Assembly (NCBI GenBank): GCA_019359095.1
Contig: JAHHHZ010000013.1
Span: forward strand, 62,001 to 126,000
Reading direction: 5' to 3'
Source of the DNA: Pleurocapsa minor HA4230-MV1
GTDB lineage: Bacteria > Cyanobacteriota > Cyanobacteriia > Cyanobacteriales > Xenococcaceae
DNA length: 64,000 bases
The notes below the pieces were generated by a model that ran no database searches, was not told the origin of the DNA, and worked only from the letters and a program-made list of their open reading frames with translations. Both the position numbers and the translations under genes were made by a program. Below, one piece after another: positions 1 to 64,000 of the stretch; position 1 is the stretch's first letter, and each line of letters opens with the position of its first letter.

Positions 1-808
1 CTTTTTTGGTTAAATCCCACTTCTGCATAAAGTGTTCGAGACTAGCAACTTCCCAAGCATCACTCCAGCGCAACATGAAGTAAGTTAAATCTGACCATTC
101 AAACCCAGTATCGGGAACATAGGTAGTTATAGAATCAGGTTCACAATAGATTTTGCCTCCTGCATTGGTAACAGACATCGAGAAATCAATGTGTTCTCTG
201 GTGCTGAGTAATTTTTCATCTAATAAACCAATGGTGTCAAAGATATCCCTGCGGACTAACATACAGTGAAACTCGGCAAATTTACATTCTCGCCGTTTCA
301 ATTTGTCTTGGACTTCGGCCACAGGACGATTGACAAAATAGTGCTTTTCGTAAACTTTGCGTTTCATTTTGTCATTTTTAACCTCTAGGACTATGTGTGC
401 TTCTCCTCCAGCCAGGTGGACTTTGGAATGGAGGTTTTTACCAATACAAACTAGAGGACAAACTACTGTTGCTTCCGTTTCTTCGGCACAGTTCACTAAT
501 TTTTCTAACCAACCAGGGGCAACATGAATGTCATTGTCAACGAAAACAACGTATTTAGTTTTGACGAATTGTAAGCCAATATTTCTCGCTTGATTGGGAG
601 AAAGATACTGTTCAGTTCTAATTAACTTGAAATCTTTGACTGATGCTTGATTAGCTAAATAGTCTTGAATATGTCTTGGGGAATTACCATCAACATAAAC
701 TAAATCAAAAGGATAATCAGTATGTTGATAAATACTTTCTAGAGATTCGCGAGTATAGCTAAAACGTTCTCTCGGTACGACGATTAATGTTACTTTGTTC
801 TCGTTCAT
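1..808 (-). CDS. Glycosyltransferase family 2, partial (C-terminus outside window)
   Basis: The reading frame runs leftward from an ATG at 808 and is still open at base 1, so about 269 N-terminal residues are visible. The start resembles a GT-A fold GT2 enzyme: a hydrophobic first strand (VTLIVVPRERF), then VYVDGNSP and the metal-binding acidic motif VFVDNDIHVAPGWLE. GT2 enzymes move a sugar from a nucleotide-sugar donor, usually in the cytoplasm, for polysaccharide or protein glycosylation. It lies 107 bp downstream of the GT4 gene on the same strand, with a heptamer array between them, and is probably co-transcribed from the promoter near 2165-2218. Acceptor and donor cannot be told from sequence. 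Confidence 0.85.
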   Translation of the reverse strand, partial: MNENKVTLIVVPRERFSYTRESLESIYQHTDYPFDLVYVDGNSPRHIQDYLANQASVKDFKLIRTEQYLSPNQARNIGLQFVKTKYVVFVDNDIHVAPGWLEKLVNCAEETEATVVCPLVCIGKNLHSKVHLAGGEAHIVLEVKNDKMKRKVYEKHYFVNRPVAEVQDKLKRRECKFAEFHCMLVRRDIFDTIGLLDEKLLSTREHIDFSMSVTNAGGKIYCEPDSITTYVPDTGFEWSDLTYFMLRWSDAWEVASLEHFMQKWDLTKK

Positions 809-854
809 AATTAGTTGTTAATTGCAAATCGTTAATAGTTAATTGTCGATCTAT

Positions 855-906
855 CACCTACTACCTACCCATTACCCATTACCCATTACCCATTACCCAT
901 TACCTA
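855..906. repeat. Short tandem heptamer array (TTACCCA type)
   Basis: Several head-to-tail 7-bp units of the TTACCCA type fill the spacer between the GT2 and GT4 genes. It belongs to the same class as the long array at 24414-24665. Such short tandemly repeated repetitive sequences are known from many cyanobacteria. No coding capacity is evident. Confidence 0.8.
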
Positions 907-915
907 TGACTCCCG

Positions 916-2124
916 TTACCCTGCCAAAACTTGAATTTTAGGTTGAGTATTTACTGCCAAAACGCGAGCGTAAATCTCTCGCCAGTTGGCTTGTTCTACA
1001 GCAGGGTTTAAATCTTGAATAACTTTTTGTTTAGCTGCTTTACCAAAACTCTTTCTGAGTAAAGGATTATCTATTAATTGCGCGATCGCAATTTTCAACT
1101 CCTCACTGGAATAGGGATTTACAAGTAAACCGTTGACACCATCTTCAATAATTTCGGCGATCGCATCGACATTTGTACCCACCACCGCTTTTTCGGCTAA
1201 CATGGCTTCGAGTAAGGCATTAGGACAACCATCATTGAGAGAAGGAATGGCAAAGATGTCCATATAGGCTAAATATCCCAAGGCTTGTTCTCGACTTACT
1301 TTACCGGTAATTATTATTTTGTCTTTTAAGCCACTATTTATTAATTCTTGCTCCCAATATTCTCTTTCTTTAGCAACAAACTCACCAACAAATAATAAAG
1401 TAAATTCTGTTTCTATTGTTTGACAAGCGTCTAAGAGATATTCAATCCCTTTTTTATCCCGAAAATTACCTACAGAACCAACTACTGTTCCTTTTAATTG
1501 ATTCACTAAAGACGGAGTGGGCAGGCTATTAAAATCTACAGGGGCAATCGAGTTTAAAAATGCCGAAGATTTATTCACAATTGTCGGTTCAAATAATCTG
1601 GCACGGTGCATTAGATCCTGACTAACAAAAGTAGTCCAATCAGAATTAGCTAAAGTCCAGGCTATTTGTTTTTGCTGTTGAGAATCAAAAATATGTTTGT
1701 GTAAATCTGCACCACGCACACTATTGATCACTGATAGTCCATTTTCTTTAGCTAACATAGTAGTTAAAAAACCAGTTTCGTTAATAAAAAAAGCATGAAC
1801 TACATCAAATTGATATTGTTTATGAAGGACAGTTAACTGTCCATAAATATCCATTAAATAATCTTGATCGCGAGCTAGTGTCGAACGAATAGCAGGATAT
1901 AAACGATGAACAGTAATCCCATCTTGAATACTAGTTTCACAACGAGAACGACTAAAATTTCCTGCGTTAGCTAACTTTCTTTCTTGACGAAATATAGAAC
2001 GAAAAACCGCTACATGAACCTGATAACCTAAGTCTGTTAATAACAAAGCAATACGTTTAGCAGATACCCCTACTCCACCGACATCAGGGGGAAATTCTTG
2101 GGCTGTAAGACAAATAGTTTTCAT
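916..2124 (-). CDS. Glycosyltransferase family 4 (GT1/GT4 superfamily)
   Basis: This 402-residue protein has the GT-B two-domain layout. The N-terminal domain begins MKTICLTAQEFPPDVGGVGV, with the glycine-rich GGVG loop typical of GT4 family members. The C-terminal domain holds GSVGNFRDKKGIEYLL, IPSLNDGCPNALLEAMLAEK (the E-x7-E donor-site region) and NGLLVNP. Family members are retaining glycosyltransferases using NDP-sugars. It starts a leftward unit with the GT2 gene. An operator of three 11-bp repeats and a TAATAAT -10 box lie 40-95 bp upstream. Its acceptor is unknown; a role in exopolysaccharide or surface glycan synthesis is inferred from the neighbouring genes. Confidence 0.88.
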   Translation of the reverse strand: MKTICLTAQEFPPDVGGVGVSAKRIALLLTDLGYQVHVAVFRSIFRQERKLANAGNFSRSRCETSIQDGITVHRLYPAIRSTLARDQDYLMDIYGQLTVLHKQYQFDVVHAFFINETGFLTTMLAKENGLSVINSVRGADLHKHIFDSQQQKQIAWTLANSDWTTFVSQDLMHRARLFEPTIVNKSSAFLNSIAPVDFNSLPTPSLVNQLKGTVVGSVGNFRDKKGIEYLLDACQTIETEFTLLFVGEFVAKEREYWEQELINSGLKDKIIITGKVSREQALGYLAYMDIFAIPSLNDGCPNALLEAMLAEKAVVGTNVDAIAEIIEDGVNGLLVNPYSSEELKIAIAQLIDNPLLRKSFGKAAKQKVIQDLNPAVEQANWREIYARVLAVNTQPKIQVLAG

Positions 2125-2164
2125 GGCTGGAATTAATAGTTAATTATTAATAATCGGTGAACTG

Positions 2165-2218
2165 ATTATTATTTAGTCTGTCAAGTTATGATTAATCGTT
2201 CGTGAAACTTTTGTGAGA
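2165..2218 (-). promoter_or_regulatory. Direct-repeat operator plus -10 box for the GT4/GT2 unit
   Basis: On the plus strand three hexamers with an 11-bp period start at 2191 (ATTAAT), 2202 (GTGAAA) and 2213 (GTGAGA). The central 16-mer is TGAAACTTTTGTGAGA. Read toward the gene, a TAATAAT box (complement of 2165-2171) lies 20-26 nt past the last repeat, as expected when an OmpR/PhoB-type activator replaces a -35 element. The same arrangement occurs near 6787 and 9411. The assignment to a regulator is inference. Confidence 0.6.
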
Positions 2219-2224
2219 GAATTT

Positions 2225-2296
2225 TCATGAAGCGATTGGGCTTCACCTACGGACGCGCCTCCAGGCGCTAATCCTTTAGGGCTTCGCGATCGCCTG
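2225..2296. repeat. Interspersed palindromic repeat (ATCCTTTAGG family)
   Basis: This stretch carries GGCGCTAATCCTTTAGGGCTTCGCGATCGCC-like modules broken into short palindromes, including the ATCCTTTAGG core. Related modules recur near 17430, 28160, 35514, 47150, 51405, 58490 and 62020. It sits in the spacer between the GT4 promoter and the toxin gene. No coding function is seen. Confidence 0.6.
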
Positions 2297-2331
2297 AGTT
2301 GTGGTGTTTATCTAACCTGAATTAATATCCT

Positions 2332-2748
2332 TTATTTCCAAGGATTAACTATATCGATACCACATTCTCTGAAATCATCTACATTTCGCGTTGCTAAAGT
2401 AGCGTTATGGCAACGAGCGATCGCAGCAATCTGAGCATCAATTTGAGAAATAGGACGACCGATTTTTCTTCTTTTGGCAGCTATAGTTGCAAATAATTGT
2501 GCTGCATCGGTATCAAAAGGCAAAATACGCCCAGTAAAATCCAACTCAAACATCAAGTTAGCTGCTTTTTTCAAGGCAGTACGTCGTTTTCCTGCTGGTA
2601 AAATTTCCAAGCCATAGAGAATTTCAGCTTGAGTCAAAGTAGTAATAAATAAGCTGGGTGCTTGATATTTACCGAACCAAAGCACTACCGATCTATCGGG
2701 TTGCGACTTCATGAGTTCCGATAAAACATTAGTATCGAGAATGATCAT
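2332..2748 (-). CDS. PIN-domain toxin (VapC/FitB type)
   Basis: This 138-residue PIN-domain protein starts MIILDTNVLSELMK, with the first catalytic aspartate at residue 5. It has the central acidic region around TLTQAEILYGLE and the later acidic pair in SQIDAQIAAIAR and LATRNVDDF. PIN toxins are Mg-dependent ribonucleases that cut tRNA, rRNA or mRNA when freed from the antitoxin. The ATG overlaps the antitoxin stop codon by one base (TAATG), the usual coupled order of antitoxin then toxin. The catalytic acids look intact, so the module may be functional. Closest in style to FitB of the FitAB subgroup. Confidence 0.9.
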   Translation of the reverse strand: MIILDTNVLSELMKSQPDRSVVLWFGKYQAPSLFITTLTQAEILYGLEILPAGKRRTALKKAANLMFELDFTGRILPFDTDAAQLFATIAAKRRKIGRPISQIDAQIAAIARCHNATLATRNVDDFRECGIDIVNPWK

Positions 2749-2996
2749 TACCCAAATTGAGGGGGTTCGCGCATCTCTTCACGAAAAGCAGCAGGAAGAT
2801 CGTCAACTCCACCTAGTTGGGCAAAACGTTTTTGAATTGATTCAGCCAGATTTTCTGACAATTGAGTATCTTGCAATAAAGTATGGCGTAAAATTTGCCT
2901 TACTTCTTCCTCCATAGAATTACCGTGATGTGCAGCCCGAATACGTAATAATTCTTTTATTGGTTCTTCTAAATTGCGGATAGTTATGCTTGCCAT
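2748..2996 (-). CDS. FitA-like ribbon-helix-helix antitoxin
   Basis: An 82-residue protein beginning MASITIRNLEEPIKELLRIR, the FitA/Arc-type beta strand and first helix of a ribbon-helix-helix DNA-binding domain, followed by HGNSMEEEVRQILRHTLL. The C-terminal part (roughly 45-82) would bind and block the PIN toxin encoded immediately downstream. Antitoxins of this type repress their own operon together with the toxin. The operator was not identified with confidence; an inverted repeat lies 150 bp upstream at 3148-3183. Confidence 0.88.
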   Translation of the reverse strand: MASITIRNLEEPIKELLRIRAAHHGNSMEEEVRQILRHTLLQDTQLSENLAESIQKRFAQLGGVDDLPAAFREEMREPPQFG

Positions 2997-3147
2997 AGTA
3001 TTTTAGTTTCACTTCCTGCTTACATTGTAATCAATGCTAGCAATGCTATCAATTAAATGTCGCTCAAACTAGGGGCAAATCCTCCGCTTCTAATTCTTTT
3101 TTTTAAGTAATCTGATGCCACAAATCATCTACACAACTGAAAACTAA

Positions 3148-3183
3148 AATGTAACAATATTCAGTATTAAACATTGTTACATT
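3148..3183. promoter_or_regulatory. Perfect 11-bp inverted repeat
   Basis: AATGTAACAAT at 3148-3158 and its exact reverse complement ATTGTTACATT at 3173-3183 are separated by 14 bp. It lies between the leftward toxin-antitoxin operon and the rightward DUF6745 gene. It could be a dimeric operator or a hairpin; there is no T-run that would make it a terminator. Confidence 0.45.
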
Positions 3184-3270
3184 CGAGAGACTAGTTTTGA
3201 TTCTCTTAAATGGAATTTTTCTTTTCAACTATACTTAAGAGTTGCAATCGGCGTGATTCTTAATAAAAAT

Positions 3271-4017
3271 ATGAAGTTGTCATTGGAACAAGAAGCCTTG
3301 ATACCTGTATATACAGAAAAGTGGGTGAATATTGCTTTTTCTGAACAGAATATAGATCGAGAGCGAGCGAAAAAAATAATTATTGCTGCATACACATTTT
3401 TAGGATACTCTGAACCAGAAATTCTATTTTTCAAGAATATTGAATCAATTGCTCAAAGTATTCAACCTCTTCTAGAAGAAAAAATATTAGGTTTGACCAA
3501 ACAAAGTAAAGAACCAGTTCTAAAGAGAATTGGCAATAAATTAGGAAAACCTCTTGCTGGTCGTCTTCAAGGTTTATACAGACAGCTTTGTGTTGAAGTT
3601 GATTCCGAATATTATGCTTTATACCAAAATTTATTTGGTTTAGATTTATATAGACGAGAAAAATATTTCTATCAAATATATGATTATACGACTCATGATT
3701 GCTCGAATAAAATAAAGCAAAACTTAAACTTTCAAAATTATGAGTTAAGATTCATTTCATCAGAAAAATTGAAAGTTAAACTTCAGGATAAATTTTTCGA
3801 TGCTATTTTTCCCAACACATTTTATACTAATGATTGCCTATTCATTGATTATTATTGTGAAGTACTAAATCGTAGTTGTAATTATGATCTATGGCATATT
3901 CTCAAGCAACTTTGTGCAGACTGTGGACTAATGCTCATTCCTTTTCAGTCAATATGTTTGGTTTGCGATCGCTATCAACTTCCAATCAAAAATTCAAGAA
4001 AGCTTGAGTATTTTTAA
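3271..4017 (+). CDS. DUF6745-like protein, shortened at the C-terminus
   Basis: The N-terminus (MKLSLEQEALIPVYTEKW, then a region ending PEILFF) matches the other family member in this window at 41863-42987 residue for residue in many places, for example LTLEQINLIPSYVEKWKKIA and PPVILFF. I believe both belong to the DUF6745 family, whose function is not established. The shared cysteine/arginine motif near the C-terminus (CLVCDR here, CIICDRP in the paralogue) is followed by only about 15 residues, whereas the paralogue continues for more than 140. The break falls right after a GCGATCGC octamer. I chose ATG 3271 because paralogy starts there; a GTG at 3253 is also in frame. No ribosome binding site is obvious. 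Confidence 0.6.
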   Translation: MKLSLEQEALIPVYTEKWVNIAFSEQNIDRERAKKIIIAAYTFLGYSEPEILFFKNIESIAQSIQPLLEEKILGLTKQSKEPVLKRIGNKLGKPLAGRLQGLYRQLCVEVDSEYYALYQNLFGLDLYRREKYFYQIYDYTTHDCSNKIKQNLNFQNYELRFISSEKLKVKLQDKFFDAIFPNTFYTNDCLFIDYYCEVLNRSCNYDLWHILKQLCADCGLMLIPFQSICLVCDRYQLPIKNSRKLEYF

Positions 4018-4049
4018 GTAGGAGAGATAGATTAATAATTATTGGCGAT

Positions 4050-5201
4050 CTATACCAACTGCTTTTGCTTGGTTAATTGTTTTATATACTGTGCTGTATT
4101 GTTAACTCCAGCTAAATTTAAACTCAATTCAGTTTTATCTTGTTGAAGATAGCTAATAATTTGCTCGGCAAACTTTTCTGGTTGTAAATCTTCAGGCTGA
4201 ATCATTTTGACTCGACCTAAATTATCTAATTTCTTCAAACGAGTTTCTTGTTCTTTGTCGTTATTACCCTGAAATGCCATCATCATTGCTTTCACACCAG
4301 TGCTTAAAATATTCATGGTAGTGTTGTAACCAGACATTCCAATAGATAAGTCTGCCTGTTGCATATAATTAAGGAAATTTGGAGTGTAACGTTCAATAGT
4401 GATGTTATCTAGATTTTTAGTTATTTGTTGCAGTTTTACTAATACTTCATCAGGACTAAAAGCACCTGTAAAAACTTGCAGATGATGGGGAATTTTATCT
4501 TTTAAGATAGGTGCAGTATGAGCCACACATTCTAATAAATCGTGTCCAAATCTTCCCCCACCAACACTAACCAAAATTAAAGGTTTATTAGCTATCGGTT
4601 GAGATTGAGGTAGGGGTTGAACTACATAACCCGTGTAGTGTACAGGACAAGTTAAGTCATTAACACGAGAAAAGCTGAGGTTAAGTTTAACAAAATTAGG
4701 ATCGCCATGAATTAATAACATATCAAAATATTTATTAATCAAACGACAAACCTTTTCTTCATGTCTTTGTTGATTTTGTTTAGTAACTACAATATCTCTC
4801 ACACTAGAAACAATTTTTGTTCCCATTGCTTTAGCTTTTTCCATTAATGGAATCAATTCAAAAGAAAAGCGTCTTCTCCCAAAAGGAAATAGTTCAATAA
4901 TTAAAACATCTGGTTGAAAGCGATCGCACGTATCTAACAGGATTTTAGTTCTAATAGTTTCTAACTCTGACATGGTTAAATTATCATCTACAGGAGTAAG
5001 TTCAGTAAACTCACTATCCGTTTTGATCGCAGGAATATTGATTACTTCAATTTCCCTAGGAAACTCAAATTCTTCGATAACTTCTCCACCATTAATAAAG
5101 CAAATTTGAAAGTCAGGTATTAACCCCCGAACTATTTCTACACTGCGAATCAAATGACCCATGCCAAGAATATGTTGGCAATAAAACATTACTTTTTTCA
5201 T
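4050..5201 (-). CDS. GT28-like glycosyltransferase (COG4671-type), second of pair
   Basis: The 383-residue protein begins MKKVMFYCQHILGMGHLIRS, the G-M-G-H-x-x-R loop of MurG/GT28-like GT-B enzymes. It ends with a donor-binding region containing VSVGGGRFG and SIGMSGYNTTMNIL. It is related to the gene upstream (5330-6604), which shares the GxGNIRR and CGYNT landmarks, so the two look like diverged duplicates. Family members transfer sugars from nucleotide donors to lipid or other acceptors in the cytoplasm. It is read leftward after 5330-6604 with a 128-bp spacer made largely of TTACCTA heptamers, probably as one operon. Substrates are unknown. Confidence 0.75.
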   Translation of the reverse strand: MKKVMFYCQHILGMGHLIRSVEIVRGLIPDFQICFINGGEVIEEFEFPREIEVINIPAIKTDSEFTELTPVDDNLTMSELETIRTKILLDTCDRFQPDVLIIELFPFGRRRFSFELIPLMEKAKAMGTKIVSSVRDIVVTKQNQQRHEEKVCRLINKYFDMLLIHGDPNFVKLNLSFSRVNDLTCPVHYTGYVVQPLPQSQPIANKPLILVSVGGGRFGHDLLECVAHTAPILKDKIPHHLQVFTGAFSPDEVLVKLQQITKNLDNITIERYTPNFLNYMQQADLSIGMSGYNTTMNILSTGVKAMMMAFQGNNDKEQETRLKKLDNLGRVKMIQPEDLQPEKFAEQIISYLQQDKTELSLNLAGVNNTAQYIKQLTKQKQLV

Positions 5202-5244
5202 AATTACTATTTATTGATTGCTGATAATTAGTTATCATTCATCG

Positions 5245-5329
5245 TTACCTATTACCTATTACCTATTACCTATTACCTATTACCTATTACCTATTACCTA
5301 TTACCTACTATCCACTACCTCCTACCTAC
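5245..5329. repeat. TTACCTA heptamer array
   Basis: About nine TTACCTA units in tandem, followed by degenerate units, fill the spacer between the two GT28-like genes. The array runs into the stop codon of the upstream gene (TAA, complement of 5330-5332). It is the leader of the downstream gene if the pair is cut or separately translated. Confidence 0.85.
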
Positions 5330-6604
5330 TTAGGCAGATTTAAGAGCAATATTAGAACTTTGATCGATATAGAAAGAGTCAAATAAAAGCATTGCTAAAT
5401 AATCATTAACTCTCGGTAATCCTGTAAAATCTAAATGGCTAATAGATTTAAAATTATTAACTCGCTCTAAACTATTAAGCAAAGTTGCCATTAATAAACT
5501 AGAATTCAGTAAGTCAGGATGAATTATCTTAATTAATCCTGCTTTTGCTAAACTTTGAGCGCGGATTAATTGTTCTTGTCCTGGTTTTATACGAGGAACG
5601 ACGATCGCTTTTTTGCCTTTTTGTAAAACTTCAGTAATGGTGTTATAGCCACACATACAAATTACCGCATCGGCAGTATTAACATAGCTCATTAAATCAT
5701 TAGTGAACTCTAATACTGTAACTCCAGGTAATGATTGGGCTTTTTGATATATTTTTTGTTGCTGTTCGGGAGGCATTTCTGCACCACAAAAAATGAGGCT
5801 GCGGATTTTTTGATTGACAAAGCGATCGCGCTCTTTTGCCAAACCATCAAGATAATTATTAACTAAGAAATAACCATCTTCTCCACCGCCAGGCGTAACT
5901 AAAACTAACTTTTCATTACTTTGAATACCTAATTCTTGACGGATAGTACGACGATTTTTTAAACCAGATTCTTTGCGAATATAACCACAAAAACGGACTT
6001 TAGATGCAATTTCCTGACTAAACTGATATTCTTGACAAAGATCAAATATTTCTGGCATCCCTACTACTAAGATGCGATCGTAAATAGACTCTACTATCTG
6101 GTAATAATTTTCTTTTTGCCATTCCTGAATAGTTTTTTCTGGAGTATCTAAAATATCTCGTAATAATAAAATAAATTTAGTGTTTGGTAAATGATGTTTT
6201 AAATAGTTAATTGTTGAGTTTAATTCTCCTCGAATTCCTGATGGTTTTTTATCAACTAAAACTAAATCTGGTTGATAGTTTTTCGCTGCTGCTAAAATTA
6301 ATTCCGATCGCAAGTTTAAAATAGATTCAATATCTGCATTGAGATATTTAACCGCCATTTCTCCCGATGAACCACGATTAAGACAGGGAAGCTTGATATA
6401 GTCTAAACCTTGGGGTAAACGAAAGCTTTGCAGCATTGGTGAACCAGATACTAACAAAATCGAAAGATTAGGAATTGACTTGAGTAAAGACTTACAAATA
6501 GCTAGCATTCGGCGAATATTTCCCAAACCGTAAGCATCGTGGGAATAAACCATGATTCTTTGATATTTGCCTGTAGTAACTGAGGAAGGAAGAATACGAG
6601 CCAT
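5330..6604 (-). CDS. GT28-like glycosyltransferase (COG4671-type), first of pair
   Basis: A 424-residue protein with the N-terminal loop MVYSHDAYGLGNIRRML starting at about residue 18, and a C-terminal nucleotide-sugar site with VTPGGGEDG, FTNDLMSYV and VICMCGYNTITEVLQKGKKA. These are landmarks of MurG-like GT-B transferases. There is no signal peptide or membrane segment. It is the promoter-proximal gene of the leftward pair. Upstream lie 500 bp of non-coding DNA with two copies of the local 11-bp-period operator, the nearer one 182 bp from the start codon. The role in glycan building is inferred from the locus. Confidence 0.75.
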   Translation of the reverse strand: MARILPSSVTTGKYQRIMVYSHDAYGLGNIRRMLAICKSLLKSIPNLSILLVSGSPMLQSFRLPQGLDYIKLPCLNRGSSGEMAVKYLNADIESILNLRSELILAAAKNYQPDLVLVDKKPSGIRGELNSTINYLKHHLPNTKFILLLRDILDTPEKTIQEWQKENYYQIVESIYDRILVVGMPEIFDLCQEYQFSQEIASKVRFCGYIRKESGLKNRRTIRQELGIQSNEKLVLVTPGGGEDGYFLVNNYLDGLAKERDRFVNQKIRSLIFCGAEMPPEQQQKIYQKAQSLPGVTVLEFTNDLMSYVNTADAVICMCGYNTITEVLQKGKKAIVVPRIKPGQEQLIRAQSLAKAGLIKIIHPDLLNSSLLMATLLNSLERVNNFKSISHLDFTGLPRVNDYLAMLLFDSFYIDQSSNIALKSA

Positions 6605-6761
6605 GATAATTACGCTCTGGTTGTGACTAAATTTTTTGAGGTAGTTAGGAGAGTAGAGGAAGTAGAGAGGTGGTGGGGTAGTTAGGTAGAGGAGTTAATT
6701 CTCCACTACTTCAATAACTCCATTACTCCAAATACTCTGCTATCTCTCTAAAAAGTTTTCT

Positions 6762-6814
6762 ATTATTGTTAGTTTCACAGTTGTCAATGAATCGTCTATG
6801 AAACTTTGATGAGA
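6762..6814 (-). promoter_or_regulatory. Direct-repeat operator plus -10 box for the GT28-like pair
   Basis: Three plus-strand hexamers start exactly 11 bp apart at 6787 (ATGAAT), 6798 (ATGAAA) and 6809 (ATGAGA). Read toward the leftward gene, an AATAAT box (complement of 6762-6767) lies 20-25 nt after the last repeat, the same distance as in front of the GT4 and epimerase genes. This would place the leader at about 150 nt. Confidence 0.6.
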
Positions 6815-6878
6815 AAAATCTTACTTTAACAACAGCCATAAGCTATAAGGCAGGTGCATCTCTAAAATCGTCGGTGTC

Positions 6879-6905
6879 GGGTTTGAAGGTTAAACCCAGT
6901 TTTTT
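6879..6905 (+). terminator. Terminator-like hairpin in the divergent spacer
   Basis: GGGTTT at 6879-6884 pairs with AAACCC at 6892-6897, followed by a T-run from 6900 to 6905. No gene reads into it from the left, so it may end a short transcript starting in the spacer, or it may be fortuitous. The six-pair stem is modest. Confidence 0.35.
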
Positions 6906-7039
6906 GCAATTACTTAAATCCTGACTATTACAGGCAGTAAAAATAATTATCTGTTTACTTACTTTTGAACTTTATACTGATAACTTAAGTTCTTTTTGTG
7001 TAGCATAAATTATTTATAACTATATATAAACGACTTACA

Positions 7040-7067
7040 ATAACCTGAACATGAAACTTTGATGAGA
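7040..7067 (+). promoter_or_regulatory. Second operator copy, near the kinase gene
   Basis: ATGAAA at 7051 and ATGAGA at 7062 are 11 bp apart and share the 16-mer TGAAACTTTGATGAGA with the site at 6798. The third unit (ATAACC at 7040) is weak. It lies 40 bp before the kinase start but points the opposite way relative to the gene compared with the other sites, which would fit repression or autoregulation rather than activation. Alternatively it serves a second leftward promoter with TATA-rich DNA at 7013-7030. Confidence 0.5.
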
Positions 7068-7074
7068 CAAAATT

Positions 7075-7102
7075 AATCTTTATAAGATAATCTTTATAAG
7101 AT
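7075..7102. repeat. Tandem 14-bp palindromic unit before the kinase gene
   Basis: AATCTTTATAAGAT occurs twice without a gap (7075-7088 and 7089-7102). Each unit is itself an inverted repeat (ATCTT-tat-AAGAT). The second copy ends four bases before the kinase ATG, in the place where a ribosome binding site would be expected. Confidence 0.6.
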
Positions 7103-7106
7103 ATGT

Positions 7107-8660
7107 ATGACTCCACGTAAAAAAGTAATGAAATTTAAAAATTTTATTTGGCGAAAAATATGGGTTTATTATCATAAGCTTAAATTAAGCGTCAATTGGT
7201 TAAATCAACTACAAATATATCAAGAAGCCCGTACTCGTATTTTATTATGGTATTTAGCCTTAATGTGTTTATTTACATTGATCGCTATTCCCATGATTAA
7301 ATATCGCCTAATTGTAGAAGTAACTAATCGAGTGGAAGCAGATTTGCGGGAGGAATTGGAAGAATTTGAAGCGGAATTAATCCAAATTTTATTGAAATTA
7401 AAAGTTAAACCAGAGTTAGAACAAACAGAAGTCGAGCGAGCAAACGATAATATTTATCGAGCCTTTGATAAATTTATTTCCACTAACAAAGCCGAAGATG
7501 ATAATTATTTTATTGCTATTGTTAATGGTTTATTTTATAAAACCAATGCTGCTTTTCTACCGTCACAAATCGACCAAAATTCCGCTTTAATGCAACGCTG
7601 GCAGGAGATTACAGTCGAAGAAGAAGCAGAAATCAAAGTAGACGATCCCAAGGTTGGCAGTGTTATTTATAAAGCCGAACCGATTAAAACTACCGAGGAA
7701 GTTATTGGTGTCTTTGTCGTCGCTCACCTTTCTGCGGGGGAACGAAGGGAAGTATTAGATTCTTTTAAGATAGTTATTCAAGTTTTAATATTGATGATCT
7801 TGCTCGCTTCGTTGCTAGCTTGGTTAGCAGCAGGAAGAGTCTTAGCTCCTTTAAGAAATTTATCCGCAACAGTAAAATCTATTTCCGAATCCGACCTCTC
7901 TCAGCGTATTAATACTCAAGGCAAGGGAGAAGTTGCCCAACTGGGTCGTATTTTTAATGCCATGATGAATCGAATCGAAACTGCTTTTGATACTCAACGC
8001 AATTTTATCAACGATGCGGGACACGAACTGAAAACCCCCATTACTATCATTCGCGGACATCTAGAATTGATGGATGCCGATCCTCAATCACAACAAGAAA
8101 CCGTCGAGTTAGTGATCGATGAACTAGACCGTATGAATCGTTTAGTAGAGGATTTAGTTTTGCTAGCAAAATCAGAACGTCCTGATTTTTTGCAGATCGA
8201 AACCATCGAGTTAACTTCTTTTGTGACGGAACTATTTAGTAAACTGCAAAAACTGGGGCAGAGGAATTGGTATTTAGACAACGCAATATTATCAGGTAGA
8301 ATGACGGGCGATCGCCAAAGAATCACTCAAGCAATTATTAATTTGGCAAACAATGCTGTACAGCATACCATCACCGACAGTTTAATTGTTTTTGGGGCGA
8401 AAATAGAGGGCAAGCGCGTTGAATTTTGGATTCGCGATACAGGAAATGGCATTGCTGCCGACGAACAAAAACGGATTTTCGATCGTTTTACTAGGGTAAA
8501 AAATACTCGTCGTCGTTCGGAAGGTTCTGGTTTGGGTTTAGCCATTGTTAAGACAGTAGTAGAAGCTCATGGCGGAGCGATTAATCTTCAAAGCCAACTG
8601 GGGATTGGTTCGACCTTTTCCTTAGTTTTTCCCTTAGAATTTAACGAAAAGCAGAATTGA
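7107..8660 (+). CDS. Transmembrane sensor histidine kinase
   Basis: The 517-residue protein has a first membrane helix at about 43-63, an extracytoplasmic sensor region of about 150 residues rich in acidic coiled coil, a second helix at about 221-243 and a HAMP linker (VLAPLRNLSATVKSIS). The HisKA motif NDAGHELKTPITII follows, with the phosphoacceptor His306, then an HATPase domain with N box (INLANNAVQHT), G1 (DTGNGI) and G2 (GSGLGLAIV). All catalytic boxes look intact. It overlaps the next gene, a response regulator, which should be its partner. The start could also be ATG 7128; no ribosome binding site is clear at either. The signal sensed is unknown. Confidence 0.92.
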   Translation: MTPRKKVMKFKNFIWRKIWVYYHKLKLSVNWLNQLQIYQEARTRILLWYLALMCLFTLIAIPMIKYRLIVEVTNRVEADLREELEEFEAELIQILLKLKVKPELEQTEVERANDNIYRAFDKFISTNKAEDDNYFIAIVNGLFYKTNAAFLPSQIDQNSALMQRWQEITVEEEAEIKVDDPKVGSVIYKAEPIKTTEEVIGVFVVAHLSAGERREVLDSFKIVIQVLILMILLASLLAWLAAGRVLAPLRNLSATVKSISESDLSQRINTQGKGEVAQLGRIFNAMMNRIETAFDTQRNFINDAGHELKTPITIIRGHLELMDADPQSQQETVELVIDELDRMNRLVEDLVLLAKSERPDFLQIETIELTSFVTELFSKLQKLGQRNWYLDNAILSGRMTGDRQRITQAIINLANNAVQHTITDSLIVFGAKIEGKRVEFWIRDTGNGIAADEQKRIFDRFTRVKNTRRRSEGSGLGLAIVKTVVEAHGGAINLQSQLGIGSTFSLVFPLEFNEKQN

Positions 8661-9337
8661 TGATGAAACAAATATTAATCGTGGAAGATGAAACCAGAAT
8701 TGCTGCTTTTATTGCCAAAGGTTTAAAAGCCAAAGGTTACAACACCACCATTGTCGAAGATGCGGAAACTGCCTTAGCTATGCCTTTTAGTTGTCAATTC
8801 GATCTGGCACTCCTAGATTTAGGCTTACCAGGTCAAGATGGCTTAACGGTCTTAGAAACATGGCGCGGACAGGGAGTCAATTTTCCCGTGATTATTTTGA
8901 CTGCCAGAGACGATGTGATGGATAAAGTAGCAGGCTTAAAAGGTGGCGCAGATGATTATATGACCAAACCTTTTAGCTTTGCTGAACTACTCGCTCGCAT
9001 AGAAGTGAGATTAAAAGCTAGTAATAATAATCATCAAGCCGAAGCTAAGATGCAGATTCAGCGAGGCAATATGATTCTTAATCTGCGTACGCGCAAAGTT
9101 CAAGTGGGCGATCGCGAAGTGGAATTACCAGCCAGGGAATTTACGATGGTAGAAGTGTTTTTTCGCCATCCTGGGCAAGTAATGACCAGACAACAATTAT
9201 TAGATTTGGTTTGGGGATACGATTACGACCCTGGTTCTAATATTGTCGATGTTTATGTTGGTTATCTACGCAAAAAATTAGGCAACGAATCGATTGAAAC
9301 CGTCCGAGGTATGGGTTATCGGTTGGGTAGTAGTTAG
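8660..9337 (+). CDS. OmpR/PhoB-family response regulator
   Basis: The receiver domain comes first (ILIVEDE, phosphoacceptor Asp53 in LALLDLGLPG, conserved Lys103 in MTKPF), counted from ATG 8660. A C-terminal winged helix of the OmpR family follows (ELPAREFTMVEVFFRHPGQV, then VDVYVGYLRKKL and TVRGMGYRL). I chose ATG 8660 because it overlaps the kinase stop codon as TGATG; a TTG at 8657 and an ATG at 8663 are also in frame. OmpR-family proteins bind direct repeats about 11 bp apart, and exactly such repeats flank this gene pair (2191, 6787, 7040 and 9411). It is therefore the best candidate regulator of the surrounding glycan genes. Confidence 0.92.
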   Translation: MMKQILIVEDETRIAAFIAKGLKAKGYNTTIVEDAETALAMPFSCQFDLALLDLGLPGQDGLTVLETWRGQGVNFPVIILTARDDVMDKVAGLKGGADDYMTKPFSFAELLARIEVRLKASNNNHQAEAKMQIQRGNMILNLRTRKVQVGDREVELPAREFTMVEVFFRHPGQVMTRQQLLDLVWGYDYDPGSNIVDVYVGYLRKKLGNESIETVRGMGYRLGSS

Positions 9338-9391
9338 TAGGTAGTAGGTAGTAGGTAGTAGTTAGTAGGTAGTGGGTAGTAGGTAATAAGT
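9330..9391. repeat. TAGTAGG heptamer array
   Basis: Degenerate tandem GTAGTAG and TAGTAGG units begin at the stop codon of the response regulator and run into the spacer before the epimerase. It is the reverse-complement version of the CTACCTA type arrays seen elsewhere in the window. Confidence 0.75.
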
Positions 9392-9410
9392 GTCTCAACA
9401 ATGAAAAATT

Positions 9411-9465
9411 TCTCACTTAAGTTTCATATCGCTTTCATTGATTAAGACGAAAGTAAAAGTATTAA
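9411..9465 (+). promoter_or_regulatory. Direct-repeat operator plus -10 box for the epimerase gene
   Basis: On the plus strand TCTCAC (9411), TTTCAT (9422) and TTTCAT (9433) are 11 bp apart; on the other strand this reads as the same TGAAACTTNNRTGAGA core as the three other sites. A TATTAA box at 9460-9465 follows 22-27 nt after the last repeat. The gap to the start codon is 74 bp, close to the 66 bp in front of the GT4 gene. Confidence 0.6.
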
Positions 9466-9512
9466 AAGTATTAATTGAGTAACCACTCAAGTTTATATAG
9501 GAGAATCACTAG

Positions 9513-10577
9513 ATGAAAATTCTCGTTACTGGCGTAGCTGGCTTTATTGGCTATCATTTAGCTACAAGGTTATTGGCAGAAGGTAATCAAGTTTACGGTA
9601 TAGACAACCTCAATGATTACTATGATGTCAGTCTCAAACAAGCTCGTCTCCAACAAATATTACCCCAGAGCAATTTTACCTTTGACTATTTAGATATTAG
9701 CGATCGCACTTTGGTAGCAGAATTATTTGCAGCCAATGACTTTGATGTTGTGGTTCATTTAGCTGCTCAAGCTGGTGTACGTTATTCCCTACAGAATCCC
9801 CATGCTTATGTTGATAGTAACTTGGTTGGTTTTACCAATATCTTAGAAGGTTGTCGTCATAGTTCGATTAAGCACCTGATTTTTGCCTCTTCCAGTTCAG
9901 TATATGGTGCAAATACCAAAGTTCCTTTTGCTGTCAGTGACAATGTCGATCGTCCCATCTCTCTCTATGCAGCCACCAAAAAAGCTAATGAGTTAATGGC
10001 TCATGCCTATAGTCATTTATATCAAATACCCATTACTGGCTTGCGTTTCTTTACTGTTTATGGAGCTTGGGGTAGACCTGATATGGCATATTTCAAATTT
10101 GTTAAAGCGATCGCTGAAGACCGACCTATTGATATTTATAATTTTGGCAAAATGAAGCGAGACTTTACCTATATTGATGATGTTATTGAAGCAGTAACTA
10201 GAATTATTCCTACTCAACCTTTAACTCGCAATGGACAACCCCCTTATAAAATTTACAATTTAGGTAATAACCAACCAGTCGAGTTGAAGGAATTTATCAC
10301 CACGATTGAAACAATTATGGGCAAATCAGCTCGCAAAAATTTACTGCCCATGCAGCCAGGAGATGTAGTCTCTACCTATGCAGATGTCCAAGAATTAATT
10401 ACAGATTTTGATTTTCAACCCAGTACTTCTATTGCGGTGGGACTGGAAAAATTTGTTAGCTGGTATCAAGAATACTATCAAGTTGCTGGTAGTGCATTAA
10501 GAAAGTATGGGAGCGATCGAATAACCCAGTTTCCACACGTAGCTTATTTAGATGAAATGCTTTCTCTGCGGTCATGA
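9513..10577 (+). CDS. NAD-dependent nucleotide-sugar epimerase (UDP-glucuronate 4-epimerase type)
   Basis: A 354-residue extended short-chain dehydrogenase with the Rossmann motif GVAGFIG (residues 7-13), a serine cluster ASSSSVYG near 126-132 and the catalytic YAATK (Tyr152, Lys156). The sequence IDNLNDYYDVSLKQARL is typical of CapI-type UDP-glucuronate 4-epimerases. These interconvert UDP-glucuronate and UDP-galacturonate for capsule or exopolysaccharide precursors. An AGGAG ribosome binding site lies at about 9500. About 20 residues after SWYQEYY form an extra tail. It lies behind its own copy of the operator. Exact substrate (UDP-GlcA, UDP-GlcNAc or other) is not certain. Confidence 0.88.
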   Translation: MKILVTGVAGFIGYHLATRLLAEGNQVYGIDNLNDYYDVSLKQARLQQILPQSNFTFDYLDISDRTLVAELFAANDFDVVVHLAAQAGVRYSLQNPHAYVDSNLVGFTNILEGCRHSSIKHLIFASSSSVYGANTKVPFAVSDNVDRPISLYAATKKANELMAHAYSHLYQIPITGLRFFTVYGAWGRPDMAYFKFVKAIAEDRPIDIYNFGKMKRDFTYIDDVIEAVTRIIPTQPLTRNGQPPYKIYNLGNNQPVELKEFITTIETIMGKSARKNLLPMQPGDVVSTYADVQELITDFDFQPSTSIAVGLEKFVSWYQEYYQVAGSALRKYGSDRITQFPHVAYLDEMLSLRS

Positions 10578-10761
10578 CCAGCCCAGGATTATTTGCTAAT
10601 TTGATTTGCAATAGGTAGAACAAGGATTAATTACAGCGATTTAATCCTCAAAAATTCGACAGGAAAAAAGTAATTAGCTGATGAAAATCAAGCAGCGTGA
10701 ATAATTCCCTCCTCCAAAGCGATCAGTTACCATCGTATTGAAGTCTTAGGATATTTGGATT

Positions 10762-12252
10762 ATGGATACCACACCACTGATATGTCATAACTATATCGAT
10801 GGGAATTGGATTTCTGGGCAAACCAGCAAAGAAAGTCGTAATCCTGCCGATTGGCGAGAAGTGGTCGCCACCTTTCCCAGTTCAAATGTCAATGATGTCA
10901 ATCTGGCAGTTGCAGCAGCTAGAAAAGCTTATAAAACCTGGCGACTCGTACCTGCTCCCGTCCGTGCAGAATTAGTACATCGAGTCGGTGAAATATTGCT
11001 ACAACGCAAAGAAGAACTGGCAGATCTGATGAGCCGAGAAATGGGCAAACCCTTGACCGAATCCCTCGGTGACGTGCAAGAAGGAGTTGACTGCGCTTTC
11101 TACTATGCTGGTGAAGGTCGTCGTCTGTTCGGTCAAACTACCCCTTCCGAGTTAAATAATAAGTTTGCCATGACCATACGCGTACCAGTGGGTGTTTGTG
11201 CGCTGATTACCCCTTGGAATTTTCCCATTGCCATACCTTGTTGGAAAGCTCTGCCTGCTCTTGTTTGTGGTAATACCCTGATTCTCAAACCCGCTCAAGA
11301 TACTTCTGCCTGTGCAACCATGCTCACAGAAATTTTTGAGCAAGCCCAATTGCCTCCTGGGGTGGTTAACCTAATTCACGGTTCAGGTGAAGTAGTGGGT
11401 AGAGCATTGCTAGAGCATCCAGATATAGATTTAGTATCTTTTACAGGTTCTTCTACTACAGGTGCAGAAATTGGTGCTACCTGCGGACGTACCCACAAGC
11501 GAGTATGTTTGGAACTAGGGGGAAAAAATGCCCAAATTGTGATGGAAGATGCCGATTTAGAATTAGCCCTCGAAGGAGCATTATGGGGAGCGTTTGGAAC
11601 TACAGGACAACGCTGTACTGCTACTAGTCGCCTGCTTCTCCACCGCGATATCAAAGCCGAATTTACGGCTAAATTGCTAGAACAAACTAGTAAGTTGCGT
11701 CTTGGTGCTGGTGCAGATGTCCAAACACAAGTAGGGCCTTTGGTTAATTCATCTCAGTTAGAACGAGTCAAGCATTATATCGAAGTTGCCCGTAGCGAAG
11801 GAGCAAATTTGCTTATTGGTGGAGAAGCACCCACAGAAGCAAAGTTCGAGCATGGCTATTTCTTTTTACCAACTATTTTGGATGCAGCTACACCAACCAT
11901 GAGAATTGCTCGCGAAGAAATATTTGGCCCCGTGTTGGCTTTAATAGAAATCAATTCCTTTGAAGAAGCGATCGCGATTCTCAACGATACAGATTATGGT
12001 TTATCCTCGTCAATTTATACCAGAGATGTTAATCGTGCTTTCATGGCAATGCGCGATATTGAAGCAGGAATTACCTATATCAACGGCCCAACAATTGGGG
12101 CTGAGGTACATCTGCCTTTTGGAGGGGTGAAACAGACAGGCAATGGTCATCGCGAAGCTGGTAGTGCAGCCCTAGATGTTTTTACAGACTGGAAGACTAT
12201 TTATGTTGATTTTTCTGGTCGCCTGCAACGCGCTCAAATTGATAATCGCTAG
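10762..12252 (+). CDS. NAD(P)-dependent aldehyde dehydrogenase
   Basis: At 496 residues this is full length for the ALDH superfamily. It carries LITPWNFP (Asn153), the general base Glu251 in LELGGKN, the catalytic Cys285 in GQRCTATSR, and EEIFGPVL. It oxidises an aldehyde to the acid with NAD(P), in the cytoplasm. The C-terminus ([18 protein letters not shown]) resembles semialdehyde dehydrogenases acting on amino acid derivatives. Three kilobases downstream are a class III aminotransferase and an HglS-type enzyme, which suggests a role in lysine/2-aminoadipate breakdown, for example as aminoadipate semialdehyde dehydrogenase. Oxoglutarate or succinate semialdehyde are alternatives. No promoter was identified. 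Confidence 0.88.
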
Positions 12253-12393
12253 TAGGAGAAGTTTGGGGTTTAAGCGATCGCTATTTTAGATTTAAACTTC
12301 ACTTATCTATTAATATCGGGAGTTTGATCGCTCACACATCCATCGCATATTCGATCTGGTAAACTGAGGATATTAGTTTGGCTAAGTTAACTT

Positions 12394-13020
12394 ATGACCA
12401 TTACAATCGACCAAGCGATACAACAGAAGCCCATCAGTTTTGACGAGTTTCTCGTTAGTTATGGTGGAAATAATCGCTATGAATTAATTGATGGAGAGGT
12501 CTTCGACTTGGAACCAACAGGCTCGCATGAAGAGGTTGCAGCTTTAATCACTACAAAGATCTGTGTTCAGATCGATGCAACATGCTTACCTTGGTTTGTC
12601 CTTCAGCGGGGAATATTACGCCCTACCAACATTGGGATGACGGCATTTAGACCTGATGTTGCAGTAATCGATCGAGACGAACTTGCTAAAGAAATGCTTT
12701 GGTCTGACCAGTCGATCCTGACTTTGGGCAGTTCGATTAAATTTGTAGCGGAAGTGGTTAGTAGCAATTGGCAAAATGATTATTCCCGTAAGGTTGAAGA
12801 CTACGCGGTTTTAGGTATTCCTGAATATTGGATTGCCGACTACGCTGGATTAGGTGGTACTCGACATATTGGTAAGCCCAAACAACCGACCCTATCTATC
12901 TGTACATTAGTAAATGGGGAGTATGAAATTCAGCTGCTTCGGGGCAATCAAACTATCCGCTCTCTAACCTTTCCAGATTTAAAACTGACGGCCGAACAGG
13001 TGTTGAAAGCAGGTAGGTAA
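12394..13020 (+). CDS. Uma2-family (DUF820) putative endonuclease
   Basis: A 208-residue member of the Uma2/DUF820 family, which has a PD-(D/E)XK nuclease fold and is greatly expanded in cyanobacteria. Landmarks are YELIDGEV, FRPDVAVID (acidic metal ligand), FVAEVVSSN and DYSRKVEDYAVLGIPEYWI. A paralogue with the same order of motifs lies at 41107-41721. The physiological role of Uma2 proteins is unsettled. It stands alone in orientation with the flanking genes and starts an accessory stretch between the aldehyde dehydrogenase and the aminotransferase. Confidence 0.85.
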   Translation: MTITIDQAIQQKPISFDEFLVSYGGNNRYELIDGEVFDLEPTGSHEEVAALITTKICVQIDATCLPWFVLQRGILRPTNIGMTAFRPDVAVIDRDELAKEMLWSDQSILTLGSSIKFVAEVVSSNWQNDYSRKVEDYAVLGIPEYWIADYAGLGGTRHIGKPKQPTLSICTLVNGEYEIQLLRGNQTIRSLTFPDLKLTAEQVLKAGR

Positions 13021-13160
13021 AATCACCCTAGCTAGTTTCGAGAAATAATATTAATTTTTGAGCGATCGCTGCTCAGGATTTAATTAACCGCAATTTTTTA
13101 AGGATCGAGAGGACTTCTGACTCCTCCTTGCTGGTGCTTAATATAAGGCTCAAGCATGGC

Positions 13161-13210
13161 TTGACAATTAAGCAAATGCTAAAGTATTATTTAGTTAAGC
13201 ATTTACTTAA
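13161..13210 (+). promoter_or_regulatory. Sigma-70 promoter with overlapping inverted-repeat operator
   Basis: TTGACA at 13161-13166 and TATTAT at 13185-13190 are separated by 18 bp, a near-consensus promoter. An inverted repeat, TTAAGCAAATGCT (13168-13180) and AGCATTTACTTAA (13198-13210), with one mismatch, overlaps the spacer and the start region. This is where an ArsR/SmtB-type repressor would sit. The gene starting at 13219 is the remnant of such a repressor. Confidence 0.6.
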
Positions 13211-13218
13211 ATATCTTT

Positions 13219-13302
13219 ATGAGTCGATCAACTGCCAGTACCGACGTTTTTCAAGCGATCGCTGGCATTACTGGTTGCAACAAAAATTACCTGAAGTATT
13301 AA
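13219..13302 (+). pseudogene. ArsR-family repressor, N-terminal remnant
   Basis: The 27-codon frame starts MSRSTASTDVFQAIAG, which matches the usual N-terminus of ArsR/SmtB winged-helix repressors (..STDVFxAIADPTRR..). It then departs from the family directly at a GCGATCGC octamer and stops. The whole DNA-binding domain is missing, so the gene is dead. The stop ends two bases before the SnoaL ATG, which is consistent with an internal deletion in an arsR-snoaL-like operon. Confidence 0.55.
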
Positions 13303-13304
13303 CT

Positions 13305-13703
13305 ATGAGTTCAAATCAGCAGTTTCTGCAAAATTTATACGAAGCCTTCAACAACCGCGAACTTGAAACAATCATCTCGGTGATGCACCCAGACGTGAAA
13401 TGGGCTAACGGGGTAGAAGGCGGTTTTGTTTATGGACGCGACGCGGTGCGCGAATACTGGACTAATCAATATAAGGTTATTCAAGTGCAGCTTGAAACCT
13501 TAAAGTTTGAGACGGATGAAAACAATCGAAATGTCGTTACCGTTCATCAAATCGTCAGAGATTTGCAAGGCAATTTGCTCGCGGATACAACAGTTCAGCA
13601 AATCTTTACTATTGAGAATGGTTTGATCGTTCTTTATGAAATTGGCGAAACTGAAACAATCCAAGAGATGATTCAACAGACGAAAACTTCCAAATCTTTA
13701 TAA
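13305..13703 (+). CDS. SnoaL-like (NTF2-fold) protein
   Basis: This 132-residue protein (MSSNQQFLQNLYEAFNNREL) has the pattern of the SnoaL-like NTF2 superfamily: an N-terminal helical pair, then HPDVKWANG, GRDAVREYWTNQY and a string of beta strands ending in VLYEIGETE. Members are small cone-shaped enzymes or ligand-binding proteins; the substrate cannot be predicted. An in-frame extension to 13128 exists, but ATG 13305 is where family similarity begins. It sits behind a good promoter and a decayed ArsR gene, so it may now be expressed without its repressor. Confidence 0.75.
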   Translation: MSSNQQFLQNLYEAFNNRELETIISVMHPDVKWANGVEGGFVYGRDAVREYWTNQYKVIQVQLETLKFETDENNRNVVTVHQIVRDLQGNLLADTTVQQIFTIENGLIVLYEIGETETIQEMIQQTKTSKSL

Positions 13704-13720
13704 AGAAACTCTTTCTGAGA

Positions 13721-13849
13721 ATGACTGAAGTTTTTTTAGATACTTCTTTTGCGATCGCTTTATCTTCAGTCACCAATTAAAATCATGTGCGGGCTGTTCA
13801 GCTTGCTAATCAAATCGACATTAACAAAAATATATTGGTTACTATATAA
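13721..13849 (+). pseudogene. PIN-domain toxin relic with in-frame stop
   Basis: Translation from ATG 13721 gives MTEVFLDTSFAIALSSVTN, a stop (TAA 13778-13780), then in the same frame NHVRAVQLANQ and another 11 codons to a second stop. The LDTSFAIAL start and the HxxA helix are typical of a PIN-domain protein. The remaining two thirds of the domain, with the other catalytic acids, is gone. Confidence 0.6.
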
Positions 13850-13875
13850 AATGACTATTTTTTCAACATCTATTT

Positions 13876-14118
13876 ATGCTACGAGAAAATCTTAAAAAAG
13901 AATTAGACAAACTAAACGATGAGCAACTCAAAAAGATTGCTGATTTTATAGCCGACCTTGAGCCTCAGTCTATACAAAGCACATCGTCTATCCCATTTGG
14001 GCAAGAAGCAACACCATCTGAGAGGGCGAGAGAATTTCGTGAATGGGTTTTACAACTTCCTAAAGGTAGTCCAAGTTTACGAGACGAAGCTTTTGATCGT
14101 GAAAGTATTTACGAATAA
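13876..14118 (+). CDS. Putative small antitoxin of a truncated VapC module
   Basis: An 80-residue acidic protein: a helical N-terminus (MLRENLKKELDKLNDEQLKK) and a C-terminal segment (ERAREFREWVLQLPKG then LRDEAFDRESIYE) of the kind that binds PIN toxins. The stop codon overlaps by one base the ATG of a frame that starts like a PIN toxin but ends after 12 codons (14118-14156). It is therefore an antitoxin that has lost its toxin. The family name is not certain. Confidence 0.6.
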   Translation: MLRENLKKELDKLNDEQLKKIADFIADLEPQSIQSTSSIPFGQEATPSERAREFREWVLQLPKGSPSLRDEAFDRESIYE

Positions 14119-14156
14119 TGACGAAATATTTGCTTGACACTAATACACTAATATAG
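14118..14156 (+). pseudogene. VapC-type toxin, 12-codon remnant
   Basis: MTKYLLDTNTLI followed by TAG. This is the first beta strand and first catalytic aspartate of a PIN domain, coupled to the upstream antitoxin by a TAATG overlap. The rest of the toxin is missing and the next antitoxin gene begins 11 bp later. Confidence 0.6.
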
Positions 14157-14166
14157 AGAATTAACA

Positions 14167-14460
14167 ATGAGTAAAGCAAAATATATTCCCGAAGAGATAT
14201 TATTATCAATTAAAAAATTACCCCAAGATTCTTTAGGAGAGTTGGTAAATTTTATTGAGTATCTTCAATTTAAAAATAGTTCTGAACCAAATCAAAATCG
14301 TCAAAATTATAAAGAAGCAGAAGTTAATTTAACAACAAAAATAACTTCTGAAGAAAGTGAGCAAATAATTGAAGAAATATTGACGGAAGTTGGTGAAAAA
14401 ATCCCTTCTCTTTCTGATTATGCGATTAGTCGTGCTGGAATTTATGAAGACCATTCTTGA
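14167..14460 (+). CDS. DUF2281-like antitoxin
   Basis: This 97-residue protein has the helical N-terminus ILLSIKKLPQDSLGELVNFIEYLQF, resembling the DUF2281/VapB-like antitoxins common in cyanobacteria, then a low-complexity linker and a C-terminal toxin-binding segment ending SDYAISRAGIYEDHS. The following PIN-domain gene starts within a few bases, so the two form a module. It probably autoregulates the pair. Confidence 0.7.
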   Translation: MSKAKYIPEEILLSIKKLPQDSLGELVNFIEYLQFKNSSEPNQNRQNYKEAEVNLTTKITSEESEQIIEEILTEVGEKIPSLSDYAISRAGIYEDHS

Positions 14461-14462
14461 CT

Positions 14463-14918
14463 ATGAATTATCTAGTCGATACTAATATTTTACTGAGATT
14501 ACCAGACCGCAACCATCCCCAACATCTGATTATTCGTAAATCGATTCGTTTACTTCGCAGTCAAGGACATAATTTATATATCACACCACAAAACTGTGCC
14601 GAATTTGGGAATGTTGCAACTCGTCCGAGTGATAAAAATGGCTTGGGTTTAGATGTAGAAAAAACTGCCAAACTTTTACGATTGTTTGAGCGTCTTTTTT
14701 ATGTTATTCCTGATAATTCAGATATCTATTCAGAATGGAAAAGGTTAGTTAAAGCTTTTCAAATTAAAGGAATACAAGTTCATGATGCTCGTTTGGTTGC
14801 AGCGATGAAAACTCATGGATTGGAAGGCATTTTAACTTTTAATGTCAAAGATTTTAAACGCTATCAAGTTGAGGGAATCAAAGCAGTTAATCCTCAAGAT
14901 TTAGCAATTAATAATTAA
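14463..14918 (+). CDS. PIN-domain toxin (VapC type)
   Basis: From ATG 14463 the 151-residue protein begins MNYLVDTNILLRL with catalytic Asp6. It keeps the other acidic landmarks: NCAEFGNVATRP, IQVHDARLVAAM and GILTFNVKDFKRY. A TTG at 14457 would add two residues and overlap the antitoxin stop. It is the only apparently complete PIN toxin in this part of the window and presumably is a Mg-dependent ribonuclease held by the 97-residue antitoxin. Confidence 0.88.
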   Translation: MNYLVDTNILLRLPDRNHPQHLIIRKSIRLLRSQGHNLYITPQNCAEFGNVATRPSDKNGLGLDVEKTAKLLRLFERLFYVIPDNSDIYSEWKRLVKAFQIKGIQVHDARLVAAMKTHGLEGILTFNVKDFKRYQVEGIKAVNPQDLAINN

Positions 14919-15166
14919 TTACTGGGTGATTGTTGTGAAAAATGTTTTTCTATAATTTTAGGCGTTTTGATTTAAATTACCGTTGATACTCAGTGTTCGT
15001 AGTGCTGAGTTTAAATTCCTCTACAACCGCTGAAGGGGAACGTTAGAAATATTTTTTAGGTTTACTCTATAACACTCTCTGATTTTGTGCATAAATCCTT
15101 ACTTTTTTACTGAGATAGAAAGATTACCCTAGAGAAGTAATTTCCCATTATTAATTAGCCACTTTT

Positions 15167-16484
15167 ATGCTCGAAATTGCCACAAAACGCACTCTGCCTA
15201 AAAAACCATTGTTAATTACAACTTTACCAGGGCCACGAGCAAAAGAACTGGTAGAACGCGAGCGATCGCGCGGTAACATCTCCTTCTTATACTCGCGATT
15301 ATCCCCTGGTAGTGGCTAGAGGTGAGGGCTGTATGATTGAAGATGTAGATGGCAATGTTTTTCTAGATTTTACGGCAGGAATTGCAGTTACAGCCACAGG
15401 TCACGCTCATCCTCAAGTCGTACAGGCAATTCAAGAACAGTCGGCTAATCTATTGCATATGTCAGGGACTGATTTTTACTATCCGCAGATGGTAGAATTG
15501 GCGGAAAAATTAGCCGATCGCGCTCCTTTCCCTCAATCTTTAAATAAAGCTCGGGTTTTCTTTACTAATTCTGGAACTGAATCCAATGAAGGAGCGATAA
15601 AACTAGCCCGCTATTACACTAAACGTTCTGGGATAGTTGCATTCGTTGGTGCATTTCACGGACGCACCTATGGCTCAATGTCTCTAACAGCATCTAAAAG
15701 AGTTCAGCGACAAGGATTCGGGCCTTTACTCCCTGGTGTTACTCATATTCCCTATGGTACTCATGCCAGTCTCGATTATTTGGAAGAAAAGTTATTTAAT
15801 ACAGTACTGCCTCCAGCAGAAATAGCAGCAATTATTGTCGAACCAATCCAAGGGGAAGGTGGCTATATTGTGCCTGAAGATGGTTTTTTAGCTAGAATTC
15901 GCGATATCTGCGATCGCTATGGGATTTTAATGGTTGTTGATGAAGTGCAATCGGGTATGGGACGAACTGGCAAGTTATTTGCCATTGAACACTGGGATGT
16001 TATGCCCGATATTATTACTCTGGCTAAGGGTATCGCTAGCGGTTTACCTTTGGGTGCTATTCTAGCGCGATCGCCAATAATGACTTGGACTCCAGGTTCT
16101 CATGCTACTACTTTTGGCGGTAATCCCGTCGCCTGTGCTGCTGCCAATGTCACCCTACAGTTATTAGAATCAGAATTAATGGCAAATGCTCGTAACATGG
16201 GAGAAGAATTACAAGCTGGTTTGACTCAATTAGCAACTAAATATTCGCGAATTTCTTACCCTAGAGGCAAAGGATTGATGGTGGCAGCCGATTTATTAGA
16301 CACAGAAGGAAATCTCGATTCCAATTTACGCGATCGCCTGATTAACCAAGCTTTCTATAAAGGTTTACTGTTAATTGGTTGTGGTAAATCTGCCATTAGG
16401 TTTTGTCCTCCTTTGGTGATTGATCGCAACCAAATTCAAATAGCCCTACAAATTATTAGTGATTTATTAGCGCAAATATCATGA
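15167..16484 (+). pseudogene. Class III aminotransferase with a 5' frameshift
   Basis: From ATG 15167 the frame codes for a normal N-terminus (MLEIATKRTLPKKP... GPRAKELVERE), then shifts. The expected continuation, SPSYTRDYPLVVARGEG, is in the next frame and joins a 390-residue frame that runs to 16484. The shift is explained by four extra bases, GCGA, next to a GCGATCGC octamer at about 15259-15270. The body is intact: GTESNEGAIKLAR, FHGRTYGSMSLT, VDEVQSGMGRTGKLF and the PLP lysine in TLAKGIASGLPLGA. A GTG at 15312 could start a shortened protein. The family converts 4-aminobutyrate, ornithine or 2-aminoadipate; with the HglS-type neighbour, 2-aminoadipate is the favoured substrate. Confidence 0.7.
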
Positions 16485-17401
16485 AAGCTGTTGAAATTGC
16501 CAATTTACTTTGGGATACTCTCTGGCAGGATTATTATCATAGGGTTGAATACGCTCGCATCTACGAACAAATGATTCGAGAAACTGGACATAGTATTGCT
16601 AACGATCATATTGCTTTTCGTTCTTTAGGTTTAACTATTAATCGCCAGGGTACAGAAATTAATCTGGGAATTCCCTATCTTGCCAAAATAATCGAAGCTT
16701 TAGGCTACGAAAAAGCTGGAGAATACGAATTTAGCGATCGCTATTTAAAAGCGTGTCACTATCGCCATCCCGAACAAAATCGTTTTAATTTACCCAAACT
16801 TTTTATCAGTGAATTGGTAGTAGATGCTTTACCTGCAACTTTAGCCCAACAAATTAAAGAAACGGTTAACACTGGTAGTTTTTTCCATCAGCCGAATTTA
16901 AACCAATGGCTGACAACAGAATCCCCAGAAACAATTATCACTCAACTCAAAACCGTATTTTCTCGTCCTTGGCAACCCCCCAAGCGATCGCTAGTTGAAG
17001 CAGTCAATAAAGTCACTCAATATGGCGCGTGGGTGCTAATCCACGGTTATGCTGTCAATCATTTTACTGGTTATATCAATCATCACCATGATTCCATCTA
17101 CTCGGATATAGAAAAGACAGCACAAGCTTTAGGCGATCGAGGGATTCCCATGAAAAACGAAATTGAAGGCAGTTTAAATACTGGATTGCGTCAAACAGCA
17201 ACCGCTGCTGTCACTGAGATGGTTGAAGTTTGGGATGATAACAGCCAAGAATTGAGTCAAATTCCCTGGACATACGCTTACTACGAGCTAGCCGAACGAA
17301 ATATAGTTGAAGGTAAGCTGTTTGAAGGATTTTTGGATGCTCAGGCTAAAAATTTGTTTTCGATGACCAAAACTCGATCTAATTATATGAAGTCCGTTTA
17401 A
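16481..17401 (+). CDS. hglS: DUF1338 / HglS-type 2-oxoadipate dioxygenase-decarboxylase
   Basis: The 306-residue protein carries the DUF1338 landmarks: NDHIAFRSL with His43 and Arg47 (the H-x3-R pair of HglS), HGYAVNHFTGYINHHH with the second metal histidine, and a late glutamate in YAYYELAER. HglS of Pseudomonas putida is an Fe(II) enzyme turning 2-oxoadipate into D-2-hydroxyglutarate in lysine catabolism. The ATG overlaps the aminotransferase stop (ATGA), so the two genes were one operon: transamination of 2-aminoadipate, then HglS. The last residues (MKSV) are encoded by the left inverted repeat of an inserted element. Assignment to DUF1338 is firm; the substrate is inferred. Confidence 0.78.
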   Translation: MKAVEIANLLWDTLWQDYYHRVEYARIYEQMIRETGHSIANDHIAFRSLGLTINRQGTEINLGIPYLAKIIEALGYEKAGEYEFSDRYLKACHYRHPEQNRFNLPKLFISELVVDALPATLAQQIKETVNTGSFFHQPNLNQWLTTESPETIITQLKTVFSRPWQPPKRSLVEAVNKVTQYGAWVLIHGYAVNHFTGYINHHHDSIYSDIEKTAQALGDRGIPMKNEIEGSLNTGLRQTATAAVTEMVEVWDDNSQELSQIPWTYAYYELAERNIVEGKLFEGFLDAQAKNLFSMTKTRSNYMKSV

Positions 17402-17595
17402 ATAATTTCAATTAAAACTCGCGCCTTAAAGGATATGCGAAGCGGTATACCATTTGCGAAGCTTATCCTTTAGGACAAGGGTACAATGTGCTTTAGCACT
17501 AGCTTCGCGTCGCAAAGACGCTAAGACGCTAAGACATTTATCTCGCTTAGTTTGGGGCTAAGATTTTATTAGAAGTAATTAAGCGGACTTGATAT
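17385..17595. mobile_element. MITE-like element of about 211 bp with inverted ends
   Basis: The left end (17385-17417, beginning ATATGAAGTCCGTTTAAATA) and the right end (17563-17595), read in reverse complement as ATATCAAGTCCGCTTAATTA, are about three-quarters identical. There is no transposase. The interior carries ATCCTTTAGG-type palindromes and a GACGCTAA tandem. It lies exactly between two convergent stop codons and supplies both. A single related end occurs at 58351-58384. Confidence 0.55.
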
Positions 17596-18059
17596 TACAG
17601 GCGATCGCGTTCTAAATCGTAAATAACTTTCTCCGCTAACCAGTTAGGAGAACGATCGGCGTGAGTTAACATCGTTCCAGTTAATAATCGGTTCGCAGTT
17701 TCGCGATTGTGAATCAATTGCAGTAATTTTTTACGCAGTTTGGGACTAATGCGATCGAGTAATAAAGTATTAGTCTTACCGTTGGCTAAATTAGTTACAG
17801 AAGCTTTATCGTGCCGAGATAAACGATAAGCAATAAACCCCCCACCAATACTTAAGCCAGTAATGCCAATAATTCTATTGATGTTATCAGTTGAACTATT
17901 TTCACGAGCAGTATCTAACCAGACGCGATCGTTTAAATTAGCTGCATCAGCTACAGATACTCGTTGTTCCTCAATCGGAAGAGCTTTTGTTGGTATAGCA
18001 AATAACCCAGTAGCGATAACAGCAGTTAAAAAAGCGGGAAACGAAATAGATTTTTGCAT
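17595..18059 (-). CDS. Exported hypothetical protein
   Basis: A 154-residue protein with a clear signal peptide (MQKSISFPAFLTAVIATGLF, then AIPTKALP with probable cleavage near residue 26). A second hydrophobic stretch IIGITGLSIGGGFIAYRL at about 63-80 may anchor it in the membrane, followed by a basic helical C-terminus (ISPKLRKKLLQLIHNRE). I do not recognise a family. Its upstream region has two AGATGTCA boxes 22 bp apart at 18171 and 18193. Confidence 0.65.
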   Translation of the reverse strand: MQKSISFPAFLTAVIATGLFAIPTKALPIEEQRVSVADAANLNDRVWLDTARENSSTDNINRIIGITGLSIGGGFIAYRLSRHDKASVTNLANGKTNTLLLDRISPKLRKKLLQLIHNRETANRLLTGTMLTHADRSPNWLAEKVIYDLERDRL

Positions 18060-18154
18060 GGTTTTAAAAGTTAGAGATTACTTTAGAAACAATTTAAATA
18101 TTCTCTAGATCGGCTTGATTTCTTGTATGTATGTTTTATATATTTATTTTGACA

Positions 18155-18200
18155 ATTAAAAATGACAATGAGATGTCAAAAAAATGATCATTAGATGTCA
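18155..18200 (-). promoter_or_regulatory. Clustered TGACA motifs upstream of 17595-18059
   Basis: AGATGTCA occurs at 18171-18178 and 18193-18200, exactly 22 bp (two helical turns) apart. Two further GACAAT motifs at 18151 and 18164 make a TGACA-n6-TGTCA inverted pair with the first box. Phased sites of this kind usually bind a regulator. The rest of 18060-18362 holds only a short TAGTAGG repeat near 18280. Confidence 0.4.
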
Positions 18201-18362
18201 CTTACAAGCCTATTTTTGCTGATTAGTGATTTATAGCCGTACAAAATTAGCGATAGACAATTAGGACGATCGACTCGTAGGTAGTAGGTAGTAAAAAACA
18301 TAGTCTATTCAAATGAAAACAGCTGTAACTAGATCTGATGATCCTGTGAGCCTTAAACTTTA

Positions 18363-19607
18363 CTACCCAAGTGCATTGGCAATAAAAGCAACGTTCATCC
18401 GTAAAATTTCCAACATCAGGTCATAGTTAATCCGATCCAGCGTGTCATTAGCACTATGAATATTACTGTTGGCACTATCACCCCCTTCAATTGTGAGTAC
18501 GGCGGCAATTTCTCTCTCAATAAAAGATACATGATCGCTGGCAAAGGGGTTAAGTGAAGTTTGTACAGTTAATTCTGTGTATGTTGCTGCTGCTTCACTC
18601 AAGGCATCAATAATTGCTTGGGAGATCGGCGCACCTTCAAGTAGGACAGTGGGGGTAGTTGTGTTTAATCCCCCAATCATATCCATATTCAAAACTGCTT
18701 TAATTCTGGCTTGTTCGGTAGTATCTAAACTAGCCACATACTGCTTACTCCCAAAAAGTCCTTGTTCTTCACCACCTAGAAGAATTAAACGTAAGTCATG
18801 CTTATTTTGATGTGTCTTGAATACTTTAGCAATTTCCAGCAAACCAGCAGAACCACTACCATTATCATCTGCACCAGGCGCGATCGCATTTTCTCCACCT
18901 GGAATATTAATCGAATCTAGGTGTGCGATCGCCAGTATAAGGTCTTTCGTTTCTGAAAGATCACCAGGGCGATCGGCAATCACATTCTGACTAGTACTAC
19001 TGCCAACTGCGATGGTTTCCAGTCTGGTATCATAACCGATTGTTTCTAATTGTTCTTTTGACCAATCAGCAGCTAACCGATAAAAACTGCTAGTTGAGTA
19101 ACGAGTAGACCATGAAACAAGTTGAGTAAGGTTAGCTGACAAACTAGAGCGAGATAATTGAGCTAACAAATTTTGAATGCCAACTTGGGGAGTTCTTCTC
19201 AACGCAGCTTTTGGTTGCTCTCTAAAGACAACCATATTTTCTGCTAGAGGTTTTATTCCATAGCAAGGCTCATCACCTTTTTGATAGGACTCAACCAAAT
19301 CTGGAGTCAAATCTACTACTAAAAACCTGCCTTTATCAATTAAAACTGGGACTTCGGGATGCTCTTGCTGAAATAATCGTCCTTTTTGCACTACTAAATA
19401 TAGATTATCTTGCTCGGTAGGGCGAGAATTCCGTTGTAGAGAAATACCGCTACGTCCAGCACTATTTAAAATCTGATTCCAATCTGATTTATCAGCAATT
19501 AATAATGCTTCGTTGCCAAATTGGATGCAATTCGTATTGGTAAGTTTGGTCAAATCTAATTGCGATCGACAAATATCAATTGATGTACGAGAAGTGAAAA
19601 CTTGCAT
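18363..19607 (-). CDS. M28-family zinc aminopeptidase
   Basis: The C-terminal half of this 414-residue protein is an M28 peptidase. The metal ligands are visible: His229 in IAHLDS, Asp247 in GADDNGSG, Glu280/281 in GGEEQGLFG, Asp309 in NMDMIGG and His384 in IHSANDT. Such enzymes remove N-terminal residues from peptides with two zinc ions. The first 150 residues are a prodomain-like region without a family name. There is no signal peptide, which is odd since many M28 enzymes are exported. It is read with the M43 protease upstream (gap 75 bp), so the two likely form an operon. Confidence 0.88.
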   Translation of the reverse strand: MQVFTSRTSIDICRSQLDLTKLTNTNCIQFGNEALLIADKSDWNQILNSAGRSGISLQRNSRPTEQDNLYLVVQKGRLFQQEHPEVPVLIDKGRFLVVDLTPDLVESYQKGDEPCYGIKPLAENMVVFREQPKAALRRTPQVGIQNLLAQLSRSSLSANLTQLVSWSTRYSTSSFYRLAADWSKEQLETIGYDTRLETIAVGSSTSQNVIADRPGDLSETKDLILAIAHLDSINIPGGENAIAPGADDNGSGSAGLLEIAKVFKTHQNKHDLRLILLGGEEQGLFGSKQYVASLDTTEQARIKAVLNMDMIGGLNTTTPTVLLEGAPISQAIIDALSEAAATYTELTVQTSLNPFASDHVSFIEREIAAVLTIEGGDSANSNIHSANDTLDRINYDLMLEILRMNVAFIANALG

Positions 19608-19682
19608 CTTTGTTATTATTTGATAATTTTAAACAGAGTCTTTTTGTGAAGGAAGACAAGTTATTTTTACCTTATCCAAACA

Positions 19683-20600
19683 TTAAAGAGCATCAGAACT
19701 TTTAATTAAGGCTCTTGGCCCATCTAAAGTAGCTCTCATTCTGGCAACTTGCCCAGCACTAAACATGAACATAGCGTCATCATCAACATAGTCCATATAG
19801 TTCATATACATATCTCCATTAGGAGCATTGCCACAGGTTATGCGTGGGAAAGTCGGACGACCAAAATTTGAATCTGCTTGGTTAGGAGTATCTTCAACTG
19901 CATCAGAACCAGCACATGCGCCCATATCATCACCCCAAATATGTCTTAAATTTAGCCAGTGACCGACTTCATGAGTAGTAGTTCTTCCTTTGTTAAAAGG
20001 TGGAATAGCTGTACCAACATCACCAAAGTACTGATGACTAATTACCACACCATCTGTTTCGGCATCACCACCAGGAAACTGAGCATAGCCTAAAAGACCA
20101 CCGCCTAAATTACATACCCAGATATTTAAATACTTATCTGCTGACCAAGCATCCTTACCACCAGTTGAGGCAAATTTGACAGCATCGTCAAAACTAAAGG
20201 CTGTTTTTTGCGTAAAAGTTCTTGTGATGCCGTTGGTTGGATTGCCATCAGGATCTCGTACTGCCAACTTAAATTCAATTTTGGCATCTGCGACAAAAGG
20301 TATAAATGGTTCAGGAACTAGACTAATATCAGCATTTTGTTTTCTGTAATCTTCATTCAGGATTCTGATCTGACTTGTAATCTGCTCATCAGTTATATTT
20401 TCCAAACTATTGTTAAAAACTACATGTACGATAACAGGAATGGTAATGAGCGGAAAATCTGCTCTAGCGCGGGCGCTGTCTGTCTCATAGTCTCTGCTGT
20501 ATTGCTCAATGGATAGTCGCTGCTGCCTGTATGTAAGAGAGGTTTCCATCAATATTTGATGGTGAATCATAGTGCCACAGGTGCGTCTTTGAGAAGTCAT
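19683..20600 (-). CDS. M43-family (cytophagalysin/pappalysin-like) metalloprotease
   Basis: The 305-residue protein holds the metzincin zinc motif HEVGHWLNLRH (His210, Glu211, His214, His220) and a Met-turn MNYMDYVDD at about 266. Cysteines near 229 and 256 match conserved M43 positions. M43 enzymes are secreted endopeptidases in other bacteria, yet no signal peptide is visible: the start is MTSQRRTCGTMIHHQI, the RTCGT motif being common in this family. It precedes an M28 aminopeptidase gene, so an endopeptidase and an exopeptidase are made together. How they leave the cell, if they do, is unknown. Confidence 0.88.
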   Translation of the reverse strand: MTSQRRTCGTMIHHQILMETSLTYRQQRLSIEQYSRDYETDSARARADFPLITIPVIVHVVFNNSLENITDEQITSQIRILNEDYRKQNADISLVPEPFIPFVADAKIEFKLAVRDPDGNPTNGITRTFTQKTAFSFDDAVKFASTGGKDAWSADKYLNIWVCNLGGGLLGYAQFPGGDAETDGVVISHQYFGDVGTAIPPFNKGRTTTHEVGHWLNLRHIWGDDMGACAGSDAVEDTPNQADSNFGRPTFPRITCGNAPNGDMYMNYMDYVDDDAMFMFSAGQVARMRATLDGPRALIKSSDAL

Positions 20601-20802
20601 GTTTTTCTTACTCCACTAATCTAAAATAATGTTTTAATCTATATTTTCAAGGCTTTGACTATTACTTGTAATTAAGTAATTACTATTATGCAAATCATAG
20701 TTTTTGCGAAAAAACTTTACATAATCTGCTTGCTCTTCTTTAATTCAGTGTAGATAGTTCAGAATAAATGTGTAGGCAATACTCAAAAATTAATTATTAA
20801 AA

Positions 20803-20817
20803 TGATAATTATTATCA
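20803..20817 (+). promoter_or_regulatory. Fur-family operator (perfect 7-1-7 palindrome)
   Basis: TGATAATTATTATCA is a perfect 7-1-7 inverted repeat, identical to the consensus bound by Fur-family regulators (Fur, Zur or PerR). It ends six bases before the ATG of the lipoprotein gene, where binding would block transcription or translation start. Which family member acts cannot be told. Confidence 0.7.
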
Positions 20818-20823
20818 AATTAA

Positions 20824-21231
20824 ATGAAATATAGATGCTTTTCCAGGAGAAGTTTTGTAATTGGGTTATCAATTCTATCTATAGTGCAACTAGGCTGTTT
20901 AGACAAACCAATGAATAACAATCTTCCGTCAGCAATTTTTCAACACTGGATACATTCCCGAGAAGAAGATACTGAAAAGGTAAAAGTTTATCGACCAAGT
21001 AATTATCAATTTCCTCCGTCGAGAGGAAGAGATGGATTTGAGATTAAAAAAGATGGACAATTTATTCAGTACGGAATTGGAGCTACTGACAGACCACAAA
21101 AGATTACAGGAACATGGAAAGCTGAAAAAGACAATCAAATTAAAATTTCTTGGGAAAATCAAAACCAGAATTATACAATGCAAGTCTTGTCATGTGAAAA
21201 GGGGTTATTAAAAGTTCGTTACAGCTGGTAA
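20824..21231 (+). CDS. Putative lipoprotein under Fur-type control
   Basis: A 135-residue protein with a lipoprotein signal: basic start (MKYRCFSRRSF), hydrophobic core and lipobox VQLGC with Cys25. The mature part looks like a small beta-rich domain (FEIKKDGQFIQYG, TGTWKAEKDNQIKISWEN, LKVRYSW), reminiscent of lipocalin-like or copper-resistance-type lipoproteins, but I cannot assign a family. The Fur-type box directly before the start suggests induction by metal shortage or peroxide. Its leader has no obvious ribosome binding site. Confidence 0.7.
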   Translation: MKYRCFSRRSFVIGLSILSIVQLGCLDKPMNNNLPSAIFQHWIHSREEDTEKVKVYRPSNYQFPPSRGRDGFEIKKDGQFIQYGIGATDRPQKITGTWKAEKDNQIKISWENQNQNYTMQVLSCEKGLLKVRYSW

Positions 21232-21358
21232 ATTTCAACTTGTAGTTTTATGTTTAGTAAATAATGGCTCTGGAGTTTTTTAACAAAGTATGACCAGGGA
21301 AAGATGTATGCCAGCGATTGTTTAAATTAGTTTAAACATAGTAGCTTTGTTTCACATC

Positions 21359-21868
21359 ATGAATTATTTAGTAACAGTTTTAGAGAACAAACAGCAAGCA
21401 GAAGAAGCATATTCTGTTCTGCAAAAAGATGGTATTCCACCAGAAAAAATAACCATTCTTGGTCAAGGCTATCAAAGCGCCGATGAATTTGGTTTAATCA
21501 ATCCTAATGACCAGGCAAGCAAAAGAGCAAGTAAATTAGCTTATATGTTAATTCCCTTTGGTTTTGTTGCAGGTTATGTATTTAATTTGCTTACAGGTAT
21601 TCACCTTTTTTCCTTTACTAACTCAACAGCCGAGCATATTATCGGCGGTATTTTGGGTGCAGCCTCTGGATTATTAGGTGCAGTTTTTGTCGGTGGTGGT
21701 GTTGGTTTAACCACAGGTAGCGGGGATGCTTTGACCTATCGCAACCGTCTCAATGCAGGTAAATATATTATTGTGACTAAAGGTACTGATAGTTTGATTC
21801 GTCAAGCGACAAAATTATTGCGTCAGTTTGAGCCTGAGTATATTCAAGGTTATGAAGAACCTGTTTAG
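21359..21868 (+). CDS. Membrane protein with YflT-like N-terminus
   Basis: Counting from ATG 21359 the protein has 169 residues; a TTG at 21347 would add four. The N-terminal 40 residues (MNYLVTVLENKQQAEEAYSV) resemble the general stress protein 17M/YflT domain. Two glycine-rich hydrophobic segments follow (LAYMLIPFGFVAGYVFNLL and HIIGGILGAASGLLGAVFVG), with a cytoplasmic-looking tail. Proteins of this shape are widespread and uncharacterised in cyanobacteria. A stress role is only inferred. Confidence 0.65.
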   Translation: MNYLVTVLENKQQAEEAYSVLQKDGIPPEKITILGQGYQSADEFGLINPNDQASKRASKLAYMLIPFGFVAGYVFNLLTGIHLFSFTNSTAEHIIGGILGAASGLLGAVFVGGGVGLTTGSGDALTYRNRLNAGKYIIVTKGTDSLIRQATKLLRQFEPEYIQGYEEPV

Positions 21869-21905
21869 TAAACCTGTCTATTGATAGTAAAATAATCTTT
21901 TGCGC

Positions 21906-23081
21906 CTAAAAAGCTCTCATTCTCACCAATTGCCACCAACAAAGACAACCAGAGATGAGAAAGAAACACCCTGCCACAATTAAGCCGAGGGATAAATTAT
22001 AGCGAGAAGCGATCGCCCCAACCAAAGGCGCAATGATAGCAAAAGCAACCCGAAAGACTAGACTATTGAGAGAAAGAATCGTCGCCCTCACAGAAGAAGC
22101 AATTTGTTGATTGATGGCATTGAGAATTAACGGGGAAGAAAAACCCCGCACTAAATAGATGCTCAGGATCAAAACTAGACCCCAAACTTGGTTAATACTT
22201 CCCAGGCAAATATAGGAAGTGGCTAAAATAATTATGAGCAAGAAAATGGCTCGTTTGATCCCGAAAAGGCGCTGTAGATGGTGAGAATTGATTGATGCTA
22301 AACTCATTCCCAAGTGAAATATTGCCCACGCCCAACCAAAAGCTTGAATGGGAATATTTAATTGCTGGAGATAGTCTTGTGATAGCCAGACGATTAGGAA
22401 ACTAGCACTAGAAAAAGTACTGCTAAGTAGGATTAACCATCGTAGTTTAGGGCGTTTATAAACATCAATAATGATATCTTTGAGCTGATTTAATTTTTGA
22501 GTTTGGGCGATCGCTTGGTGAAATTTTGGCTCGACTAAAGTTAGGGCTAAAGCAAAATAAATAATTAAGCAAACCGTCTGGAAATAAAAAGGATAGACCA
22601 AATTAATTGAGGCGATCGCAGCACCGATAATGCCACAAACTGCTTCACTAATGCCAGCAATAGCACCTAATCTGCCTTCCCATACCTGATAGTGTTGTTC
22701 TTTCCCCAACTGGATCAAGGTATCGTAACCCAGCGCGGTATTTGCCCCTGAAATCAGACTTCCAGCTACTCCCGCTAAAATTTCGGCGATCGCAAATGCG
22801 GTAAATGAAGTTCCCACACAGTAAATTAACCAACTAGCAACCCATACCCCACTACCAACGACTAAACAGGCTTTTCTCCCCCAAAGATCGGCTAAATATC
22901 CAGAGGGGACTTCTAACACTAAAATAGACAAGGATAAGATGGTTTTGAGCAGTACTATCTGTTCAATGTTTAAGCCGTAATGCTCATAAAATAAAACAAT
23001 AGTGGGAATGGGAAACCAAGCAAAGGCTAATCCCTGTAAGATGTAAAGTTTGGTTAAATTAGCTGAGTAAGATTGGTTCAA
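21906..23081 (-). CDS. Major facilitator superfamily transporter
   Basis: The 391-residue protein has about 12 hydrophobic helices and the MFS signature loop between helices 2 and 3 (GYLADLWGRKACLVVG). The halves are separated by a hydrophilic loop near 195-210 (FHQAIAQTQKLNQL). Members move small solutes or drugs across the inner membrane by proton or substrate exchange. The cargo is not predictable. It stands alone and faces away from the 23136-24322 pair. Confidence 0.88.
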   Translation of the reverse strand: MNQSYSANLTKLYILQGLAFAWFPIPTIVLFYEHYGLNIEQIVLLKTILSLSILVLEVPSGYLADLWGRKACLVVGSGVWVASWLIYCVGTSFTAFAIAEILAGVAGSLISGANTALGYDTLIQLGKEQHYQVWEGRLGAIAGISEAVCGIIGAAIASINLVYPFYFQTVCLIIYFALALTLVEPKFHQAIAQTQKLNQLKDIIIDVYKRPKLRWLILLSSTFSSASFLIVWLSQDYLQQLNIPIQAFGWAWAIFHLGMSLASINSHHLQRLFGIKRAIFLLIIILATSYICLGSINQVWGLVLILSIYLVRGFSSPLILNAINQQIASSVRATILSLNSLVFRVAFAIIAPLVGAIASRYNLSLGLIVAGCFFLISGCLCWWQLVRMRAF

Positions 23082-23135
23082 GTAAAAATTTAGGTGAAAG
23101 GAAATGCAAGTTCAGGTAATTTATTTGATCTTAAA

Positions 23136-23222
23136 ATGATTGAACCGATTAATTTACTAGTTCCCTTGTTCTTACTTGGGATAATCATCATCTCGGCAGT
23201 ATATTTTAATAACCAATCTTGA
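23136..23222 (+). CDS. 28-residue single-helix membrane peptide (putative)
   Basis: This short frame codes for MIEPINLLVPLFLLGIIIIS followed by eight residues: one transmembrane helix with a short polar tail. Its TGA overlaps the ATG of the next gene by one base (TGATG), a layout typical of coupled translation. It does not match the photosystem or cytochrome small subunits I remember. No Shine-Dalgarno sequence is obvious, so it may be chance. Confidence 0.35.
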   Translation: MIEPINLLVPLFLLGIIIISAVYFNNQS

Positions 23223-24322
23223 TGTCAGAAATACGCGGAGTCTGGATTACCAATCGTCCTCACAGCAAAATTTTAGAGTCACGGCAACATATAATTGAGG
23301 CGCTAGATTTCCTGAGCTTCTATGGCTTTAATCTGATTTTTCCTGTGGTTTGGAATCGGGGTTATACTCTCTATCCCAGCCAGGTAATGAGTCAACACAA
23401 TTTACCAGTAATCGATCCTTTTTATCAAGCGCAGCAGCGCGATCCTCTAGCAGAAATTATCATTGAGGCAAAGCAACGCAACCTAAAAGTAATTCCCTGG
23501 TTAGAATATGGCTTTGCAGCTTCTCACTTATTAGATGGCGGACATATTTTACAGCGCTATCCCCACTGGCAAGCAATAGATCGCGATGGAACAACAGTAA
23601 GACAGGGAGGCTTAACCTGGATGAATGCTTTTCACCCCGAAGTGCAACAATTTATGCAGTCGATAGTTCAAGAAATTATCCGTAACTATGATGTAGACGG
23701 AATTCAAGGATGCGATCGCCTGCCTGCCCTGCCCGTCACCGCAGGATATGATAGTTTTACCGTAGCGCAATATCAATCCAGCTTTGCTCAACAGCCACCC
23801 CATAACTATCAAGACAAGCATTGGCTACAGTGGCGCGCCGATCTGTTAACTGATTTTTTAAGTCAGATGTATCAAAATGTAAAAACCATTAAACCTCAAG
23901 CAATTGTTTCCCTCTCTCCTGCGGTGTACCCTTTTTGTCTAAATAACCTGTTGCAAGATGTCAAAGCCTGGGTAGATCGAGGTTTATGTGACATGATTCA
24001 TCCCCAGATCTATCGCTCTAGTTTTTTTAGCTACAACCAAGAAGTAAAACAGATTATTAAAACCTTTGCTCATGATTCATTACCTAAATTTGCTCCAGGG
24101 ATTGCCTTGACTGCTAATGGTAAAGATGTCAGCCATCGAGACTTGATTAAATATATTAAAACTAATCGCGATCGCCACTTGAGCGGTCAAGTATTTTTCC
24201 ACTATGAAGGGTTGCGCAAAAATAATGATGCAGTAGCGATCGCCTTAGCTAAATCTGCTAATTATACTGGCGTTGCTGATTTAAAGTATACCACAAGGGT
24301 ACAACGTGAAATCGATAAGTAA
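23222..24322 (+). CDS. GHL10-type glycoside hydrolase-like protein
   Basis: The 366-residue protein from ATG 23222 (MSEIRGVWITN) has the TIM-barrel pattern of the GHL10/DUF187 family: RGVWITNRPHS, NLIFPVVWNRGYTLYPS, VIPWLEYGF, GGLTWMNAFHPEVQQF, VDGIQGCDR and DMIHPQIYRS. Related cyanobacterial proteins usually have a signal peptide; this one does not, so it appears cytoplasmic. The substrate is presumably a polysaccharide or peptidoglycan-derived sugar. A TTG at 23219 is also in frame. Confidence 0.85.
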   Translation: MSEIRGVWITNRPHSKILESRQHIIEALDFLSFYGFNLIFPVVWNRGYTLYPSQVMSQHNLPVIDPFYQAQQRDPLAEIIIEAKQRNLKVIPWLEYGFAASHLLDGGHILQRYPHWQAIDRDGTTVRQGGLTWMNAFHPEVQQFMQSIVQEIIRNYDVDGIQGCDRLPALPVTAGYDSFTVAQYQSSFAQQPPHNYQDKHWLQWRADLLTDFLSQMYQNVKTIKPQAIVSLSPAVYPFCLNNLLQDVKAWVDRGLCDMIHPQIYRSSFFSYNQEVKQIIKTFAHDSLPKFAPGIALTANGKDVSHRDLIKYIKTNRDRHLSGQVFFHYEGLRKNNDAVAIALAKSANYTGVADLKYTTRVQREIDK

Positions 24323-24413
24323 ACTGTTCGTAGCTCTAAGCTATAAGCCATAAGCTATAAGCTTTTAATCAATTTTTACTTTTTGGTAGCAGTTTAATTC
24401 CGCTAAAACTCCA

Positions 24414-24665
24414 TTACCCACTACCCACTACCCATTACCCACTACCCACTACCCATTACCCACTACCCACTACCCATTACCCATTACCCACTACCCACTA
24501 CCCATTACCCATTACCCATTACCCACTACCCACTACCCATTACCCATTACCCATTACCCACTACCCACTACCCATTACCCATTACCCATTACCCACTACC
24601 CACTACCCACTACCCACTACCCATTACCCATTACCCACTACCCATTACCCATTACCCATTACCCA
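24414..24665. repeat. 36-unit heptamer array with higher-order pattern
   Basis: Thirty-six consecutive 7-bp units, each TTACCCA (T) or CTACCCA (C), fill the spacer. They follow a higher-order order: TCC three times, TTCC once, then TTTCC three times with the last extended by two C units, then TTC and TTT. The array ends three bases before the start codon of the ABC permease, so it forms the whole leader with no ribosome binding site. There are no spacers, so it is not a CRISPR. Confidence 0.9.
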
Positions 24666-24668
24666 TAT

Positions 24669-25451
24669 ATGCAACGTTATTTCAAAGTTTTAAGGTTGTT
24701 TTGGTCTACGGCGATCGCCACAGAATTAGAGTATCGGCTCAATTTTGCGATCGCGACTATTACCAGTATTGCTAATTTAGTGGGTAGTTTGTTTGGACTA
24801 TCGCTATTTTATCGGACTGGCTATACTTTCCAGGGCTGGAATTGGCAGGAAGCAACGATAGTTTTAGGTTTGTTTACTCTCTTGCAAGGCTTTTCTGCTA
24901 CTTTTCTCGTCCCTAATTTAAACAGCATTGTCAAGCAGGTTGAACAGGGAACTCTCGACTTCGTGTTGCTCAAGCCGATCAGTAGTCAGTTTTGGTTATC
25001 TACCAAGACTATCTCTCCTTGGGGGTTGCCCGATCTACTGTTTGGTAGCATCCTGATAGTTTATGCTGGCAATCAATTGGGTTTAGCTTGGTATGACTAT
25101 CTAGCGAGTCTAATTCCCCTAGGTTTTGGCGTGATTATTCTCTATAGCCTGTGGTTTATTTTAGGGGCAACTAGTATCTGGTTTGTTAAAGTTTATAACG
25201 TTACCGAAGTACTGCGAGGCTTATTAGAAGCGGGAAGATATCCGATGGTAGCCTATCCTGTTATTTATCGCTTCTTCTTTACTTTTGTTGTACCTGTGGC
25301 TTTTTTAACTACTGTTCCTGCTCAAGCTATGCTCAATCGTAGCGAACTTAGCTGGAGTATTGGTGCAGCTATTTTAGCCTGTGCCTTATTTATCTTCTCT
25401 ATCTTTTTTTGGCGGTTTGCTTTACTTTTTTACACTAGCGCTTCGAGTTAG
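24669..25451 (+). CDS. ABC-2 type transporter permease (DUF990/COG3694)
   Basis: A 260-residue membrane protein with about six helices; landmarks are LEYRLNFAIATITSI, VKQVEQGTLDFVLLKPIS and SIWFVKVYNVTEVLRGLLEAGRYP, typical of the ABC-2 exporter permeases that act as a heterodimer with a second permease and one ATPase. Neither partner lies next to it; the nearest ATPase gene (50402-51157) is of another subfamily. The leader is entirely heptamer array. Cargo unknown. Confidence 0.82.
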   Translation: MQRYFKVLRLFWSTAIATELEYRLNFAIATITSIANLVGSLFGLSLFYRTGYTFQGWNWQEATIVLGLFTLLQGFSATFLVPNLNSIVKQVEQGTLDFVLLKPISSQFWLSTKTISPWGLPDLLFGSILIVYAGNQLGLAWYDYLASLIPLGFGVIILYSLWFILGATSIWFVKVYNVTEVLRGLLEAGRYPMVAYPVIYRFFFTFVVPVAFLTTVPAQAMLNRSELSWSIGAAILACALFIFSIFFWRFALLFYTSASS

Positions 25452-25474
25452 CTATATCAGCATAATTAGTTAAT

Positions 25475-26167
25475 TTATTTAATTGGTAGGCGCTGGATAT
25501 TGGCGTTACTGCCAATTACCACCATTATCGATCCTTTTTTCAGTATTTCTCCTGGAATGGGATTAGTGATAAATCTTTCACCGTTACCAATCGCTAGAAC
25601 ATTGACTCCATAACGCTTGCGCAAATCTAGTTGGGCTATAGTTTGACCATGAAATTCTGCGGGGGTTAAAATTTCCACAATGCTATTCTCCGTATCCAAC
25701 TGAAACCGTTCTAAGAGTCCAGGTTGAGTTAAAGTGCTAGCCAAAGTGCAACCAGCCTCATATTCAGGGAATACTACCCGATCTGCACCGACTCGCTTGA
25801 GTACTTTGCCATGAATTTCTGATGATGCCTTAGCAACTACATACTCTACTCCAGCTTCTTTAACATTGAGAGTTGTAATAATGCTTTCTTGGAGATAGTT
25901 ACCGATCGCCACAATAACGGTGTCTACTTCAAAAATTCCTGCTTCTTTGAGGGATTCAGGTTCAGTCGAATCTAGCTGAATTGCGTGGGAGGCGACTCTT
26001 TGGGCTAAAACCTGAGAGACTAATTTTTCATCGATATCTGTACCTAAGACTTCGTAACCCATCTTATGTAAGGAAGTACAGACTGCTCTACCAAAACGTC
26101 CCAAGCCAATTACAGCAAACTGACGGTTGTGAGTACGGGCGTTAGTTAAAAAATTGAGAGATTTCAA
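25475..26167 (-). CDS. ktrA: KtrA-like TrkA-N/TrkA-C potassium channel regulator
   Basis: This 230-residue cytoplasmic protein has a Rossmann-type RCK domain (FAVIGLGRFGRAV, the GxGxxG at 21-26, then LGTDIDEKLV and DTVIVAIGN) and a TrkA-C domain (roughly 145-225). Such KtrA subunits form an octameric ring that gates the KtrB channel in response to ATP/ADP. In cyanobacteria KtrA, KtrB and KtrE are encoded apart, which fits the absence of a channel gene here. Confidence 0.85.
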   Translation of the reverse strand: MKSLNFLTNARTHNRQFAVIGLGRFGRAVCTSLHKMGYEVLGTDIDEKLVSQVLAQRVASHAIQLDSTEPESLKEAGIFEVDTVIVAIGNYLQESIITTLNVKEAGVEYVVAKASSEIHGKVLKRVGADRVVFPEYEAGCTLASTLTQPGLLERFQLDTENSIVEILTPAEFHGQTIAQLDLRKRYGVNVLAIGNGERFITNPIPGEILKKGSIMVVIGSNANIQRLPIK

Positions 26168-26370
26168 GGACTCTAATCTAAATAATTCTAAACTATTGGC
26201 ATTTTAATCGATCGGATGTCCTTTCGGATCGATGAGGCTGCCTTGATTAATTTAGTGTCTATTGCTCGATCGTTAATTAAGGCAAGACCGATTGACATTT
26301 GAGGCAATCCACAAGATATAGATAAAATATAAGCTAATCTATCGATTCAATTCCTATCTACAAAAGCTTA

Positions 26371-28152
26371 ATGACTGAAGCCACCTCTATTCGTCACACC
26401 AAACCTATCAGCCAAACGGCTAGCTTGTTCTATCAAGTTGCCATGTCTCAACCTGCATCCCATCTATTTGAAGTTACCCTGAAAATTAGTGACTGGCGAT
26501 CGCCTACTCTAGATTTAAAGATGCCAGTCTGGACACCTGGTTCTTATTTAGTTAGAGAGTATGCCAGACATCTACAAGACTTTTCGGCGCGTTCTGGCGA
26601 GGGGGAATTAACTAGTCGTAAGCTGAGTAAGAATCATTGGCAGATCGCCACCGCTAATGCTAGCGAAATTATAGTTAGCTACCGTATTTACGCTAATGAT
26701 TTAACAGTACGTACTAATCATTTAGATGCCACTCACGCTTATTTTAATGGTGCTGCATTGTTTTTCTTTGTTCCAGGATTAGAACAGCAACCGATTAGCG
26801 TAAAAATTGTGCCACCTCAATCCGACTGGTGCGTTACGACTACCCTAACTAAAATCGAGGGTGAGGAGAATACTTTTCAAGCTCAAGACTTTGATACTTT
26901 AGTTGATACTCCCGTAGAGGTAGGCACACACCAAGTATATGATTTTGAGGTACTGGGAAAACCTCATTCATTAGCAATATGGAGTCAAGGTAACGCTAAT
27001 CCCCACAAGATTATTACCGACACTACCAAGGTGATTGAGGTAGAAGCCGAGATCTTTGATGGTTTACCCTATGAACAGTATTTATTTTTGTTACATCTTT
27101 CAGGTAGTGGCTATGGTGGTTTAGAACACAAAGACTGCTGTACGCTAAATTATCCCCGATTTGGATTTAGCGATCGCGAGAAATATGAACGGTTTATGCA
27201 GCTAGTAGCACACGAATTCTTCCATCTTTGGAACGTTAAACGCATTCGTCCCCAAGCTTTAGAAACTTTTGACTACGAAGCCGAAAACTACACTACATCC
27301 CTCTGGTTTTGTGAAGGAACAACTAGCTACTACGATGCAATTATTCCCTTACGAGCAGGGATTTATGACCAGAAAACCTGCCTCAAAAACTTGAGCAAGG
27401 ACATTAATAAGTATCTCAACACCATTGGACGTAATGTACAACCTCTGGGGGAATCAAGCTATGATGCTTGGATCAAATTATATCGTCGTGATGCCTATAG
27501 TGATAACAATCAGATTTCCTATTATCTCAAAGGAGAACTGGTTTCTTTACTGTTAGATTTATTGATTCGAGCTAAATATCAGAATAAGCGATCGCTTGAT
27601 GATGTAATGCGCTTGATGTGGTCGCGTTTTGGACAAGAGGAAGTCGGTTTTAGTGAAACTCAACTCAGGGAAACTATTGCTGAGGTTGCAGCCGAGAACC
27701 TAGATGATTTCTTTGCTCGCTACATTGAAACTACTGAAGAATTGCCCTTTGATGACTATCTTAACCCCTTTGGCTTATACTTAAAAACTGTTAGTGAATC
27801 CGATGCTCCTTATCTGGGAATCAAGGTACAGTCCGATAGTAATCGGGAAGTGATCGAGTTTGTTGCTGCCGAATCTCCCGCAGCGTTAGCAGGAATTGAT
27901 GCCAAAGATGTGCTGTTAGCAATTAATGGTATTAAGGTCGATGCTAAGTCTCTTGACGAAAGATTAAAAGACTATCAAGCAGAGGATACGATCCAAGTTA
28001 CTGTGTTTCACAATGATGAATTAAAAACCCTGGCTGTTACTTTAGCTCAACCCCAAGCTAATCGTTATGAGCTGGCGTTCAAAGATAATTTATCCCAGTC
28101 ACAGCAGCAAAATCTTCGAGGGTGGCTAGGAACAATGAACAATGAGCAATGA
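26371..28152 (+). CDS. M61-family glycyl aminopeptidase with PDZ domain
   Basis: A 593-residue protein: an N-terminal beta-rich domain (LDLKMPVWTPGSYLVREYAR is a family landmark), the zinc-binding VAHEFFHLWNVKRIRP (His281, Glu282, His285) with third ligand Glu315 in WFCEGTTSYY, and a C-terminal PDZ domain at about 480-570 (YLGIKVQSD, LAGIDAKDVLLAING). M61 enzymes remove N-terminal glycine and are related to leukotriene hydrolases. There is no signal peptide. The last residues (GTMNNEQ) come from a short ACAATGAGC-type tandem repeat. Confidence 0.9.
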   Translation: MTEATSIRHTKPISQTASLFYQVAMSQPASHLFEVTLKISDWRSPTLDLKMPVWTPGSYLVREYARHLQDFSARSGEGELTSRKLSKNHWQIATANASEIIVSYRIYANDLTVRTNHLDATHAYFNGAALFFFVPGLEQQPISVKIVPPQSDWCVTTTLTKIEGEENTFQAQDFDTLVDTPVEVGTHQVYDFEVLGKPHSLAIWSQGNANPHKIITDTTKVIEVEAEIFDGLPYEQYLFLLHLSGSGYGGLEHKDCCTLNYPRFGFSDREKYERFMQLVAHEFFHLWNVKRIRPQALETFDYEAENYTTSLWFCEGTTSYYDAIIPLRAGIYDQKTCLKNLSKDINKYLNTIGRNVQPLGESSYDAWIKLYRRDAYSDNNQISYYLKGELVSLLLDLLIRAKYQNKRSLDDVMRLMWSRFGQEEVGFSETQLRETIAEVAAENLDDFFARYIETTEELPFDDYLNPFGLYLKTVSESDAPYLGIKVQSDSNREVIEFVAAESPAALAGIDAKDVLLAINGIKVDAKSLDERLKDYQAEDTIQVTVFHNDELKTLAVTLAQPQANRYELAFKDNLSQSQQQNLRGWLGTMNNEQ

Positions 28153-28154
28153 GC

Positions 28155-28400
28155 AATGAGTCCTAAAGGATATGCGAAGCGGTATCTCCAACTATGCGAG
28201 ACAAGTGGTTTACCATTAGCTCGCAAGCTCGCGTCACAATGAGCAGTGACAGTAGGGTGGGCAAACGAGCAAATTATACTTGTGTGTTTTCAATATTCTT
28301 TATGCCCACCTAATCAGTCCTAAAGGACGACGCGTAGCTAGTGCTTTAGCATAAGCTTCGCAAATAATCAGTAATTAGTAATTAGTAATTAGTAATCAAT
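28155..28400. repeat. Composite of interspersed repeats
   Basis: From left to right: GAGCAAT tandem units; a CCTAAAGGAT / GCGAAGCGGTAT / GCTCGCAAGCTCGCG palindrome block (28158-28230); a GGGTGGGCA ... TGCCCACC inverted repeat (about 28255-28310); a second CCTAAAGGAC block (28317-28360); and TTAGTAA heptamers that run to within about ten bases of the ilvE start. No gene is seen in it. Confidence 0.75.
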
Positions 28401-28411
28401 CATCAATCAAA

Positions 28412-29323
28412 ATGCATAATTTTTTAGAAATAGCCTACTTTCAAAATAGATTTGTTCCTTTTAAAGAAGCAAATATCTCCATCGCCACTCATGCTCTTCA
28501 CTACGGAACAGGTGCTTTTGGTGGAATGAGAGGTATTCCTAATCCAGATAATGCTGAACAAATATTATTATTTAGGCTAGATCGTCACTGTAATCGTTTG
28601 AGTGATAGCGCCAAGCTACTTGGTTATGATTTACCAGCAGCAAAAATTCAGCAAATTATTATTGATTTTGTGCAGAAAAATCAGCCCAATAAACCTTTTT
28701 ATATTCGTCCTTTTGTTTATACCTCTGACTTAGGTATTGCTCCTCGACTGCATAAAATTGAAAAAGACTTTTTTGTTTATGGATTAGAACTAGGGGATTA
28801 TTTACCTCCTGATGGCATTAGCTGTCGTATTAGTTCTTGGTATCGTCAAGAAGATCGGAGTTTACCTCTACGGGGTAAGATCAGCGGCGCATATATTACT
28901 TCTTCCCTGGCTAAAACCGAAGCAGTAGAATCTGGTTTTGATGAGGCAATTTTGATGAATTCTCAAGGTAAAATTTGCGAAGCATCAGGAATGAATATCT
29001 TTATGGTGAGAAACAATAAATTAATCACGCCTGGGTTTAATCAAGATATTTTAGAAGGTATTACTAGAGATAGCGTGCTGACTATTGCCAGGGATATGGG
29101 GATTGAAGTCGAAGAAAGAGCAATTGATAAAACCGAATTACTAATTGCTGAAGAAGTATTTTTAAGCGGTACAGCAGCAAAAGTAACTCCTGTAAAACAA
29201 ATTGAAAGCTATCATTTGTCTACCGAGCGACCAATTACCGAAAAAATTAAAGCCAAACTAACTTCAATTACTAAAAATCAAGAGCCAAAATATCAAGATT
29301 GGATTTATACAGTTGATTGCTAG
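28412..29323 (+). CDS. ilvE: Branched-chain amino acid aminotransferase
   Basis: At 303 residues this is full length for class IV PLP aminotransferases. It carries the landmarks HALHYGTGAFGGMRG, the PLP lysine Lys156 in RGKISGAYITSS, EAILMNSQGKICEASGMNIF with Glu190, and FLSGTAAKVTPVKQI. IlvE performs the final step of leucine, isoleucine and valine synthesis with glutamate as donor. It stands alone, preceded by heptamer repeats. Confidence 0.92.
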   Translation: MHNFLEIAYFQNRFVPFKEANISIATHALHYGTGAFGGMRGIPNPDNAEQILLFRLDRHCNRLSDSAKLLGYDLPAAKIQQIIIDFVQKNQPNKPFYIRPFVYTSDLGIAPRLHKIEKDFFVYGLELGDYLPPDGISCRISSWYRQEDRSLPLRGKISGAYITSSLAKTEAVESGFDEAILMNSQGKICEASGMNIFMVRNNKLITPGFNQDILEGITRDSVLTIARDMGIEVEERAIDKTELLIAEEVFLSGTAAKVTPVKQIESYHLSTERPITEKIKAKLTSITKNQEPKYQDWIYTVDC

Positions 29324-29366
29324 GCAGATTAATTATCGCCATTGGTAGATTTCTATTCAAATAATA

Positions 29367-29464
29367 TATAGCAATCCTAAATGAAATGAGAAATTTCTAC
29401 TACCTACTACCTACTATCTAAAAACCAATCAATGTAGTTTCATGAATTAAATAGGACTGCTATA
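29367..29464 (+). mobile_element. 98-bp MITE, copy A
   Basis: The element has terminal inverted repeats TATAGCAATCCTA and TAGGACTGCTATA (one mismatch). A second copy of exactly the same length in the opposite orientation lies at 33834-33931, roughly 90 percent identical by eye. There is no coding capacity. Copy A ends at the A of the next gene's ATG and supplies its AGGA ribosome binding site. Confidence 0.75.
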
Positions 29465-29955
29465 TGGCTCAAGTTGTAGTTGGAGTGATGGGTGCGGGAG
29501 ATTTAGCAACTCACGAAGATACCGAACTGGCTTATCAGCTAGGTAAATCAATTGCAGAAAATGGCTGGATTTTGCTGACAGGAGGTAGAAAAGTAGGAGT
29601 CATGGAGGCAGCCAGCCAAGGTGCAAAAGCAAGTGGCGGAACAGTAATCGGTATTTTGCCTGGCAATAATAAACTAGAAATGTCTGATGCAGTCGATATT
29701 GCCATCGTTACTGATTTGGGCAATGGACGCAATAATATTAATGTCTTGTCTTGCGATCTTGTGATTGCCTGTGGTATGGGTTTGGGGACAGCTTCAGAAG
29801 TTGCTTTGGCGTTGAAAAATAATCGACCTATAATTTTGCTTCATCAACAAGAAGTAACCTATCAATTCTTTAGTCATTTGGCTTCAGAACAAGTTTTTTC
29901 GGCAGAAAATGTGGAACAAGCGATCGCTCTAAGCCAAGAAATTTTGCTCCCTTAG
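29464..29955 (+). CDS. TIGR00725-family Rossmann nucleotide-binding protein
   Basis: The 163-residue protein begins VVVGVMGAGDLA and has ILLTGGRKVGVMEAASQGAKASGG, VIGILPG and CGMGLGTASEVALAL, as in the TIGR00725 subset of the DprA/LOG-like superfamily. LOG relatives with PGGxGTxxE are cytokinin-activating phosphoribohydrolases; here the loop is CGMGLGTASE, so that activity should not be assumed. Its start codon sits on the end of a MITE. Confidence 0.8.
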   Translation: MAQVVVGVMGAGDLATHEDTELAYQLGKSIAENGWILLTGGRKVGVMEAASQGAKASGGTVIGILPGNNKLEMSDAVDIAIVTDLGNGRNNINVLSCDLVIACGMGLGTASEVALALKNNRPIILLHQQEVTYQFFSHLASEQVFSAENVEQAIALSQEILLP

Positions 29956-30093
29956 ATCAACTAGATCGACGTAGTGAGTTCCAGTCAAGATCATTAAACT
30001 CTTGTATAGTACTGATTTGAGCGAAAAAATACTTGACTTTAATGCTATCTTAGGTTATCTGAGGGGAATTCTAAATTCAAAGCTAGTGTTGTC

Positions 30094-30837
30094 ATGATCA
30101 ATATTCTCGTAGCTGACGATCAAAATTTTGTCCGTAAAACTTTAGAGTCGTATCTCGAACCAGAATCAGATCTTCAGATTGTTGGTTTTGCTAAAAATGG
30201 TGAAGTGGCGATCGCTAAAGTAGCAGAGCTAAAGCCAGATGTAGTGTTGATGGATATTGAGATGCCAGTCATGGATGGTTTTGCAGCTACCGAAACTATT
30301 GCTCAAAAATATGCCGATACTAAAGTTTTAATGCTTAGTATTCACAATCAAAAACAAGACGTTGCTCGTGCCTTAAAGCTAGGTGCCAAGGGCTATTGGC
30401 TTAAAAACACCACAGCTAAAGAATTAGCTAATGCCATTCGCTATGTCCACAAAGGATATTTTCAACTAGCTCTAGAATTAGTAGACAAGCACTTGGCAAA
30501 GACTATGACATTGGATTCTTTGCCCAAGCAAGATCTGGAGTTGAGCGAAAAGCTCAACATGGTAGATACAGTTTTAGCCAAAATAGAACAAAAAATTGAT
30601 TCTTTAGAAGAACTAACGCCTCACAGCCTGAACGAAACCGTAGAAGCGATTGTCAAGCAGGAGCTGTCTCACAATAAAGAGCGTGATGCTAATTTACAGT
30701 TTAGATGCGATCGACTTAAACAACAGTTAAAGAGACACGAACAGAAAACAAATTTAGCCATTAAGATCCTGACGATTACTAATTTCAGCTTGTTTGTGGC
30801 TATTTTGGCGATAGGTTATTTGAGCTTCAGCAAGTAA
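30094..30837 (+). CDS. Membrane-anchored response regulator (REC, coiled coil, TM)
   Basis: The receiver domain at about 1-120 is intact (VADDQ, Asp54 in VLMDIEMPVMDG, KGYWLKNT). It resembles NarL-type receivers, but no helix-turn-helix follows. Instead residues about 140-225 are a charged coiled coil (VDTVLAKIEQKIDSLEELTP, CDRLKQQLKRHEQ), and the protein ends in one hydrophobic helix (ILTITNFSLFVAILAIGYLS). The phosphorylation signal would thus act at a membrane, not on DNA. No kinase is adjacent. A TTGACT at about 30030 could be a -35 element. Confidence 0.8.
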   Translation: MINILVADDQNFVRKTLESYLEPESDLQIVGFAKNGEVAIAKVAELKPDVVLMDIEMPVMDGFAATETIAQKYADTKVLMLSIHNQKQDVARALKLGAKGYWLKNTTAKELANAIRYVHKGYFQLALELVDKHLAKTMTLDSLPKQDLELSEKLNMVDTVLAKIEQKIDSLEELTPHSLNETVEAIVKQELSHNKERDANLQFRCDRLKQQLKRHEQKTNLAIKILTITNFSLFVAILAIGYLSFSK

Positions 30838-31130
30838 AAGAAAAATTTAAACATTAGCAATCAATTGTATTATTGATACTATTCCCTGACAGCATCAGAA
30901 CTATTTATAGCTGGTTCTATCGCTGCGTATTTAACGATCGCAATTAATTGCTGTTAAGAAATATATTCATCCCTAATTGGTTTGCGAACCAAACCACATC
31001 AACACCAGCAATACGGAGTATCTATCAGTCAGATAAAACAATTGTATTTTGTTTTTCATAGACTTAATACTATAATCATCTGGAGATAGATATATTTGAA
31101 TCTATTTTTATCAAAGACAGAAATAAATCT

Positions 31131-32981
31131 ATGAATGAAATTTTCAATCAGAGTATCTGGCTTGTCCCTCTCTATGCTTTAGTAGGTGCAACTTTAGCTA
31201 TTCCTTGGTCGCCTGGAATCATTCGTACTACTGGGCCCCGACCATCGGGTTATATCAATATCCTCATGACTTTGGTAGCGCTGACGCACAGTATCTTAGC
31301 CTTGCGAGAAATCTGGGGGCAGCCAGCCCAATATCTTTCATTTCCGTGGCTTCAAGCTGCTGATTTGCATATTGCTTTCGATTTAGAAATTTCCACAATT
31401 AATCTGGGTGCGCTAGTTCTAATTACTAGTGTCAACCTACTTGCTCAGGTTTATGCCGTTGGCTACATGGAAATGGATTGGGGGTGGGCGCGTTTTTATT
31501 GCATGTTGGCTTTATTTGAAGCGGGAATGTGTACTTTAGTACTGTGCAACTCGCTGTTCTTCAGTTACGTAGTGCTAGAGATTTTGACTCTCGGTACTTA
31601 TTTACTGATCGGTCTGTGGTTCAACCAGTCTTTGGTAGTCACGGGGGCAAGGGATGCTTTCTTAACTAAACGAGTAGGAGATTTAATTCTCTTGATGGGA
31701 GTTGTGGCTTTACTCCCTTTAGCTGGAACTTGGAACTATACCGAGTTAGCAGAGTGGGCAAATACTGCTACTGTCGATCCGACTGTAGCCACTTTACTTT
31801 GTTTAGCCTTAATTGCTGGCCCTTTGGGTAAATGCGCTCAATTTCCTCTACATCTTTGGTTAGATGAGGCGATGGAAGGGCCGATGCCAGGAACAATTCT
31901 ACGGAACACAGTGATAGTTTCTACTGGTGCTTGGGTCTTAATTAAATTACAGCCTGTATTAGCTTTATCTCCTTTTGCCTCTAGTTTTATGGTGGCAATC
32001 GGGGCAACAACGGCTATTGGGGCGAGTTTAATTGCGATCGCCCAGATCGATATCAAGCGATCGCTTTCTTATTCTGTCAGTGCTTATATGGGCTTGGTGT
32101 TTATTGCCGTGGGGACACAGCAAGATATTACAGCACTAAAACTCTTGTTCACCTATGCGATCGCCATGTCATTATTAGTGATGAGTATTGGCGGGGTGGT
32201 GTTAAATACCATTACCCAAGATTTAACTCAATATGGTGGTTTGTGGTCGCGTCGTCCCATTTCAGGCATTTGCTATTTAGTGGGTGCTGCTTCATTGGTA
32301 GCTTTTCCGCCTTTGGGTTGTTTTTGGACGCTAACAGAATTGGCAGATCGTCTCTGGCAAAACCATCCTTGGTTGGTGGGAGTCATCCTGATTGTTAATG
32401 GTTTGACAGCGTTTAGCTTAACTCGCGAGTTTTGTTTAATTTTTGCTGGTCGAATCAAGCAAATGACAGTGCGATCGCCTGAAGGGTTATGGAGTGTGGT
32501 ATTACCTATGACAGTTGGCATGGGACTCGCTTTACACGCACCTATCTTGTTATACCAGTGGGGTTTATTACCACAGTTATCTGATTTAGATTTAACTATT
32601 GCGGCTGCTTTGGCGGTCACAACTTTAGTCGGCGCTGGTGCAGCTAGTCTGATTTATCTCAATGACAGCATTGCCAAACCAATTCAACTAAAGCCGAAGG
32701 CAGTACAAGACTTTTTTGCCTACGATCTTTATACCGAAAAGTTTTATCGCCTGACCGTTATTGCTGTGGTGGGTGTAGTTTCTCAACTAGTTTATTGGTG
32801 CGATCGCTATTTAGTTGATGGGGTAATTAATTTCTTCGGCTTGGCGACTATTTTTAGTGGTGAAAGTCTTAGATACAATACCTCTGGTCAGACCCAATTT
32901 TACTTTCTTTCGATCCTGTTGGGAGTCTTTCTCTTCGTAGGAATAATTTGTTTCCCTTTGTTTTCCAATTATCTTTTATAA
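31131..32981 (+). CDS. ndhF: NdhF-type subunit of a CO2-uptake NDH-1 complex (NdhF3/F4)
   Basis: A 616-residue, roughly 15-helix antiporter-like subunit. Landmarks include FFSYVVLEILTLGTYLLIG, FPLHLWLDEAMEGPMPGTIL and SAYMGLVFIAVGTQ. The companion genes ndhD and the CO2 hydration gene mark it as the NDH-1MS/MS' form that drives CO2 hydration on the thylakoid membrane rather than the respiratory NdhF1. Whether it is F3 or F4 cannot be settled by eye. It is the first gene of a four-gene set; no LysR-type regulator gene precedes it. Confidence 0.88.
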   Translation: MNEIFNQSIWLVPLYALVGATLAIPWSPGIIRTTGPRPSGYINILMTLVALTHSILALREIWGQPAQYLSFPWLQAADLHIAFDLEISTINLGALVLITSVNLLAQVYAVGYMEMDWGWARFYCMLALFEAGMCTLVLCNSLFFSYVVLEILTLGTYLLIGLWFNQSLVVTGARDAFLTKRVGDLILLMGVVALLPLAGTWNYTELAEWANTATVDPTVATLLCLALIAGPLGKCAQFPLHLWLDEAMEGPMPGTILRNTVIVSTGAWVLIKLQPVLALSPFASSFMVAIGATTAIGASLIAIAQIDIKRSLSYSVSAYMGLVFIAVGTQQDITALKLLFTYAIAMSLLVMSIGGVVLNTITQDLTQYGGLWSRRPISGICYLVGAASLVAFPPLGCFWTLTELADRLWQNHPWLVGVILIVNGLTAFSLTREFCLIFAGRIKQMTVRSPEGLWSVVLPMTVGMGLALHAPILLYQWGLLPQLSDLDLTIAAALAVTTLVGAGAASLIYLNDSIAKPIQLKPKAVQDFFAYDLYTEKFYRLTVIAVVGVVSQLVYWCDRYLVDGVINFFGLATIFSGESLRYNTSGQTQFYFLSILLGVFLFVGIICFPLFSNYLL

Positions 32982-33041
32982 CTTGTCCTAAAAAACAAGT
33001 TTAACTATCAACTTTTTTAATTAATGTAAGCTGTGATTAGA

Positions 33042-33773
33042 ATGATTAACCAACAAGAATTACCAGTTTCTCGTCGTCGCATGATGCAGTTTGGCGCAGG
33101 TTTTATTGGTACAACAACCCTAGCTAGTGCGATTGGTTTAAACCTTCACGATTCTCAATCTGTTAAAGCTCAAGAAGTTACAGGTGTTGACATGACTCCT
33201 GACCAAGCTTTTCAAAAATTAATCGAGGGTCATCAACGTTTTCTGCAAAATAAAACTACCAATACTAATCAATCTTTAAAATATTTACAATCAGTTTCTG
33301 AAGACCAAAAACCTTTTGCTGCTATTATTGGTTGTGCCGATTCTCGCTGTCCTCTTGAAGTTGTTTTTGACCAAGGTTTTGGCAATTTATTTGTGGTAAG
33401 AGATGCAGGAAACGTGGTAACACCAGAAGAATCAGGTAGTTTAGAATTTGGAACTTTAGTATTAGGCGCTAAAGTACTTCTCGTTATGGGTCATTATGGT
33501 TGTGGCGCGGTCAAAGCTGCTTTAGCAGGACAAGAAGTGCCAGGCTCTATTGCTAGTGTTCTGTCTCACATTGAGCCTGCCGTCAAGGATTATAAAGGAC
33601 AACAAGATGATAAAGAAGCCGTGAAAAAAGCGACAGAACTTAATGTAATTTATCAAGTGAATAAATTAAAACAATCCCCTGTTTTATCTGAATTGGTTGC
33701 TAAGAATCAATTAAAAATTGTAGGTGGATATTTTGATTTTAAAAATGGAGAGTTAAATATACTGGAAACTTAA
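33042..33773 (+). CDS. Tat-exported beta-class carbonic anhydrase (EcaB-like)
   Basis: From ATG 33042 the 243-residue protein opens with a twin-arginine signal (VSRRRMMQFGAG plus a hydrophobic stretch ending near AQE). The mature part is a beta carbonic anhydrase: zinc ligands Cys98, His151 and Cys154 and the Asp100-Arg102 pair, in IIGCADSRCPLE and MGHYGCGAV, with RDAGNVVTPE between. It should interconvert CO2 and bicarbonate outside the cytoplasm, in the lumen or periplasm. Being encoded between ndhF and ndhD, it probably feeds or recovers CO2 around NDH-1MS, as EcaB is reported to do in Synechocystis. A GTG at 33033 is also in frame. Confidence 0.88.
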   Translation: MINQQELPVSRRRMMQFGAGFIGTTTLASAIGLNLHDSQSVKAQEVTGVDMTPDQAFQKLIEGHQRFLQNKTTNTNQSLKYLQSVSEDQKPFAAIIGCADSRCPLEVVFDQGFGNLFVVRDAGNVVTPEESGSLEFGTLVLGAKVLLVMGHYGCGAVKAALAGQEVPGSIASVLSHIEPAVKDYKGQQDDKEAVKKATELNVIYQVNKLKQSPVLSELVAKNQLKIVGGYFDFKNGELNILET

Positions 33774-33833
33774 ATATAGTTACTAAATTATTTATTGCTA
33801 TTTGATACTTTATTGATTGATGAGAGTATCTCA

Positions 33834-33931
33834 TATGGCAGTCCTATTTGATTCATGCAACTACATTGATTGGTTTTTAGGTAATAGGTAGTAGATACTA
33901 GAAATTTCTCATTTCATTTAGGATTGCTATA
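33834..33931 (-). mobile_element. 98-bp MITE, copy B
   Basis: Reverse-complement relative of copy A at 29367-29464, same length, with ends TATGGCAGTCCTA and TAGGATTGCTATA. It lies in the 262-bp spacer between the carbonic anhydrase and ndhD genes and so interrupts the operon spacer. The rest of that spacer is AT-rich without a recognised site. Confidence 0.75.
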
Positions 33932-34035
33932 GTAATAAATAGTTAAGAGAATTATCTCTCATAATTATTCAAGCAAAAAACAAGCGCTTTTAAAAAAGAT
34001 TTAAGTCATACAAAATAATAAAAAATAAAGAAAAA

Positions 34036-35553
34036 ATGCTGAGTTTTTTACTATGGCTACCTGTAATAGGAGCAAGTATCGTTGGATTTATGCCTGGCAA
34101 GGCAGAATCAGGACAGTTACGTCAGATTACTACTGTATTTGCTGTGGTAACGTTTGTCTGGACAATTTGGCTCTTAACTCAATTCGACCTAAGTCTTGCA
34201 GGATGGCAATTTGCCGAGTATTTACCTTGGATTAAACCAATTGGTTTAAGTTATAGCTTGGCAGTCGATGGTTTATCTTTGCCCTTGTTAGTTTTAAATG
34301 CTCTACTGACCATTATTGCAATTTATAGTATTGGCGAAAATGTCGAACGTCCTCGACTTTATTATGCTTTGCTATTGTTAATCAATGCTGGAATTACAGG
34401 GGCATTAGTAGCGCAAAATCTCTTACTGTTTGTCATTTTCTATGAAATAGAATTGATTCCCTTCTATCTAATGATCGCTATCTGGGGAGGGGAAAAAAGA
34501 AACTATGCCGCCACTAAGTTTTTACTCTATACAGCAGTATCGGGACTACTAGTATTGGCTGCTTTTTTAGGCATTGGTTTCCTCAATGAAGTAATCAGTT
34601 TTGATTACGATACTATTTCTACCCAAGGCTTATCCCTTACTACTCAATTAATTTTATTAAGCGTCTTACTAGTAGGGTTTGGCATTAAAATTCCCTTAGT
34701 TCCTCTCCATACTTGGCTACCAGATGCCTATACAGAAGCTTCTCCATCTGTGACGATTCTTTTAGGAGGAATCTTAGCTAAATTGGGTACTTATGGCTTA
34801 ATTCGCTTTGGTTTACAGTTATTCCCCGAAACCTGGTCAGTAGTTGCTCCAGGATTGGCAATTGTCGGCACGATTAGCGTACTCTATGGAGCATTAAGTG
34901 CGATCGCTCAAAAAGATATTAAACGTATGGTAGCCTATAGTTCGATTGGACACATGGGCTATATCTTGGTTGCTGTTGCTGCGGGAACACAATTAAGTAT
35001 TTTGGGTGCAGTAGCCCAAATGATCGGACACGGTTTGATCTTGGCTTTACTATTTCATCTTGTGGGTATTGTCGAACGCAAAGTCGGAACTCGCGATCTC
35101 GATGTCCTCAATGGCTTAATGAATCCGATTCGGGGTTTACCCCTCACCAGCGGATTGCTAATTATGGCAGGAATGGCGAGTGCAGGAATCCCTGGTTTAG
35201 TGGGCTTTGTAGCAGAATTTATAATTTTTCAGGGCAGTTTCAGTACTTTTCCTATCCCAACCCTGCTTTGCATCATTGCCTCTGGTTTAACAGCGGTTTA
35301 CTTCATCATTTTGCTTAATCGCACCTGCTTTGGCAAATTAGATAACAAATTGGCATATTACCCTGCTGTCCTAAAATCAGAAAGCATTCCTGCCTTCGTT
35401 TTAACTGCAATTATTCTTTTCTTAGGGATTCAACCCAACTGGCTAGTACGCTGGATTGAACCGACTACCAATTTATTAGCAGTAAATGTTCACCACACCG
35501 AACAAGTAGCAATGAGTCCTAAAGGATTAGCTCGCAAGCTCGCGTTACAATGA
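34036..35553 (+). CDS. ndhD: NdhD-type subunit of a CO2-uptake NDH-1 complex (NdhD3/D4)
   Basis: A 505-residue, about 14-helix antiporter-like subunit with the NdhD landmarks LLVFVIFYEIELIPFYLMIA, PLVPLHTWLPDAYTEASPS, LAKLGTYGL and KRMVAYSSIGHMGYIL. It partners NdhF in the distal membrane arm of NDH-1MS and translocates protons. The final residues, MSPKGLARKLALQ, are encoded by a CCTAAAGGATTAGCTCGC-type interspersed repeat that has run into the 3' end. Confidence 0.88.
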   Translation: MLSFLLWLPVIGASIVGFMPGKAESGQLRQITTVFAVVTFVWTIWLLTQFDLSLAGWQFAEYLPWIKPIGLSYSLAVDGLSLPLLVLNALLTIIAIYSIGENVERPRLYYALLLLINAGITGALVAQNLLLFVIFYEIELIPFYLMIAIWGGEKRNYAATKFLLYTAVSGLLVLAAFLGIGFLNEVISFDYDTISTQGLSLTTQLILLSVLLVGFGIKIPLVPLHTWLPDAYTEASPSVTILLGGILAKLGTYGLIRFGLQLFPETWSVVAPGLAIVGTISVLYGALSAIAQKDIKRMVAYSSIGHMGYILVAVAAGTQLSILGAVAQMIGHGLILALLFHLVGIVERKVGTRDLDVLNGLMNPIRGLPLTSGLLIMAGMASAGIPGLVGFVAEFIIFQGSFSTFPIPTLLCIIASGLTAVYFIILLNRTCFGKLDNKLAYYPAVLKSESIPAFVLTAIILFLGIQPNWLVRWIEPTTNLLAVNVHHTEQVAMSPKGLARKLALQ

Positions 35554-35622
35554 GCAGTGAGCAGTGAGCAGTGAGCAAATAGTTAGTAATCAGTAATTAG
35601 TAATTAGTAATTAGTAATCAAA
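35514..35622. repeat. Interspersed palindrome plus GCAGTGA and TTAGTAA heptamers
   Basis: A CCTAAAGGAT / GCTCGCAAGCTCGCG block overlaps the last codons of ndhD, followed by three GAGCAGT units and four TTAGTAA units that reach the start of the CO2 hydration gene. The same order of blocks precedes ilvE at 28158-28400. Confidence 0.75.
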
Positions 35623-36921
35623 ATGACCCAAACAACTATTAAACCAACAAAACTTCCTCCTTCAGATCATCAATATGCTGATATTATTCATCGCCTGGAA
35701 GCTGGTGGCTCGATGTTACCCGATACTCCAGAAAACTTGATGCAGATTATTGGTATCTATAAAGCCTATGCAGTACCAATGGACTTTTATTGGCGAGATT
35801 TGCTTTATATCGCCGAACGAGTATTTTTAGAACCTTTACCTTTCTTCAAATACTTTCTCCCTCAAGAATATTTAGACTTAGCCAATCACTATGCAGGAGA
35901 TGATGCTGACTTAAAAGTATGGCGAGGTAAAGCATCGGCTCACCCTGAACTCTTGGAATTTATGCAAAAGGGTGAAACCCGCAAAATGTCTAAGTTGTTT
36001 CATCATCTGTGGCACGATCGCATTAATATGGAGTTTGCTGAAGCTTGTATGCGGGCAATGCTATGGCATGGTAGAGACATGGGTATGGGTAGGTTTGATG
36101 CTTATTTGGATTCAGATGAATATAAAGCTAATGCCGACAAAGCGATTAAAGCTTATTTTAAAGGTAATCCTGTTATGTTGGGGCTATACAAACTGTTCCC
36201 CGATATGTTCCTCGAACAGGTAAGACAACTATCTTACTATTCCAACTTGGGTTTATTTTGGGAAGTAATGGCACCTGTTTTCTTTGAAATGTCCGATATT
36301 TATGACGAAGGTGGGTTTAAAGGTGTCCCCGATGCGATGAATTTTTTGGTTAACGGCATTTTCGCTGTGGCAGGTAGACCAATTTATCATCATGTCTATA
36401 TTGGGGATGAATGCTATGAGATAATTCCTAAATCTAAAGGTTTTACCTGGCTATACGAGGCTGCTCTACCTTATGTAGAAGCTGTCTTTTACCGTACCGC
36501 TCCCTTCCGTGGCACAAAATCTTATAATGCCCAAGCTAAACAAGTCCCCACTGAACAAAAAGATTTTCACTACGGTATTTTATACGCAGATGTCTTCCCT
36601 GTTGGTACTGCGGGCATTCCTCCCACTTTATTAATGGATGATATGTACCATTTTCTGCCAGATTATCTCCAGAAATATTATCGAGAACATTGTCGAGGAG
36701 AAGATGATGTCTTAATCCAACTGGGAGTAACTTTCCAGCGATCGATGTATAACGTCACCTCGGCAGTAATTCAGGCTTTGCGTCAGGCTTTACTTTATCC
36801 TCTAGACGATTCTAACCCCAAGCATTTACAAAAAAACCGCGAATTTTTTGAAGCACAGATGGATCGTTTTTTGCGTCCAGAAGCCCGCTTAAACTATATT
36901 CAATCTCAGGATTATCGTTAA
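35623..36921 (+). CDS. CO2 hydration protein (CupA/CupB, ChpY/ChpX)
   Basis: The 432-residue protein matches the CO2 hydration family: RLEAGGSMLPDTPENLMQII, YKAYAVPMDFYWRDLLYIAE, FPVGTAGIPPTLLMDDMYHF and the ending YIQSQDYR. These soluble proteins bind the NDH-1MS arm and are thought to couple electron-driven proton movement to CO2 hydration in the cytoplasm. It is the last gene of the ndhF - carbonic anhydrase - ndhD set. CupA versus CupB cannot be decided here; no cupS-like gene follows. Confidence 0.9.
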   Translation: MTQTTIKPTKLPPSDHQYADIIHRLEAGGSMLPDTPENLMQIIGIYKAYAVPMDFYWRDLLYIAERVFLEPLPFFKYFLPQEYLDLANHYAGDDADLKVWRGKASAHPELLEFMQKGETRKMSKLFHHLWHDRINMEFAEACMRAMLWHGRDMGMGRFDAYLDSDEYKANADKAIKAYFKGNPVMLGLYKLFPDMFLEQVRQLSYYSNLGLFWEVMAPVFFEMSDIYDEGGFKGVPDAMNFLVNGIFAVAGRPIYHHVYIGDECYEIIPKSKGFTWLYEAALPYVEAVFYRTAPFRGTKSYNAQAKQVPTEQKDFHYGILYADVFPVGTAGIPPTLLMDDMYHFLPDYLQKYYREHCRGEDDVLIQLGVTFQRSMYNVTSAVIQALRQALLYPLDDSNPKHLQKNREFFEAQMDRFLRPEARLNYIQSQDYR

Positions 36922-36965
36922 TCGTTAGCAATCCCTGTTTTCACTACTCCCCTGGCAGATTATCC

Positions 36966-37754
36966 TTAAACAGCTCTCTTACAGGTTAAAATTATTCGGC
37001 TTGAAGGTTCACTTCCATTTAAAGAATTAAGCTCTTTCAGTTCTAGGCTGCCTCCCATAGTTTCTAAAAGAGTTTTTGACATGAGTAATTTCATGTTGGC
37101 GGATAAACTAATCTCTTGTAAAAGTGCGCGAATTTCAGCTAAGTCATGAGTTTGAAAATCTGGCTCAGGGGGACTAGATTCTTGCCAGAGAGTAGCAGGA
37201 CATTCAAAATCGATTTCAATCTTAACGCTCTCTATGGTTACTTCTGTAGTAGATACTTTAATCACTCCCCTTTTCATTAAGGTAATTCCGCTATCAATAA
37301 GGTTGAATATTAGCTGAATTAAACGAGAGCGATCGGCAAAAACGCAAATTTGTGGATTGGGATTAACCAGCTCTACTTTTAAATTGCGGTTTGCTGCTTG
37401 AAGATGAGTAAGACGATTTATTTCGGTAAATATCTCGGCAAGCTCAAGAGACTCTAGATAAAGACTATTACTGCCATATTCTGTTTTAGAAACAGCAACA
37501 ATCTCGTCGATTAATTTCATCAATTTGAGAGCTGAATGATAGGCTTGAGCAATAAATTCTTTTTGTTCTTCAGGACTTTCACAAAGATCTGACAAAATCA
37601 ACTGGTGCAATCCAATCATGCTGCTAAGAGGCGATCGCAATTCATGGGAAGTTCTCGCTAAAAACCCTGCCTTAAACTGGCTCATCTGCGCTGCCATTTG
37701 ATAAGCAAGTTGTGCTTGTTTGAGTTCTTCCTTTAGCTCGTCAATTTCGTTCAT
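36966..37754 (-). CDS. Histidine kinase with degenerate ATPase domain
   Basis: A short coiled coil leads into a HisKA motif (ARTSHELRSPLSSMI, phosphoacceptor His37). The following 160 residues align only loosely with HATPase: an N-box-like NLIDSGIT is present, but the DxGxG and GxGxG nucleotide boxes are absent and FECPATLWQESSPPEP stands in their place. With 262 residues and no sensor or membrane part, it may be a phosphoacceptor or scaffold rather than an active kinase. No regulator is adjacent. Confidence 0.72.
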   Translation of the reverse strand: MNEIDELKEELKQAQLAYQMAAQMSQFKAGFLARTSHELRSPLSSMIGLHQLILSDLCESPEEQKEFIAQAYHSALKLMKLIDEIVAVSKTEYGSNSLYLESLELAEIFTEINRLTHLQAANRNLKVELVNPNPQICVFADRSRLIQLIFNLIDSGITLMKRGVIKVSTTEVTIESVKIEIDFECPATLWQESSPPEPDFQTHDLAEIRALLQEISLSANMKLLMSKTLLETMGGSLELKELNSLNGSEPSSRIILTCKRAV

Positions 37755-38120
37755 AATTTCAGCAGATAAATTTCAAAACAAAGCTGGCTAGAGATAGTTA
37801 TTCACTACCTTGATTGTAGCTACTGATGTATAGCTTTGATGATTCGCACTTAGCGTAACACAGCATTTGTTCAACTAAGCCACTTTATTAACAGAATGAC
37901 TTGTTTTGCCACGACATCATGACATTTTAACGTCACATAACTTCTCTCTAAATTAAGCTTTGGTTATGAGTCCTAGTTAGATTAGAGTAGGTAGATTATT
38001 TTCTTTGATCCAATTTTACTTTTTAAACTGTTGTTAAAATTAATTCAACACTTTTTGATCGGCTTTTACCAAATTTGTAACGTTTTATCATTAGTTGTAA
38101 AGCTTCTGGCAACTTAATCT
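37755..38120. other. Non-coding spacer
   Basis: This 366-bp stretch upstream of the degenerate kinase gene has no convincing frame. A TGACATTTTAACGTCA inverted pair near 37920 is the only structured sequence I see. Confidence 0.4.
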
Positions 38121-38900
38121 TTACTTTTTGTTATGGCGATCGAGTAGATGATCGATACTTTCAATTCCTAGAGGAGTCGGCATAGCAGTACCAGAATTAT
38201 TGGTAGGCACAAATAACATGGTTGATTTACCTTCCATGCACATTTCGTATAGCATATTCATAGAACGTAACTGTAAGGATACAGGATTTTTAGCATATTT
38301 TTCGGCAGCTTTAGCGATCGCATCAACTGTTAATTCTTCTGCTTCTGCTAATTTTACTCTTGCTCTTTTTTCCCTTTCTGCTGCTGCTTCACGAGAGATA
38401 GCTTCTTCTAATTCTTTAGCCACAATGACATCTTTAATTTCGACTCCCACAATTAAGATTCCCCACTGACAAACAAATTCTGCGATATGTTCCATGACAA
38501 TATCGCCTATTTTATCTCTTTGAGACAATAGTTCATCGAGACTCGATTTACCTACCATATCTCTGATTGAAGAGCGCACAGCTAGTTGAGTAGCTTGATG
38601 GTAGTTATCAACATTGAGGATTGCTATTTTAGCATCCAGAACTTTATAAAATAAGATGGCATCGACTTCTACAGGGATATTATCTTTAGTTAATCCTTGT
38701 TGTAGCGGTACTGTATAGGTAATTGTTCTTTTGTCTACCTTTTGTGATGTTTGAATCATCGGTAAACAAAGATAAACTCCAGGTTTAGCTATTTTTGATA
38801 AACGTCCCAAAGTAAAAATTAAACTTTCTTCCCATTGGTTACAAATTTTGATCGAGGAAATAATAAAAATTAATATTATGCCGATTATAGGTAACAGCAC
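38121..38900 (-). CDS. Slipin (stomatin/prohibitin SPFH family)
   Basis: The 259-residue protein has an N-terminal membrane helix (LLPIIGIILIFIISSI) and an SPFH/band-7 domain with EESLIFTLGRLSKIAKPGVY, KDNIPVEVDAILFYKV and AVRSSIRDMVGKSSLDELLS. A charged coiled coil follows (EEAISREAAAEREKRARVKL). Slipins assemble into rings or rafts on the membrane and often work with NfeD or proteases; no NfeD gene is adjacent. Confidence 0.9.
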   Translation of the reverse strand: MLLPIIGIILIFIISSIKICNQWEESLIFTLGRLSKIAKPGVYLCLPMIQTSQKVDKRTITYTVPLQQGLTKDNIPVEVDAILFYKVLDAKIAILNVDNYHQATQLAVRSSIRDMVGKSSLDELLSQRDKIGDIVMEHIAEFVCQWGILIVGVEIKDVIVAKELEEAISREAAAEREKRARVKLAEAEELTVDAIAKAAEKYAKNPVSLQLRSMNMLYEMCMEGKSTMLFVPTNNSGTAMPTPLGIESIDHLLDRHNKK

Positions 38901-39007
38901 GATCGTCTCCTGATTTTAGTGATGCAACTATTATGACTTTAATTTACTTTTGCGGACAACGAAATATTAAACTAGGTTAACTTAAGCATCAAAGCAATAA
39001 ATAGTAA

Positions 39008-41011
39008 TTATTCAAGCCAATATATAGATCTTTGAAAAGGATAAGTCGGGAGAGTTATTTTTTTTCCTCCGCTATTTGTAGCTAATGTCTGCCAGTTTAT
39101 TTTTACGCCGAAAATATACAGTTGAGCCAGTCCATTAATTAATATTTGCCAACTATTTAATTGCTGTTTAATTGAAGAATAAATGATTTTTTGTTTACTT
39201 GTTTGCTGATTATTGACGTTATTGAGAATCTGCTGCTCGCCAATTTCCCAATAAATATCTGTAAGCTCATCAGTAACAATAGAATTATCAATGATCGATT
39301 CAATTAACTCTTTTAATTCTTGATTTACTGGTTTAAATCTTAAAGCAAGTTTTACGTCTTGATTCAGATTAATCTTGCCTTGCCATAACTCCGACGTAAT
39401 TTCTTGAGCAAGATATTGAGCTAATTTGGTTTGCAAGTCGCTTACAGAAGTCACACTCATTGCTAGTCGATGATTAAAATGCGATCGCCCTAAATTTACT
39501 GTATAGCAAATATCTTCAATTAAAAGATCTGGATGCGAGTCTAAATGATCGAGATAATTTTTAGCCAATTGATTCAACGTCTTGCTGTTCTTCGCAGACA
39601 GAGTAAACAGATAGAAATTTCGCTTATTTTGTTCCTGTGTTCCCTCTTCCTCAAGGGAAATATTCGCTTCTTGGACAACAAGATGAGCATTCGTACCACT
39701 AAAACCAAATGAACTTATTCCAGCAATGCGGGGTTGTGTTGTTTGATGCCAGGCGATCGCTTTTTGTGGTAATTTAAACGGTAATTTTTGCCAGTCTAAG
39801 TTACTATTAGGCTGTTTAAGATGTAAATTGGCAGGAATTAATTTATTTTCTAATACCAGTACAGTTTTAATCAGGCTTACTATCCCTGCTGCTGATTCCA
39901 AATGACCAACATTGGTTTTAACCGCACCTAAAATTAATTCCTCATTATCTTTAAATACCTGACTTAGAGCCTCAAGCTCGATCGCATCACCCAAAGCTGT
40001 ACCCGTACCATGAGTTTCTAGATAACTAACCTGACTTGCTGCAACTTTGCTATTAACTAAAGCCTGCTGGATTACTGCTTGTTGAGACAAACTACTGGGG
40101 GTAGTAATGCTGCTAGTACGTCCATCCTGATTAGTTGCCGAACCTAACAAGATAGCTCTAATATTATCTCGATCGGCGATCGCATCACTCAATCGTTTTA
40201 AAACTACGATCCCACAACCTTCAGATCTGACAAAACCATTCGCACTCTCATCAAAAGTCTTACACCTGCCATCAGGAGACAGCATTTTAGCTTGAGCAAA
40301 ATTAAGACTAATCTTCGGCGAAATCAGACGGTTCACCCCTCCTGCCAATGCCATATTACATTCGCGATCGCGTAAACTTTTAATAGCTAAATGTACTGCC
40401 ACTAAAGATGATGAGCAAGCGGTATCCAGAGAAATACTAGAGCCTGTAAAATTAAAAAAGTGGGATATTCTGCCTGATGCCAAACTATGAGTATTCCCCG
40501 TAGTCAGATAAGCATCAATTTCTGCGTTGTTTCTGCTTAACAGTTGATGCCAATAGTCCACCGCAGCAATCCCAATAAACACACCTGTCTGACTACCCTG
40601 AACTCGATCGGCGGAAATAGCAGCATTTTCTAAAGCTGACCAACTCACCTCTAGCAATAATCTTTGTTGCGGATCGATGCTAACTGCTTCTTTTGGTGCA
40701 ATCCGAAAAAAGCTGGGGTCAAACTCTTTTAAATGAGGCACAAACCCACCATAGGTAGTATAAATCTTTTCAAGAGTACTTGTTCCAAGATCGCCATCTT
40801 GAGGATTCCAGCGATCGTCAGGAACACTTGTAATAGCATCCTTCCCCTCCTTCAATAACTGCCAAAATTCCTCTGGATTGTTAGCACCAGGAAAACGACA
40901 ATCCATTCCCACTATAGCGATCGGCTCATGTTTAGCATTTTCCAAAGCCTCTAACTTGCTCTGCATTTGTCTCAAGGCGAGTAATGCTTTTTTAGTGGGA
41001 GATAATTCCAT
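39008..41011 (-). CDS. Orphan polyketide ketosynthase with vestigial acyltransferase end
   Basis: From ATG 41011 (MELSPTKKALLALRQMQSKL) the protein has 667 residues. Residues about 25-450 are a complete modular ketosynthase: DTACSSS with Cys199, ETHGTGT with His334, and NVGHLE with His370, plus GISSFGFSGTNAHLV. A KS-AT linker follows, but the acyltransferase domain with its GHSxG serine is absent; the last residues, KKITLPTYPFQRSIYWLE, are the usual end of an AT domain. There is no acyl carrier or other PKS gene nearby. A GTG at 41119 would add 36 residues without family similarity. It may be a deleted module or a stand-alone KS. Confidence 0.85.
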   Translation of the reverse strand: MELSPTKKALLALRQMQSKLEALENAKHEPIAIVGMDCRFPGANNPEEFWQLLKEGKDAITSVPDDRWNPQDGDLGTSTLEKIYTTYGGFVPHLKEFDPSFFRIAPKEAVSIDPQQRLLLEVSWSALENAAISADRVQGSQTGVFIGIAAVDYWHQLLSRNNAEIDAYLTTGNTHSLASGRISHFFNFTGSSISLDTACSSSLVAVHLAIKSLRDRECNMALAGGVNRLISPKISLNFAQAKMLSPDGRCKTFDESANGFVRSEGCGIVVLKRLSDAIADRDNIRAILLGSATNQDGRTSSITTPSSLSQQAVIQQALVNSKVAASQVSYLETHGTGTALGDAIELEALSQVFKDNEELILGAVKTNVGHLESAAGIVSLIKTVLVLENKLIPANLHLKQPNSNLDWQKLPFKLPQKAIAWHQTTQPRIAGISSFGFSGTNAHLVVQEANISLEEEGTQEQNKRNFYLFTLSAKNSKTLNQLAKNYLDHLDSHPDLLIEDICYTVNLGRSHFNHRLAMSVTSVSDLQTKLAQYLAQEITSELWQGKINLNQDVKLALRFKPVNQELKELIESIIDNSIVTDELTDIYWEIGEQQILNNVNNQQTSKQKIIYSSIKQQLNSWQILINGLAQLYIFGVKINWQTLATNSGGKKITLPTYPFQRSIYWLE

Positions 41012-41106
41012 ACTTTGAGGAATAAAGCTTTGCCCATTCCAGTTAAAATTGCCAGTAAAATTGTAACAGCGATAAGCTTCAATTACGGCTACGGGAGGCA
41101 TGAAAA

Positions 41107-41721
41107 ATGATTGCACCACAAACTAAACCCATAAGTTTTGAGGAATTTATGGAATGGTATCCAGATGACGGCAAACGCTATGAATTAATTGAAGGTGTAG
41201 TTGTTGAGATGTTACCCACTGGTTCTCATGAGGATATTGCTGGTTTTCTAGCCGCTGAATTAAACCTGGAAATTCGTAAGCAAAATCTACCCTATTCCAT
41301 TCCCAAAAACTGTCTACTTAAGCCTCTGGCAGCTCGTTCTGGATATTTACCTGATGTGGCAGTAATTAACCGAGAATATATTCAAGATGAGCTTCTGTGG
41401 CAAAAATCATCAGTAATTCAAAACGGTCAAGCTGTTCCTCTGATAATTGAGGTGGTAAATACTAACTGGCGAGATGATTATGGACATAAATTTGTTGAAT
41501 ACGAAGCGATGGGAATTGCTGAATATTGGATTGTAGATTATCGAGCTTTAGGTGCAGTGCGCTACATTGGTAAACCCAAGCAACCAACTATTACTATTTG
41601 CAAGTTAGTTGAAGGAGAATATCAGCTGGAAAAATTTATTAAAGGCGAAATTTTGCAATCCAATATTTTTCCCAAACTTGAATTAAGAACCGATGATATT
41701 TTCCAAGTATCAAATTTATGA
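41107..41721 (+). CDS. Uma2-family (DUF820) putative endonuclease
   Basis: A 204-residue paralogue of the protein at 12394-13020, with YELIEGVVVEMLPTGSH, YLPDVAVINREY, LIIEVVNTNWRDDYGHKF and AEYWIVDYRALGAVRYIGKP. The last phrase differs little from the other copy. It has the PD-(D/E)XK-like acidic residues. It is divergent from the ketosynthase gene, 95 bp from its preferred start. Function of the family is not established. Confidence 0.85.
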   Translation: MIAPQTKPISFEEFMEWYPDDGKRYELIEGVVVEMLPTGSHEDIAGFLAAELNLEIRKQNLPYSIPKNCLLKPLAARSGYLPDVAVINREYIQDELLWQKSSVIQNGQAVPLIIEVVNTNWRDDYGHKFVEYEAMGIAEYWIVDYRALGAVRYIGKPKQPTITICKLVEGEYQLEKFIKGEILQSNIFPKLELRTDDIFQVSNL

Positions 41722-41862
41722 TAAATCAGTACTAATCTAAGAATTGCTATAAAATAATTTAAAATGGAAGTTCTTTTTCTTCGTATTCTAGAATTTCTCC
41801 AGGATACATTAACTTATGAGATATAAATTATGGTAAAAATACTTGACTCCTTAACTCAAAAG

Positions 41863-42987
41863 TTAAATTTTTAAGCTTCCTTCAACTTCACTTTCAATAT
41901 CCCAATTCATACCATCTGCTACAGTGAGAACAGATAAATAATCTTCAGAAAATTTTAGACGTTCAGGATTGTAATATTCCAAAGCACGTTCTATTTCGCT
42001 ATGATCATTATTCATTCTTAACAAATAATATAGTTTTGAATTTTGAGAAATATTAATTTGGATCAGTTTATAGTTTTTCCAGCAATCTAGCTCGGTTACT
42101 GATAATTCATGACAAATTCTTACATAGCCTAAACCTTCAACTAAAGCCTCTCTTAATGAGCGACATTTTTCTGTTAGTAACCATTTTGCTTGCCATTGCT
42201 GAGGATGAAGTTTACCCAATTCTATTGACAGAGTTTTATAGTGGTGTGAATATAAACCAGTTTTGTCCGCAAACTGAATTGCTGGTTTGCCTTCTGCATG
42301 GAGATAGTTTAGAGAATCCAATGAAATATCAATCGGGCGATCGCAAATAATACATGCTTGATCTCGAAGAAAGATATAATTGCCGAGTCCAAGTAATGAC
42401 TTATATGTGTCCCAGTTCTGATGTTCATCATTTAAAACTAAATTAAATTCAGTGATCAAATAGTCCAGCACGCAGACAGAATTAGCAATAGTTGTTATTG
42501 AGTTAATGCGTTTATCAAGTGTATGTCCTAAATATTCCCAAATTTTTTCCTGGGATGGTTCATCGAGCTGTTCCCAAATATGCCTCCTAACTTGTCCATC
42601 TACACTACTCCAGCCAAATATTCTAAGTTTTAAAAATAATCCCTGACTGTGAAGATTTTTTATATTTTCAAAATCTATTTGAGAGTACATTTGCTCTTCA
42701 AATTTGTTTTTCCATCGATTAAAACCACGTACGCGGTGTTTACCAAATGTTTCATTTGACTGCTGAACAGTTTGACCAAGAATAAAGTCACAGCAAGCGT
42801 AAGGACTATCAAAAAAGAGTATGACAGGGGGTTTGTACCCAAGCATCTCGTAAGTTGAATTAACTATTTTTTCAGCTTGTTGGCGATTAATTTTTTCAGT
42901 AGAAAATGCAATTTTTTTCCATTTTTCTACATAGGAAGGAATTAAGTTAATTTGTTCAAGAGTTAACTGTTCAAATTTTGGAGACAT
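41863..42987 (-). CDS. DUF6745-like protein, full length
   Basis: From ATG 42987 (MSPKFEQLTLEQINLIPSY) the protein has 374 residues; upstream in-frame codons to 43053 look unrelated. It contains GLGNYIFLRDQACIICDRPI followed by a segment LHAEGKPAIQFADKTGLYSHH. The end, NPERLKFSEDYLSVLTVADG, is charged. It is a longer relative of 3271-4017. I believe it is DUF6745; the function is unknown. No neighbour gives a clue. Confidence 0.65.
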   Translation of the reverse strand: MSPKFEQLTLEQINLIPSYVEKWKKIAFSTEKINRQQAEKIVNSTYEMLGYKPPVILFFDSPYACCDFILGQTVQQSNETFGKHRVRGFNRWKNKFEEQMYSQIDFENIKNLHSQGLFLKLRIFGWSSVDGQVRRHIWEQLDEPSQEKIWEYLGHTLDKRINSITTIANSVCVLDYLITEFNLVLNDEHQNWDTYKSLLGLGNYIFLRDQACIICDRPIDISLDSLNYLHAEGKPAIQFADKTGLYSHHYKTLSIELGKLHPQQWQAKWLLTEKCRSLREALVEGLGYVRICHELSVTELDCWKNYKLIQINISQNSKLYYLLRMNNDHSEIERALEYYNPERLKFSEDYLSVLTVADGMNWDIESEVEGSLKI

Positions 42988-43074
42988 AGCTCTAAATCCA
43001 GAAGTGTTGATTGTTAAGAAAAAAGGTAATAAACTGACTGATTGATTCAACATCTTTGCTACGCTACGAAACTT

Positions 43075-43236
43075 AAGAACATTCTTCCTTTTGGAGCTAT
43101 TTTGTTATGGAGAACTCAAATTGAATTACAAATTGAAAGAAACTTAGAAGCATATAAATTGCCAAAAAACAATCCAAAATATCCAAATAGATTACGTTCT
43201 TGATGGTCAACAAAGAATAACTTTTTATGTTAAATT
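43075..43236 (+). pseudogene. DUF262 (GmrSD-type) nuclease relic
   Basis: On the plus strand a fragment reads ILPFGAILLWRTQIELQIER then about 17 more codons (NLEAYKLPKNNPKYP). After a shift of one base it continues in the next frame as IDYVLDGQQRITFYVK. PFGAILLW and the DGQQRIT signature are landmarks of DUF262 domains, found in Type IV restriction enzymes. Only about 60 codons remain, with a frameshift, and the 3' end overlaps the convergent dehydrogenase gene. Confidence 0.6.
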
Positions 43237-44259
43237 ATTTAGCAATAATTCTACCAATTCTTGAGTTGTAACTAGAGTTTCTGTGTCTTGGGAATATAAA
43301 TCATAGGTGCGATAACCTTGAGCCAGAATATTATCCCAGGCTTGTTGTAAACTCTTGACTGCATCATATTCTCCCCATTGCTCTAGCATCATCATCGCGC
43401 TAGCTAGAGTACCTAAAGGGTTAGCCTGGTTTTTGCCAGCAAGATCGGGTGCAGTACCGTGGATTGGCTCATAAAGACCAAATCCTGCCTCATTAAGGCT
43501 AGCAGAGCCTAATAAACCCACCGAACCGACTAAAGCACCACCAAGATCGCTCAGGATATCCCCAAATAAATTACCCGCCAAAATTACATCAAAGTGCCGA
43601 GGGTTAATTACTAACTGCATTGCCAAATTATCCACTAACATTGGCTCAACAGTAACATCAGGATATGCTTGAGCGACTTCTAGGGTTAACTTTGTCCAGG
43701 GTAAATGAGGTAAAGCATTTTCTTTATGAGCTACCGTCACTAAACCTCGTCGTTTCGCGGCTCGATCTAGAGCAACTTGAGCAATCCGTTTAATTTGCCA
43801 ATCATAATACTGCATCGTGTGATAGCCATAGCCACCTTGTTCATCTTCTCCTCTACCTGATGCACCAAAATAAATCCCGCTAACTAATTCTCTAACAAAT
43901 AAAATATCTACTCCAGATAAATAATTACTTTTTAAACTAGAATTATTAATTAAGCTGGGAAATGTTTTGACTGGGCGGAAATTCACAAAGAAATCAAACT
44001 TTTTCCTAAGTTCCAATAACCCACCTTGACTGACTGCACCAAATAGAATACCGTCGGCTTTACTACATATTTGCGCTGTTACTTCGGGGAAGTATGAGCC
44101 GTACTGCTCAAAGGCTGTCTGTCCAATCTCGCCATAATTTACTTGTAATTTGAAATCATGGTCGATCGCTACCTGGCGCAAAATAGTCAGTGTCGCCTGC
44201 ACTACCTCTAAGCCGATGCCTTCCCCTGGTAAAACTGCAACAGAATATTGATTCGTCAT
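43225..44259 (-). CDS. Isocitrate/isopropylmalate dehydrogenase family protein
   Basis: The 344-residue protein has the beta-decarboxylating dehydrogenase pattern: VAVLPGEGIGLEVV, ILFGAVSQGG, LRKKFDFFVNFRPVK (the substrate arginines), ELVSGIYFG, LVDNLAMQLVINPRHFDVIL, GNLFGDILSDLGGALVGSVG and EPIHGTAPDLAG. It resembles LeuB but is divergent, for example FVNFRPVK for the usual ANLRP and ELVSG for ELTGG. It may therefore be a specialised paralogue (malate, tartrate or benzylmalate type) rather than leucine synthesis LeuB. No leuCD genes are near. Confidence 0.8.
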   Translation of the reverse strand: MTNQYSVAVLPGEGIGLEVVQATLTILRQVAIDHDFKLQVNYGEIGQTAFEQYGSYFPEVTAQICSKADGILFGAVSQGGLLELRKKFDFFVNFRPVKTFPSLINNSSLKSNYLSGVDILFVRELVSGIYFGASGRGEDEQGGYGYHTMQYYDWQIKRIAQVALDRAAKRRGLVTVAHKENALPHLPWTKLTLEVAQAYPDVTVEPMLVDNLAMQLVINPRHFDVILAGNLFGDILSDLGGALVGSVGLLGSASLNEAGFGLYEPIHGTAPDLAGKNQANPLGTLASAMMMLEQWGEYDAVKSLQQAWDNILAQGYRTYDLYSQDTETLVTTQELVELLLNNLT

Positions 44260-44372
44260 GATAGTGGCTACTACGTTTATTCAAAAATAGTCTATTAGTT
44301 ACTTAAATCAAATTTAGAGCAGCCTGATGTAGGATATCAAAGAAAGCGATCGCAAAATAATTAACAATAAAT

Positions 44373-44855
44373 ATGCCAACTGTAAAACAGCATTACGCAA
44401 ATGTCTTAGCAGATGTTTATGCTTGGATGTTGGGCGGGTTCGATTTTGCCCTAAACAAACATACTGAATTTTTTCGACTCAATAACATTAGCCCACAAGC
44501 ATCTGGGATAGCTATAGATTTGGGTGCTGGTTGTGGATTCCAGTCAATTCCTTTAGCGAACCTAGGGTTTTCCGTTACGGCTATTGATTTAGACCAAAAA
44601 TTACTTAATGAATTAAAAGCAAATGCCAGCAACTTAAATATTACGACTATCCAAGACGATCTGATTAATTTTGAGCAGTACGTTGATAATCAAGCAGAAT
44701 TAATTGTTTGTATGACTGATACTCTATTGCATTTAGAGTCTAAGAGGATGTCTGAGAACTCAATTCTGTTATGCTTAGACCCTATCAGATCCCCCCTAGC
44801 CCCCCTTAACAAGGGGGATTTAGGGGGATCTACCCACTGGAAACGTAGCAATTAG
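44373..44855 (+). pseudogene. SAM-dependent methyltransferase cut by a MITE
   Basis: The first 125 residues are a normal class I methyltransferase: IAIDLGAGCGFQSIPLANLG (motif I), TAIDLDQKLLNELKAN, TIQDDLINFE and LIVCMTDTLLHLES. The frame then enters a repeat and reads ILLCLDPIRSPLAPLNKGDL before stopping. Downstream of the element no continuation of the domain was recognisable, so the C-terminal half is lost or deleted. The truncated protein still has the SAM-binding half. Confidence 0.7.
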
Positions 44856-44873
44856 ACTTTTCAAATATCCTCT
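44743..44873. mobile_element. MITE inserted in the methyltransferase gene
   Basis: The ends AGAGGATGTCTGAGAA and, reversed, AGAGGATATTTGAAAA form imperfect inverted repeats. Inside is the GATCCCCCCTAGCCCCCCTT / AAGGGGGATTTAGGGGGATC hairpin widely seen in cyanobacterial genomes. TA dinucleotides flank both sides. No coding region. Confidence 0.65.
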
Positions 44874-44875
44874 AA

Positions 44876-45242
44876 CAATGTTCCTGTTCGTCATTACTCT
44901 TTTTGACAAGTCAAAGTAGATGCTCCAGAATTATCAATCGATAGAGGAACAAAGGAACTACTATTGTCACAGTTTACTAAACGTACTAAGGTAGGGTAAA
45001 AGTCCAGGCGATCGCCATTTTCAGCGGATTAGTACCTTGCGGGAAAATTATGACCAGCAGCGCGATCGATGATCTCGGCAAAGCGATCGCTCTTTTTTGC
45101 TTGATTGTGCCAAACTATATATATGTATCACTCTCAATCAAACTTAAGTGTATTAACTAAGGGATTCCATCATAATTCAGGTTAAGTATAGTAAATTAAG
45201 TATAGTAACAACGTACATTCACGCTAGGAGTGATAGAGAAAA
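44876..45242. other. Leader region of ndhC
   Basis: The spacer holds two HIP1 octamers (about 45008 and 45084). A 13-bp direct repeat TTAAGTATAGTAA lies at 45182-45194 and 45196-45208, each with a TATAGT -10-like hexamer. An AGGAG lies 12 nt before the TTG start of ndhC. No gene is seen. Confidence 0.5.
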
Positions 45243-45605
45243 TTGTTTGTTCTCAATGGTTATGAATATTTCTTGGGTTTCTTACTCATATGTAGCGCAG
45301 TCCCAGCCCTAGCTCTGACTGCCTCCAAATTATTAAGACCTGGTGACGGTGGCCCCGAACGGCAGACAACCTATGAATCTGGTATGGAACCTGTGGGTGG
45401 CGCTTGGATTCAATTTAACATTCGCTATTATATGTTTGCGCTGGTATTCGTGGTTTTCGACGTAGAAACAGTCTTTTTATATCCTTGGGCAGTGGCTTTC
45501 AGCCGTTTAGGATTACTAGCATTTGTAGAAGCCTTGATTTTTATTGCCATTTTGGTAATTGCTTTAGTATATGCGTGGAGAAAAGGAGCTTTGGAGTGGT
45601 CATGA
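45243..45605 (+). CDS. ndhC: NDH-1 subunit NdhC
   Basis: A 120-residue, three-helix subunit (chain 3 / NuoA). Landmarks are [11 protein letters not shown]-like [40 protein letters not shown] and FLYPWAV. It lies at the membrane junction of NDH-1 near the quinone site. The start is TTG (M-F-V-L-N-G-Y-E-Y), supported by alignment with other NdhC and an AGGAG upstream. The stop overlaps ndhK as ATGA, giving the conserved ndhC-K-J operon. Confidence 0.93.
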
Positions 45606-46327
45606 ATTCCCCAACATTTGAACAACAACAGCAAGAAAAAATACTTAATCCCAGTCATCCAACTCAGGTAACTCAGGATTTATCAGAAAACGTTATTTTA
45701 ACTACGGTAGACGACATTTATAACTGGGCAAGGTTGTCTAGCCTCTGGCCGATGCTTTATGGTACTGCCTGTTGCTTTATTGAATTTGCTGCTTTGATTG
45801 GCTCTCGATTTGATTTTGATCGCTATGGCTTAGTACCTCGTTCTAGCCCTCGTCAGTCCGATCTAATTATTACCGCTGGGACAATTACCATGAAGATGGC
45901 TCCTGCTCTGGTGCGTCTTTATGAAGAGATGCCTGAGCCAAAATATGTAATTGCTATGGGCGCTTGCACCATTACTGGAGGAATGTTTAGTAGTGACTCG
46001 ACAACTGCGGTTCGAGGTGTAGACAAGCTAATACCCGTGGATGTATATATTCCTGGTTGCCCTCCTCGCCCAGAAGCCATTTTTGATGCCATTATTAAGC
46101 TACGCAAAAAGATTTCTAATCAATCGATTCAAGAGCGAGCTTCAACTATCGAACAAACTCATCGCTTCTATAGTACAAGACATAACATGAAAGCGGTTGA
46201 GCCAATTCTTAACGGTACATACCTGAACTCGGCAACTCGCCAAGCGCCACCTAAAGAGCTGGCTGAAGCGATGGGTATGCCTTTACCAGCAATAGAATCA
46301 GCAGAGAAAGAGGTGGAACGTGGCTGA
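45602..46327 (+). CDS. ndhK: NDH-1 subunit NdhK
   Basis: The 241-residue subunit carries the N2 4Fe-4S ligands (paired cysteines in [22 protein letters not shown] and PGCPPRPEA). It is the NuoB-type protein that passes electrons from the peripheral arm to plastoquinone. ATG 45602 overlaps the ndhC stop. The C-terminal extension ([13 protein letters not shown] onward) is usual for cyanobacteria. It overlaps ndhJ by eight bases. Confidence 0.93.
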
Positions 46328-46868
46328 AGATCGAGAACGACAAAATCCTGAAGAGAAGGAAACAGCAGCAGACACAGCATCAGAAATAGTGGCTGCGGGC
46401 AAAACATCAAGCTGGTTGAGCGAAAACGGTTTTGATAATGAAGCTTTAGCGCCTGATGTCTCTAATGTTGAGCTGATCAAGATAGATGCTGACTTGTTAT
46501 TACCCATCGCTACTGCTTTGTATGCTTATGGTTATAACTATCTCCAATGTCAAGGAGCCTACGATTTGGGTGCAGGCAAAGAGTTAGTCAGCTTTTATCA
46601 TTTAATTAAAGTGGCTGATGATGTTGAGCAAGCCGAAGAAGTCCGTCTAAAAGTTTTTCTACCGCGAGATAATCCTCGTGTTTCTTCAGTGTACTGGATC
46701 TGGAAAGCAGCAGACTGGCAAGAACGAGAAAGCTATGACATGTTTGGCATTATTTACGAAGGACATCCTAACCTCAAGCGGATTTTAATGAATGAAGATT
46801 GGATTGGTTATCCTTTACGTAAAGATTATGTTTCTCCTGATTTTTATGAATTACAGGATGCTTACTAA
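46320..46868 (+). CDS. ndhJ: NDH-1 subunit NdhJ
   Basis: A 182-residue NuoC-type peripheral-arm subunit with the family ending [20 protein letters not shown] then [17 protein letters not shown]. The start is GTG at 46320, inside the end of ndhK, showing translational coupling. The first 35 residues are a low-complexity acidic extension. A strong terminator follows at 46903. Confidence 0.93.
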
Positions 46869-46902
46869 GTTTTCTAAATTTGTTTATTTGTTTTAGATTA
46901 GT

Positions 46903-46936
46903 GTAGAGATTTATCAGTAGATCTCTACTTTTTTTT
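46903..46936 (+). terminator. Rho-independent terminator of ndhCKJ
   Basis: GTAGAGAT (46903-46910) pairs with ATCTCTAC (46921-46928), an eight-base-pair stem with a ten-base loop, followed directly by eight T residues. It is 35 bp after the ndhJ stop. Confidence 0.85.
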
Positions 46937-47524
46937 GGTTGAAATAGTAGATTTGAAGCTAATAGCTTTTAAACAATAAAAACTAAAATACTTTAGCTTG
47001 AAAAAACTAACAACTGATACCAATTCTCAAAAGCAAAAGGAGACTTGGTAGACTTGGTAGGTTGAGTTAAACGATAGTGCAACCCAACAAAAGTTATAGA
47101 TGTTGGGTTTTGTGCCTCAAACGCCACTTGCTATATCCGAGGACACCTCGGCGACACGAAGTTAGTCCTAAAGGATAGGCTTCGCAAATGGTATACCGCT
47201 ACGCGACGCGAAGGACGCGAGCTTGCGAGCTAATCCTTTAGAGCTAGTGCTAAAGCATACCGCTTCGCATATCCTTTAGGGCAACGCAGTGGCTCCCCAA
47301 CCTACTAGCCCGTCCACATTAATTTGTTGGGTAAAAATGTTGCGCCTCAATGTAGACAAACATTTTAAGATTTTATTAACCCAGCATTTTAGTCTAGACG
47401 CTCTACTACACATTTCAAAGCTCATCTATCTAACTAGTTTCGAGAAATGGTATAAAGCATCAAAAAAATTTAGGTATCTTACAGACAGGCAAAAAGTTGA
47501 ACAAGTCAGAAGTTGATTAAATTT
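46937..47524. repeat. Composite repeat region after ndhCKJ
   Basis: The stretch contains an inverted repeat of the common TAGGTTGAGTTAAACGATAG / CAACCCAACA type (47059-47130). A long palindrome block follows (47148-47290) with TCCTAAAGGATAGGCTTCGC, GCGAGCTTGCGAGC and GCATACCGCTTCGCATATCC, then a second GTTGGGTA module to about 47385. A 75-codon frame at 47289 is built from repeat and is not a gene. Confidence 0.65.
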
Positions 47525-47953
47525 TTAATCTAAATATCCCATTAAACTGGCAGTTTCGTCTGATTCATTGGAAGCAACAGGGCGATTACCCATCACAATA
47601 TAAGACTCGCTTACTTGAAGAGTGCTAGCAGCAATGGGGCGATTTCCAGAGATGGCTAAAGAACTAATAAATTTTACTGTTCCTTTGGAAACTGGACGAT
47701 CAGATCCGACAGAGGAGTAAGTATGAACTATTTCGATGCTACTGGGTTCGATTGGACGATTCTGAGGCAGTAGAGTTCTAGGTTGTGTTGACAAAGCTAA
47801 AACTTGTTCTCCTGCTTCTTTAGCAGTAGTCTTGGTAGCAGTGGAAGTAGCAGTGGGGGTAGATTTTTCAACAGTAGCCTTAGCTGGAGTAGTTTTACTA
47901 GTACTTGTAGTTGCTTTGGCTTGAGTGCCGTTGGGTTTATTGTCTTCAGCCAT
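47525..47953 (-). CDS. Hypothetical protein with RP-repeats
   Basis: This 142-residue protein has a Thr/Ala/Lys-rich, disordered-looking first half (TSTSKTTPAKATVEKS) and a second half made of four units of 19-20 residues, each opening with RPI or RPV after N or D (QNRPIEPSS, SDRPVSKGT, GNRPIAAST, GNRPVASNE). Each unit has a beta-like core such as IEIVHTY or LQVSESY. I do not recognise the family. It has its own spacer upstream, with no operon partner. Confidence 0.65.
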   Translation of the reverse strand: MAEDNKPNGTQAKATTSTSKTTPAKATVEKSTPTATSTATKTTAKEAGEQVLALSTQPRTLLPQNRPIEPSSIEIVHTYSSVGSDRPVSKGTVKFISSLAISGNRPIAASTLQVSESYIVMGNRPVASNESDETASLMGYLD

Positions 47954-48120
47954 GAGAATTTTCTCCTGAACTTAAATTTGATAAAGTTTTTAGTTATTGA
48001 TTATTCTTAATTTATTTTTAATAACTACACTCATTCTTGCATTCTCTGGGTTGGGCGACAAGAGTTTAATTAATTAAAATAAGTTCTAACTGTCTTTACT
48101 AATCCTTATCAAGATAGATC

Positions 48121-48492
48121 TCAGTCAAGTTCTAGGGCTTTAGAGCCACCTTCTTTTAGCTGTTTTAGAACATCATTAATCTGATCCCAAACTAGTCCGC
48201 TAGTAAATAGCGTCAACAATAGAGCAACTCCATAGGCAGGAATAAAACCAAAACCGAGAACTAGTAATCCACCGCCTAGAAAAACCCAAACTCCCAAACA
48301 AATGCCCGAAAAAGTAATGGCGATCGCTGGATCTTGAGTGGGGTCTATTTTAAAGGAAGTTTGCTGTTTACTATCTTGATATGATTTTTTCAGCTTCTGT
48401 TCTAAAAGATTCTGAAACGCTGCACCAGAGGTAATTGCAATAAAAACACCGATGATGGCGACAAAAAATGGTGGTTGAGGTAAATAATACAT
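48121..48492 (-). CDS. Small membrane protein, unknown function
   Basis: The 123-residue protein has an N-terminal helix (PFFVAIIGVFIAITSGAAF), a charged loop with KIDPTQDPAI, and a long hydrophobic hairpin (FSGICLGVWVFLGGGLLVLG, IPAYGVALLLTLF), ending in an amphipathic tail. No family recognised. It follows the AarF gene region on the same strand 42 bp downstream and may be co-transcribed with it. Confidence 0.65.
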   Translation of the reverse strand: MYYLPQPPFFVAIIGVFIAITSGAAFQNLLEQKLKKSYQDSKQQTSFKIDPTQDPAIAITFSGICLGVWVFLGGGLLVLGFGFIPAYGVALLLTLFTSGLVWDQINDVLKQLKEGGSKALELD

Positions 48493-48534
48493 CTAAATGA
48501 TTGATTTGAATACACGAGTCAGTGCTTTACTACT

Positions 48535-50232
48535 CTATCTTGAAGCGGTAGCAGAGGGAATAATTGCCATGACACTTTCAGCAGAAATTTGGCGAAAAGT
48601 ATTAAAAGCAAAGTCTAATATTTTCTGAGGTTTAATATCATCTTGAATTAAACTCCACAGTCTCTGTACCTCGTCGGTATGAAGGCGATCGCCTTCTGTT
48701 AAAGCCATTAGCAATTGTTGACGTAAATATCTTCCTTCTTCTGAAAGTAGATATTGTAAGCCTAAACGAGCTGTAGGTAGAATATCAAAGCTATCGTCTG
48801 AACTGGCGATTTCAATCATGTTTTCCAATCTTTGCCATTGGAATTTGCCATCTTTAATCAAAACATCTAATAAGCGTCTTCTCAGTTGCGGGGATTCTCC
48901 TGTCAGTAACCTTTGAGATACATAGGGATAGGATACTTCGACGATTTTAAAGTTAGGGTTAAGACTCAACGCTAATCCTTCTTGAGTAACCAGAGAACGA
49001 ATAATTAGTGCAAACTTGGCAGGAAGACGAAAAGGATATTCATACATTAATTCGGAAAATTCATCCGTAATCGTTTTGAAGTTAAAGTCCCCCACGCTTT
49101 CGCCGATCGCATTACCCAAAACAGCTTCTAAAGCAGGAATAATTGGCTTAATATCAGTATCGGGAGTTAAAAAGCCTAAATTGACAAAATCTTGTGCTAA
49201 CCCTTCATAGTCACGGTTGATCAACTGCACCACCGCAGAAGCGATCGTTTCCTTCATCGACTCAGAAAGCTGATCCATCATGCCAAAGTCAATGTATGCC
49301 ATTCGTCCATCAAGGGTAGCAAAGAGATTCCCTGGATGAGGATCGGCATGAAAAAAGCCATATTCCAACAGCTGACGTAAGCCTGAAGTTACACCGATTC
49401 TGACCAAATTATCTGCATCTAATCCCGCAGCTTCTAACTTCTCTAGATCGGTTAGCTTGATGCCGTCAATCCATTCGAGGGTTAGAACATAGTTATTGCA
49501 GTATTGATGGTAGATCGCGGGAACTTTAACTTCAGGATCTCCCGCAAAATTGGCAGCAAATTGTTCGGCATTTTGAGCTTCATTGAGATAATCAATCTCT
49601 TCAAATAGCTTCAAACCAAATTCATCGACGATTAGAGCCAGATCGTGTCCTAAATTGAGGGGTAACCAAGGCTCGATCCAACCAGCCAAAAGCCTCATTA
49701 GATAAAGATCGAGACTTAATTGAGGACGTAAATTAGGACGTTGAACTTTTACGGCGACGGTTTCTCCACTATGTAAGACCGCTTTATATACTTGCCCCAA
49801 ACTAGCAGCAGCGATGGGATCGGGGGAAAATTCGCGATAAACTTCGCTAATAGAGCGCTCTAAACCCAATTCGATAATATCAAAAGCAATCTGATTGGGA
49901 AATGGCGGTAGCTGATCCTGTAGCTTGGTCAACTCATCCAAAAAGTCTTTGCGAATCAGGTCTGGTCGCGTAGATAGTGCCTGTCCTACCTTGATATATG
50001 CAGGGCCAAGCGCCGTAATAACTTTGCGTAGTTCTCTAGCTCTTTTTGGCTGATTAATAAATTCTCGATTGGTTATTCTATCCCAATAAAGATGTAGGGC
50101 AAAATTGCCAAACAGCCAGACAACGGCGATCGCCCGCCAGATTACCTGCCAGGGTCGAAAACGATAATAAGATGCGATTGCCTCTGCATCGTAACTTAAG
50201 GATTGACCAGGTTCTAGCTGAGAATAATTCAT
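48535..50232 (-). CDS. ABC1/AarF (UbiB-like) atypical kinase
   Basis: At 565 residues this is full length for the AarF/ADCK family. Motifs are the KxGQ loop in GPAYIKVGQALSTRPDL, the A-rich loop PIAAASLGQVYKA, AVKVQRPN lysine, TLEWIDGIKLTD, and HADPHPGNLFATLDGRMAYID. A C-terminal region follows the kinase core. These proteins support prenylquinone synthesis or membrane lipid and quinone homeostasis; in cyanobacteria and plastids several paralogues exist, so the exact partner is unclear. Confidence 0.9.
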   Translation of the reverse strand: MNYSQLEPGQSLSYDAEAIASYYRFRPWQVIWRAIAVVWLFGNFALHLYWDRITNREFINQPKRARELRKVITALGPAYIKVGQALSTRPDLIRKDFLDELTKLQDQLPPFPNQIAFDIIELGLERSISEVYREFSPDPIAAASLGQVYKAVLHSGETVAVKVQRPNLRPQLSLDLYLMRLLAGWIEPWLPLNLGHDLALIVDEFGLKLFEEIDYLNEAQNAEQFAANFAGDPEVKVPAIYHQYCNNYVLTLEWIDGIKLTDLEKLEAAGLDADNLVRIGVTSGLRQLLEYGFFHADPHPGNLFATLDGRMAYIDFGMMDQLSESMKETIASAVVQLINRDYEGLAQDFVNLGFLTPDTDIKPIIPALEAVLGNAIGESVGDFNFKTITDEFSELMYEYPFRLPAKFALIIRSLVTQEGLALSLNPNFKIVEVSYPYVSQRLLTGESPQLRRRLLDVLIKDGKFQWQRLENMIEIASSDDSFDILPTARLGLQYLLSEEGRYLRQQLLMALTEGDRLHTDEVQRLWSLIQDDIKPQKILDFAFNTFRQISAESVMAIIPSATASR

Positions 50233-50401
50233 TGTTGCTTGCTGAACGCCGAAGCGTGCAGATAAATCCGTTTCGCTCTTAAACTTAACTGTATTACCAA
50301 CTTGTTAACTTACTCATAACTACCCACTATTTTTTTGGTAGCTAATGATTATATTAGTATACAAAACTACATTTTGCTTAATTTTACGGTAATAATTTAG
50401 C

Positions 50402-51157
50402 TTAAAAAGCAACCGCTACCGCCAGCATTTCTTCTGGAGTGAGATGAGAATGAACAATTTGACCATCTTTAAACCAAATAATTCGGTTAGTTAGTTTAGC
50501 CACCTCTGGTTCATGAGTAACCATAACCACGGTGATTCCGCCATCATGTAACTCACCAAAAATATCTAACACTTCTCTAGTGGTGTGAGAATCTAATGCT
50601 CCAGTCGGCTCATCTGCCAATAATAACAAGGGTTCATTCACAATTGCTCTAGCGATCGCGACTCGTTGCTGCTGTCCCCCTGATAGTTGATTGGGACGAT
50701 TATTCATTCTATTAGCCAAACCTACTCTAGTTAAAGCTTCTGTTGCGCGATCGCGCCTTTCCTTAGAGGCTATTCCCGCATAAACCATGGGCAACATCAC
50801 GTTTTCTAATGCACTAACTTGAGGTAGTAAATGAAATTGTTGAAACACAAAGCCAATTTTGCGATTGCGAATTTCGGCTAGCTGTTCATCTGCTAATCCA
50901 GCAACACTGATGTTGTCTAGGTAATATTTACCTGCGGTAGGTCGATCTAAACAGCCAATAATATTCATGACAGTAGATTTACCTGAACCTGATGCACCCA
51001 TAATCGAACAATATTCTCCCTGGTGGATGATTAGATCGACTTTATCTAAAGCATGAACTGCTGTATTACCAATCCCGTAGACTTTTTCTATCTCTTCTAA
51101 ACGAATAATTATCGGCTTAGATGGCTTAGATTGAGGCGTTTGAGCGGATAAATTCAT
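50402..51157 (-). CDS. ABC transporter ATPase (MacB/DevA-like)
   Basis: A 251-residue nucleotide-binding subunit with Walker [10 protein letters not shown] (54-62), signature QLSGGQQQR, Walker [13 protein letters not shown] and the H-loop VTHEPEVA. The sequence follows the MacB/LolD/DevA subfamily that drives export with FtsX-type permeases. No permease or membrane fusion gene is adjacent; the AarF gene lies 170 bp downstream. Cargo unknown. Confidence 0.9.
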
Positions 51158-51746
51158 AGGATTAAAAAGTGTCTAAATATCTGTAGTTTAGACTAACAAG
51201 AATAACCAGAGGAAAGAGGAAATAAGAAATAGGAAATAGGAAGTAGAAAGTAGGAAATTTTGTAAGGCGGAAGTAGTGTTTCAAAGATGTCCGAATGTTT
51301 TTACGTAGTAGGTCGTCAAATTTGTTTTGAGTAATGAGTTTTTAATTTACTACCTAAGTAGGTAGGCAAAATAATTGATCAAACCCCTACCCTTAGAGCT
51401 ATTTGTCCTAAAGGATTCCTAAAGGATTAGCTCCTTCGTCCTAAAGGATACCGCTCCGCATATCGCGTCACCGCTCCGCATATTACTCGTTACTCATTAC
51501 TTGTTACTCCCTAACCTCATTTCCAATTTAATTACACCCACTACCCACTACCCACTACCTAATCTCAACCCATCAATTCAAACTTGACGATCTAGTAGGT
51601 CTATAACTGCTTCTGTTTGAAGGGGGTGATTAATCTTTCCTCAGAGGCAAGGCAATTTTATTAAAGCAGAGTAGGATCTTAGTCTATTAATTTTTTATTA
51701 TGCTTAAAAGTGGTAGTTAGTCCAAGCCACTCAGGAAATTGAGATT
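51158..51746. repeat. Repeat-rich spacer between ABC ATPase and tamB genes
   Basis: It contains purine-rich GGAAATA/GGAAGTA units (51215-51260), interspersed CCTAAAGGAT palindromes with CCGCTCCGCATAT modules (51405-51490), and CTACCCA heptamers (about 51536-51560). An AGGA lies about ten bases before the tamB-like ATG. No gene found. Confidence 0.6.
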
Positions 51747-54700
51747 ATGACTAAATCTATTAACACTCCCCCAAATCCTGAACCTGAGAAACCAAAGGTT
51801 TGGCAGCGTTTGTTGAACAAGCTTAAGTCTTCTCCGAAAACGGTTGTCGCGGGAGTTACGGCGATCGCAGCTGTAGGTAGTTTGGGCTACTGGGGAACAC
51901 AAGTATTAGCCAAAAAGAAATTAGCGCCGTTTCTGGAGAATCAAATCGGCAAGATTATTGAGCGTCCCCTTGATTTGGGAGAGTTAAAAGGTTTTTCTCT
52001 CAACGGTGTTGAGTTTGGTCAGACGGTTATTCCGCCGACAGCTACCGATCCAGATAAGGTGACGGTGGAAGGGGTAAAAGTTGGGTTTAATCTTATCCCT
52101 GTCTTATTTCGTCGTACTCTACCTCTAGAGGTGGCTTTAATTCAACCTGATATTTATCTCGAACAAGAGCAGGATGGAGAATGGATTAACTTAGATTTTC
52201 TCAAGAAAGATACTGAAAAAAAAGAGCCGTTGGTTTACTTTGATGTAGATTTGGATGTCGAACAAGCCAATATTACTGCTGTACCTTACCAGCAGGAGCC
52301 GCTTAAAGGGAAGTTAGACGGTAGTGGAAGATATAATCAGAAACAAGCTTTGGCAGAATATGATCTCGACGCAACTATTGAACAGGCTAAAGCAACAATT
52401 CAGGGGGAAACTAAGCTAGAAACTGGCAGCACCAATACCAGACTGCTGGTGGAGAATCTGATTTTAGCGGATGCAGCGACATTTTTACCAATTCCCGTAG
52501 AAATTAATAGTGGTACGCTCAACGCCGATTTAGATATTAATATTCCTTCCTTAGACGAAATTACCGCAGCTAATGTTAAAGGAAAAGTTAATCTGCAAAA
52601 CCTGTCGGGATCGGCTACGGATTTAGACGCTCCTATTTCGGCAGAATCTCAGCTAAATTTCAGTGGTCGTAATGCCCAAATCAACCAAACTCGGGCAACT
52701 TTAGGCGATATTACCGCCCAGGTAGATGGACAGGTTAATTTAGATAATGGCTACGATTTAGATGTTGATGTACTGCCGTTTCAACTAGCTAGTCTACCCA
52801 ATAAACTCACTGAGGGTTTACCTGTGGATGTTGCAGGAATAATCGAAGCACAGGTTCAACTACGAGGAGCAATTAAAGATCCCAAACTAACGGGCAAGAT
52901 TAACAATACTCAGACGGTAATTATAGGTCAAACGACTTTAAAGAAAATTAAGGCTGATTTTCGTGGTGATTTAGAGCAAGTCGTCTTAGATGATGTGCAG
53001 ATTATCCCTGTGGCAGGGGGAAAGGTAATGGCAGCAGGAAAAATCGAGACTAATCTACGACAGGCTTTAGAAAGTAAGCAGCCAATCGATTCAACTAAGA
53101 TGCCACTAGCCTTGAGCTTTACCGCCGATTTACCCACACAACAGCTGGTTAATCCTTACTATCAATTACCCCAAAATGTGGCGATTGGTAATCTTCAAGC
53201 TGAAGGACAGATTGACGGCACTTTAAATAATCCTCAAGGCATGGTCAATTGGAATATTGCCGACTCTAGCGCGAGAAACCTAGAAGATGTTGCAGGCTCA
53301 GGAGAATTGGTTATTGCCAATCAGAATATACAGCTGCAAGACACTGAAATTACCTACGGAGAGGGTAAGGTAGACGTAACGGCAGATGCTAATTTAAATA
53401 ATAAAAAATGGCAAGCAAGCCTAGACGCAAATTCTCTCAACCTCAGACCCTTTGCCGCTCAGTTTAGTAATCCTAATTTAAACCTAGATCGACCTCTGGC
53501 GGTAGATACGGCTCAGGCTAAGTTTAACGGCAGCTTAGATCGCCTAGGCTTAGAGCAAATTGCGGGGAGTGTGGATCTCAATCTAGATGTTAATGGTGGA
53601 GATGTTGTAGTTGATAGTCAGCTTAATGGGGGCAATATTCAAGCCCAAACTACTACCAACAATATTAAGCTAGATTCTTTCATTCCCAGTCTACCTGTTG
53701 CCACATCTTTGACAGGGGGAACAATTAATACTTCAGGCACAATCAAGCAGCTACTAGCATTTAAAGATAATCCTAACTTAAATAGTCTCCAAGCTGATGC
53801 CGATTTAGATCTATTGCTAGATGGTGAAGCCGTTGCGGTCAACAGCCAATTAAACTCAGGTAAGATTCAAGCAACAGCCAATACCAGCCAGATTAATCTT
53901 AATCGCTTTGCCTCTAATTTACCTATCCCCGCAAATATTAGGTCGAGTCAGCTAACGGCTTCTGGGGAATTACGACAGTTATTAACCTTGGCTGATGATT
54001 CTAGTCTCAGCACTTTTGTTGCCCGTGTAGATGCTGATTTAGATGTGGCTGAAGGAACGGTAAAAGCGATCGCCAATCTGAATAATAACCAGTGGCAGGC
54101 GAATGTTGATGCCAATGATCTTAGCTCCCAACTCTTGTTAGATCGATTTGCTCCCCCTAATCTGGCTGGGCTACAGGTAGATAATATTAATGCACAAGGT
54201 AATCTGGCGGGAGATATTCGCCCTTTAATCAACCAAGCTGCGAGGATTCCTGTGGCGGTTAATCAACTTACGGTGGATTCGGGAGTGCAAAACCTTCAGG
54301 CTCAGGGCAATATTACCTTAGCGAACATTGCCAGTAAGTTAGATGCTGATAGTAATCTTAATGTGATCGCTAACCTCGACTTCGATCGCCTACCCATCGA
54401 TCAGCTGGTGGCAGCAACTAGCCAAAATAACGAGCTAATTAAAGAGAGTGTTAATTTCAAGGGGAAAGCTGCTTTTAACGGTCAATTTAACGGTCAACAA
54501 TTACTTTCAGCGCCAACGGAAAACGTCAGTCTGACAGGAGATCTCAATCTCCAGAATTTTGCCTTCAACGATATTGTTTTTGACTCGATCATGACAGGGA
54601 GGCTTAATGTACAACCGCAGCAAGCAATTGCCCTCAATCTTCAAGGAGAACAGGATATCATCGCCGCTAGAGCCGTTCCCTGTACCAGGAGGGACTGTAA

Positions 54701-57590
54701 ACTTCCCTATCTACCTACCAATTTAGAAATACGTCAGGGAGAAAATACCGAGCAACCTGTAATAGCTGTTGGCACGCGCCAGGGCGATCGCTTTGCTTTA
54801 GATATTGATAATTTTCCTCTAGCATTACTCAATGTTGCTCCAGGTAAAGCAGCAGGTATTGAAGGCCCGATCAGCGGTACAACTACAGGAGAAATAGATC
54901 TTAATCTCTATACTCTGGCAACCACAGGAAATATTCAAGTGGCTCAACCAGGGTTGGGCTATATTCAAGCCGATCAGCTTAACGCCGACTTTAACTATGA
55001 CCCCGCTAATAGTCTTGCCGAAGTTAGCAGCGCTTCTTTGAAACTAGATCGGAGTCAATATGATTTCAATGCTGCTTTAAATTTAGCTACTGGCGCGATT
55101 GACGGTAGATTAAACATTCCCCAGGCATATATCCAAGATGCTCTGACTACCCTAAACTGGTTCACTGTCGAAGACGTAATTAGCCTATTGCAGACCCCCA
55201 TCTATGCCGATCCCTCGGTGATTAGACCTGCACCAGAAAAAGATACAGTCGATCAGTCGATCGCCCGCAAGCTCAATCAGTTACGTCGGGTTAATCGCCA
55301 AATCCAAGCAAATGCAGCTATTCGGCAAGCAGGAAGTATTCCCACCAAGTTAGATATTAAGGGTAAATATGCAGGAGAAATAATTCTGGGGGGGACAATT
55401 CAAGTCCCTGAAGCTGATTTTCGAGTTGAGGGTAATAATTGGCAATGGCAACCTCGACAAGCTTACCCCGATCTTGTTAGTCCTCTGGGCTTAGTTATCG
55501 AAGAGTCACAGTATATTGCTTTACCCAAACTGTTAATTGATGGGGAGCTGCAAGGGACAACAGTAGATTTAGCCGAAGCCAGAATTGAGGTGCAAGAAGC
55601 AATCTTATCCCTCAAAGGTAAGTTATCTGCCCAACAAACTGATGCGAAGTTCGCCGTGGCTAATTTAACCGTGGACGACATCGACAGTTTCGTCGAGATT
55701 CCCGTAGATCTAGCAGGAGAAATCAATAGTGTCGGGACAATTAAAGGAACGCTAGAACAGCCACGACTAGAAGGTAAAGTAGCTTTCTCCAATGGAGCGT
55801 TTAACGGCAACCTCTTGCCCGCTAAAGTAGCAGGAAACTTTAATTATGACGGTAGCAAGCTGGGCTTTAAAACCACTGCCCCAGATGAGATTCAGGTCGA
55901 GGCTAATCTTCCCTATCCAATTATCCCTGGTAAAAGCGATCGCTTTACGGCAAAAGCCAATATCGAATCAGAAGCCTTTGTTTTTCTAGATGCTTTTAGT
56001 CAAAACTATCTTAACTGGGTAGGGGGTGAAGGAGATGCTCAACTTGAGGCGAGTGCGCGTTTGGATTTGAACCGAGCAGAAAAAATTTATGACTTGTCCG
56101 CTCAAGGAGTAGTAAATCTCGATGATGCCAACGTGATCGTCCAAACTCCCTTCTTTACTGAGCCATTTCAAGGTACAGGCAAAATTACCATCAACAACCA
56201 GATAGTTAATGTTGAGACTCTCGATGCTACCTTCGCTAATAAAGATTTATCAGCAACAGGTAAATTTCCCATTCTCACCCCAGTACGAGGTTTAAAAAAT
56301 CCTTTAACAATTAATTTACCCAAAGGAGATATTGAGATCGATAAACTTTATCAAGGCGGAGTTGAAGGACAAGTAATAGTTACAGGGGTATCCCTTAAGC
56401 CAGTCATTAGCGGTGAAGTTACTTTAGCTGATGGAAAAGTATCTATTCCTCAAACGAAAACTCCAACGGCGGGAGATGCAGTCCAAGTTGGTAAATCTCA
56501 GGCAATTAATGCGGTGTCTAGAGTTAAAACCCGCAATAATTCCCGTACAGCACAGTCACAAACTACTGCTCCAAAGTCTGTGATCACAGCGTTAAACAAT
56601 CTTAAAGTCAATCTTAAAGACTTTAAGCTACAGCAAACTCCCCTCTATGATTTTCAGCTAAAAGGTGGTTTAACTCTCAACGGCACAGCAGATGAACCCA
56701 ACAATATTATTCCCCAGGGCAAATTAACACTGACCAAGGCAGATGTAGATTTATTTAGCAATACCTTTAAACTGGCTCGTAATCGGGATAATACAATTGT
56801 TTTTAGTCCCAAAGCAGGTGTTTTTAATCCCGAGCTTGATGTCGTTTTAAGGACTTCCGTCGAAGATGTCCAAGGTGATGCAAGCAGCTTACGTTTGGCA
56901 GACTCTAACGCCAACGAAATTAACGATCCTCTAACTCAAGGCAATGACAGTCAGACTGTTCGCATTAGTTTGACCGTTGATGGGGAAGCACAAGAAATTT
57001 TGCCTAATTTGGGTCAAACAGCTCGTTCTAATTGCGATATCCGCCCTAGCAATCAGCCTTTTGTCAAAAATCAAGCATCTTACAATCAAGCCGAATTAAA
57101 CCGCTTCACTCAATGTTTTGGCGATAATTTTTCCCTTAACACCCAGAATAATCCTGGCGATGTCGGTTCACAGCGTAGTTTAATCAATTCCCCAGCGGTA
57201 GCACTAACTAGTACGCCTTCTCTTAATCAGGGAGAAATTGTCAACCTTTTAAGCAATCAGTTTGTCGGTTTTGCTAGAGACATTAGTAGTGCTAGCCAAT
57301 CAGAACTATTTGATTTAGGGGTACAAAGGTTTGTGGTTAATCCTCTTTTAGATAGCGTTCTCTATCGAGTAGAAGACACAACAGTTGGTTGGGGTAAGAA
57401 AATTAATTTAGACTATCTAACCATCTACCCCGCTCTTGAAGGCACTTACCAAATCAATCAAGATTCTTCAATCCGCTTTATCTATAGCCACAACTTATTC
57501 ACTAAATTAATTGAAACGATTAATAGTACTGGAGACGAGGAAACCAGTAGCAGTAATGAAATCAAACTTGAATACCAGAGAAATTTTTAA
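51747..57590 (+). CDS. TamB/TIC236-like translocation and assembly protein
   Basis: A 1947-residue protein with one N-terminal membrane anchor (TVVAGVTAIAAVGSLGYWGT) and a long chain of short beta repeats of the AsmA/TamB type (many LDGSG.., VNLQNLSG, ATGKFP-like units). It ends with the TamB (DUF490) domain of about 300 residues, closing LDYLTIYPALEGTYQINQDS and IKLEYQRNF. TamB-like bridges span the periplasm and move lipids or aid outer-membrane protein insertion; plant TIC236 derives from the cyanobacterial form. No TamA/Omp85 gene is adjacent. It is followed at 46 bp by a small membrane protein gene. Confidence 0.9.
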   Translation: MTKSINTPPNPEPEKPKVWQRLLNKLKSSPKTVVAGVTAIAAVGSLGYWGTQVLAKKKLAPFLENQIGKIIERPLDLGELKGFSLNGVEFGQTVIPPTATDPDKVTVEGVKVGFNLIPVLFRRTLPLEVALIQPDIYLEQEQDGEWINLDFLKKDTEKKEPLVYFDVDLDVEQANITAVPYQQEPLKGKLDGSGRYNQKQALAEYDLDATIEQAKATIQGETKLETGSTNTRLLVENLILADAATFLPIPVEINSGTLNADLDINIPSLDEITAANVKGKVNLQNLSGSATDLDAPISAESQLNFSGRNAQINQTRATLGDITAQVDGQVNLDNGYDLDVDVLPFQLASLPNKLTEGLPVDVAGIIEAQVQLRGAIKDPKLTGKINNTQTVIIGQTTLKKIKADFRGDLEQVVLDDVQIIPVAGGKVMAAGKIETNLRQALESKQPIDSTKMPLALSFTADLPTQQLVNPYYQLPQNVAIGNLQAEGQIDGTLNNPQGMVNWNIADSSARNLEDVAGSGELVIANQNIQLQDTEITYGEGKVDVTADANLNNKKWQASLDANSLNLRPFAAQFSNPNLNLDRPLAVDTAQAKFNGSLDRLGLEQIAGSVDLNLDVNGGDVVVDSQLNGGNIQAQTTTNNIKLDSFIPSLPVATSLTGGTINTSGTIKQLLAFKDNPNLNSLQADADLDLLLDGEAVAVNSQLNSGKIQATANTSQINLNRFASNLPIPANIRSSQLTASGELRQLLTLADDSSLSTFVARVDADLDVAEGTVKAIANLNNNQWQANVDANDLSSQLLLDRFAPPNLAGLQVDNINAQGNLAGDIRPLINQAARIPVAVNQLTVDSGVQNLQAQGNITLANIASKLDADSNLNVIANLDFDRLPIDQLVAATSQNNELIKESVNFKGKAAFNGQFNGQQLLSAPTENVSLTGDLNLQNFAFNDIVFDSIMTGRLNVQPQQAIALNLQGEQDIIAARAVPCTRRDCKLPYLPTNLEIRQGENTEQPVIAVGTRQGDRFALDIDNFPLALLNVAPGKAAGIEGPISGTTTGEIDLNLYTLATTGNIQVAQPGLGYIQADQLNADFNYDPANSLAEVSSASLKLDRSQYDFNAALNLATGAIDGRLNIPQAYIQDALTTLNWFTVEDVISLLQTPIYADPSVIRPAPEKDTVDQSIARKLNQLRRVNRQIQANAAIRQAGSIPTKLDIKGKYAGEIILGGTIQVPEADFRVEGNNWQWQPRQAYPDLVSPLGLVIEESQYIALPKLLIDGELQGTTVDLAEARIEVQEAILSLKGKLSAQQTDAKFAVANLTVDDIDSFVEIPVDLAGEINSVGTIKGTLEQPRLEGKVAFSNGAFNGNLLPAKVAGNFNYDGSKLGFKTTAPDEIQVEANLPYPIIPGKSDRFTAKANIESEAFVFLDAFSQNYLNWVGGEGDAQLEASARLDLNRAEKIYDLSAQGVVNLDDANVIVQTPFFTEPFQGTGKITINNQIVNVETLDATFANKDLSATGKFPILTPVRGLKNPLTINLPKGDIEIDKLYQGGVEGQVIVTGVSLKPVISGEVTLADGKVSIPQTKTPTAGDAVQVGKSQAINAVSRVKTRNNSRTAQSQTTAPKSVITALNNLKVNLKDFKLQQTPLYDFQLKGGLTLNGTADEPNNIIPQGKLTLTKADVDLFSNTFKLARNRDNTIVFSPKAGVFNPELDVVLRTSVEDVQGDASSLRLADSNANEINDPLTQGNDSQTVRISLTVDGEAQEILPNLGQTARSNCDIRPSNQPFVKNQASYNQAELNRFTQCFGDNFSLNTQNNPGDVGSQRSLINSPAVALTSTPSLNQGEIVNLLSNQFVGFARDISSASQSELFDLGVQRFVVNPLLDSVLYRVEDTTVGWGKKINLDYLTIYPALEGTYQINQDSSIRFIYSHNLFTKLIETINSTGDEETSSSNEIKLEYQRNF

Positions 57591-57636
57591 CTCTAATCGT
57601 CTAGCATAGTTCGTGGAACATTAAACTTGTAGCAGA

Positions 57637-58338
57637 ATGCAGCTCAAAATTACAGCTTTTCCGCGTATTATTGCCAGATATCTCATGATTGGCGTGATTT
57701 TTTTCACCATCGTCGGTGTGGTCATTCAAATCGGCAAATATGTATTTAACTATCAAGATGAATGGCTAAATCTGTTTAATGTCGATCGCGAATTAAACTT
57801 TCCTACTTGGTATTCCGCCTTGATGATTGCCTTTTGCGCAGTATTACTCAAAATTATTGCTACGGGTAAAAAACAACAGGGCGATCGCTATACTAAAGAC
57901 TGGCAATTATTATCCCTGATCTTTTGGTTTCTGGCGATCGATGAAATAGTTAGTATCCACGAAATCTTGATTATTCCTGAAGTCAGTCAAGCGCTTAATT
58001 TACCTTGGTTTCTCCATTCAGCTTGGGTCATCCCTGGCATGATTTTTGTCGCCTGGTTTGCCCGACGCTATAGCAAATTTGTCCGCCATTTACCCGCCAA
58101 ATCTCGACTGCACTTTATTTTTGCTGCCTGTATTTATGTTGGGGGGGCATTAATTATGGAAATGATTGGGAGCTATTTTGCTGAATCTCTTAGTCAACAG
58201 AACATCATCTATGCCCTAACTACTTCGGTTGAAGAATGCCTAGAAATGACTGGCATTGTCATTTTGATCTATTCCTTACTTTACTATCTAGGTCAATGGG
58301 CGCATCAACTCGATCTTCAGATCGATATTTTGGGGTAG
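57637..58338 (+). CDS. Multi-helix membrane protein with conserved acidic motifs
   Basis: A 233-residue protein with about six helices. Charged motifs inside or at the edge of helices stand out: AIDEIVSIHE (about 100-109), LHSAWVIPG, MEMIGSYF and VEECLEMTG. Acidic and histidine residues at such positions recall metal-dependent membrane hydrolases, but I cannot name a family. It lies 46 bp after the tamB-like gene on the same strand, so co-transcription and a shared envelope role are plausible. Confidence 0.65.
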   Translation: MQLKITAFPRIIARYLMIGVIFFTIVGVVIQIGKYVFNYQDEWLNLFNVDRELNFPTWYSALMIAFCAVLLKIIATGKKQQGDRYTKDWQLLSLIFWFLAIDEIVSIHEILIIPEVSQALNLPWFLHSAWVIPGMIFVAWFARRYSKFVRHLPAKSRLHFIFAACIYVGGALIMEMIGSYFAESLSQQNIIYALTTSVEECLEMTGIVILIYSLLYYLGQWAHQLDLQIDILG

Positions 58339-58350
58339 TAGGTAGTGGTT

Positions 58351-58384
58351 ATATCAAGTCCGCTTAATTACTTTTAATAAAATC
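58351..58384. mobile_element. Single inverted-repeat end related to the 211-bp element
   Basis: ATATCAAGTCCGCTTAATTA and the next 14 bases match the right end of the element at 17563-17595 in reverse complement, with only one or two differences over about 30 bases. No second end was found within 200 bp, so this is a remnant. Confidence 0.5.
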
Positions 58385-58439
58385 TTTGCGTCTTAGTCGG
58401 TAGTGCGAGGCACACCCCACGCTACTTAAATGAACACAA

Positions 58440-58686
58440 TATCTTAGCCTAGACGCTTTAGTAGGTTGGGGAGCCACTGCGTTGCCCTAAAGGACTGATT
58501 ACTAATAGGTGAGCATCAACATTTGAAATAAACAAGTAACATTTGCTAGTTTACTCACCTTAATACCTCTACTACCTATATGCGAAGCGGTATCTCCAAC
58601 TATACGACTTGTCCTAAAGGATACTGCTCCGCATATGCCGCTTAGTTCGGTAGACAAGTCCTTTAGGACTACCCACTACCCACTAC
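58440..58686. repeat. Interspersed palindromes and heptamers between convergent genes
   Basis: GTAGGTTGGGGAGCCACTGC and GCCCTAAAGGAC modules are followed by TATGCGAAGCGGTATCTCC, TGTCCTAAAGGATACTGC, and CTACCCA/CTACCTA heptamers that run to the stop of the PatA-type gene. No gene. Confidence 0.65.
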
Positions 58687-58689
58687 CTA

Positions 58690-59868
58690 CTACCTATTTC
58701 CCAAATGCTCCTCGATCTTTTGCACTAGCTCATCGGCATCAACGGTTTTACGTAAAAAGTCGGATGAGCCTACCATTCTTGCTCTCAGGCGATCGACCAC
58801 TCCTGAACTGCTAGTCAAAAAGATAATTGGCGTTTGGGTAAATTCTGGATATCGGCGTAATTGAGCGCATAAATCGTATCCGCTAACTTTTGGCATCACA
58901 ACATCCAAGAAAATTAAATCTGGTTGACAACTCATCAGAACTTGAGCTGCATCCTGCGGATCGTTAACTGCCAGAAAGCGATAGCCAGCCATACTAACAA
59001 TTTGCTCCATCAGATGAGAAACCATTGGGCTGTCATCAACACAAGCAATTAAAGGACGATCTTGATGCTCATAATCCTTGCTTTGAAGATTAACTATCTC
59101 TAGCAAGTCGGGAATATCAACTAAACCAAAAATTCCTGACTGAATATAGGGTAAGAGAGAACAAATTACCTGTAAGGGTGAAGTTCGTAACTGGACAGAT
59201 AGATCTCTGAGGGTTCGATTGCCATTAAGTAGTTTACAGAGGCTTTGATAAGCAGAAATTGAAGTTTTTTCTTGAAGCTGTTGAGGTTGTAGGATGACAG
59301 GAGCCATGTTGGGCAGGCGATCTACTACTTGAGCTTCTTGCCAAAGCGACCAAACCTGCTCTATTTGAGTGATTACACTCTCAGGTTCAATTAATTCTAA
59401 AGTTGCCGCTAAAACATTGTCTTGATTGAGACGACAGATAACTTGTCTTGCTTGAGTTAGATCAAAAATAATTTCACTAATTACAAAAGCGATCGTATTT
59501 TTAGCCTGCTGAGGGGTGATAACCTGCTCTTGTACCCAGCGGGATAATTGCTCATATTCCCAGATATTGTCCTTTAAGTCTGCTCTTTGCTGCGTCAGTT
59601 CTTCTTGTAGATGAGAAAGCTGCAAAGGAATTTGTGGCAAATTTAAAATTAGATTCCGCTGCCAACGACGAATCGGATGAATACCTCCCGTAGCATAGAC
59701 AAAATCTCCCTGATAGAGATAAACATGCCATTCATCTCCTTTAACTGGATCGCTAAAGGTTAACCGCCCGCTCAGACGCGCTTTTTGTAAGGAAGTAAAC
59801 AGTTTAATCTGCTTGGGAGCAGTGAATTCTCGAATGATTAAATTGTCGGAAGTATTTTTGGGACTCAT
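58690..59868 (-). CDS. PatA-type response regulator (PATAN/DUF4388 plus receiver)
   Basis: The 392-residue protein begins with the PATAN/DUF4388 domain (LFTSLQKARLSGRLTFSD, VYLYQGDFVYATGGIHPIRR), has a helical middle (about 90-260), and ends with a receiver domain (IACVDDSPMVSHLM, Asp322 in LIFLDVVMPKVSG, Lys374). This is the PatA/PixG/PilG layout used in phototaxis, pili and heterocyst patterning. No CheW, CheA or MCP genes are beside it. The start overlaps the mutT stop as ATGA. Confidence 0.88.
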   Translation of the reverse strand: MSPKNTSDNLIIREFTAPKQIKLFTSLQKARLSGRLTFSDPVKGDEWHVYLYQGDFVYATGGIHPIRRWQRNLILNLPQIPLQLSHLQEELTQQRADLKDNIWEYEQLSRWVQEQVITPQQAKNTIAFVISEIIFDLTQARQVICRLNQDNVLAATLELIEPESVITQIEQVWSLWQEAQVVDRLPNMAPVILQPQQLQEKTSISAYQSLCKLLNGNRTLRDLSVQLRTSPLQVICSLLPYIQSGIFGLVDIPDLLEIVNLQSKDYEHQDRPLIACVDDSPMVSHLMEQIVSMAGYRFLAVNDPQDAAQVLMSCQPDLIFLDVVMPKVSGYDLCAQLRRYPEFTQTPIIFLTSSSGVVDRLRARMVGSSDFLRKTVDADELVQKIEEHLGNR

Positions 59869-60287
59869 GTGCTTATGCCCCTTCGCTGAAGAAGATTAAC
59901 TATTTGGCTATTGGCGCTAGGAAATTGATATTGATTGATTTGGGCAGGTTCTACCCAGTGAATTTCTTCGCACTCCAGGGTTTGTGGTTGACCACTTAAG
60001 TATTGGCAGTCATGAACATATAAAGTTACGTCAAAGGTTTTATAGGTATGAGTAATTGTAATCAAGCGATCGCCTACTGCAATCTCAATCGCTAATTCTT
60101 CTCGGACTTCACGCTGAATGCATTCTTCGATCGTCTCTCCTGGCTCAATTTTGCCCCCAGGAAATTCCCATAGTCCACCCATCTCTCCTGATTGTTTTCG
60201 ACGATCTATCAGGATTTTTCCCTGCTGATTGTTGATTACAGCTACTCCAATCTGTTTGTGTGTCAGAGGAAGTGAGTTTAATGACAT
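59865..60287 (-). CDS. mutT: MutT-type Nudix hydrolase (8-oxo-dGTP diphosphatase)
   Basis: The Nudix box GKIEPGETIEECIQREVREE is complete. The surrounding GGLWEFPGGK and start QIGVAVINNQQGKILIDRR are characteristic of MutT, which removes oxidised dGTP. I chose ATG 60287 (140 residues) because similarity starts there; an in-frame start at 60359 adds 24 unlike residues. Its stop overlaps the PatA-type gene, an unexpected operon partner. Confidence 0.88.
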   Translation of the reverse strand: MSLNSLPLTHKQIGVAVINNQQGKILIDRRKQSGEMGGLWEFPGGKIEPGETIEECIQREVREELAIEIAVGDRLITITHTYKTFDVTLYVHDCQYLSGQPQTLECEEIHWVEPAQINQYQFPSANSQIVNLLQRRGIST

Positions 60288-60355
60288 AAAATGTTTGATA
60301 TTTTTGTCTGGATTATAAGCTAATTTAAAATTGTAGAAGTTATAAATAGTACAAA

Positions 60356-60381
60356 GCAACCTTTAACTTAGTCAAGGTTGC
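60356..60381 (-). terminator. Hairpin between DUF760 and mutT genes
   Basis: GCAACCTT at 60356-60363 and AAGGTTGC at 60374-60381 make a perfect eight-pair stem with a ten-base loop. In the leftward direction it is followed only by TTTGT, so termination would be weak. It could attenuate read-through between the two genes. Confidence 0.35.
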
Positions 60382-60432
60382 TAATATTACATATATATTT
60401 ACATATGTTCTTTTAAATTGATATTGAGATTT

Positions 60433-60759
60433 TTAACTATTGAGCTGAGTTTTCATTAGTGATTGTTCAAAGCCCATTCTTTGCTCGGCATTGCGTAAAA
60501 AATAACCACTGAGCATAGCAGATGCTAATAATTGCCCTAAATTCTGCCGATTGGTGCTGATTTCTACCTGAAAATCTGACTGGGGCATATTGCCTAACAA
60601 ACCAGTAATGTTGTGTTCGATAATCTCAAATACCTCTTGAGATTCAGGCTGGGAGAGATGAGTGATTGTTTCTGGACTTAGAGATTGAACATAATACCAT
60701 AGTGAGTTTTCATTTTCGCTACGCTTGAAAGCACTCTGAGAAATATCTTTATTGCTCAC
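60433..60759 (-). CDS. DUF760 protein
   Basis: This 108-residue soluble protein matches DUF760, shared by cyanobacteria and plastids: SLWYYVQSLSPETITHLSQP, then EIIEHNITGLLGNMP and LGQLLASAMLSGYFLRNAEQ. The start is GTG, fixed by a strong AGGAGG a few bases upstream. In plants some DUF760 proteins are targets of chloroplast proteolysis; the bacterial role is unknown. Confidence 0.85.
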   Translation of the reverse strand: MSNKDISQSAFKRSENENSLWYYVQSLSPETITHLSQPESQEVFEIIEHNITGLLGNMPQSDFQVEISTNRQNLGQLLASAMLSGYFLRNAEQRMGFEQSLMKTQLNS

Positions 60760-60894
60760 TTTGAGCCTCCTGATTAGGATTAATAGAACTACGACTGATA
60801 TGCCCTATTAAAACACCCTGCTATTAATCTAAGGTTACGTAGAACCGAACTCCCAACAGCGAGTTTTCCGATCAATAGCAAGATTATTTGACTT

Positions 60895-61851
60895 TTAGCT
60901 GGCAAGATATTCTCTAATTGCCATTTTGCGTTTACGCAGCTTGGATAAAGCTTCTCGCTCGATTTGTCGCACTCTCTCACGGCTAATACTCAGACACTCA
61001 CCAATCTTGGCTAATGTCATCGGTTTACCATCAGCCAAACCAAAGCGTAAGGAAATTACTTCTTTTTGCTGAGGGGTTAAATCTCCCATTAGTTTTTCCA
61101 AGTCTCTTTTTAAGGAAGAGGAAGTAGCAAAGTCTTCAGGGGATTGTCCTGAATCTTCCAGCATATCACCAAGTTCAGTATCATTATTGTCCCCAACTCT
61201 TACGTCTAGGGAAATTGGCTGACGAGACTTTTCTAAATAATCACGCACCTGTTTAGGAGTAAGCTCCAACTCAATAGCTAGTTCGGCAATAGTCGCAGTT
61301 CTCCCTTTTTGTTGAGCTAACTGTCTTTGAGCCTTTTTAATTTTATTGAGTTTTTCCGTAATGTGAATTGGCAACCGAATGGTACGACCTTTTTCAGCGA
61401 TCGCTCTAGTAATTGCCTGACGAATCCACCAGTAAGCATAGGTACTAAAACGATATCCTTTGGTTGGATCGAATTTTTCTACTCCCCGCTGCATCCCAAT
61501 TGTTCCCTCCTGAATTAGATCTAACAGGTCTAAATTCCGTTTGAGGTATTTTTTGGCTACAGACACTACTAATCGCAGGTTTGCTTCCACCATTTTTCGC
61601 TTAGCAGACTCTCCTGAGTCGATCGCCGTCAATAACTCACTTGGAGTTGTTGCCGCTGCTTTTGCCCATTCTTCTGTGGTAGGTTCTACGCCAAGCTCTT
61701 CGATTAAAGACTCTTTGACTTTAGTTAAAGCGATCGCTTTTTGAACCCTTTTGGAATAGAGAATTTCTTCCTCATGAGTTAAAAGAGGAACACGACCTAT
61801 TTCTTTGAGATAGCTTCTAACCAAGTCGTTAGATTTTTGTGCTGTTTTCAT
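60895..61851 (-). CDS. Group 2 sigma-70 factor (RpoD/SigA family)
   Basis: The 318-residue protein has region 1.2 ([17 protein letters not shown]), region 2 ([49 protein letters not shown]), region 3, and region 4 ([16 protein letters not shown], then [19 protein letters not shown]). It lacks the long acidic N-terminus of the primary SigA, so it is one of the alternative group 2 factors (SigB-SigE class) for stress or dark responses. Which one cannot be told. Confidence 0.9.
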
Positions 61852-62522
61852 TACGCGATATGCTAATTGATGTTGGTGGTGTAAGAAAAAGTTTTCAAGG
61901 TGTCATACTCATAATTACTATTTATGAGAACATGTGTTTACTTTTGTTAAAACTCTGATGCATTTCCATTGTCAAAAATTCTTGAATACTTGACCAACGG
62001 TCAGGCAGCGCGAAAAGCCGTTGCCCTAAAGGACTAGCCCTAAAGGATTAGCTCGCAAGCTCGCGTCCTTCGCGTCGCGGGGGTTTCCCCCGTTGAGGCT
62101 ATTGAGTAAGCAAGCCCTGTCGTTCTAAGGCAGGGATCCTGACCTTTATTTTTTCATCTTAGCTATAACAGCTTTTTTTTAGTTCTATCTCCAACATTTT
62201 GGGAAAACTAATAGTATTTGTGTTCTTACTCACTTAGTTCTACAATACACGATTTTCATTAACTTATGTAAAGTTTATTTAAAATATTTGCGATTGAATA
62301 AGAACTGACATTTATTGGGCATTGTTTCTCATGGAAAGATCATATCGATAACATCGAGGCAAAAATGCAACGCAGGCAACAAAATCAGTCTAATTACCCA
62401 TCTAATCTGGTATTGTGTCTAGTCCCTTTACCTAAGATACTACTATGGGAATTGGGGTCAGAAAACTGTAAAAATAATTAAGTGTAAGACACAAGAATTT
62501 TCCTCCAGCAAATTAAAATTTT
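61852..62522. other. Spacer with repeats and an IS200/IS605-like end
   Basis: The left third should hold the sigma-factor promoter. From 61995 to 62100 lie GCCCTAAAGGACTAGCC, GCTCGCAAGCTCGCG and GGGGGTTTCCCCC modules. From about 62070 a frame ends LLSKQALSF at a CCCTG ... CAGGG hairpin (62114-62134), which looks like the TnpB C-terminus and right end of an IS200/IS605 element. No intact gene is seen before the peptidase gene at 62523. Confidence 0.45.
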
Positions 62523-64000
62523 ATGAATACACCTCAAATGGCTTCTTGTGGTTCTTGGAAATCTCCCATAACCTCAGATTTAATTGTTGACCAAACTGTT
62601 GGCATTGGTAGTGTGGCTGTCAACCAAGGAAATATTTATTGGCTAGAAAAAAGACCCCAAGAACAAGGAAGAAATTTATTGATCGGCTACGGTAACCCAG
62701 AAGAGGTAAAAATTTTCACCCCAGCACCCTTAAGCGTGCGGAGCAAAATTCATGAATATGGGGGAGGTGCATTCGTAGTTGATGGAAATACAATTTATTT
62801 TTCTAACTATCAAGATGGCAAAATTTATCAGCAGGTAATTGGCACGCAGCCTTATCCTTTGACGGACAAATTGGAGCAACGTTATGGAGATCTGATCGTT
62901 GATCGATCCAGAAATCGCCTAATTTGTGTTTGTGAAGATCATTCTGTAGCTGGCGAAGCCGTTAATAATCTGGTGACGATTAATCTCAGTACTGGGAGAA
63001 AGCAAAATTTAGTTACAGGTAACGATTTTTATTCTTCTCCTCGTTTAAGTCCTGATGGCAGATATTTAGCGTGGTTGAGCTGGAATCATCCTGATATGCC
63101 ATGGGATAGCACTTATCTCTGGTTGGCACAGCTTGACGCGGAGGGGATGGTTTTAAAGCCTGAATTAATTGCGGGAGGAATAGCCGAATCGATCTGTGAA
63201 CCCAAATGGGGTGATGATGGTACGCTTTACTTTTCTAGCGATCGCACTAACTGGTGGAATTTATACCGACGACAACCCGATGGCAAGGTGGAAATTCTTC
63301 ATCAAAAAGCTGCCGAGTTTGCCTATCCCCATTGGGTATTTGGCTTATCTACCTATGCTGTTGTGGGAGAGCGTCTAATTTGTGCTTATTCAGCGGATGG
63401 CTATTGGCATTTAGGCACAATTGACCTAAAAACTAAGCAGTTTAGCGAAATTAGAACTAGATACACCAATATTTCCGATCTTCAAGCTGGTAATGATTTT
63501 GTCGTCTTTATTGGCGGTTCGTCAACCGAAACTACTGCGGTAATCAAGCTAGATTTAAAGACCTTGAGAGAACAAATACTACGGCGTTCAGGAGAGCTGG
63601 AGATCGATCCTGGTTATTTATCCTTACCAGAGGCGATCGCTTTCCCTACTACTGATGGTCTTACTGCTCATGCTTGGTATTATCCCCCGCAAAATAAAGA
63701 CTACATGGCGCTATCAGCAGAACTTCCTCCTCTAATAGTCAATAGTCATGGAGGCCCTACCGCAGCGGCTGCTGTCGAATTGAACTTGCGAATTCAATAC
63801 TGGACTAGTCGTGGTTTTGCCTATTTAGATGTGAATTATGGTGGTAGTATTGGTTATGGTCGTCAGTATCGGCAGCGACTAGACGGCAAGTGGGGTATTG
63901 TCGATGTGGATGATTGTATTAATGCTGCTAAATACTTGGTTGAACGCAAAAGCGTCGATGGCGATCGCCTAGTAATTACAGGCAGTAGCGCTGGTGGTTA
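62523..64000 (+). CDS. S9-family prolyl oligopeptidase-like peptidase, partial
   Basis: The frame opens at ATG 62523 and is still open at the window edge (492 residues seen). Residues 1 to about 390 form the beta-propeller (repeated units such as SPRLSPDGRYLAWLSWNHPD and EPKWGDDGTLYFSSDRTNWW). The alpha/beta-hydrolase domain then begins (LIVNSHGGPTAAA, VNYGGSIGYGRQYR). The nucleophile elbow GSSAGG (Ser489) lies at the very end of the window. It should act as an aminoacyl- or dipeptidyl-peptidase; no signal peptide is present. The start of this gene has a poor ribosome binding site. Confidence 0.9.
   Translation, partial: MNTPQMASCGSWKSPITSDLIVDQTVGIGSVAVNQGNIYWLEKRPQEQGRNLLIGYGNPEEVKIFTPAPLSVRSKIHEYGGGAFVVDGNTIYFSNYQDGKIYQQVIGTQPYPLTDKLEQRYGDLIVDRSRNRLICVCEDHSVAGEAVNNLVTINLSTGRKQNLVTGNDFYSSPRLSPDGRYLAWLSWNHPDMPWDSTYLWLAQLDAEGMVLKPELIAGGIAESICEPKWGDDGTLYFSSDRTNWWNLYRRQPDGKVEILHQKAAEFAYPHWVFGLSTYAVVGERLICAYSADGYWHLGTIDLKTKQFSEIRTRYTNISDLQAGNDFVVFIGGSSTETTAVIKLDLKTLREQILRRSGELEIDPGYLSLPEAIAFPTTDGLTAHAWYYPPQNKDYMALSAELPPLIVNSHGGPTAAAAVELNLRIQYWTSRGFAYLDVNYGGSIGYGRQYRQRLDGKWGIVDVDDCINAAKYLVERKSVDGDRLVITGSSAGG

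Follow-up and report, generated by a model that had tools for sequence, protein, structure and literature searches.

The two-component system CopRS of Synechocystis PCC 6803 is among the closest described systems. A putative CopR site, TTCATN4-5TTCAT, is given for it, with further occurrences in front of mntC and between the nrs operons (PMC4182526). The operator treated here resembles it in the half-site TTCAT, the repeat of about 11 bp and the OmpR-type regulator. However, the CopR site as presented there has two half-sites, no inverted arm and metal-resistance targets, whereas three half-sites plus an arm precede glycan genes in the present case. The E. coli CusR box, AAAATGACAAnnTTGTCATTTT (PMC11195947), corresponds to the outer arms of our operator (ATGA-N8-TCAT) with equal half-site and spacing, but in our case two direct half-sites come after the palindrome and lead to a -10-like block. 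Direct repeats of 11 nt are shared with PhoB (PHO box) and ArcA, the sites of the latter often having three to five (PMC4415409, PMC3798270); the half-site sequence, the extra inverted outer arm and the targets are different, and the regulator scores 184.1 bits with the PhoB equivalog TIGR02154, below its cut-off of 296.2. Among cyanobacterial two-component systems acting on exopolysaccharide genes, PMC8205485 and PMC13125312 describe XssS/XssR/XssQ, which controls the sulfated polysaccharide synechan. It employs a response regulator without a DNA-binding domain together with a STAND activator, whereas the present regulator has a Trans_reg_C domain. The scytonemin pair consists of a PAS kinase and a regulator, tied to the AraC class by a reference of the paper (PMC2726228). 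Among the papers listed by searches of openly licensed literature, no description of the regulon reported below was found.

The window is a stretch of 64,000 nucleotides of Pleurocapsa minor HA4230-MV1 (contig C13). The relevant features are as follows; R2 is the longer of two site profiles, R1 and R2.

C13:61816-62808 (in the window to about 808): GT2 gene, after GT4 (PF00535)
916..2124, minus strand: GT4 glycosyltransferase (Pfam PF00534)
2175..2228, minus strand: GT4 operator and promoter-like block (R2 48.3 bits, E 4.5e-12); inverted arm 2223-2228, half-sites 2213-2218, 2202-2210 and 2188-2196, extended -10-like block 2175-2183
4050..5201, minus strand: GT28a, GT28-like glycosyltransferase, second of the pair (Pfam PF04101)
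5330..6604, minus strand: GT28b, GT28-like glycosyltransferase, first of the pair (Pfam PF04101)
6771..6824, minus strand: GT28-pair operator and promoter-like block (R2 54.9 bits, E 3.8e-14); degenerate inverted arm 6819-6824, half-sites 6809-6814, 6798-6806 and 6784-6792, extended -10-like block 6771-6779
6837..6899, minus strand: scrap of 21 codons, with an internal stop, left from a deleted UDP-glucose dehydrogenase gene
7037..7069, minus strand: fourth site (R1 24.7 bits, R2 15.7 bits), with half-sites 7062-7067 and 7051-7059 kept
7107..8660, plus strand: membrane sensor histidine kinase (HAMP, HisKA, HATPase_c)
8660..9337, plus strand: OmpR/PhoB-family response regulator (Response_reg and Trans_reg_C), the proposed operator binder
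9401..9454, plus strand: epimerase operator and promoter-like block (R2 51.0 bits, E 6.2e-13); inverted arm 9401-9406, half-sites 9411-9416, 9419-9427 and 9433-9441, -10-like block 9446-9454
9513..10577, plus strand: sugar-nucleotide epimerase (Pfam Epimerase, GDP_Man_Dehyd)

The epimerase missed every NCBIfam cut-off and, by family resemblance, we take it to be perhaps a UDP-glucuronate 4-epimerase. HepA, the heterocyst exporter, was rejected as the identity of the ABC gene, its score of 377.9 falling far short of the cut-off of 725.

The kinase-regulator pair at 7107-9337 is probably a dedicated switch that would bind the operators and activate the local glycan regulon, as judged from sequence. 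The combination of receiver and winged-helix domains beside a HisKA/HATPase kinase, and the tandem 11-bp half-sites before the target genes, place the regulator in the OmpR/PhoB family. Named subfamilies do not accommodate it or its kinase: the scores remained below the cut-offs of the RppA equivalog (NF041734, 166.4 against 250) and of the CzcRS/SilRS/CopRS subfamily (TIGR01387, 185.4 against 279.2; TIGR01386, 213.6 against 292.55), although the heavy-metal kinase family is the best-scoring one for the kinase. The sensor model (mean pLDDT 81.3) is PAS/WalK-like and matches WalK models and structures, and CzcS weakly, which gives no clue to the signal. Among solved structures, M. tuberculosis PrrA is nearest to the regulator and gives no functional hint, and no named close regulator at 60% identity or above was present among the best 5000 plasmid records.

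The 16-mer on which the regulon had been proposed is found at 2203, 6799 and 7052 and, on the other strand, within 9411-9426, and a scan of the 5.64-Mb genome returned these four exact matches only, all confined to the locus. Allowing one mismatch adds two places, C13:57645 and C28:1447. The former lies 4.3 kb to the left of the window, upstream of a histidine-phosphatase gene, and is a genuine fifth site. The latter was rejected since it lies inside a 388-aa ORF, transporter-permease-like by appearance; C13:4667 was also discarded, because it runs into the end of an unrelated ORF despite two exact inner half-sites. At two mismatches the genome holds 90 matches against 101 for the reversed control, so the evidence rests on the exact sites; the window alone has 5 against 1.79 expected, a number reached in 5 of 100 shuffles. 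Profile R1, built from 17 sites with the five of the host in the training set, retrieved these five at 24.7-33.7 bits, the next match having 10.7 bits. All five fall in a stretch of 13.8 kb surrounding the regulator gene, and nothing else rises above chance. With R2, four of them have E values of 3.8e-14 to 7.2e-12. A chance origin is rejected, as both exact and profile matches are confined to the locus.

The operator is bigger than first described. It consists of an inverted ATGARA arm, three direct half-sites phased at 11-bp steps in the order TCTCAY (paired with the arm), YTTCAY and NTTMAT, and an extended -10-like block. The ATGAAA arm, which stands 4 bp beyond the outermost repeat, had been overlooked; it is clearly present at 2223-2228 and 9401-9406, whereas 6819-6824 has a degenerate form (GTAAGA) and 7072-7077 none. 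Regarding the ATGAAA-like hexamers of the initial annotation, the tandem phasing stands, but 2191 reads ATTAAT and 7040 reads ATAACC, so that the 7051/7062 repeat has just two good half-sites and a degraded third position. The orientation of three sites toward GT4, the GT28 pair and the epimerase is as had been claimed. The conserved element is a nearer block and not the -10 box that had been set 20-22 nt beyond the last repeat. For the alignment, 45 of 47 sites were put in register and 40 kept after removal of near-identical ones (a subset of 36 leaves out two sites of G032, the orphan site and its counterpart in G002). Across the 40 sites, the mean -10 score is positive at a single position, beginning 38 nt past the T that opens TCTCAY. 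The -10-like block thus located, about 8-10 nt past the third half-site, exceeds 2 bits in 19 of 40 sites. Alternatively, the conserved positions 36-44 might represent an additional inverted half-site rather than a -10.

We infer the direction of control from the operator position alone. OmpR/PhoB-family regulators may activate or repress, and the operator extends to the promoter core; the same regulator could thus repress or act both ways as a promoter roadblock. This appears improbable, as no good -35 is conserved across the aligned sites and the innermost half-site occupies the -35 position, which is the plan of PhoB-type activation, with a comparable promoter distance.

The fourth site faces away from the kinase gene and retains two intact core half-sites, but it has lost its inverted arm, its -10 block and the third half-site. 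Its counterpart in the close relative G002 lies upstream of a UDP-glucose dehydrogenase gene, and the scrap at 6837..6899 matches that gene in 19 of 21 residues and 52 of 64 bases. The site is probably orphaned, that is, a leftover operator of the deleted gene and not an element of the kinase gene. A working role in autoregulation of the kinase-regulator operon is less likely: the core half-sites are intact, the site stops about 39 nt short of the kinase ORF and, in three relatives (G009, G026 and G021), a divergent kinase gene has one site about 90-113 nt away, but the orientation, the missing parts and the G002 arrangement argue for a leftover. Since the third half-site is weak in the G002 counterpart too, the decay is perhaps older than the deletion.

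A comparison of spacers in relatives showed the sites kept upstream of homologues of the same genes. From 61 site rows, 47 were used, 14 being weak or without sequence, and at 38 of the 47 the ORF that follows is homologous to a gene of the cluster. No clear glycan target was seen at 8 of these 47 sites, nor at 7 of 25 in a second set picked from a longer list. In relatives the proposed targets extend to genes for UDP-glucose dehydrogenase, an MsbA-like exporter and an OprB-type porin. A sulfotransferase gene would also belong to the regulon in one relative (G010), and another (G247) has a sulfate permease gene adjoining the kinase-regulator pair. With a matrix trained on the window's family and a single genome from elsewhere, the sequence upstream of GT28b scores above every one of 60 shuffles in 27 of 30 loci, and in 18 of 21 outside that family.

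According to a count drawn from 86 listed site matches at E <= 1e-4, all 30 genomes with a strong site (E <= 1e-5), which represent 21 genera and 10 families of one order, carry a regulator orthologue, against 75 of 243 genomes of the order overall, kinship being uncorrected. One counted match (G011) has 60% identity and lies on a different contig, the kinase contig stopping right after the kinase. Conversely, the regulator occurs without any site at E <= 1e-5 in 45 of the 75 genomes. GT28b occurs in 39 of the 243 genomes, all with the regulator, and 21 of 63 sites (E <= 1e-5) are within 5 kb of the regulator gene. Sites, genes and regulator could have been inherited together as one block.

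The host genome also has six CopR-like sites in a copper/heavy-metal island on contig C29, of the form TTTCAY-N5-TTTCAT, and one of them reaches 23.9 bits with R2, spanning half-site 2 to the -10 block. Another OmpR-family regulator, for example the copper-type one of C29, might accordingly bind the glycan sites, the neighboring pair being a bystander. We regard this as highly improbable: by eye, neither the first half-site nor an inverted arm is present in the C29 sites, which keeps them apart, the window-type regulator is present in every strong-site genome with many sites beside its gene, and the recognition helices differ, being SNIVDVY[VI]GYLRKK, nearly invariant, in 37 of 38 orthologue rows and SNVVAAQVRLLRRK in the copper-island regulator. 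No metal-resistance genes were found behind the regulon's own sites; glycan genes are there instead.

Under control by the local pair, stimulation of the membrane kinase would lead the phosphorylated OmpR/PhoB-type regulator to fill the long operator, occupying the inverted ATGARA arm with TCTCAY and then the YTTCAY and NTTMAT half-sites. The innermost half-site, about 8 bp upstream of the extended -10-like element, is proposed to substitute for the -35, and RNA polymerase would thereby be recruited and transcription raised. The host targets would be GT4 (then GT2), the GT28 pair, the sugar-nucleotide epimerase and the histidine phosphatase outside the window. Such genes would fit the making and export of a uronic-acid-containing, perhaps sulfated, cell-surface polysaccharide as the regulon's product.

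To our knowledge, the switches that turn on cyanobacterial surface polysaccharides are known in few cases. Tentatively, a widespread, undescribed family of cyanobacterial regulators may run production of a uronate- and sulfate-bearing polysaccharide through a composite operator, in which a CusR-type palindrome, arranged head-to-head, nucleates binding and PhoB-type half-sites in head-to-tail order extend it to the -10, so that one regulator, branched from a metal-sensing system, would use both geometries. Since regulator, exact operator and target genes are now identifiable across ten families of one order, the switch is directly testable and usable for target prediction elsewhere. The composite operator would also bear on how OmpR-family relatives that share TTTCAT separate their targets within one cell.

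The 16-mer TGAAACTTNNRTGAGA, reported by the initial annotation at four places, has just four exact matches in the genome (5.64 Mb in 36 contigs; the window is C13:62001-126000), all at those places. With one mismatch, a pattern scan of the 5.64 Mb gave two more places. One of them (C13:57645, to the left of the window by 4.3 kb and ~54 nt from a histidine-phosphatase gene) is a genuine extra site; the other sits within a 388-aa ORF and was rejected. At up to two mismatches the 16-mer is not commoner than its reversed control (90 versus 101 genome matches). The initial observation is right, and understated.

Two profiles were searched against the genome, and the sites are confined to C13:57631-71441, around the glycan genes, as the proposed regulon predicted. 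The sequence-only profile R1 (gapless alignment of 17 sites, five own and twelve of relatives) found five sites there at 24.7-33.7 bits and no other match above 10.7 bits. These five are part of its training set, and the informative point is the absence of others. The longer profile R2 (36 sites, 65 columns, the fourth site at 7037-7069 left out) found four sites with E-values between 3.8e-14 and 7.2e-12. Its next-best match (23.9 bits) was a copper-type site, which aligned solely over the stretch from half-site two through the -10 block; the fourth site (15.7 bits) ranked below it.

Conservation is phased across 40 non-redundant sites (47 used, 45 placeable in register); positions are counted with the T of TCTCAY as 0. 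Toward the gene, the arms are inverted, direct, direct and direct.

Conserved elements of the operator
-10 to -5: inverted arm ATGARA (T 39/40, G 32/40)
0-4: first half-site TCTCA, which sets the register and is hence fixed by construction
8-10: AAG, conserved in the 40-site set
11-16: second half-site YTTCAY (C14 and A15 40/40)
Third half-site: T24 and A26 40/40, T27 39/40
-10-like block: G or A at 36 39/40, A39 38/40, T43 38/40

The AT-rich -10 box initially placed farther downstream of the repeats is not the conserved element, since in a hexamer scan of positions 30-61 the mean -10 score was positive at 38-43 only, often with TG at 35-36. We read the block at 38-43 with its TG as a putative extended -10; it could instead be an additional inverted half-site. 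By eye, the copper-type sites of contig C29 carry a comparable block at equal distance.

The regulator (8660-9337) has a match at E <= 1e-75 in 75/243 genomes of the order. Sites at E <= 1e-5 were found in 30 genomes of 21 genera and 10 families, all 30 among the 75 (p 3.6e-18 by Fisher's test, without correction for kinship). With the threshold at E <= 1e-4, 41/42 genomes with sites have the regulator, the lone exception (G220) being a partial copper-type match. Sites at E <= 1e-5 number 63: 37 are on the same contig as a regulator gene, 30 no more than 15 kb from it and 21 no more than 5 kb. GT28b (E <= 1e-90) is present in 39 genomes, 39/39 with the regulator. Against this link, 45 regulator-bearing genomes have no strong site, and the match counted for G011 is a 60% one on a different contig; moreover, sites, genes and regulator could have been inherited together as one block. 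Two genomes of the window's genus, G006 and G007, have neither the regulator nor GT28b nor a site, and a third, G012, has a 60% regulator match without GT28b or a strong site. The recognition helix SNIVDVY[VI]GYLRKK is found in 37/38 orthologue rows, six of which repeat the same gene (41 sequences tried; two gave no row and one was the copper-island regulator). Among named records, the kinase is matched best by Pleurocapsa sp. CCALA 161 (86%) and a Hyellaceae MAG (91% over its best segment), which makes the source a Pleurocapsa-like cyanobacterium. Both kinase and regulator score below the curated cut-offs for the heavy-metal, PhoB, PmrA and RppA families.

A matrix built on 36 sites, from the window family and a single further genome outside it, was scanned over as much as 890 bp ahead of GT28b at 30 loci, out of 40 GT28b matches, with 60 shuffles each. 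The best score exceeded all shuffles in 27/30 loci (18/21 outside the window family) and 15 bits in 23/30 (17/21 outside). The three that did not beat all shuffles are G195, where a site lies one gene further upstream, before UDP-glucose dehydrogenase, G232 and G074. Scores in G017, G022, G014 and G049 were low, yet above shuffles, and the G235 site lies 817 nt from GT28b. Comparative evidence supports the proposed regulon well.

In the spacers of relatives, sites precede homologues of the cluster genes in 38/47 cases of a first survey, in which the next ORF was scored. A second survey covered 25 sites, 21 outside the window's family, with gene families assigned by family searches and BLAST.

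Genes behind operator sites
GT28b or homologue: 13/47 (two sites lie in tandem ahead of a single homologue of 35% identity in G040); second survey 7/25
Epimerase: 9/47; 1/25
GT4: 5/47
ABC exporter: 5/47
Phosphatase: 3/47
UDP-glucose dehydrogenase: 2/47; 4/25
Porin: 1/47
Receiver-domain gene: second survey 2/25
Sulfotransferase, sulfate permease, DUF5648 protein, unknown protein: second survey 1/25 each
Remaining: 9/47 (orphan fourth site 1, no clear target 8); no clear target 7/25

Some relatives have the order kinase, regulator, receiver, UDP-glucose dehydrogenase, GT28b; others GT28b, GT28a, ABC exporter, phosphatase. In the window genome GT2 follows GT4 by 107 bp and the exporter, without a site of its own, lies another 671 bp on. 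A stand-alone receiver-domain protein (~120-170 aa) follows the regulator in locus L191 (6676-7089), and similarly in L192, L198, L204 and L206, in some cases with a site directly ahead of its gene; none was seen at that place in the window. In L031 a porin (10872-12353) after the phosphatase gene exceeds the 'iron uptake porin' cut-off of NCBIfam, and its G003 homologue has its own operator. Cluster spacers carry heptamer tandem repeats TACCCAT, TTACCTA and GGTAGTA (866-904, 5245-5307, 9326-9385). A 254-aa ORF without Pfam match (3253-4017) lies between the GT4 and GT28 genes, and the PIN-domain gene adjoining the GT4 operator (2332-2748) is likely half of a toxin-antitoxin pair.

The fourth site lacks the inverted arm, a good third half-site and the -10 block. 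In G002 a complete ORF for UDP-glucose dehydrogenase (L089, 2035-3417) lies in the GT28b-kinase spacer, and 295 nt ahead of it is a site whose position matches that of the window's fourth site. The window spacer retains 64 bp of this gene, 52 identical to G002 (19/21 residues, internal stop); therefore, the gene was lost by deletion in the window genome. Autoregulation by the fourth site is possible, but the lost gene would account better for its odd polarity. Between this site and the kinase start, a 14-bp unit TAATCTTTATAAGA is repeated twice (7074-7103).

The putative CopR site of Synechocystis is TTCATN4-5TTCAT, which occurs upstream of mntC and between the nrs operons as well (PMC4182526). 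Six sites of this kind, TTTCAY-N4-ATTTCATTT, lie at C29:25607-51031 (L105, L106) in a heavy-metal/copper-type island with an RND pump, a multicopper oxidase and a response regulator, which is a CopR-like regulon inside the window genome. The E. coli CusR box shares its spacing with the distal palindrome of the window operator (PMC11195947), PHO boxes and ArcA sites have 11-bp-spaced repeats as well (PMC4415409, PMC3798270), and synechan is controlled by XssS/XssR with the STAND activator XssQ (PMC8205485, PMC13125312). The operator plan differs from those found described in the literature compared. Judging from sequence, the regulon would be new, while its regulator belongs to a known class.

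Because of the UDP-glucose dehydrogenase and the epimerase family, the genes would make a uronic-acid polymer. Strong operator sites also precede a sulfotransferase gene (L208 7852-8724, G010) and a sulfate permease gene (L198 7266-8411, G247), and from this one gene of each in two relatives, the product may possibly be sulfated.
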